Below, piece by piece: positions 1 through 34,518 of a DNA stretch of 34,518 nt (positions within the stretch are counted from its first letter, which is position 1; each line of letters opens with the position of its first letter). The stretch is from Akkermansiaceae bacterium (GTDB taxonomy: Bacteria > Verrucomicrobiota > Verrucomicrobiia > Verrucomicrobiales > Akkermansiaceae): positions 1-34,518 of the forward strand of contig JALZWA010000095.1 in assembly GCA_023299815.1 (NCBI GenBank), given 5' to 3'. The notes beneath the pieces were generated by a model. The model had not been told where the DNA came from, made no database searches, and saw only the letters and a list, made by a program, of their open reading frames with translations. Both the position numbers and the translations under genes were made by a program.

Positions 1-171
1 TAAGCGTCCCGCTTGTCCTCCCCGCCCTCAACCCAGCCGCATTAAGTCATTTCACCGCTCAAAGAGAGACTCGAGAATCCTAGCCTTTGTCGCCCTCTCC
101 TTCAAATTTTCGGAACAGACTTTCAAGCCTCGCGTGAACTGTATCACGCGCTCCGTAGAATCCGCGACCGA

Positions 172-441
172 ATGGCAGGGTCATTTGGTCTCCACGAACT
201 ACCTGGATTCGAAGAATGCACTCATCCAAAAATCTACTTCGAGATAGCAGAGACCAGTCTTGGAGTTCAACGATCCTCAAACGGCAATGAATTCACGTGC
301 CAGCTTTCTTATGACGGTCTGACCCAGATCGGAGATCTCTTGGCCCCCTTTTGCCAACGGGATTCATCAAGAGCTGGATTCCAATGGCTTGATGAATCGA
401 GCGACATCTCACTACTCTACTCCCCAAGCGCTGGTTGGTAA
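172..441 (+). CDS. small hypothetical protein
   Basis: 89 aa ORF with protein-like composition (IYFEIAETSLGVQR...DISLLYSPSAGW); no recognised family; start uncertain. Confidence 0.3.
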   Translation: MAGSFGLHELPGFEECTHPKIYFEIAETSLGVQRSSNGNEFTCQLSYDGLTQIGDLLAPFCQRDSSRAGFQWLDESSDISLLYSPSAGW

Positions 442-494
442 AAAAAGCTAGCCGAACGCTAGCCTTAAGGAACCCGCGTCAGCCACTCGACATT

Positions 495-1097
495 TTAGTA
501 GCGCTCACACAGCCCCTTAAGCTCCGGTGGCTCCCAAGAGGTCACTTTTTCCGAAAGGAATCCCGCCAGCTGATCAACCGATCCGGTGACGCTTCCTTGA
601 TGCGCCCCCCACTTACCCCGCCGCTGGCCTGCGCCGGCGAGCTTCTTGCCATCCGCGACGATATCCCAGCACACCGGTTTTTGGAAACACGCTGCTGATT
701 TGTTCTCCGAATCCTGCGCTGCGAGTTCGCAACTTGTCCCGCCCGCCTTCAGCGCGGCCACGACGGCTTGATGAATCGCGCAGTAAATCTCATCTCCTCG
801 CAGCAAAGTCGCCTCTTCCGCCTTCGACCTGACAAGGGTGTAAGTGGAGTCGATCCGATGATCGACAATTCCCCCACCCGTCTAGCGTCGCACGTAAGAG
901 ACATCATTTCCAAACAGCCGCTGTGCCTCAGCAAGACTCTGGAAATACCCCAGACTCACCCAGTCGCCCGACCAATCATAGAATCTCAAAATCGGACCAT
1001 CCTCAGCCTGTGTCGTAAGCCACTCATCCACCGCCATATTCTCAGGACCAGATCGGGCGACCGGATCCCGCCAGACGCGGAGGTTTTCAAAAAGCAT
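495..1097 (-). pseudogene. lipoate-protein ligase A-like (BPL/LplA/LipB fold), interrupted by one in-frame TAG at 882-884
   Basis: ORFs 882..1097 and 495..806 are in the same frame; the reading frame between them has no stop other than TAG: ...NDVSYVRR*TGGGIVDHRIDSTYTLVRSKAEEATLLRGDEIYCAIHQ...KPVCWDIVADGKKLAGAGQRRGKWGAHQGSV. RRxTGGGxVxH and DIV...GKKLAGAGQRR...HQGS are LplA-family motifs. Confidence 0.75.
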
Positions 1098-1127
1098 TTC
1101 TAATCCTTTGGAATGGACTTCCCTTTC

Positions 1128-1538
1128 TCAGTCAAGCGAGGCGAGGAATTGACTCGGGTGATAAATGACGAGGCCAGATTTGCGAAAGTCCGCTTCGTTT
1201 CGAGTGACGATACAATCGATTCCTGAGGCACATGCTGAAGCATCAAGAACCGCATCCTCGAAATCGGCGATGTCACTGTGAAGCGCAGCCTCAATCACGG
1301 ATTGATTCACAGCCGCGATAGGACAGATCGCGGTGAGATCAGCAATACGTGCGCGTGTCTCTGCTGCTCCGAGTTGACGTCGCACGAGATAAAAAATAGT
1401 CGTCACGGTGGTGGCGCAAACTAAGGCGGTAAAATCACCCCGCTCCGCCCGAGCAAGGACGCGTGATGAGTGAGCAAAAAAGGGCTCCCTTTTCGCCAAC
1501 ACATCTACGATGACGTTCGTATCAATCAGGACATTCAT
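1128..1538 (-). CDS. PIN-domain toxin (VapC-like ribonuclease)
   Basis: MNVLIDTNVIVDVL N-terminus; DFEDAVLDASA and IVTRNEADF PIN-family C-terminal motifs; overlaps upstream antitoxin by 4 nt. Confidence 0.85.
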   Translation of the reverse strand: MNVLIDTNVIVDVLAKREPFFAHSSRVLARAERGDFTALVCATTVTTIFYLVRRQLGAAETRARIADLTAICPIAAVNQSVIEAALHSDIADFEDAVLDASACASGIDCIVTRNEADFRKSGLVIYHPSQFLASLD

Positions 1539-1780
1539 GAGTGCTTCTCTTCCAGATAATCGACATAATCCTCGATATCAGGATCAGAGATGCACCCCAC
1601 GAGACTACTTGTCCGCGGTGCCAGATTCTGATCGAGTGACTTTGAATCCTGGCCTCCCTTAGCCGCGAGATTCCGGAAGTAATCGCTCACGAGCTTCGAG
1701 ACCGAGACCTTCCGCGCCGCGGCTTCGCTCTTCGCAGCCACGACAAGATCCTCAGGGACATGAAGGGTTAATTTCGACAT
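1535..1780 (-). CDS. antitoxin, ribbon-helix-helix-like (VapB / DUF6364-like)
   Basis: MSKLTLHVPEDLVVAAKSEAAARKVSVSKLVSDYFRNL; directly upstream of and overlapping the PIN gene. Confidence 0.75.
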   Translation of the reverse strand: MSKLTLHVPEDLVVAAKSEAAARKVSVSKLVSDYFRNLAAKGGQDSKSLDQNLAPRTSSLVGCISDPDIEDYVDYLEEKHS

Positions 1781-1809
1781 GACGTGACATTATCATAAAA
1801 AACACGTCA
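1780..1809. promoter_or_regulatory. candidate toxin-antitoxin operator (inverted repeat TGACGTG-N16-CACGTCA)
   Basis: perfect 7-bp inverted repeat at 1780-1786 and 1803-1809, beginning at the antitoxin start codon. Confidence 0.35.
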
Positions 1810-1927
1810 CGCAAACCTCTTTGTCTGATACCCACTCATTAAGTGGCCTGTTTGACTTTCTATTAAATCGCTATTTTTGCGCGATACTCTCACTTGCGCC
1901 ATCTGGAACTCAAAGTATCCTGCGCCC

Positions 1928-2746
1928 ATGAATTTCTCGCCCAAGCCGAACGCTGCCCTTCTCATCGTGGGGCACGGCTCAACCGAAAACCCGGATTCCT
2001 CGACGCCTTACTTTGATCACGCAAAGGAAATCCGCGCCCGCGGAGTCTTCGCCGAGGTGCATTGCTGCTTTTGGAAGGAGGAGCCATCGATGCGGGAGGC
2101 GCTTTACATGATCGACGCCGATGAAGTCTACATCGTGCCCGACTTCATCAGTGAGGGCTATTTCACCCAAGAAGTGATCCCCCGCGAGCTCGAGCTCGAT
2201 GGTCCCACCACGAAAATCCACGGCAAGACGCTTCACTACTGCGATCCCGTAGGCATCCATCCTTCGATGACTTCGCTCATTCTCCAGCGCACCGCCGAGG
2301 TCGCCCCCGGAGTGGCACAGGAAGAATCGACTCTTTTCATCGTAGGTCACGGCACGGGGCTGAATAAGAACTCTACCAAAGCGATCCGCGATCAGGTCGA
2401 GCTCATCAAGACCCTCCCCGAGTGCCGCTTCGCAGAGGTGCACGACACTTACATGGAGGAGCCGCCTTTTATCGCAGATTGGGCTAAAATGACCGACACA
2501 GAGAATGCCGTCGTGGTCCCCTTCTTCATCGCCGATGGCCTCCACAGCTACCAAGACATCCCCATGATGCTCGGCTTTGAAAAAGAAGAAGGCCTCGCAG
2601 CGAGCCAGAAGGAAATCTTCCGCCAAAACCCCTACCGCATCCGCGAGAAGACCCTCTACTACTCCTCCGCGATCGGCACCGAACCCATGATGGCCGATGT
2701 CATCCTCGACCTCGTCACCACCTTCGACAGCACTCACCTTTCCTAA
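1928..2746 (+). CDS. CbiX/sirohydrochlorin cobaltochelatase-family protein, two CbiX-like halves
   Basis: LLIVGHGSTENP and LFIVGHGTGLNKNS repeated CbiX-like motifs; ATG 1928 preferred over ORF start 1877. Confidence 0.75.
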   Translation: MNFSPKPNAALLIVGHGSTENPDSSTPYFDHAKEIRARGVFAEVHCCFWKEEPSMREALYMIDADEVYIVPDFISEGYFTQEVIPRELELDGPTTKIHGKTLHYCDPVGIHPSMTSLILQRTAEVAPGVAQEESTLFIVGHGTGLNKNSTKAIRDQVELIKTLPECRFAEVHDTYMEEPPFIADWAKMTDTENAVVVPFFIADGLHSYQDIPMMLGFEKEEGLAASQKEIFRQNPYRIREKTLYYSSAIGTEPMMADVILDLVTTFDSTHLS

Positions 2747-2749
2747 ACC

Positions 2750-3409
2750 ATGTCACTCAACACCGCTCTCCAAGAAGCGCTCGACCAAGGAACCGATCAA
2801 ATCGGCCAGCTCCGCATCTTAAAAGATCACCCAGCCTCCGCGATCGTGCTCTGCCACATTGATGACGCTGAAAAGGTGGCCGCAAATGATCTCGCCCACC
2901 TCACCACTCACCTAGAACCAGACTCCGCCCGCGAGCTCGGCCTCTACACTCCTGAGGGCGAATACCGTTTTACCAAAGGAGAGATTTCCCTCCCCGGCGG
3001 CTGGGTCTTTCTCTTCAAAAACGTGAGCGAACTCCGCCGCGCGCTCGACCTCTTCTACCCCGCCTCGCTCGGCCTCTGGAACGCTTGGAAAAAAGGCGAG
3101 ATCCGCACCCAAAACCTCCGCGATAAGCTCGGCCGCCAAAGCGGGATGTATCGCCACAGCCGGAATGTCTCAGACGCAGGCGCGCAGCATCTCGTGAAGA
3201 CCCTTTGTGGACCAGCGAACAAGTGCGTGAAGAAAATCCTCTGGCAGCTCGACCCCGAGAACCCGCTCGATGACAGCGAAGCCTCACAATTCGACGGAAC
3301 CCTCCCCGGCGGAAAAGCGATCCCCCTCGTCTGCCAAGAAGCCTGCAACTTCTTCGTCGCCGAATGCCGCAAGCAGTCCAAAAAAGAGTTCGAAGAATCT
3401 CAATCCTAA
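2750..3409 (+). CDS. DR2241-like iron-sulfur protein
   Basis: adjacent to CbiX gene; Cys-rich C-terminus LCGPANKCVKK...PLVCQEACNFFVAECRK consistent with a DR2241-type 4Fe-4S domain. Confidence 0.55.
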   Translation: MSLNTALQEALDQGTDQIGQLRILKDHPASAIVLCHIDDAEKVAANDLAHLTTHLEPDSARELGLYTPEGEYRFTKGEISLPGGWVFLFKNVSELRRALDLFYPASLGLWNAWKKGEIRTQNLRDKLGRQSGMYRHSRNVSDAGAQHLVKTLCGPANKCVKKILWQLDPENPLDDSEASQFDGTLPGGKAIPLVCQEACNFFVAECRKQSKKEFEESQS

Positions 3410-3555
3410 AAACTCCACCTCCAAAGCTCTGCTTCCTCTGTGGTAAAAAAATCCCATTCATCCCATTTATCTGCGGTTAATCTACTCCCCCAAAGCGAAA
3501 CCCACTGCAAAAAACCATTGCCTTTCCCCCCATCTCCAGTCGGAATCTCTTCCGC

Positions 3556-4470
3556 ATGGAAAACTCCCCCGCACTCGTCGTTCTCGCAGCAGGAATGGGC
3601 TCCCGATATGGTGGCCTAAAGCAAATGGACCCCATGGGCCCCAATGGTGAAACCGTTCTCGACTACTCAGTCTTCGATGCCATCCGCGCCGGCTTTTCAA
3701 AGGTCATCTTCGTCATCCGCGAGGACTTCGCCGAAGCCTTCCGCAAGGACGTCGGCGATAAGTTCACCGCACAGATCGAAGTCGCCTACTCATTCCAAAA
3801 GCTCACCGACCTCCCCGATGGCTTCTCCGTCCCCGATGGCCGCGAAAAGCCATGGGGCACCTCGCACGCCATCCTCGCCGCACGCGAAGAAATCGACCGT
3901 CCCTTTGCCGTCATCAATGCCGATGATTTCTACGGAAAAGACGCCTACGCTCAGGCCGCGTCCTTCCTCACCAGCAATCCCATCGAAGACAGCAAAACGC
4001 ACTACGCCCTCGTAGGCTACAAGCTCTCGAACACCCTCTCCGATCACGGTTCTGTCAATCGCGGCATTTGCCAAACCTCAGACGGCCTGCTCAAAAGGGT
4101 CGAGGAAGTCGTCGAAATCGCCCGCAAGGAAGCCAATGAAATCTCCGGCCGCTCGCTCGATGGATCCGCTTGTCTTGTCGCAGAAGACGCCATCGTCTCC
4201 ATGAACCTCTGGGGCTTCCCCGTCAGCTTCCTCACTGAGCTAGAGAATCACTTCATTAGCTTTCTCAAGGAAAGCGGCAACGAAATGAAGAGCGAATGCT
4301 ATATCCCCACTGTCGTCGATGACCTCATCAATGAAGGCACCGCCGACTGCCATGTCTTGGAGACTTCCTCCTCATGGTTCGGCGTCACCTACCCTGAGGA
4401 CAAGCCACACGTCGTCGTGAGCATCCAGCAACTCGTCGACTCAGGTGATTATCCCAGCCCACTGGTCTAA
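3556..4470 (+). CDS. nucleotidyltransferase (sugar-nucleotide transferase-like)
   Basis: N-terminal LVVLAAGMGSRYGGLKQMDPMGPNGETVLDYSVFDA signature. Confidence 0.8.
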   Translation: MENSPALVVLAAGMGSRYGGLKQMDPMGPNGETVLDYSVFDAIRAGFSKVIFVIREDFAEAFRKDVGDKFTAQIEVAYSFQKLTDLPDGFSVPDGREKPWGTSHAILAAREEIDRPFAVINADDFYGKDAYAQAASFLTSNPIEDSKTHYALVGYKLSNTLSDHGSVNRGICQTSDGLLKRVEEVVEIARKEANEISGRSLDGSACLVAEDAIVSMNLWGFPVSFLTELENHFISFLKESGNEMKSECYIPTVVDDLINEGTADCHVLETSSSWFGVTYPEDKPHVVVSIQQLVDSGDYPSPLV

Positions 4471-4477
4471 GAGACGC

Positions 4478-5218
4478 TTAAAAAAGCATTCCCTGAGGAG
4501 CGGGCTCGCTCTCGGGCACCGGTAAGATCGGAGGCCGCGCCTTTGCGACCTCCTCACGGACTCCGAGCGTCGCGATCTCGTAGACCACGCGCTTCCGCCC
4601 CTTCCCAGTCGGTGCCTCGGTGCGCACGATACGAGTGCCCAGCACCTTCTCCATCATCTGAATCTCCATGCGCACTGCGCTCGGGTAGATTTCGTAAATA
4701 GCGGTAAGCGGGCTATGAAATTCCTCAATCCGAAAACCTGTCCCAGGATCATAGTGACAACGGCTAAACCAGCCGTCTTTGTCACGTAAATCAGCAAGGC
4801 GCGTCGCCTTCTCCACCATCGACTTCCCCGCCCGAACCTTCGGCTGCCAGCGTTCTAACAACTGCTGAAAGTGATGAAAAAGGAGCTTCTCGGGAGCAGA
4901 TTCTCCATAAACCGTGCGAACTCCCTCTAACACCGAAATGCTCAAATCAGATCCCGCCTGCGGAAAAAGAGGGTCACATTTTTTCGTCAGCCGATACATC
5001 TTCTCGGGCCGACCCACTTCCTTCTTCGCCCGAGGAATGCGCCATTCCTCAAGGTAGCCCATCTCGGTGAGCTTCAGGCAGTGCTGCTTAATTCCCATGT
5101 AACTCTTCCCCAATTCGCGGGAGAGTTCAGAGATCGGCATTCCATCGGAGCGCTTCAGCGATGCCAAAATATCGGCATAGGAAGCCCTCATCGTCTCTTG
5201 ATGAGCTTGGTGAAACAT
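4478..5218 (-). CDS. winged-helix transcriptional regulator (SufR/ArsR-like)
   Basis: DGMPISELSRELGKSYMGIKQHCLKLTEMGYLEEWRIPRAKKEVGRPEKMYRLT wHTH; no SufR-type Cys cluster seen. Confidence 0.65.
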   Translation of the reverse strand: MFHQAHQETMRASYADILASLKRSDGMPISELSRELGKSYMGIKQHCLKLTEMGYLEEWRIPRAKKEVGRPEKMYRLTKKCDPLFPQAGSDLSISVLEGVRTVYGESAPEKLLFHHFQQLLERWQPKVRAGKSMVEKATRLADLRDKDGWFSRCHYDPGTGFRIEEFHSPLTAIYEIYPSAVRMEIQMMEKVLGTRIVRTEAPTGKGRKRVVYEIATLGVREEVAKARPPILPVPESEPAPQGMLF

Positions 5219-5284
5219 AAAGGGTGGCCAGCAGGATACTCTTTTCAGTTAGTTAAGACGACCAAAATATCGGCTAAGCGCCTT

Positions 5285-5312
5285 TTGACAACTCGAGAAA
5301 GAGGTTTAGACT
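5285..5312 (+). promoter_or_regulatory. sigma70-type promoter candidate for kamA (TTGACA-N16-TAGACT)
   Basis: perfect -35 consensus at 5285-5290, TAGACT at 5307-5312. Confidence 0.45.
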
Positions 5313-5321
5313 CGGGACATC

Positions 5322-6473
5322 TTGAACGACTTGACCTTCAAATCAGCTGCACCCGGATACTGGGAAGGCGAAAACATCTCCCCGGAAGACTGGAACTCGC
5401 ACACTTGGCAGCTCAAAAACAGCGTCAAATCACTAGAGCAGATTGAGAAACATCTCACCCTTACCGAGAATGAGCGCGCAGGGATTCTCCTCACCGGAAC
5501 CAAGCTCGCCACCGCAGTCACGCCGCACTTTTTTAACCTCATCCACCCCACAGACCCGAACTGCCCGATGCGGCGTCAGGTCATCCCCAGCATCGAGGAA
5601 ACCTACACCGACCCCGCAGACATGAAGGATCCCTGCGGAGAGGACTCGCACATGCCCGTGCCTGGGCTCGTGCACCGCTACCCGGACCGCGTCCTCTTTC
5701 TCGTCACTGATCGCTGCGCTTCCTACTGCCGCTACTGCACCCGCTCACGAGTCGTCTCCGGTGTTTCCGACCAGAAACTGGAAACTCAGTGGGACGCAGC
5801 AATCGAATATCTCAAAAAAACTCCACAAGTTCGTGACGTCCTCCTCTCCGGTGGCGACCCCCTCCTCTTCTCTGACAATAAGTTAGAAAAACTCCTGAAG
5901 CGGCTCCGCGAGATCCCACACATCCAGTTTCTCCGCATCGGCTCCCGCATCCCCATCTTCCTTCCTCAGCGCATCACCCCTGCGCTCTGCGACATGCTGA
6001 AGCAGTTCCACCCACTCTTCATCTCGATCCACACCAACCATCCAGACGAGCTCACGAGTGAAGTCCGCGATGGCCTCGGCCGCCTCGCCGACGCCGGAAT
6101 CCAGATGGGAAATCAATCCGTTCTTCTAAAAGGCATCAACGACTCTGTAGAGATCCAGCGCGACCTCGTCCACAAGCTCCTCATGTGCCGCGTCCGCCCC
6201 TACTACCTCTACCAGGCTGATCTCATCGAGGGCACCAAGCACCTCCGCACCGGAATTAACAAGGGACTCGAAATCATCGAAGGCCTCCGCGGCCACACCA
6301 CCGGCTATGGCATCCCGCAATACGTCGTCGATGGACCCGGAGGCGGCGGAAAAATCCCGCTTAATCCCGAATATGTCCTCGAGAAAAACGAAAAGCGCGT
6401 GATCCTGCGGAATTACGAAGGCAAGAAGTTCATCTACCCCGAGCCAGTCGAGAGCGGGAGCCCCGTAGGATAA
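5322..6473 (+). CDS. kamA: lysine 2,3-aminomutase-family radical SAM protein
   Basis: LFLVTDRCASYCRYCTRSRVV radical SAM CxxxCxxC; DVLLSGGDPLL; FVSIHTNHPDE-like core; TTG start. Confidence 0.9.
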   Translation: MNDLTFKSAAPGYWEGENISPEDWNSHTWQLKNSVKSLEQIEKHLTLTENERAGILLTGTKLATAVTPHFFNLIHPTDPNCPMRRQVIPSIEETYTDPADMKDPCGEDSHMPVPGLVHRYPDRVLFLVTDRCASYCRYCTRSRVVSGVSDQKLETQWDAAIEYLKKTPQVRDVLLSGGDPLLFSDNKLEKLLKRLREIPHIQFLRIGSRIPIFLPQRITPALCDMLKQFHPLFISIHTNHPDELTSEVRDGLGRLADAGIQMGNQSVLLKGINDSVEIQRDLVHKLLMCRVRPYYLYQADLIEGTKHLRTGINKGLEIIEGLRGHTTGYGIPQYVVDGPGGGGKIPLNPEYVLEKNEKRVILRNYEGKKFIYPEPVESGSPVG

Positions 6474-6670
6474 TCCGTCTCCGTTGTCCTCCCTGCCCCC
6501 AACCAAGCAAAGGAACCCTAGCGCCCTCGCCGCTTATCAACCGAGCTCAAATCCTATAGGGCTGACGGGACCCATAAAACCGATCCCCACAACCCCAGCC
6601 CCACCTCTTAACTCCAGAGCAGCGGACACAAACCAACTAGCGGGCAGAGAGGACAACCGAGACGATCATC

Positions 6671-7081
6671 CTACCGCTCGGGAGCCAGCCAGTGAAATAC
6701 CTCTGTATTTCGCAGAACCCCAAAAAGGATCAGCGACACGAGGCAGAGCCAAAGCCAACCCACATGAAAGCGCGGGCCAAAGATGCCGGGATACTTTTCC
6801 TTAGCCGCCATCCAAAAGAGCACCGGTAGACCGATCAACACCACAAGGGTAAACCACGCATGGTATCCCAGCGCCTTGGTAAACTCAAAATGCACCAGCG
6901 CATCCGCGGCACGCGTCCCCCCACAACCGGGGCAATGCCGCTTTGTGAGCAGTAAAATAGGACAATCGGGCAACATATTACCCGAAATAGGGTCGATTAG
7001 CCGAAATATGAGGAAAACAACGAGCAGAACTGGAATCACCAGCACGTAGCGCGGCCATCTCGCAACGGCCTTACTCGGCAT
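6671..7081 (-). CDS. DUF2752 membrane protein
   Basis: LTKRHCPGCGGTRAADALVHFEFTKAL motif with flanking hydrophobic segments. Confidence 0.8.
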   Translation of the reverse strand: MPSKAVARWPRYVLVIPVLLVVFLIFRLIDPISGNMLPDCPILLLTKRHCPGCGGTRAADALVHFEFTKALGYHAWFTLVVLIGLPVLFWMAAKEKYPGIFGPRFHVGWLWLCLVSLILFGVLRNTEVFHWLAPER

Positions 7082-7688
7082 TTTCTTCGATGATTTTCTC
7101 CCCAGCCTTCTCCATCTCTTCGATCTGCTCCTGCTGTTGGCGCTGGGCCTCCTCTATCGCGTCCTCAATCATCCCCTTGTTGTTCTTGTAAAAGAGGAAC
7201 CCAAAGAGAATGACACCCAAGGTAATCAAACTCCCCAAATACCCACAGACGAGACCGGCAATCGCCATCCCTTTTCCATTCCGTGGCTCCTGAGGATTCT
7301 TGAAGGACTTCATCGCCATGTGCCCAGTGATGACCGCAGGAATCCCGAAGAGAATTCCCACGTAAACGCAAGAAGACAGAATCGCAAGAATACCACAAAC
7401 CAAACTCGCAATCGCCAAGCCACTCGTAGGAGGAATGGGAGCATAGGCTGCAGCTTGAGGGGCGCTCGCAGGATTCGTCTCCGGAGTCACGTAAGGAGAA
7501 GTTGAGTCACTGGACGCGGAAGCTGAAGAAAATTCAGAGACCTGGGCAAGTGGGAGCCATTCAGCCATTCCCTCACGCCACAGAAGATCACTCACACCCA
7601 CTTGCCCAGACGTGATACGAGTGCGCATCTCAGCTTCCTCAAAAGGCCCCTCTTGAGCACCACCCTTACTATAGAACCATTCATTCAT
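7071..7688 (-). CDS. GYF_2 + DUF4190 membrane protein (paralog 1)
   Basis: MNEWFYSKGGAQEGPFEEAEMRTRI...; TSGLAIASLVCGILAIL; overlaps DUF2752 start. Confidence 0.8.
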   Translation of the reverse strand: MNEWFYSKGGAQEGPFEEAEMRTRITSGQVGVSDLLWREGMAEWLPLAQVSEFSSASASSDSTSPYVTPETNPASAPQAAAYAPIPPTSGLAIASLVCGILAILSSCVYVGILFGIPAVITGHMAMKSFKNPQEPRNGKGMAIAGLVCGYLGSLITLGVILFGFLFYKNNKGMIEDAIEEAQRQQQEQIEEMEKAGEKIIEENAE

Positions 7689-7735
7689 CTCGAAGAGATT
7701 CCCATGATTTTCCGACGATCGTCGATACAAATCAC
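7685..7735 (-). pseudogene. decayed fabI 3'-end footprint upstream of paralog 1
   Basis: reads VICIDDRRKIMGISSR*, compare intact fabI tail VLYVDGGYEIMGM*. Confidence 0.45.
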
Positions 7736-7761
7736 GTCTTTAAAAGAGATTGAAAATCCGA

Positions 7762-8268
7762 TCAAAAATTTGATCCTTCGGACACGACCGCCACGGCGAT
7801 AACTCCAATCGTCAACAACTGAAAAGCGAGCCCGATATAGCCGCAGATCAGACCAGCAAGAGCCATCCCATGTCCGGCAATCTGACCCCTTGATTCCTTA
7901 ATCCGCTTCATTGCCATGTGCCCACAGATGATCGCAGGAATGGCAACCACTGCATTCACGTAACACATGATGAGGCTTAGGATCCCGCACACGAGAGAGG
8001 CGATGGCGAGTCCACTTGTCGGTGGAACTTGCGCATAGACCACCTCCTGCGGAGCTGCCACAGGATTGGTGCTGGGAGTGGCATAAGGTGATACCGGAGC
8101 AGCAGAGACAAGCTCGGCAACTTGAGCGAGCGGAAGCCACTCGCCCATTCCCTCACGCCAGACGAGATCCGTCGGTCCAACTTGGCCAGCAGCGATGCGC
8201 GATCGCATAGTCGCCTCATCAATCGGACCCTCTTGTTGGCCTGCTCGCCCGTAATACCATTCGCTCAT
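7762..8268 (-). CDS. GYF_2 + DUF4190 membrane protein (paralog 2)
   Basis: MSEWYYGRAGQQEGPIDEATMRSRIAAGQVG...TSGLAIASLVCGILSLI. Confidence 0.8.
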   Translation of the reverse strand: MSEWYYGRAGQQEGPIDEATMRSRIAAGQVGPTDLVWREGMGEWLPLAQVAELVSAAPVSPYATPSTNPVAAPQEVVYAQVPPTSGLAIASLVCGILSLIMCYVNAVVAIPAIICGHMAMKRIKESRGQIAGHGMALAGLICGYIGLAFQLLTIGVIAVAVVSEGSNF

Positions 8269-8315
8269 CGTGAGGACACTCCCATGACTCGATAGCCTTC
8301 GTCGACATAAATTAA
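8265..8315 (-). pseudogene. decayed fabI 3'-end footprint upstream of paralog 2
   Basis: reads LIYVDEGYRVMGVSSR* against fabI VLYVDGGYEIMGM*; 22 of 31 nt identical over TTTATGTCGA...TCATGGG by eye. Confidence 0.6.
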
Positions 8316-8380
8316 CTCACGAGAAAAGAACTCAAAAAGAGAGGTCTCAACCCATCAAGAGACGGCCTGCTTGGTTTCGT

Positions 8381-8950
8381 CTATGGTGAAAACTGCCAGC
8401 TCTCCAACCCGCCTGACTCATCGTCCGATGAAGAACTACTGGCAGCGGCTGTCATAAAAAGGACGACAAAAAAGCCGATAATCACTAAGGAAATTAAGCT
8501 ACCAATGTAGCCGCAGATCAATCCGGCTATCGCCATCCCTTTTCCTCCCATTGCCAGCTGGGGATTCTTGAAAGACTTCATCGCCAGGTGCCCGCAAATG
8601 ACGGCAGGAATCCCGAAAATAATTCCTATATGAAAGCAGATCGAAAGGATCGCGAGAATTCCGCAGACCAAGCTAGCTATCGCTAATCCACTCGTGGGCG
8701 GAGCAGCCACATAGGCGACCGCAGGTTGTGCCGGATAAGGATTTGTCGAAGGAGTCGCGTAAGGAGAAGCTTGTGGGGCAGAGACAGCCGAAAGCTCACT
8801 CACCTGCCCCAGCAGAAGCCACTCAGGCATTCCCTCGCGCCAGACGAGATCACCTGAACCAACAAGGCCCTCAGCGATGCGCGACCGCATAGTCGCGTCA
8901 TCGATCGGGCCTTCTTGTTGGCCTCCTTGGCCGTAATACCACTCCGTCAT
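8381..8950 (-). CDS. GYF_2 + DUF4190 membrane protein (paralog 3, next to fabI)
   Basis: MTEWYYGQGGQQEGPIDDATMRSRIAEGLVG...TSGLAIASLVCGILAIL. Confidence 0.8.
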   Translation of the reverse strand: MTEWYYGQGGQQEGPIDDATMRSRIAEGLVGSGDLVWREGMPEWLLLGQVSELSAVSAPQASPYATPSTNPYPAQPAVAYVAAPPTSGLAIASLVCGILAILSICFHIGIIFGIPAVICGHLAMKSFKNPQLAMGGKGMAIAGLICGYIGSLISLVIIGFFVVLFMTAAASSSSSDDESGGLESWQFSP

Positions 8951-8956
8951 GGGAAT

Positions 8957-9733
8957 TTACATGCCCATGATCTCGTAACCACCATCGACATAAAGAACCT
9001 GCCCGGTGATCGAAGCGGAACCTTCACTCGCAAGGAAGACTCCGGTAGCACCCAGCTCTTCTGGAGTGCAGGAGCGCTGGAGAGGAGCGTGCTCTTCGTA
9101 GTGCTTAATCATGGATCCAAAACCGGAGATACCACGAGCGGCAAGAGTCTGAACGGGGCCAGCGCTGATGCAATTTACCCGAATCTTTCTCGATCCAAGA
9201 TCAGCCGCAAGGTAGCGAGTCGAAGCTTCGAGACTCGCCTTAGCAACTCCCATGACATTGTAGTGAGGAACAACCTTCGCCGCGCCATAGTAGGTCATCG
9301 CTACGATGCTTCCACCATCTGTCATCATCGGTGCGGCCCGCTGAGCAAGTGCCACGAGCGAGTAAGCGCTGATGTCGTGAGAAATGGCGTAAGCATCACG
9401 TGTCGTGCTCAAGAAATCACCTTCTAGCGCTTCTTTAGGAGCAAAGGCCACGGAGTGGAGCACGAGGTCGATCTTATCGGTATGCTTTTTGACGTTCTCG
9501 AAGAAGCTGTCGATCTCAGCATCGCTCGTGACATCACAGGGATACATCGCGATATCATCCCCGAAGGTTCCGGCGAGTTGCTCGACGTTGTCCTTCAGGC
9601 GATCGCCTTGGTAATTAAAAATCAATTTAGCTCCGGCATCTGCCCAAGCTTTGGCAATCGCCCAGGCAATGCTGCGCTTGTTCGCTACTCCAAAAATCAC
9701 TGCGGTCTTTCCGCTCAATGGCTGGTTACTCAT
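8957..9733 (-). CDS. fabI: enoyl-[acyl-carrier-protein] reductase
   Basis: LSGKTAVIFGVANKRSIAWAIAKAWADAGA; YYGAAKVVPHYNVMGVAKASLEA; C-terminal GQVLYVDGGYEIMGM. Confidence 0.93.
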   Translation of the reverse strand: MSNQPLSGKTAVIFGVANKRSIAWAIAKAWADAGAKLIFNYQGDRLKDNVEQLAGTFGDDIAMYPCDVTSDAEIDSFFENVKKHTDKIDLVLHSVAFAPKEALEGDFLSTTRDAYAISHDISAYSLVALAQRAAPMMTDGGSIVAMTYYGAAKVVPHYNVMGVAKASLEASTRYLAADLGSRKIRVNCISAGPVQTLAARGISGFGSMIKHYEEHAPLQRSCTPEELGATGVFLASEGSASITGQVLYVDGGYEIMGM

Positions 9734-9896
9734 CCCCGCAAGCATCCCTCAGCACGAGTGTTTTGACAATGCGAAAGACCTGATAAGCAAGAACAGCGAT
9801 ACTCGATCAGGAACAAGCGATTACCAGTGCCTGTAGAAATTCAGGCTTAATGATCTCTGGAATAATCTCAGTCGAAAAAAATCGAGAACATCCTGC

Positions 9897-10008
9897 CTAA
9901 GCTCCTCGTGCCGACATAGGCACCACAGCATCGGGATATCCGAGCTGTTGATGCCTCCATCGATAATTGTAAAACACTATTCAGTCGTAGATATTGAACC
10001 TAGGAGTT
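9897..10008 (-). pseudogene. remnant of an integrase-core (rve) transposase C-terminus, IS3-like
   Basis: minus-strand translation TPRFNIYD*IVFYNYRWRHQQLGYPDAVVPMSARGA*, resembling the FYN..R.H..LGY transposase tail, with an internal stop. Confidence 0.5.
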
Positions 10009-10023
10009 GTGTGTCTTGCGCAT

Positions 10024-12660
10024 TTACTCCTCCTCTCCACTTCCTTCGGAAGCTTCATCGGATTCTTCTTCACCTGATTCATCATCCGGCATGACTCGAG
10101 CGATTGCCTGAAGCTTCTCCCCCTTTGTAAGAGTCACCAGCTTCACTCCTTGAGTGTTACGGCCGCATTCGCGGACGTCTGCCACTCGGATCCGGATACT
10201 CTGACCACCATCGGTCATCAGCATCAGCTCGTCATCCTCTTCGACTGAAGTCGCTCCGATGACTTGGCCTGTCTTCTCAGTGCACTTCATCGTGATCATT
10301 CCGACTCCACCACGATTCTTCGCCATGTAGTCGCCAAATGGAGTGCGCTTACCGATACCATTTTCAGAGGCGACCAGAAGTCGAGCGTCATCGTTCACGA
10401 CCGCGAGGCCGACAACGAAGTCCCCTTCTCTTGGCTTAATGCCTCGGACACCAGCAGAATTACGACCCATGACACGAGCTTGCTCTTCTTTAAAGCGGGT
10501 GCTCATGCCCTTGTGAGTGACGAGCATGACATCGTCCTTACCTGAAGTGAGGCGGACTCCGATCAGCTCATTACCCTCATCGAGCTTAATCGCAATCGTT
10601 CCCGCCTTCCGGTAGTTACGGAAGTCATTGAGGGTTGTCTTTTTGACCTTACCAGCGCGGGTTGCGAAGAAGACGTTGCCAGCATCCTCGGAAAAGGTAA
10701 TATCGTTTCCTTCCTCATCCTTACGGTATTCGAGACGAAGCACGGCCGCGATCGACTCCTCAGGAAGGAGACTGAGAACATTCTTAAGACTGCGCCCTTT
10801 CGAGGCACGAGATCCTTCTGGAAGTCCATAGACCCTCTCGACGTAGACTCGACCGGTGTTCGTGAAGAACATGAGGTAGTCATGCGCTTGCGCGGTGAAG
10901 AGGTGCTCGACGAAATCGCTCTCGTCGTCATCTGAAGCATTGCCATTTCGAGTCTCCATACCACGAACTCCTTTTCCCCCACGAGCCTGCACCCGATATT
11001 CGCTCGCTGCAGTGCGCTTGACGTAGCCTCGATGACTGAGAGTCACGATCATACCGTCATTCGAAATGAGATCCTCAATTGCAATCTCTCCTTCATCAGG
11101 AAGAATCGGGCAGCGACGCGGGGTAGCGTGCTTTTCCTTAATCTCCATGAGTTCTTCTTTGATAATCGCGAGAACGCGCTCTTCACGAGCAAGGATATCA
11201 AGGAGATCTTTGATCTCTTCGATGATGGCATCGTATTCTGCCTTAATCTTGTCCTGCTCCATCGCAGTGAGCTGATAGAGACGCAGCTCAAGAATAGCGT
11301 TCACCTGACGATCAGTGAACACGTATTTGTCACCTTCGATACTAGGTTGATTACGAATCAACACACCAAGCTCCTTGGCTGTCTTCAAAGAAAAATGATA
11401 CCCTTTGATCTTCTTGCGTGCTTCATCGCGATTCTTCGAGTCGCGGATCATCTTGATAAAGTCATCAAGGTGGCCCAACGCGAGAAGGTAAGCCTCTAAG
11501 TTCTCAGCGCGCTCCTCTGCCTTCCTAAGAAGATAGCGAGTGCGGCGGATGATGACCTCACGGCGGTGCTCAATAAAGGCATCCAACGCATCAAGTAGAC
11601 CAAGCTGTTTGGGTCGACGCTCATGAATCGCGAGCATATTGACCCCGAAAGATGTCTCCATTGCAGTGAGCTTGAAAAGCTGATTCACCACGACCTGAGG
11701 ACGAGCGTCACGCTTCAAGGTAATCTCAATACAGGTATCGTCTGCGGAAAGGTCACGCATTCCCGAGATATCGAGGAGGACCTTTTCCCGAACGAGTTCC
11801 GCGATTCTGATCTGAAGAGTTGCTCGGTTCACTCCATGAGGAACCTGGCGAATCATGATTTGTGAAGCACCAGTCTTGCTCTCAGTGACTTCCATGACAC
11901 CGCGCATTTTAATGCTGCCGCGTCCGGTTCGGAAGTAGCTATCGATCCCCTTATAACCGCGAATCTCACATGCCGAGGCAAAGTCAGGCCCCTTGATGTG
12001 CTCCTTCATCTCCTCAATCGTGATGTAGGGATTCTCGATCCGAGCGCAGACACCATCGATCACCTCGCCCATGTTATGGGCTGGGATATTGGTGGCCATA
12101 CCGACTGCAATTCCGGTTCCCCCGTTGACGAGGAGGTTTGGAATGGCCGCGGGCATGACGACTGGTTCGGTGGAATTTTCGTCGTAAGTAGTCTGATGAT
12201 CGACGGTATCTTTCTCAAGATCTGTCATCATCGCAGACCCCATATGCGTGAGGCGAGCCTCAGTATAACGCATTGCAGCCGGAGCATCCCCTTCTACGGA
12301 ACCGAAGTTACCCTGACCATTGACAAGCGTCTCACGCATTGTCCAAGGCTGGGCCATATTTACGAGGGTCGGATAAATCGCTCCATCACCGTGTGGGTGA
12401 TACTTACCCATCGTCTCGCCCACAATACGGGCACACTTAAGGTGAGCCTTCGATGCTGACAACGAAAGGTCATGGTGCATCGCGTAGAGCAGGCGTCGCT
12501 GTGATGGCTTGAGGCCATCTCGGGCATCGGGAAGCGCACGAGAGATAATAACGGACATCGAGTAGTCCAAAAAGGACTTCGACATTTCGTCGGCTACGTT
12601 GATCGACTCAACATAATCGCGTGGTGCGTCTGGTTCAGGAGTAATTTCTTCTGACATCAA
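10024..12660 (-). CDS. gyrA: DNA gyrase subunit A
   Basis: SFLDYSMSVIISRALPDARDGLKPSQRRLLYAMHH; YHPHGDGAIYPTLVNMAQPW; GyrA C-terminal repeats. Confidence 0.97.
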   Translation of the reverse strand: MMSEEITPEPDAPRDYVESINVADEMSKSFLDYSMSVIISRALPDARDGLKPSQRRLLYAMHHDLSLSASKAHLKCARIVGETMGKYHPHGDGAIYPTLVNMAQPWTMRETLVNGQGNFGSVEGDAPAAMRYTEARLTHMGSAMMTDLEKDTVDHQTTYDENSTEPVVMPAAIPNLLVNGGTGIAVGMATNIPAHNMGEVIDGVCARIENPYITIEEMKEHIKGPDFASACEIRGYKGIDSYFRTGRGSIKMRGVMEVTESKTGASQIMIRQVPHGVNRATLQIRIAELVREKVLLDISGMRDLSADDTCIEITLKRDARPQVVVNQLFKLTAMETSFGVNMLAIHERRPKQLGLLDALDAFIEHRREVIIRRTRYLLRKAEERAENLEAYLLALGHLDDFIKMIRDSKNRDEARKKIKGYHFSLKTAKELGVLIRNQPSIEGDKYVFTDRQVNAILELRLYQLTAMEQDKIKAEYDAIIEEIKDLLDILAREERVLAIIKEELMEIKEKHATPRRCPILPDEGEIAIEDLISNDGMIVTLSHRGYVKRTAASEYRVQARGGKGVRGMETRNGNASDDDESDFVEHLFTAQAHDYLMFFTNTGRVYVERVYGLPEGSRASKGRSLKNVLSLLPEESIAAVLRLEYRKDEEGNDITFSEDAGNVFFATRAGKVKKTTLNDFRNYRKAGTIAIKLDEGNELIGVRLTSGKDDVMLVTHKGMSTRFKEEQARVMGRNSAGVRGIKPREGDFVVGLAVVNDDARLLVASENGIGKRTPFGDYMAKNRGGVGMITMKCTEKTGQVIGATSVEEDDELMLMTDGGQSIRIRVADVRECGRNTQGVKLVTLTKGEKLQAIARVMPDDESGEEESDEASEGSGEEE

Positions 12661-12698
12661 AAATTAGGCTTAAAATTTAAAAGTAGGGAGGCTCTGGT

Positions 12699-15275
<2,577 letters not shown>

Positions 15276-15367
15276 TTAGAGGACCTGAGACAAGGTTGTT
15301 TCCTGAAATAAGTCTCTTTTTTTTTCTGGAAAATCACCCTTGAAAATAGGGCTGTTTTTTTAAAATA

Positions 15368-15383
15368 AGACTCTCGAAAGTCT
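15368..15383 (-). terminator. weak hairpin terminator overlapping stop of 15382..15801 gene
   Basis: AGACT-TTCGAG-AGTCT on minus strand followed by TTATTTTA. Confidence 0.35.
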
Positions 15384-15801
15384 AAAATTGTGAATTGAGG
15401 AGATAAGCCACAACGAGCACAACTCCTAACACTAAAAGCCCCGCGATGAGCATCTTTATGACCGTTGCAACTTCCACTTTTTCTTTATGAGCCTCTGACA
15501 ATCCGGTGTTCGGACTTACCGCCCTTCTTCCTTTTGATCTAGTCGAAGGGGAAGAAGAAACTGGCTTTCCTGAAGGCTTAGCATTCGACGCTTCTTTTCC
15601 TAGATTTTCACGGCGAGAGAACGACCGAGGCTTTATCTCGATATTCTGAGGCAAGGACGGCACTGGAGCCGTAATTGCCTCGCCACATGAAGGACAAGGC
15701 CCAGTCACGCCAGCAAGTGAATCATCTACAGTTAAAGATATCCGACAGTGACCACAGTCGAAATGAATCACCGCCTCACTTAGCTGCTCTTGACCTTCCA
15801 T
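15382..15801 (-). CDS. zinc-ribbon protein with C-terminal transmembrane segment
   Basis: HFDCGHCRISLTVDDSLAGVTGPCPSCGEAI; hydrophobic C-terminus IKMLIAGLLVLGVVLVVAYLL. Confidence 0.6.
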   Translation of the reverse strand: MEGQEQLSEAVIHFDCGHCRISLTVDDSLAGVTGPCPSCGEAITAPVPSLPQNIEIKPRSFSRRENLGKEASNAKPSGKPVSSSPSTRSKGRRAVSPNTGLSEAHKEKVEVATVIKMLIAGLLVLGVVLVVAYLLNSQF

Positions 15802-15842
15802 AACTGACCTTAATCTTTCTTGCTCAAATCTCCAACAACAGA

Positions 15843-16901
15843 TTATTCAAAATCTAAAAGAGAGCACTGCCATTTTAAAAGGAGATTTTTGGCTTTTGCT
15901 CTCTCTCCCACAATTTGCTCAAGAATCGGACGAGACGCAATCACTGAAGGATCAATCCCTAAATCATGAGCAATGCTGTTTCGCCGATCCATCAACTCTT
16001 TTAAAGATTTTTCAAATAGAGGATTCCTCTTTCTTCTCTCGCGCGCCGGTCGTTTAGGCCATTCTGATTCAGGAATACCTTGTGCCACTTCGATCGCTTT
16101 TTCCAGTCTCTCCTGTCGATCCGAACGAAGTTTTGGAGGAATTCTTATTTCGAGATTCTGGGAAAGTCTCTCAGCCCATTCGATGAGCTGCTTATTACCA
16201 GTGATCATAAAGCTAGGACGATTCCATGCCGCAGCCTCCTGATCGCGCCAGTTCCACAACTCGCGGAGAAAGACCAGCCCCTCAGGTCTTAGCTTACCAC
16301 TTCCCCCAATTCTCCACGACTCTTTCACTTCAGACTCGCGAGCCAGAACCCGTCGCTGAGCTCCTTCACAAGACTCAACGAACCAATCATATCGACCCAA
16401 CTCCCTGAGCCGAGCTTCTACTTGCGCAGCCAAAGGAAGAAGATATCGAACATCATTGATTGCATACTCCAACATCTTTTCACTCAGAGGTCGCTTTCCC
16501 CAATCAGCTTTTTGTGAACTTTTCGATAATTCCACCTCGAAATACGCCTCAACCAAACTCGCATATCCAAAGCGCTGGTGACCTAGTAACTGCGCGGCAA
16601 TCTGGGTATCGAAGAGCATAGGAGGCACAAACCCCCACTCACGAATCATCAATGACATGTCATAGTCTGCCCCGTGCATCCAGATGCTAGCAGATTTCAG
16701 CCAACCCGAGAGAGGTGCCACCGAATTATCCGCAAGCGGATCAACCAAAGCTACCTCATCACCGTAACAGACTTGTATCAGGCAAATACGTTCTGAGTGC
16801 CGGTAAAGGCTATCTGCCTCAAGGTCGAGACCGACCAATCCTGGCCCATTTGGCAATCGATCCACCAACTGAGCTGGGTCTGAATAATGATTTTGCGTCA
16901 T
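15843..16901 (-). CDS. rnd: ribonuclease D
   Basis: LVGLDLEADSLYRHSERICLIQV; MHGADYDMSLMIREWGF; LEYAINDVRYLLPL exonuclease motifs; HRDC-like C-terminus. Confidence 0.9.
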   Translation of the reverse strand: MTQNHYSDPAQLVDRLPNGPGLVGLDLEADSLYRHSERICLIQVCYGDEVALVDPLADNSVAPLSGWLKSASIWMHGADYDMSLMIREWGFVPPMLFDTQIAAQLLGHQRFGYASLVEAYFEVELSKSSQKADWGKRPLSEKMLEYAINDVRYLLPLAAQVEARLRELGRYDWFVESCEGAQRRVLARESEVKESWRIGGSGKLRPEGLVFLRELWNWRDQEAAAWNRPSFMITGNKQLIEWAERLSQNLEIRIPPKLRSDRQERLEKAIEVAQGIPESEWPKRPARERRKRNPLFEKSLKELMDRRNSIAHDLGIDPSVIASRPILEQIVGERAKAKNLLLKWQCSLLDFE

Positions 16902-16903
16902 CT

Positions 16904-16937
16904 AAAAAAAAAGCGGGGAAGCATTACTTCCCCGCTT
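16904..16937 (-). terminator. Rho-independent terminator downstream of the subtilase gene
   Basis: perfect 11-bp stem AAGCGGGGAAG-CATTA-CTTCCCCGCTT with a U-tract on the minus-strand transcript. Confidence 0.85.
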
Positions 16938-16998
16938 TGTAGATATTTTTTCGAACGACTACAACCTTCGGACTGAAGTAATTGTAGAAAAAAGAACC

Positions 16999-19900
16999 TT
17001 ATTCAGCCTCCGCTGCATGCAAGCGGTAGAATTTGGCAGCCGAACCTGCAAATACTGGGAGCCTGAAATAATCAACGGTCCCTTCTGTCCGGTCGCCGAG
17101 GAAGGAATCCGAATCCGACCAGATCTCAAGATCTGAAGACTCTTGCAAGGTATAGGAAATATCAGTAATACTTTGGTCAATTCCGAATTCAAACCAGCGA
17201 TTGATGCCGTCCGTGGTGAATCTTGGCACATTCGCTGGGACATCTGCTACAAGTGGGTTTCCTCCGAATGCATACTCCTCAGCATTCGAATAGCCATCAT
17301 TGTCGGGATCTTCGTTCAAAGCTCCTGTTCCGAGACCGTTCTCCGCGGCCCATGTGGCCATCGTGCTTGCTGGGATAATTGAGATATTATCAAGCCAAAC
17401 AGCATCGACAACATTTTCACTACTGAAGTCTTTACGGTAACGAATCTCTACAAAGTTCATTCCGACTGGAATATCACCGGAAGTATTTGAGTAAGCGGGC
17501 GAAGTCCCCGATCCGATCAGGGCAGGCGTCAAGATATCGTTGTAGACGATTCCATTCACCAAGATCTCAAGGACATCTCCGGCATTTGTTGAAGTGCGAT
17601 AGTCGAGTGAGATCGTAGCGGGTCCCTCAACCCAAGTCCCCATTGAGACGGTCTGTCCATTTCCTACTCCCGAAGAACGAATCGCCTCACCATCAGGAGC
17701 CAACACATCAGCGACAGGAATCCACAAGGTTTTGCTCTCCATCTCAAAATCGAAGTTGATATTCGCGGCATCCTCAATCTCTTTGAGATAGGTATCGTAG
17801 TCCACTAATTCAACATCGTCGACGAATCCGCGATCATCTCCAACAGAGTCCGTAGTGTTTTCAGGGTCAACAGGGTTAGGCTCAGCTACGTTCTTTTGAT
17901 AGATCCATCGAATATCAGATCGCCCAGGGAGTCTCACCGCAACCTCAGCCCAATCTTTTTCACCGTCGATGAAAGCGCTCCATCTCGAAGGAAGATCACC
18001 ACCTCCTACTTGGAACCAAAGACGATCATAGCTAGAGGTCTCGGGATTCGACTCAGAAGACACTCTCCAACTAAAGCGAGCGACACTCTCAGGAACACTG
18101 CTAAATCCAAAAACTGATTCTTGGTTGTCCTCAAGTTCCTCCGGGCTAGCTGCTGAGTTACCTTCAGACAGGAAAGTATCAAAGTTGAAATCCCAAGGGA
18201 GATCCCCTCCTGAAATGCTTGTCCGCGCGGGCACACCCACAGCCGATCCAAGTGATTCCTGCGTCGGCTCAATAATGAAAGCCAAAGTAACTATTATTGT
18301 TCCAGAAGGTCCAGTAATCGTTACCGAAGCATCAAAGAAGTCAGCGCTGGCGGGAACACCTGAAACGATACCTGTCGCAGCATTGTAAACCAACCCGTCC
18401 GGTAGATTCACGACACTAACATCCGTTCCGCCCAAGGTTTCTAGGTTATAGATCAGAGGAACACCCTGCACACCGGAGACGACACGATTACTCACCAAGA
18501 GAGGTGATTGAAGGATTGGGGCATCGGCATCTTCCGGCCCATGAATAATGATCTGTGCGTTGTTTAAGCGCGAAGGAAGATCTCCAGCATTTCGATCAGT
18601 CACACGAAGAACCCATGTCCCAGCAGATCCCTCTCCCCAGTTGCGGACTGTCATGAAGGTCCAGTCAGAAATACTCTGCTCATCGCTATTTGAATGAGCC
18701 TCGGCGAGAATACTCTGGGTCCCATTTGGAGAGATCAAGACAATATCAAGGTCCGCACGTCTGTCGGAAACAATTGTTGTCCGCAACTGAACGTGCTCAA
18801 CACGACGATTGGGCTCTTCAGAGAGATCAAAAGTCAATACGTAAGAGTCCCCATTGCCATCAGGAATATCCGCCACCGGAAACTCCAGAAGTGTCAGTGC
18901 CTCACCCTTATCGGGCAGAGCAGACCACGTTGATGCAGCCTGCACCGCAGCTTCAGCATTTACCATTCCCGCACCATACTCGTGGTTAAAAGTAAAACCT
19001 GCGCCATTTTCAATCCACTCACCGCTATTAGAATCCACTTGAACTGCAGTTTGCATCAGAATTTCCTGAACATCACGCCACCCGAGATCCGGCCTAATGC
19101 TTTTCATAAGCGCTGCAACTCCAGACACGAGAGGTGCTGCTGCCGATGTGCCACCAAATTCGGATGTGTAGGATTCAAAGATGGGCCCAGCGGGAAGTCC
19201 AAATACTGGATCAACCTCTTGATCGATAGTAGCCGCGACAACACCCTGCCCCCCACCATCTGAGGGAGCGCTGATTACTAGATTCGCACCCATTTCAGAA
19301 TAAGGGGCTCGAACACCCTGGTCAGTAATTGCTCCCACCGCAATGGTTTCAGGCAAGTTTGCATAACCATCATAATTAGAATTGTCGTTATTTTCAGCTC
19401 CATTGCCTCCGGCCCAAACAAAAATTGTTCCAGTAGCACTATTTCCACCCGTTACAGCCTCAGTTTCAATTGCGGCTTGAGCCAATGGTCCAATAGGCTC
19501 AAGAGTTGTCTCGAAATCAGAAGGTCCCCAACTATTGTTGGAAACATCTGGATTTGCACTTAAACTTGGATCCGCATTAGGATTGGAGAAGCTCAAGGCC
19601 AGAGCCTCCTGCTGATCAGTGGAGGGCTCAGCAATGAGCCTAACCCCAGCAAGGATCGCCTCAGGCGCAACACCTGACATCCCCTCATCATCGAAAGTAG
19701 CACCTAACAACGAAGCCACTGAAGTTCCATGGCTTTCAAGGACACTTTGTGGTTCTGCGTCATCAGGATCACCACCATTCAAGTTGAAGGAAAAATCGGG
19801 CAAGAAATTTGTGAGATCAGAATGACTTGAGAAAAAACCATCGTCAATGATGGCGACCCCTACATTAGCACCTGTCGAGAGATCCAAAGCACCCTCGAGA

Positions 19901-20538
19901 TTGATGTCAATATCCGCCACACCGTTATTTGACCCATCATTATTGAGATACCACTGATAGTTATCATCAACACCTGGGAACGCATAATATGGATCCGTGG
20001 GGATTCTTCTGACAAACTTCTGACGCGCAAAAAGAGGTTCAGTGATCCTTACCTGCGGATCTTCAGCAACATTGGATAACTGAGTTAAAACCTTTGCTGT
20101 GCTGGCCTCGGTGCATACTGCCAGTCCTTTTTCTGGATAAAGCATCTCGACCTTCAGAATGCCGTGGCGTTTTTGAAATGCCTTCACATCAGCTCCGACT
20201 GTGAGCTGCACAAGATAAGTATGGCGTAGGATCCGGCGGGATCTCTCATTACCCTCTTCTCCTTCGGGATAAAAAACCAAGTAAGCGTCAGAGTTTGCAC
20301 GCTTCATGACAGCAGAGGATCCACCCGAAATATCCTGAATTTTAAGAGCACCAGTAGCATCTGCGGTGCAGATTTCGGTGGCGCAGAGTTCAAGTTGGTA
20401 TGGAATTCCAGAGCGCTTGAAGGTGAAAACCTCAGCGTTCGCATCTCCCTGTGGAAATAGCTGAGGGTTAGTTGACTGCCCGGAAGCAGCGCATGAAAGC
20501 GCTAAAAGCGACAAGAGGGCGAGGTGTCTAGATTTCAT
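16999..20538 (-). CDS. secreted subtilisin-family (S8) serine peptidase with proprotein convertase P-like domain and TSP3-like C-terminal segment
   Basis: signal peptide; catalytic triad regions VAIIDDGFFSSHSDL, ESHGTSVASLLGA, FGGTSAAAPLVSGVAALM; DPDNDGYSNAEEYAFGGNP. Confidence 0.88.
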   Translation of the reverse strand: MKSRHLALLSLLALSCAASGQSTNPQLFPQGDANAEVFTFKRSGIPYQLELCATEICTADATGALKIQDISGGSSAVMKRANSDAYLVFYPEGEEGNERSRRILRHTYLVQLTVGADVKAFQKRHGILKVEMLYPEKGLAVCTEASTAKVLTQLSNVAEDPQVRITEPLFARQKFVRRIPTDPYYAFPGVDDNYQWYLNNDGSNNGVADIDINLEGALDLSTGANVGVAIIDDGFFSSHSDLTNFLPDFSFNLNGGDPDDAEPQSVLESHGTSVASLLGATFDDEGMSGVAPEAILAGVRLIAEPSTDQQEALALSFSNPNADPSLSANPDVSNNSWGPSDFETTLEPIGPLAQAAIETEAVTGGNSATGTIFVWAGGNGAENNDNSNYDGYANLPETIAVGAITDQGVRAPYSEMGANLVISAPSDGGGQGVVAATIDQEVDPVFGLPAGPIFESYTSEFGGTSAAAPLVSGVAALMKSIRPDLGWRDVQEILMQTAVQVDSNSGEWIENGAGFTFNHEYGAGMVNAEAAVQAASTWSALPDKGEALTLLEFPVADIPDGNGDSYVLTFDLSEEPNRRVEHVQLRTTIVSDRRADLDIVLISPNGTQSILAEAHSNSDEQSISDWTFMTVRNWGEGSAGTWVLRVTDRNAGDLPSRLNNAQIIIHGPEDADAPILQSPLLVSNRVVSGVQGVPLIYNLETLGGTDVSVVNLPDGLVYNAATGIVSGVPASADFFDASVTITGPSGTIIVTLAFIIEPTQESLGSAVGVPARTSISGGDLPWDFNFDTFLSEGNSAASPEELEDNQESVFGFSSVPESVARFSWRVSSESNPETSSYDRLWFQVGGGDLPSRWSAFIDGEKDWAEVAVRLPGRSDIRWIYQKNVAEPNPVDPENTTDSVGDDRGFVDDVELVDYDTYLKEIEDAANINFDFEMESKTLWIPVADVLAPDGEAIRSSGVGNGQTVSMGTWVEGPATISLDYRTSTNAGDVLEILVNGIVYNDILTPALIGSGTSPAYSNTSGDIPVGMNFVEIRYRKDFSSENVVDAVWLDNISIIPASTMATWAAENGLGTGALNEDPDNDGYSNAEEYAFGGNPLVADVPANVPRFTTDGINRWFEFGIDQSITDISYTLQESSDLEIWSDSDSFLGDRTEGTVDYFRLPVFAGSAAKFYRLHAAEAE

Positions 20539-20575
20539 AATCTTATAAAAGGGTAGTTTATTAATGGAGGGGGGC

Positions 20576-22042
20576 CTAGTTTTGGGTCAGCTTCACGCGA
20601 AGAAGACAGGTAGCGTCTGGAACCGCGGCGCGACTCCGGACGCGATAAAATTCCTCATCATCGAGTTCAATGAGCCAGTCAGGACTTGTGGGGGTGATCG
20701 TCGTGTAGTTCACACGGTCTGTGGTAAACTGGACTTGGTATTGAAGCCTGCTTCCGACATCGGGCCTTTTAGGAATCGTGAACACACACTGATTAGTCAG
20801 CGGGTCAAGAGTCGGAGCTAGGTTAGGAACTGAGGCCGGGTCTATCGGATCTGTCTGAAGACCAAACTCTTCGATATTTGTGGCTCCGTCACCGTCATAG
20901 TCGGCATTGGCCAGAGTGAGGTCCTCATCTAGGAACTGCGAAAAGTTGGCATTCACATTCGCAAAGCCTTCATACGTTTCAACGAAGCGAACATTAAATA
21001 AGAAGGTGCGGGATGACGCGTCGCGAGAATTAGTAGTTGAGAAAAGATTTCGGGTGAAGGTAATATTCCCTGTCCATCGATCTCCCACTACAGCAAATCC
21101 AGGTCCCAATTCATAGGATGAAGAGGGAGTCGAAATGAGTTCTGGCAATCTCTGAGCAGGAGGAACTATGGGATTGTATGGAGGAAACACAACAAATCCA
21201 GCTGGGAAAAGACCATCATCGCTGTCGAAAGTCCGCTGCATGGAGAAAAAAGTAGAATCGGAAGCAATAGTCGACTCACCGTTAAAGCCTCGCCAATTGA
21301 ATCTAAAAAAGACCGTGGGGTCGACTTCAATATTCCCATCAACCCAATCTCCATCATGAAGCATGGTGAATTCATTAGGGCCTGGAACCCTCCCCCGTCC
21401 CGGCCAAGCCTCGATCATCTGGAGATGGGAAATCCTGATTGGAAATGCGTTAATGGTATCGTTGATACGAGGAAACTCGAAAATGTATGTTCCTGGGACA
21501 ATTTCATCTAATTGATCCTCAAGTTGGTTCACTCCATAGCCTCTCGTTGAGGTATACTGAGTGAGCTCAAAGGCCTGAATAGGAAAAGTGATTTGATTAA
21601 ACCAAATCACAATACTCGAATCAACCCAACTCGCACCTCCAAGGGGACGTGAAAGCGATGATGGGGGTGCTGCAGACAAGCGAATACGGCTGGTCTGAAA
21701 AGGGTCGACCTGTATGGCCCGCTGAATACTAGCAATTGAAAAATAGAGATTTGTATCACGAATCCCGTCTCCATCTAGGTCACCTGAGGTCACAAAACCA
21801 GTTGTCCCTAAAGGACAGGTGAGATTGGGCGGAATCAGCAAGAGACTTGGCGCAAATAAACACCCCGCAACTTGGGCATTACCGTCAGTCAACGCCAAAT
21901 TGAGCGCTCCCCCTTCGAAAGTTAAGTCTCGGTCATTGAACTGTCGATAAGTCTTCTGATCCGAGAAATTGAGTATGGCTTGCCCCGAAGACAATAGAGG
22001 CGTTAGCGCTAAGGCCCCAAGAAAACTGGTTTTAAAATTCAT
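20576..22042 (-). CDS. secreted hypothetical protein with TSP3-like C-terminal motif
   Basis: signal-peptide-like N-terminus MNFKTSFLGALALTPLLSSGQA; ADYDGDGATNIEEFGLQTDP near the C-terminus. Confidence 0.6.
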   Translation of the reverse strand: MNFKTSFLGALALTPLLSSGQAILNFSDQKTYRQFNDRDLTFEGGALNLALTDGNAQVAGCLFAPSLLLIPPNLTCPLGTTGFVTSGDLDGDGIRDTNLYFSIASIQRAIQVDPFQTSRIRLSAAPPSSLSRPLGGASWVDSSIVIWFNQITFPIQAFELTQYTSTRGYGVNQLEDQLDEIVPGTYIFEFPRINDTINAFPIRISHLQMIEAWPGRGRVPGPNEFTMLHDGDWVDGNIEVDPTVFFRFNWRGFNGESTIASDSTFFSMQRTFDSDDGLFPAGFVVFPPYNPIVPPAQRLPELISTPSSSYELGPGFAVVGDRWTGNITFTRNLFSTTNSRDASSRTFLFNVRFVETYEGFANVNANFSQFLDEDLTLANADYDGDGATNIEEFGLQTDPIDPASVPNLAPTLDPLTNQCVFTIPKRPDVGSRLQYQVQFTTDRVNYTTITPTSPDWLIELDDEEFYRVRSRAAVPDATCLLRVKLTQN

Positions 22043-22214
22043 GAAGTATGTGGTCGAAGGTGTTTCAAATGTATTTACATGTGCCATCTGAACGTGGCAA
22101 GGAGAAATTACAGTCTCCCGAATTTCAAAGGCAGCAAATTACCACTGAAAAAAACGGGATTATGCAGACTCCTTGAAAGCTAGCGATCCTGCTGGAGCAA
22201 GGGCAAGCGCAAAA

Positions 22215-23885
22215 TCAGCGCAAGCCCTTCAGAAGAAGTTCTGCGTTGGTTTTTGTTTTCGCGAGGCCCCCAAGAAGAACTTCAATCGCCTCCCCAATCG
22301 GTAAAGCTGCGAGGTGACGCCTGATATCCAAGACTCTCGGCAATTCGTCCGGATGGTAGAGGCGATCATCATTTCTGGTGCCACTTTGAGGGATATGAAT
22401 GGCCGGATAAATGCGCTGTTCAGCCAAGAGTTGATCCAAGCGGACCTCCATATTGCCAGTTCCCTTCAATTCTTCAAAAATAACATCATCCATCCGATTT
22501 TCGGTCTCGATAAGACAAGTCGCGAGAATCGTCAAACTCCCCCCCTCTTCCAAATTTCGAGCTGCGCCGAAGAACTTCCGGGTCTCCGTGATTGCCTTAG
22601 GACTCACTCCTCCAGAGCCAATGGGCCCTCCACGCATCGCATTATTATAACCCCGAGCCAGACGAGTGAGAGAATCGAGTAAAATAACGACATCTTTGCC
22701 CTGTTCGACCAAGCGCCGGGCTCTCTCTAGCACGAGAGCAGCGACTTGAGCGTGTCGCTTAGAAGATTCATCAAAGGTCGAGGCAAACACATTCCCCCCC
22801 ACCATGTCCTCAAAGTCAGTGACCTCCTCTGGACGCTCATCAAGCAAGAGCACCATCAACTCGGCTTCGGGGTGATTTTTTTGCAATGATTTCGCAATTT
22901 GCTTCAGAAGGATGGTTTTTCCACCGCGCGGAGGAGCAACGATCAATCCTCTCTGACCCTTTCCAAGGGGAGCGACAAGATCGACCACGCGCACGGCAAG
23001 GCCTGCATCGTCATCTAACTCGAGCACAAAGCGCTCTTCAGGAAAAAGAGAAGTGAGATAGTCAAAAGGCGCCGGGGCCTTATAGTCCGCAAGCGAGCAA
23101 CCCTCCACTTCCAGAACTTCGTCCACCGAGAGATATTTATCGCGTCCCTGAGGAGGTCTGACGGAGACCTTTAGCGATTGTCCCTCCCTGAGATTGTGAT
23201 CTCGGATCATTGCCATCGGCAAATAGAGATCATCAGGGGAATTTCGAAAACTCCGCTTGGGATCTCTGAGCATTCCAAAGTTATCGTTTGCTAATTCCAA
23301 GACCCCCTGCCCTTCAATCTTGGTCCCGTGAGTCGCGTAGCAGGATAAAATGGTGTAGACCAGTTGCGCCTTGGAAGCCTGTGTTGGGATCCTCAACGGC
23401 AATCGCTCAATCTCCGCATACAGATCGACCAAAGACTGCTCTCGGAACTCCGAAAGAATCACCGCTTCTGGCACCTCAGGAGGTGGAGGCAGCTCTCTCT
23501 TAGGCTTAGGCTCACGCGCAGGCTTGGACCTCCTCTCGCCTTCTTCCGTCTCTTCCTGAGCGGGCTTTCTCTCGTCTTGCCGCTTCTTTTCATCAGTCGG
23601 CGCTTTCTCCGCGACGACTTCCACGAGCGGACTGACGATCTCGACGCCGGGCTGCAGGGCGAGCACCTCTTGCTCAGCAGGCTGATCTGGGATCTCCTCA
23701 AGCTGCTTCTCCTTCTTTGGAGCGGCTTTTTTAGCCGCTTTCTTTGCTGCCTTTTTGACAGTTTTTTTTGCTGCTTTCTTAGCCGCTTTTTTAGCAACTT
23801 TTTTGGCCGCTTTCTTCTTAGGCGAAGTTTTTTCTACTTCCGGACTCTCTTGAGCGGGAAGCTCGGGCTCTGGGGCGTCATTCAT
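22215..23885 (-). CDS. rho: transcription termination factor Rho with Lys/Ala-rich N-terminal extension
   Basis: [62 protein letters not shown]-binding domain [15 protein letters not shown]-terminal [22 protein letters not shown] run. Confidence 0.95.
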
Positions 23886-24513
23886 GAATCGTATTTTCTG
23901 CAATAAAGTGATCAATCTGGTTTTCGAGAACCTGCAGAGGCCCTTCGTTCCAGAAGACGAGATCTGCCCGTGCTACTTTTTCCATGATGGGAAGTTGAGC
24001 AGCTAGGATTGAGCTAATGAGCGCATCACCGAAATGATTGCGGTCCCTCAAGCGTGAACGTTGTGTCTCCATCGAGGTGGCAATCACAAGATTCAGATCC
24101 TGAAAGAAACTGAACCCCCCTTCAAAGAGAAGAGGAACGTCCGCGACAAACATCGCCGATGCACTATTTCTAAGCCATTCTTCCCGTTTCTCAAGACATT
24201 CCTCACGAACCTTTGGATGGAGAATCCCCTCCAAGGCTTTCCGCTTTCCAGAATGTGCGAAGACAGATTGGCGGAGAGCGACCCGATCCAATCCTCCCTC
24301 AGCCCCTCTCACCACCTCTCCTAGCTCACTGATAATAAGAGAAACGATATCCTCACGAGCCAAAAGCCCTTGCACTGATTCATCGGCATCGAAGACTGTA
24401 ACCGCCGGCAGCTTACTTTGGATCAGTTTCAGCGCCGTGGATTTGCCAGTAGCAATCCCCCCGGTGAGCCCGAGGCACAGCTTCTTTTCCTCTGGAGATG
24501 AATTCACGTTCAT
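23878..24513 (-). CDS. coaE: dephospho-CoA kinase
   Basis: LCLGLTGGIATGKSTALKLI P-loop; HPKVREEC; VADVPLLFEGG; overlaps rho start by 8 nt. Confidence 0.9.
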   Translation of the reverse strand: MNVNSSPEEKKLCLGLTGGIATGKSTALKLIQSKLPAVTVFDADESVQGLLAREDIVSLIISELGEVVRGAEGGLDRVALRQSVFAHSGKRKALEGILHPKVREECLEKREEWLRNSASAMFVADVPLLFEGGFSFFQDLNLVIATSMETQRSRLRDRNHFGDALISSILAAQLPIMEKVARADLVFWNEGPLQVLENQIDHFIAENTIHE

Positions 24514-24523
24514 AGGGAGAGAC

Positions 24524-24557
24524 AAAAAAAACGGGGCCCTGTCGAGGACCCCGTTTT
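24524..24557 (-). terminator. Rho-independent terminator downstream of secretin gene
   Basis: AAAACGGGG-N12-CCCCGTTTT stem; A-run on plus strand gives a U-tract on the minus transcript. Confidence 0.8.
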
Positions 24558-24578
24558 GAGAATGATGAGAAATAACCT

Positions 24579-27134
24579 TTAGTTACCCAAACCAGGGAGA
24601 AGGCCAGTGTTTGAAGGAGCACCAGCACCTTCACTCTCAGCTGCTGCTCTCACGCGGCGGCCTGTGGCATCGATGATCTCTGCAGTCACGAAGATGATCA
24701 GGTTACTCTTGATGTGGTTTTCAGCCTTGGTCTGGAAAAGACGCCCGATGAAGGGGAGATCTCCAAGAACAGGAACTTTATCCTCCACAGACTGAACATC
24801 CTCACGCATGAGACCACCCACTGCGACGGTGTAGCCGTCATAGATGGTGATTCCGGTGGTCACCTTACGAGTTGAGAAGATCGGCATCTCGATGCGGTTC
24901 TCAGTAATTACGATCTGAATCGCATTACCAAGAGCATCAGAAGCTGGTGAAGTAATCGGGCTACCGTAGTTTACGAAGCCTTCGAACTCGACAATCTCAG
25001 GAGCAAAGCGGAGGTCAATGACGCTGTCATTTGCTCCGACGTTCGGCTCAATCTCAAGGATCACACCTGTGTTCCGAGTATCGAAACTAGTAGGAGTCGC
25101 TGGTGTCACTGGGAAAATTCCAGCAGTTGTTCCAGTTCCACCAGTGGTTCCGCCAGTCGTTCCAACAGAGTTAGGAAGTTCGGGTGGTTCGTATTCGGTG
25201 GGGTAAATAAACTCACGAATGATCTCGATGGTCGCCTTATCTCCCGGACGAGCCATGACGCTTGGAGCGGTCATGACATCCGTCCCCTTTTTCTGGGAGA
25301 GACCACGCATGATCATCTGGACCTGTCCCTGACTGAAAAGGCCAGTGAGAGAGAGGATGCCAGGTGCCACACTCGTGTTCTGAGCGGTGCGAGATGGATT
25401 GTTAAGAATCGCATCAATGCTGTTTCGGTTGATGGCAAAATCACCACTGCGGTTTCCACCAGTGACGATATTAGAGACAGAGTCCCCTGTCGCCGCTGGA
25501 ATACCAGGAATCGTTGTGAAATCCACTGGGCTGATGAAGTCACTTGCGAGACGATCTGATCCAGAACCCACCGTTCCACCACCTGCGAAGAGGCGATTGG
25601 TTCCGAATGGAGTAATGACCCAGTCAAAGCCGAGTTCTTCACCATTTTCCTGAGAAACCTCAACGAATTTGGTAAGAATCTTAATCTGACGTGGCGTGTC
25701 TGTGAAGGAAGCCTTCACGATCGCATCCACCAGCTCAAGTTGAGTTGGGGAGTTATTGACGATGAGCGTGCCATTGAGAAGGTTTGCAGATGATCCGTCA
25801 GCACTGAAACTGACGCCATTGTCTTCAAGGAGGACCTTGACTGCCTTACGCGCTTTGATCACTCCGCCACCGCCGTCACCAGCGTCAGCAAAAGGATCAA
25901 CGTCTCCTCCGCCGCCGCCATCACCACTGCCACCTTCGATGAAGGTGATAAAGGTAGGAGGAACGGTCCAACGGCGATTGACGACATCTTCGCCTCCAAT
26001 CGCACCGATGGGTAAGAGAGTCACGGCATATTCGTCGACCTTGTAGCGGAGACGAGCCTTCTCACAGATATACTGGAGAGCAACCCCGAGAGGGACATTC
26101 GTGATGTTAAGAGAATCGATGCGAGCTCCACCGGTGTCACCACCGCCTAGGTCGCCAGCTTCTGCGTCAATAGCAGCATCTCCAGCTCCGGAGACGGTGT
26201 TGCCCTTGACCACGAAGTTGATCCCCTTCTCAGAATCAATGAGGGTCGTGTCATCAAGCTCCTTGGAGCGGACACGAAGGAAATCAATTGCTTCCTGAAC
26301 TGTGGTGTCCTGGAAGTCGATGACAGGGATGATGATCTGCTGCAGTTTAGCTGAGATCGAGGTTCTTCCTGCACCCTCGTCAAATGACAGGGAGAGATCT
26401 GGACCTTGAATACCGACAGGAGGAAGGGAACGCTCCCAAGCCTTGTCGACCTCCATGAGCATGCGCGAGCGTTGCTCGTCATAGGCGGCACGGTAGTAGT
26501 CAGCCTTGATCGACGCACAGCGCTCAAGCCAGCGACGTGCTGCCTTGTTGTATGGGTCAATGCGAAGGACATTGTGGAAGTGCTCCTCAGCTTTGTCATA
26601 AAGGCCGAGGTCGTAAGCGCCTTCTCCACGATAGAGTGAGTGCTTAACCTTCTCGATATTCTGAGTGTGGTCAAAGGTCAGTGCTTGGTTCGTTCTGATG
26701 GGATCATCAAGATACTCAAGCTGCTGCTTAGCTGCGGTATTGTCTGGATCAGATTCGACAACCTCATTGAGGAGATCGCGAGCTTCCTCATACTTACCCA
26801 TGCGGCGCTGGTTTGTAGAGAGGGCTACACTACCGTCTTGCAAGTGCTGTTGTAAAACAGCGCGTCGCGCCGTGGTAGCGGTTCCATAAGGCAGGTCATT
26901 AAGTGCCTGACGGTATTTTTGAACCGCCGTATCGTAATCTCCCTCAGCGTAAGCCTTGCGGCCTTCGATAAGAAGCTCATCGGCATTCTGAACCGCCGCT
27001 TGGCGACGAATCAATTCCTGAGCTGGGAGACTACCTTGTCCATGCGCCAGAGGCGAAACAGAGAGGGCCGCGAGAGCCATCAATGTGCAATTGGTGAGGT
27101 GTGTGTGTCTTTTCTGCATGATCTTGTTGAACAT
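24579..27134 (-). CDS. type IV pilus/type II secretion-like secretin with TPR N-terminus (Amuc_1098-like)
   Basis: signal peptide, TPR region, secretin core KILTKFVEVSQENGEELGFDWV...VAVGGLMREDVQSVEDKVPVLGDLPFIGRLFQ. Confidence 0.88.
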   Translation of the reverse strand: MFNKIMQKRHTHLTNCTLMALAALSVSPLAHGQGSLPAQELIRRQAAVQNADELLIEGRKAYAEGDYDTAVQKYRQALNDLPYGTATTARRAVLQQHLQDGSVALSTNQRRMGKYEEARDLLNEVVESDPDNTAAKQQLEYLDDPIRTNQALTFDHTQNIEKVKHSLYRGEGAYDLGLYDKAEEHFHNVLRIDPYNKAARRWLERCASIKADYYRAAYDEQRSRMLMEVDKAWERSLPPVGIQGPDLSLSFDEGAGRTSISAKLQQIIIPVIDFQDTTVQEAIDFLRVRSKELDDTTLIDSEKGINFVVKGNTVSGAGDAAIDAEAGDLGGGDTGGARIDSLNITNVPLGVALQYICEKARLRYKVDEYAVTLLPIGAIGGEDVVNRRWTVPPTFITFIEGGSGDGGGGGDVDPFADAGDGGGGVIKARKAVKVLLEDNGVSFSADGSSANLLNGTLIVNNSPTQLELVDAIVKASFTDTPRQIKILTKFVEVSQENGEELGFDWVITPFGTNRLFAGGGTVGSGSDRLASDFISPVDFTTIPGIPAATGDSVSNIVTGGNRSGDFAINRNSIDAILNNPSRTAQNTSVAPGILSLTGLFSQGQVQMIMRGLSQKKGTDVMTAPSVMARPGDKATIEIIREFIYPTEYEPPELPNSVGTTGGTTGGTGTTAGIFPVTPATPTSFDTRNTGVILEIEPNVGANDSVIDLRFAPEIVEFEGFVNYGSPITSPASDALGNAIQIVITENRIEMPIFSTRKVTTGITIYDGYTVAVGGLMREDVQSVEDKVPVLGDLPFIGRLFQTKAENHIKSNLIIFVTAEIIDATGRRVRAAAESEGAGAPSNTGLLPGLGN

Positions 27135-27219
27135 TCGTTAAAATATGGGGGTGGTGGGAAGCTTTTTTTTACCTTCCTCCACTAAATTCGTTAGTTTTCT
27201 TTAAAGTCAGGGTGATTTT

Positions 27220-28281
27220 CTACTTTAATTCGATGCGGCGGGTCTTTTTCTCGCCCCCATCATCGTATTCTACGATTGCCGCGAGCGGTTTAATGAAGGG
27301 TCGTTCACCCATGTCGACTTCGAGAAGCTTATACTCGAGGGTCTTACCATCGGCAGTGACCTTGAAGGATGTGTTTTCCTCCACGACGATCTCTTTCCCC
27401 TCTTGGCCGGCGGCATTGAGGATGAAGGTGACGGTGTTATCAAAGCGATAGAAGTTCTTCTTAACCTCAGTCTTTGGTCTCAAAGGAGCGTGAAATTGGA
27501 CATTTCCTTTGTTTGATTTGAGGTCTTCGACGACAGCGAAGGTTCTTTTGACCTTCTTACCGCGCTCTTCGACTTCCTTCTCGATCTTCTCGATGACCTT
27601 AAAGCGCTCCTTCTTAGGACCATCCTTGAAGAAGACGTCACCAATCTTGACATTACTGGTGGCGCTCATGCGCAGACTCACCTTCTTGCTGTCATTATAG
27701 CGAAACTGGAAATTATTATCTCCAAGACTAGAATTAAGCTCAAGGAGCCAATAGGTCGAATCGACATTCTTGACCACAAGTTTGTGGACGAGAAGCGGGT
27801 AATTCTTGGGATCTGCAGGATCGGTCTCAGCTTCGAATTCTTCAAGATTGGAGAAGCCATCGCCATCTTGATCTCGCTGCGGCGAGTCCGAAAAGCTTGG
27901 ATCCACGTCATTCTTCACCCACCAAGAGTTGGGAATGGGAGAATGCACATCACCGAGATCGGCATCTAAGAGGTCGATCGGATTTTCAACGTCACCATTG
28001 GCAACGAAAAGATCGACACTTGTGAAGAGGTTTACGATGCGCCCGCTCTCAGGAATGGGTTTCGCGTTGAGCGGATTGAGATCACCAAGAGACTTTACGA
28101 GGATCTCAGCCCTCTCCCCCCCCGTGACGGCGGTGTTGTCACCCTTCCCTCCGGAAGAATTTGATTCGAACTCGGCTTGCATCGCGGCTCCCTTACTCCA
28201 AGAGAGGTAACCGACTGCGGCAAGAACAACGACTCCACCCCCGAGGGCGGCTTTATGATAATTTTGGGACATCCAGGACAT
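27220..28281 (-). CDS. Amuc_1099-like inner-membrane pilus-locus protein with TSP3-like motif
   Basis: N-terminal TM; position between secretin and Amuc_1100-like gene; RDQDGDGFSNLEEFEAETDPADPKNYP. Confidence 0.65.
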   Translation of the reverse strand: MSWMSQNYHKAALGGGVVVLAAVGYLSWSKGAAMQAEFESNSSGGKGDNTAVTGGERAEILVKSLGDLNPLNAKPIPESGRIVNLFTSVDLFVANGDVENPIDLLDADLGDVHSPIPNSWWVKNDVDPSFSDSPQRDQDGDGFSNLEEFEAETDPADPKNYPLLVHKLVVKNVDSTYWLLELNSSLGDNNFQFRYNDSKKVSLRMSATSNVKIGDVFFKDGPKKERFKVIEKIEKEVEERGKKVKRTFAVVEDLKSNKGNVQFHAPLRPKTEVKKNFYRFDNTVTFILNAAGQEGKEIVVEENTSFKVTADGKTLEYKLLEVDMGERPFIKPLAAIVEYDDGGEKKTRRIELK

Positions 28282-28293
28282 GGTTCTTGTGGG

Positions 28294-29280
28294 TTACTTG
28301 ATGGCTGGGAATTTAAGAGATTCGTCGAACAACAGGAGATCTAGACGAATGTAAGCGGAAACATCATTTCCACCGGCGACACGCTGGAGGATCTGAGTTG
28401 CAAAAGTAGAAGCAGCCTCCTCGGCTGGATCATCCCCTTCGACGACTCCGAAGTCGTCATCAGGTTCAACCTCCTCGATCTTGGCGCGCTTGATCCCTTG
28501 TGAGGAAGGCACAGGCGCGTAGTTCTTGATGCGTCCAATCCGAGTCTCGAAGAAGAATTTCTGAGAGTTGGCGATGGCCTCGATGGCTTTACGAACAGAC
28601 TCCTCGGACCCCTGAATGGTGAGATCCATGGGGAGACGCTTGGCGATAGGAAGAGTGGGTGCTGCGGGAGCTGACCTCCTCTTGCTTTTGCCTTTTGTGG
28701 CTCTCCTTCTGGGAGGCTTTTCGTCCCACTTCTTCCCTTCCTCGGGAGGAAGGACGCTGCGATTGAAGTTTACCACCTTTGAGACCTCTGCATTGGCAAG
28801 CTCGGTGAAGAGCCACTCGATGGCAGAAAGCTCATAGGCAAGAATGCCGGTAGCACTGTCCTTAGGAAGAGAGCCTTTGTATTGCTCGAAGCCAAGGTAA
28901 GCATCATTGGGCATATCAGCATCCTTTTCGTCAAAAGCGGCGCGGACGGAAGTGTCGGCTTGCTTGAGACGGTCAGAAAAGGTGCTGACGGTGATATTTT
29001 CAAGGGACTCAGGGCGGAAGGCTAGGAATTTGGCCTGCATGGCTTCAGCCTTAGCGACGACCTCTTTGAGATTCGCCTTTTTCTCAGCGACGCTCTCGAT
29101 GGTAGGATAGGGATCGAGAGCTTTCATCTCGGTCATATTGTCATTTTGCGCAGCGACATCATCAGCGACAAGATCGCGCGAGGCGGCAGTCTTGAAGCCA
29201 AGGAAGACGAGCAGCCCGGCGATGAGGGCAGTCACCGCTAGGAGACCGCCGAGGAATTTGTTTTCTTTAAACCAGTTCAT
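28294..29280 (-). CDS. Amuc_1100-like protein (pilus-locus, PilO-like topology)
   Basis: single N-terminal TM; LAYELSAIEWLFTELANAEVSKVVNFNRSVLP and DLTIQGSEESVRKAIEAIANSQKFFFETRIGRIKN resemble Amuc_1100 as recalled. Confidence 0.7.
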   Translation of the reverse strand: MNWFKENKFLGGLLAVTALIAGLLVFLGFKTAASRDLVADDVAAQNDNMTEMKALDPYPTIESVAEKKANLKEVVAKAEAMQAKFLAFRPESLENITVSTFSDRLKQADTSVRAAFDEKDADMPNDAYLGFEQYKGSLPKDSATGILAYELSAIEWLFTELANAEVSKVVNFNRSVLPPEEGKKWDEKPPRRRATKGKSKRRSAPAAPTLPIAKRLPMDLTIQGSEESVRKAIEAIANSQKFFFETRIGRIKNYAPVPSSQGIKRAKIEEVEPDDDFGVVEGDDPAEEAASTFATQILQRVAGGNDVSAYIRLDLLLFDESLKFPAIK

Positions 29281-29298
29281 GGTTGGAAATTGGGAAAG

Positions 29299-31050
29299 TT
29301 ATTTGAGTGAAATAGGTGTTTTGAGAGGAACGATGATCTCGAAAGGTGCGGCATAATTACCTTCGGCAGGAGCCGCCTCGATCGTCTTCACGATCTGGCC
29401 TTCTGAGAGTTCTTTTTTATCCCAAGTGAAGTTGAGAAGATCGGACTTGCGAAGATTCGCGACGAGAGCGAGAACGCCATTCCGGTTACTGCGGCAGAAG
29501 CCTCGGATGACGATGCAGTCGGCCATGTTATTCTCCTTCGGGAGGAAGACTTGCTTTCCATAGGGCGCGATACCGAAGCCTTCATTGATCACGGCATCAT
29601 TTCCCTCATCTAGGATAGGGGCATAATTCGCACGTGGCTCAAGATCAGTCACCCACACTTGGTCACTGACCATGTGATTCGAGAGGTCATCGATGAGAGT
29701 AAGAACTGACAAGCGCCCATTCTCAGCAGCCTCGTAAGAATTGATAAGGGTCTGTGACTCCTTCTCCTTTTTGAGGATTTTCCTCAACTGATTGGCTGGC
29801 CCGGTGAGAGCCTGCTCTTCAGTCTTGGAGTCTTTAATAACAGCCTTTCCGTCGTTAGCGGTGAGGATATTAAAGACAGGCCAGAGCGCGAGTCCCCCGA
29901 GGAAGATTGCCGCGGCAGCGATCAAGGTGGGCTTGCGTCGGGTAATATCCCGCTCGGCCTGAACCACGTCAGGCACGAGGTCGATATTAATGGTGGCCTT
30001 TTCCGCAGCGCGGAGTCCAAGGCCAACCATCTCACCCATCATGTGAGCTTCAGCACCGAGTGCTTCGACATCGACACCTTTTCCAACGGAGATCCGCTGG
30101 AGAGGATTGAAAATTTCAACAGGAATATTGAGCTTCTCCTCAAGAAATTCCTTCATGTAAGGAAGGTTCGCTCCCCCTCCAGCAAGAAGGACCTTCTTAG
30201 GCGCGGCACCTCCGTGCTGACTGCGGAAGAGCTGGGTGGTCCGAGCGACTTCTGCGGTGAGGCGAGTAAGACCGTTCCGAATCACGGTGCCCAAGTTTGC
30301 GGTGGCTTCATCAAGCTGAGAAGCGTGACCACCACCGAGAACGACGAGGCCGGCAGTGAGCTTGGTATTTTCAGCCTCTGCAAAGGAGACATTGTATTCC
30401 TTGGCGATGGCGCTGGTGAGAGACGCTCCCCCGACAGGCACGCTACGGGTGAAGAATTTATCACCCTCAGCATAGATGAGGTTGGAGGTCTTTGCTCCAA
30501 CATCGAGAAGGAGTGTGCTTTCACTGAGATCTGGATAGTTATAGCGAAGCGCATTGTAGAGCGCTGTAGGAGCGGCATCTACGAGGCGAGTTCCAAGACC
30601 AGTCTCAGCGACGACCTCATTGAGATCGTTGAGAGAATCCGATTTGATGGCAACGAGAACAACCTCGGTCTCAATTCCTGGAGTCTTGAGGATCTCCCAG
30701 TCCCATACGACTTCATCGATGGGAAAAGGAACGTTCTGTTGTGCTTCGAAGCGGACGAGTTCCTCGACATTCTCTTCTTCAAGAGGTGGAAGCTTGACGA
30801 AGCGAACGAAGACAGACTGGCCCGAGAGCGAGTAGGCTGCCTTTTGCTTGCCAAGTTTCAGTCCTTTAGCCAATTCCTTAATAGCGAGTTGGACCTGCGG
30901 AATGCGGGCCGCCTCGGTAGCGGGATCGGCGAGAATGCTAGTTGCTCCCTGCGATTTCAGGACTAAGCCCTTTTTGGTCTGGGCGAAGACGCCCATAGAA
31001 ATCCGCTGGGATCCAATATTGAGTGCGATGATCGACTGTGTATCAGCCAT
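29299..31050 (-). CDS. pilM: PilM-like ATPase with PilN-like C-terminal membrane segment (Amuc_1101-like)
   Basis: IIALNIGSQRISMGVFAQ; FVRFVKLPPLEEENVEELVRFEAQQNVPFPIDEVVWDWEIL; LLDVGAKTSNLIYAEGDKFFTRSVPVGG; TM plus coiled region after residue ~375. Confidence 0.85.
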   Translation of the reverse strand: MADTQSIIALNIGSQRISMGVFAQTKKGLVLKSQGATSILADPATEAARIPQVQLAIKELAKGLKLGKQKAAYSLSGQSVFVRFVKLPPLEEENVEELVRFEAQQNVPFPIDEVVWDWEILKTPGIETEVVLVAIKSDSLNDLNEVVAETGLGTRLVDAAPTALYNALRYNYPDLSESTLLLDVGAKTSNLIYAEGDKFFTRSVPVGGASLTSAIAKEYNVSFAEAENTKLTAGLVVLGGGHASQLDEATANLGTVIRNGLTRLTAEVARTTQLFRSQHGGAAPKKVLLAGGGANLPYMKEFLEEKLNIPVEIFNPLQRISVGKGVDVEALGAEAHMMGEMVGLGLRAAEKATINIDLVPDVVQAERDITRRKPTLIAAAAIFLGGLALWPVFNILTANDGKAVIKDSKTEEQALTGPANQLRKILKKEKESQTLINSYEAAENGRLSVLTLIDDLSNHMVSDQVWVTDLEPRANYAPILDEGNDAVINEGFGIAPYGKQVFLPKENNMADCIVIRGFCRSNRNGVLALVANLRKSDLLNFTWDKKELSEGQIVKTIEAAPAEGNYAAPFEIIVPLKTPISLK

Positions 31051-31084
31051 GGTTGTGTATGTTCTGCGAGCTTTATCAGATAAA

Positions 31085-31136
31085 ACCTGAGTAATTTGAG
31101 GCTCAGGTGAAAAGAATAACGGCTCCTCTTAGCCGT
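31085..31136. other. two tandem hairpins in the intergenic region between Amuc_1102-like and pilM-like genes
   Basis: ACCTGAG-N10-CTCAGGT (31085-31108) and ACGGCT-CCTCTT-AGCCGT (31119-31136). Confidence 0.45.
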
Positions 31137-31159
31137 GCTCCGGTTAAGAAGCCTATAAA

Positions 31160-31807
31160 TTAGTTCTTCTTAGGCGCGATCTCTGCGTAGCGATCATACC
31201 AAAGAAACTTGAAAGGTGTTTCATTCTTATCGAGGAGCGGGAATTTACCGGTGCGCTCGACATTTTTACCAAGATCCTTTCGCCACCAACCATTTGGCTG
31301 TCCGTGACTGAAGAAACCTACCATTTCACTGTTGTAGTGAATCTCGCCACCGATCGCCTCTAAATCGCTTTTACTCGCGGAAGAGCTACCGGTAATGCGA
31401 CGCAAGGCATTGGGTGAAATGTAAATGGCCGCTACTACCTCTTCATCGACAGGAATATTTACATGCGTGACCTCTTTCTCCACTAGGTATGTTTTGCGGT
31501 CTTGCCCTTTGACAACAACCCACCACTTCACCGTGACTGAGTCGAGATAATCATCCTTTGGGGGATTCTTCATCCTTTGAACCTTGAAGGGAACTTCGAT
31601 CTCAAGCCAATCCTTGGGCTTGAATCTCTTATTCACACCGCCAGTGCTAATATCAGGAGATGGGATATCGGTAAACTCAAGGCTCCCAACATTGAATTTA
31701 TTATCCTTACTGAGCGGCACTTCCTCCTGCCCAAAAGTAACTGAGGCCGAGGCCAGGGCGAGGCCTAAGATGGCCACGGTATTGCGTAATTTTTTCCCCT
31801 TCATCAT
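31160..31807 (-). CDS. Amuc_1102-like secreted protein
   Basis: signal peptide; FTDIPSPDISTGGVNKRFKPKDWLEIEVPFKVQRM...DSVTVKWWVVVKG; first gene of pilus-like locus. Confidence 0.65.
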   Translation of the reverse strand: MMKGKKLRNTVAILGLALASASVTFGQEEVPLSKDNKFNVGSLEFTDIPSPDISTGGVNKRFKPKDWLEIEVPFKVQRMKNPPKDDYLDSVTVKWWVVVKGQDRKTYLVEKEVTHVNIPVDEEVVAAIYISPNALRRITGSSSASKSDLEAIGGEIHYNSEMVGFFSHGQPNGWWRKDLGKNVERTGKFPLLDKNETPFKFLWYDRYAEIAPKKN

Positions 31808-31963
31808 GTAATCGATGCGATTTCAAGCAAGCTAGTGAATGAGAGGTCGGGTCGGCTAGCAAAAAACCCCAAAAATCATGATGTTTTTCACGATTGACAG
31901 CGTAGCACGTCTCTGAAGTAAGGCTCATTTGACATCAGCGTCATGACAAGACAGACTCGACTT

Positions 31964-32614
31964 ATGAAGCAAGAAGAGCCCTTTCATCTGGAGCGCGTCC
32001 TCGTGGTCGGTGCGGTAGCGGATGCGGCGGCTTTTAAGATGCTCGCCGCCGACTGCGATATGATCGAGCTCCGGCTTGATTCACTCGGCGCAGGCGAGGA
32101 GGTGATCAACTATGCTAAACAATGCCCCTGTCCCCTTCTCTTAACAGCGAGAGGGCCAGAGGAAGGCGGGCAAAATAATTGCTCTGTGGAGGAGCGTCGA
32201 GCGGCCTATATGGCACTCCTCCCCTATGCCACGGCGATCGATATCGAGCTGCGCTCATTCTACCCACTCAGGGATGTCATCGACGCCGCAAAAAAGGCGG
32301 GCGTCACCATCGTGGGATCTTTTCACAACTTTGAAATGACACCTCCGCTGGATATTTTGACTGCCAAAATTGGAGACATCGCAGATATTCACAAGTTCGC
32401 GACAATGGTGAACTCTGAAAGTGATCTCGAAATCCACCGTGCCCTTCTCCAAGGCGGAAAGCCTCTCTCAGTGATGGGAATGGGATCGCTGGGGGCCGAG
32501 GCGAGACCCGAAATGATGAAAATGGGGTCCCTTTTAAACTACGGCTACCTCGGTGAAGTCGCGACGGCCCCAAACCAGTGGCCAGTAGCAAAGCTTAAGG
32601 CGCTCGCTGGTTAG
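31964..32614 (+). CDS. aroD: type I 3-dehydroquinate dehydratase
   Basis: CDMIELRLDSLG; LLLTARGPEEGG; IVGSFHNFEMTP (catalytic His); ADIHKFATMVNS (Schiff-base Lys). Confidence 0.85.
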   Translation: MKQEEPFHLERVLVVGAVADAAAFKMLAADCDMIELRLDSLGAGEEVINYAKQCPCPLLLTARGPEEGGQNNCSVEERRAAYMALLPYATAIDIELRSFYPLRDVIDAAKKAGVTIVGSFHNFEMTPPLDILTAKIGDIADIHKFATMVNSESDLEIHRALLQGGKPLSVMGMGSLGAEARPEMMKMGSLLNYGYLGEVATAPNQWPVAKLKALAG

Positions 32615-34518
32615 GAAACGATCGTCACAGGGGCCTCTGGAAGAGCTGCGAGAAAGGTTTTTCCATAGCGCTTGGTGACAACGCGATTGTCGAGAATCAC
32701 GACCATGCCCTTGTCCTTTTTCGAGCGAATAAGACGACCGACTCCCTGACGGAGCTTGATGACGGCTTCTGGAACCGAGTAGTCCATGAAGGAATTCCCT
32801 CCCTCGGCCTCGATCTCTTCGAGGCGGGCTGCGGTCAGTGGGTGATCGGGGACAGCGAAGGGAATGCGTGTGACGATGACATTGCTCAGCGCCTCGCCGG
32901 GGACATCGACACCTGCCCAGAAGCTATCGGTGCCGAAGAGCACGCTGTTGATATCCTCACGAAAGGTCTCCACCATTTTCTGACGCGGCATTCCTGATCC
33001 CTGCGCGAGGAGCGTCCAGCCATGGTCGTCGAAAAAGTCTTCCATGGTTTCAGCGACAGAGCGCAAAAGGCGGTGACTTGTGAAGAGCACGAAGGCCTTC
33101 CCCTCGGTCTTGATCAAGACGCGCTCAATCCAGTGGACGAGCATCTTCTCGTAGTCGTCATCGCGCGGATCCGGCATCGATTTAATGACATAGATCGCCA
33201 TCTGCTTCTGATAATCAAAGGGACTGCCAATCTTCACTGCGGGGACGTGCTCGGCACCGACGCGCTCGCGGAAATAGCGGAGCTGATCGTCGCCCGTGCC
33301 CAGCGTGGCGCTGGTGGCGATGCATGATTTATCGGGACCAAAAAGAATCGGCCTCAAGAGCGAGGCCACATTCACGGGCGCGGCATTAAGACTCAGCGAA
33401 GTGCCTTCATTCCCCCCCTTCTCAACCCAGTAGACACTGTCATCATCATCTTGATCGAGGAAGAGCTTGATCCCGCCATGGAGCTCGCGGAGGCGGCGCG
33501 CGCCATCCATAAGTTCATTGCGCTTGGTCTCATCCTCGAGCCCATCTGCTGCTTGCTCGATGGCGCCCCAGCACTCACGCAGAGGTTCGGAAAGAGTGTT
33601 ATCGACCAGCTCCGGTTCACGGACGCGGCACTCGCGGGACCAGTCCTTAAAGACAGCCTCTTCTCCGATGGCATCAAAGAACAAATCCGCCTGTTCTAAG
33701 ACGTGCCGGGCGGCGTGCATCGCATCAGTTGCGCCGGCATACTTGAGGAGACCTTTTCCAGTCTTGGGATGATAAAGTCGCTGGAGATCGAAGCGCAAAC
33801 TTGCCTGACTGACACGAAGGCCGAGCGACTTCGCGGCAACACTTTCCAAAGTGTGTGCTTCATCGAAAATGACGAAATCATTGGGCACCAAAAAACCGGT
33901 TTCCTTCTCGTGCCACTCATCCTCTGGATTCAGGAGCGAGAAAAAGAGGCTGTGATTCACCACTAAGACCGTGGCCGCCGCAGCCTTCTTTCGGGCTTCT
34001 TGAAAAAAGCAATTTCCGCGCGGCGCGCAGGTCTTCTGCGTGCAGACATGCGACTCACTGCAGACCTGAAGCCAGACCTTGAGCGCGGGCTCGAAGTCGA
34101 GATCACTGCGCGTCCCATCATGCGTCGTCTCCGACCATTTCCAGATCGCCATGAGCTCCTCGCGCTCTGAAGAAGTGAAAAGGTCCCCTCCATTATCCAT
34201 CGCCCTGCGGAGACGCAGTGGGCAGAGATAATTCCCCCGCCCTTTCAACAGAGCGGCATCGAAATCATGAGAAAGTAACTTCCGCACAATGGGTAAATCT
34301 TTTCCCACCAACTGCTCTTGCAGATTAATCGTGTGCGTGGAGAGCACCGCCTTCTTATTCTCCCGAATGGCATACTGAATCGCAGGGATCAGATAGGCCA
34401 ATGACTTCCCCACTCCGGTGCCGGCCTCGATCACGAGCGAGCGCTCACCATCAAGCGCTTCAGCGACCTCTCCGGCCATCTGCTGCTGCTCGGCGCGGTT
34501 CGGCGGACGCCGGCCCTG
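32611..34518 (-). CDS. dinG: DinG-like ATP-dependent DNA helicase, 5' end truncated by window edge
   Basis: SLVIEAGTGVGKSLAYLIPAIQYA; VVNHSLFFSLL; FVIFDEAHTLE (DEAH); LFGTDSFWAGVDVPGEALSNVIVTRIPF; RQGVGRLIRSKKDKG; the frame stays open upstream of 34479. Confidence 0.9.
   Translation of the reverse strand, partial: QGRRPPNRAEQQQMAGEVAEALDGERSLVIEAGTGVGKSLAYLIPAIQYAIRENKKAVLSTHTINLQEQLVGKDLPIVRKLLSHDFDAALLKGRGNYLCPLRLRRAMDNGGDLFTSSEREELMAIWKWSETTHDGTRSDLDFEPALKVWLQVCSESHVCTQKTCAPRGNCFFQEARKKAAAATVLVVNHSLFFSLLNPEDEWHEKETGFLVPNDFVIFDEAHTLESVAAKSLGLRVSQASLRFDLQRLYHPKTGKGLLKYAGATDAMHAARHVLEQADLFFDAIGEEAVFKDWSRECRVREPELVDNTLSEPLRECWGAIEQAADGLEDETKRNELMDGARRLRELHGGIKLFLDQDDDDSVYWVEKGGNEGTSLSLNAAPVNVASLLRPILFGPDKSCIATSATLGTGDDQLRYFRERVGAEHVPAVKIGSPFDYQKQMAIYVIKSMPDPRDDDYEKMLVHWIERVLIKTEGKAFVLFTSHRLLRSVAETMEDFFDDHGWTLLAQGSGMPRQKMVETFREDINSVLFGTDSFWAGVDVPGEALSNVIVTRIPFAVPDHPLTAARLEEIEAEGGNSFMDYSVPEAVIKLRQGVGRLIRSKKDKGMVVILDNRVVTKRYGKTFLAALPEAPVTIVS

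Follow-up and report, generated by a model that had tools for sequence, protein, structure and literature searches.

Introduction

Why should short pieces that resemble the 3' end of fabI stand in front of two of three tandem genes for a small membrane protein, and what do they say about how this array arose and how its genes are translated? We have addressed this question for a stretch of 34,518 nt, here called the window, from an Akkermansiaceae bacterium (contig JALZWA010000095.1 of assembly GCA_023299815.1). A tandem duplication can carry along a 3' fragment of the upstream neighbour of the duplicated gene. A sequence-only reading of the window had proposed exactly this, a tandem duplication of a segment that starts inside the fabI 3' end, and had described the pieces as fossil fabI tails that may persist as short coupled leader ORFs. 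We know of no function for the GYF_2/DUF4190 protein family to which the array belongs, and our search of the literature on DUF4190, on GYF proteins with DUF2752 and on duplication units returned nothing relevant. We have compared the pieces with the intact fabI gene, with the fabI loci of relatives and with the start regions of the genes that they precede.

Organization of the locus

The array lies on the minus strand and has the following layout, given from fabI onwards.

8957-9733, minus strand: fabI (enoyl-ACP reductase), intact (Pfam adh_short_C2, 1.5e-89; 85-91% identity to fabI of genus members)
8960-9004, minus strand: last 15 codons of fabI, the source-type sequence of the stubs
8381-8950, minus strand: GYF3 (paralog 3; GYF_2 and DUF4190), adjoining fabI, without charged C-terminal tail
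8269-8318, minus strand: stub 2, fabI-tail copy in front of GYF2 (core 8277-8311; 24/35 against its own fabI, up to 28/35 against relatives)
8265-8285, minus strand: possible 6-codon leader ORF in stub 2 (MGVSSR, then stop), its TGA overlapping the ATG of GYF2; SD-like GGGAG at 8279-8283
7762-8268, minus strand: GYF2 (paralog 2; GYF_2 and DUF4190), without charged C-terminal tail
7689-7738, minus strand: stub 1, probable and further diverged fabI-tail copy in front of GYF1 (core 7697-7731; 23/35)
7685-7735, minus strand: possible leader ORF in stub 1, of 16 codons (from GTG) or 6 codons (from ATG 7705; MGISSR, then stop), its TGA overlapping the ATG of GYF1; SD-like GGGA at 7700-7703
7071-7688, minus strand: GYF1 (paralog 1; GYF_2 and DUF4190), with E/Q/K-rich C-terminal tail and the DUF2752 junction kept
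6671-7081, minus strand: DUF2752 gene, overlapping the GYF1 3' end (Pfam DUF2752, 1.8e-13), a conserved partner of GYF genes by adjacency in genus and family
5322-6473: kamA, lysine 2,3-aminomutase-like gene, convergent to the array

Both domains, GYF_2 and DUF4190, score above the Pfam gathering threshold in all three paralogs, and the product is a small membrane protein. The source genome (G000) is a draft of 311 contigs with 88.6% completeness; the three paralogs share only about 55-59% protein identity, and the array is therefore not an assembly repeat. The fabI gene ends on the minus strand with GQVLYVDGGYEIMGM at 8957, and the ATG of GYF3 is found at 8950, 6 nt on, which agrees with the few nucleotides described before.

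Ahead of fabI, the minus strand of the window carries two genes that we take from their sequence to be gyrB and gyrA, in that order. A Rho-like termination factor (22215-23915, minus strand) combines the Rho_RNA_bind and ATPase domains with a long lysine/alanine-rich N-terminal extension of the AKKAAKK type. A type IV pilus-like block at 24579-31050, also on the minus strand, comprises a PilM-like protein, two further proteins and a secretin with N-terminal TPRs.

Sequences resembling the fabI 3' end upstream of GYF2 and GYF1

The minus strand reads LIYVDEGYRVMGVSSR upstream of GYF2 (ATG at 8268) and VICIDDRRKIMGISSR upstream of GYF1 (ATG at 7688). In an ungapped scan with the 35-nt fabI end, which covered about 69,000 offsets on the two strands, the top two non-self sites were the cores of stub 2 and stub 1, with 24 and 23 identical positions, and these are the sites at which fabI-like tails had been predicted. 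The third-best sites reach 22/35. The 22 of 31 matches that had been counted by eye between stub 2 and fabI proved to be exact, and stub 1 has 21/31 over the same stretch. A profile was also made of 20 genus tails, those of the window and of 19 relatives, with the stubs left out. It scores fabI at 63.5, stub 2 at +28.1, stub 1 at +7.7 and the next window site at -8.9. Both stubs thus lie above the maximum of 5.7 found in 60 dinucleotide-preserving shuffles of the window, and among 5000 local shuffles none reached the score of either stub.

In each stub the fabI-like match stops 8 nt short of the ATG, and in the fabI copy 9 nt short of it, so that the equal spacing described earlier is true of the two stubs and fails by 1 nt for fabI. 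The frames of both stubs end, as had been read, in a TGA that overlaps the paralog start in ATGA, at 8265-8268 for GYF2 and at 7685-7688 for GYF1. On its sequence, the assignment of stub 2 as a copy of the fabI tail can be regarded as secure, whereas stub 1 taken alone makes a weaker case, for which score and position have to be considered together. Each extra GYF copy is preceded by sequence homologous to the fabI 3' end.

Copy number and fabI tails in relatives

Most other members of the genus with a readable stretch have the order fabI-GYF-DUF2752 with a single GYF gene; in the window three such genes fill the slot. In four of these relatives (G134, G049, G115 and G086) a kamA-like gene is next after DUF2752, as in the window. 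In one genus member, G072, the GYF and DUF2752 genes are both absent from the fabI locus. At this locus (L147) and at L011 the kamA-like gene directly follows fabI, and neither GYF nor DUF2752 was detected. Thus, comparison of the fabI loci brought to light a one-copy state within the genus and three-copy arrays in other genera, and a two-copy intermediate was not seen among the relatives.

A second fabI tail was not found in any relative examined with the profile. A degenerate tail pattern, widened to admit stub 2, matched in 98 of 260 family genomes, twice only in G000 and once each elsewhere, and its reversed control gave zero matches in the same 260 genomes. Stub 2 is more similar to the tails of relatives (28/35 to G115, 27/35 to G134 and 26/35 to G049) than to the fabI of the window. 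This is expected if stub 2 was copied from an earlier state of the tail and fabI has since changed at silent sites. Stub 1 has 22-23/35 to the tails of these three relatives and 23/35 to its own fabI, and hence gains nothing.

Two further loci deserve mention. At L158 (G149) and L024 the GYF gene lies in two overlapping frames, 121-384 and 338-895 downstream of fabI, which likely reflects a frameshift. At L150 (G126) and L012 the spacer before GYF, ATGTAGTGTAGAATCTTCGAG-ATGA, resembles the end of stub 1, AATCTCTTCGAG-ATGA, and might represent an ancestral form of the spacer.

Probable boundaries of the duplicated unit

The array very probably goes back to the tandem duplication of a segment reaching from inside the last ~45 bp of fabI into the 3' part of the GYF_2/DUF4190 gene. 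The proposal that the unit begins within the fabI 3' end is well supported by the one-copy state of the genus, by second tails that occur only here, by the closer match of stub 2 to the tails of relatives and by the distribution of the C-terminal tail. In the closest relatives the one GYF protein has a charged C-terminal tail rich in glutamine, and in the window only GYF1 has it. The fraction of E, D, K, R and Q in the last 28 residues is 0.64 in GYF1, 0.18 in GYF3 and 0.07 in GYF2, and 0.64, 0.64 and 0.43 in the closest relatives. Since the charged tail is confined to the copy that adjoins DUF2752, the duplicated unit would have started in the final ~45 nt of fabI and stopped close to the 3' end of GYF. 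The 3' breakpoint is visible as well, the distal copy alone having kept the original 3' end. The idea of one paralog as the ancestral copy, which the earlier reading had entertained, does not hold, because the original junctions are divided between two copies, the 5' one lying at GYF3 and the 3' one at GYF1.

The breakpoints can be placed only approximately. No similarity was detectable between the two junction sequences that precede the stubs, or between these and DUF2752 (p = 0.56, 0.14 and 0.39), and no homology of these junctions to fabI further upstream was found; the 5' breakpoint can hence be narrowed down only to about the terminal 45-50 nt of fabI. Between the stop of GYF3 or GYF2 and the stub the sequence is not recognisable, which leaves the junction points approximate. 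Between GYF3 and stub 2, a candidate leftover of the beginning of DUF2752 gave a collinear alignment (AGGCCGT...GATGG), but 14% of local shuffles reach its score and we rejected it.

An ancestral order fabI-GYF-DUF2752 would have been converted to fabI-GYF3-(fabI tail)-GYF2-(fabI tail)-GYF1-DUF2752. This would have happened after the split from the sampled relatives, either by one duplication and unequal exchange or by two duplications.

Translation start signals and the role of the stubs

The nearest relatives have the GYF start codon 2-4 nt past the fabI stop (TAA TT ATG in G049, TAG CC ATG in G115). With so short a spacer the GYF initiation region is the coding end of fabI. The sole SD-like site in these relatives is the GGGA in the Met-Gly-Met codons of fabI, with an anti-SD duplex of -4.2 to -5.5 kcal/mol. 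About half of the genus has fabI-GYF spacers of 15-18 nt, mostly without an SD-like site, and the nested ribosome-binding site is therefore not genus-wide; species with these longer spacers may use coupling to fabI termination. In the window the anti-SD duplex upstream of the ATG reaches -7.6 kcal/mol for GYF2 and -4.2 kcal/mol for GYF1, and most other window genes tested have a weak one or none.

It seems plausible that the ancestral GYF start signals lay inside fabI, in the form of the SD-like GGGA in the Met-Gly-Met codons, of coupling to fabI termination, or of both. A GYF copy that took the fabI tail would have taken its start signals and would have been translatable; and since these signals lie in the tail, a copy presumably had to bring the tail in order to be translated. 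The stub would then have served as a ribosome-binding segment, with its stop shifted into the ATGA overlap.

The two stubs agree at 28 of 44 positions and the fourfold sites of GYF1 and GYF2 at only 14 of 50 (Fisher p = 5e-4), a comparison to be read with the caveat that the stubs were picked out because they are alike. The 30 nt just upstream of the stubs agree at 11/30 (p = 0.02 against the agreement of the stubs). Both comparisons speak for retention. Counted over first and second codon positions, the stubs share 23/30 and 20/30 with fabI, which is compatible with neutral decay (p = 0.08 and 0.42) at an assumed neutral rate of half the paralog fourfold distance. The argument for selection on the stub hence depends mainly on the comparison of stub 1 with stub 2, because the distance of each stub from fabI fits neutral decay. 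From these comparisons, the probability that the stub is kept for a function would be somewhat over one half, and a role as ribosome-binding segment appears more likely than one as translated leader.

Alternatively, the tail may have been carried by chance at the breakpoint and have decayed neutrally, without function. This is a serious possibility, if a somewhat doubtful one. The fit of each stub's distance from fabI to neutral decay and the missing significance of coding-type constraint both speak for it. On the other hand, it does not account well for stubs that agree better with each other than the fourfold sites and the upstream flanks do, for the SD-like core that the best-kept part holds at a usable spacing, or for the conserved distance from ATGGG to ATG, which is equal in both stubs. 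The earlier term fossil perhaps says too much. The agreement of the two stubs keeps that status from being established, although the distance of each stub from fabI also fits neutral decay at one assumed rate.

A stub that is translated as a short coupled leader ORF and passes ribosomes to the paralog through ATGA is, judged from the sequence, rather unlikely. Such a leader would explain why ATGA occurs in both stubs, why their ends MGVSSR (stub 2) and MGISSR (stub 1) are nearly identical with three synonymous codon differences, and why weak SD-like sites (-3.8 and -3.5) precede the internal ATGs. However, the internal ATG is the only canonical in-frame start of stub 2 (6 codons), while stub 1 could start at a GTG (16 codons) or at the corresponding internal ATG. 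Depletion of differences at second positions, the mark of coding-type constraint, is not significant (p = 0.10), and a ribosome-binding site explains the sequence near the ATG equally well.

Two publications (PMC6728339, PMC10666635) describe ATGA overlaps and very close spacing of genes as settings of termination-reinitiation. The locus is similar to such cases in that the stub TGA overlaps the paralog ATG and in that most of the genus has 2-18 nt between fabI and GYF. It differs from them in that the upstream ORF would be a remnant of 6-16 codons and no gene. Returning to the role of the stub as a ribosome-binding segment, one might tentatively go further. The 3' end of fabI, a housekeeping gene, could have become a portable translation-initiation cassette: with the start signals of the next gene nested in it, tandem copies would have been expressible only when carrying it, and selection would have kept ~45 nt per copy, re-cut as ATGA-coupled leaders. 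We consider this less likely than not.

GYF arrays in other genera and the age of the duplication

Independent-looking triplets of GYF_2/DUF4190 genes between fabI and DUF2752 are also present at L072, L108 (G027) and L085. The profile scan found no fabI tails between the copies of these three arrays, and the copies at L072/L108 and L085 sit much closer together than those of the window. In the tree the L085 copies group together, as do two of the L072 copies. Lacking fabI tails and partly grouping within their own locus, these arrays look like separate expansions. The charged C-terminal tail is found at L072 in the last copy only, which adjoins DUF2752, and at L085 in the first and last copies. 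The loci L091-L116, from further genera of the family, have GYF and DUF2752 side by side but away from fabI, often with two tandem GYF genes; GYF and DUF2752 therefore seem to form a conserved module that changed place. The window array conforms to this family-wide pair in filling the same fabI-GYF-DUF2752 slot as the single copies of the genus, and tandem pairs and triplets are known from the other genera as well. In contrast to the arrays at L072/L108 and L085, it has fabI tails between its copies.

One could argue that three copies are the ancestral state of the family and that the other genus members lost copies. The outgroup triplets in the same position and the poor resolution of the gene trees give this scenario some footing. 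We hold it to be improbable, given that the outgroup arrays lack inter-copy fabI tails and are much more compact, and that the L085 copies and two of the L072 copies cluster as separate expansions would.

The gene trees settle neither the date of the duplication nor the order of the copies. In the protein tree the three paralogs of the window are not grouped, and forcing them into one clade costs 3.3 log units and is not rejected (p-AU 0.30). The DNA tree places them together with a support of only 74/74. With the protein tree ungrouped and this support in the DNA tree, the duplication may predate the split from G049, with later losses. Codon identity between the paralogs is 72-75% at second positions, 37-44% at third positions and 28-44% at fourfold sites, which are near saturation. 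Because fourfold sites are near saturation and second positions are conserved, the duplications appear to be old, and purifying selection seems to act on each of the three proteins. This pattern indicates that the three GYF proteins are likely still maintained.

Discussion

The fabI locus of the window is best explained by tandem duplication of a GYF gene together with the end of its upstream neighbour. That the similarity arose without fabI ancestry, by chance or by convergence, for instance on a common translation-initiation motif, is very improbable: the match is short (35-45 nt) and stub 1 alone, at 23/35, scores little above other window sites at 22/35, but both best window matches lie at the same offset from the paralog ATGs, the match spans TTTATGTCGACG, far from the start codon, stub 2 fits the fabI of relatives better than its own, the double tail is unique among the 260 genomes, and the tandem GYF arrays at L072, L085 and L108 lack the upstream motif.

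As in other tandem duplications with a carried neighbour fragment, a truncated piece of fabI marks the 5' breakpoint before each extra copy and the distal copy keeps the 3' junction. Unlike in those, the fragment holds the initiation region of the copied gene, and it is still recognisable although the fourfold sites of the paralogs are near saturation. The type of event is itself ordinary; with both ends readable and the start signals nested in the neighbour gene, it is a useful small case. Its wider importance is modest. Its value is that the start and the end of a bacterial tandem-duplication unit are both clearly legible in present-day sequence. It also suggests a rule for tightly packed operons: because the start signals of a downstream gene lie in the end of its upstream neighbour, a duplicated downstream gene would tend to carry that end along.
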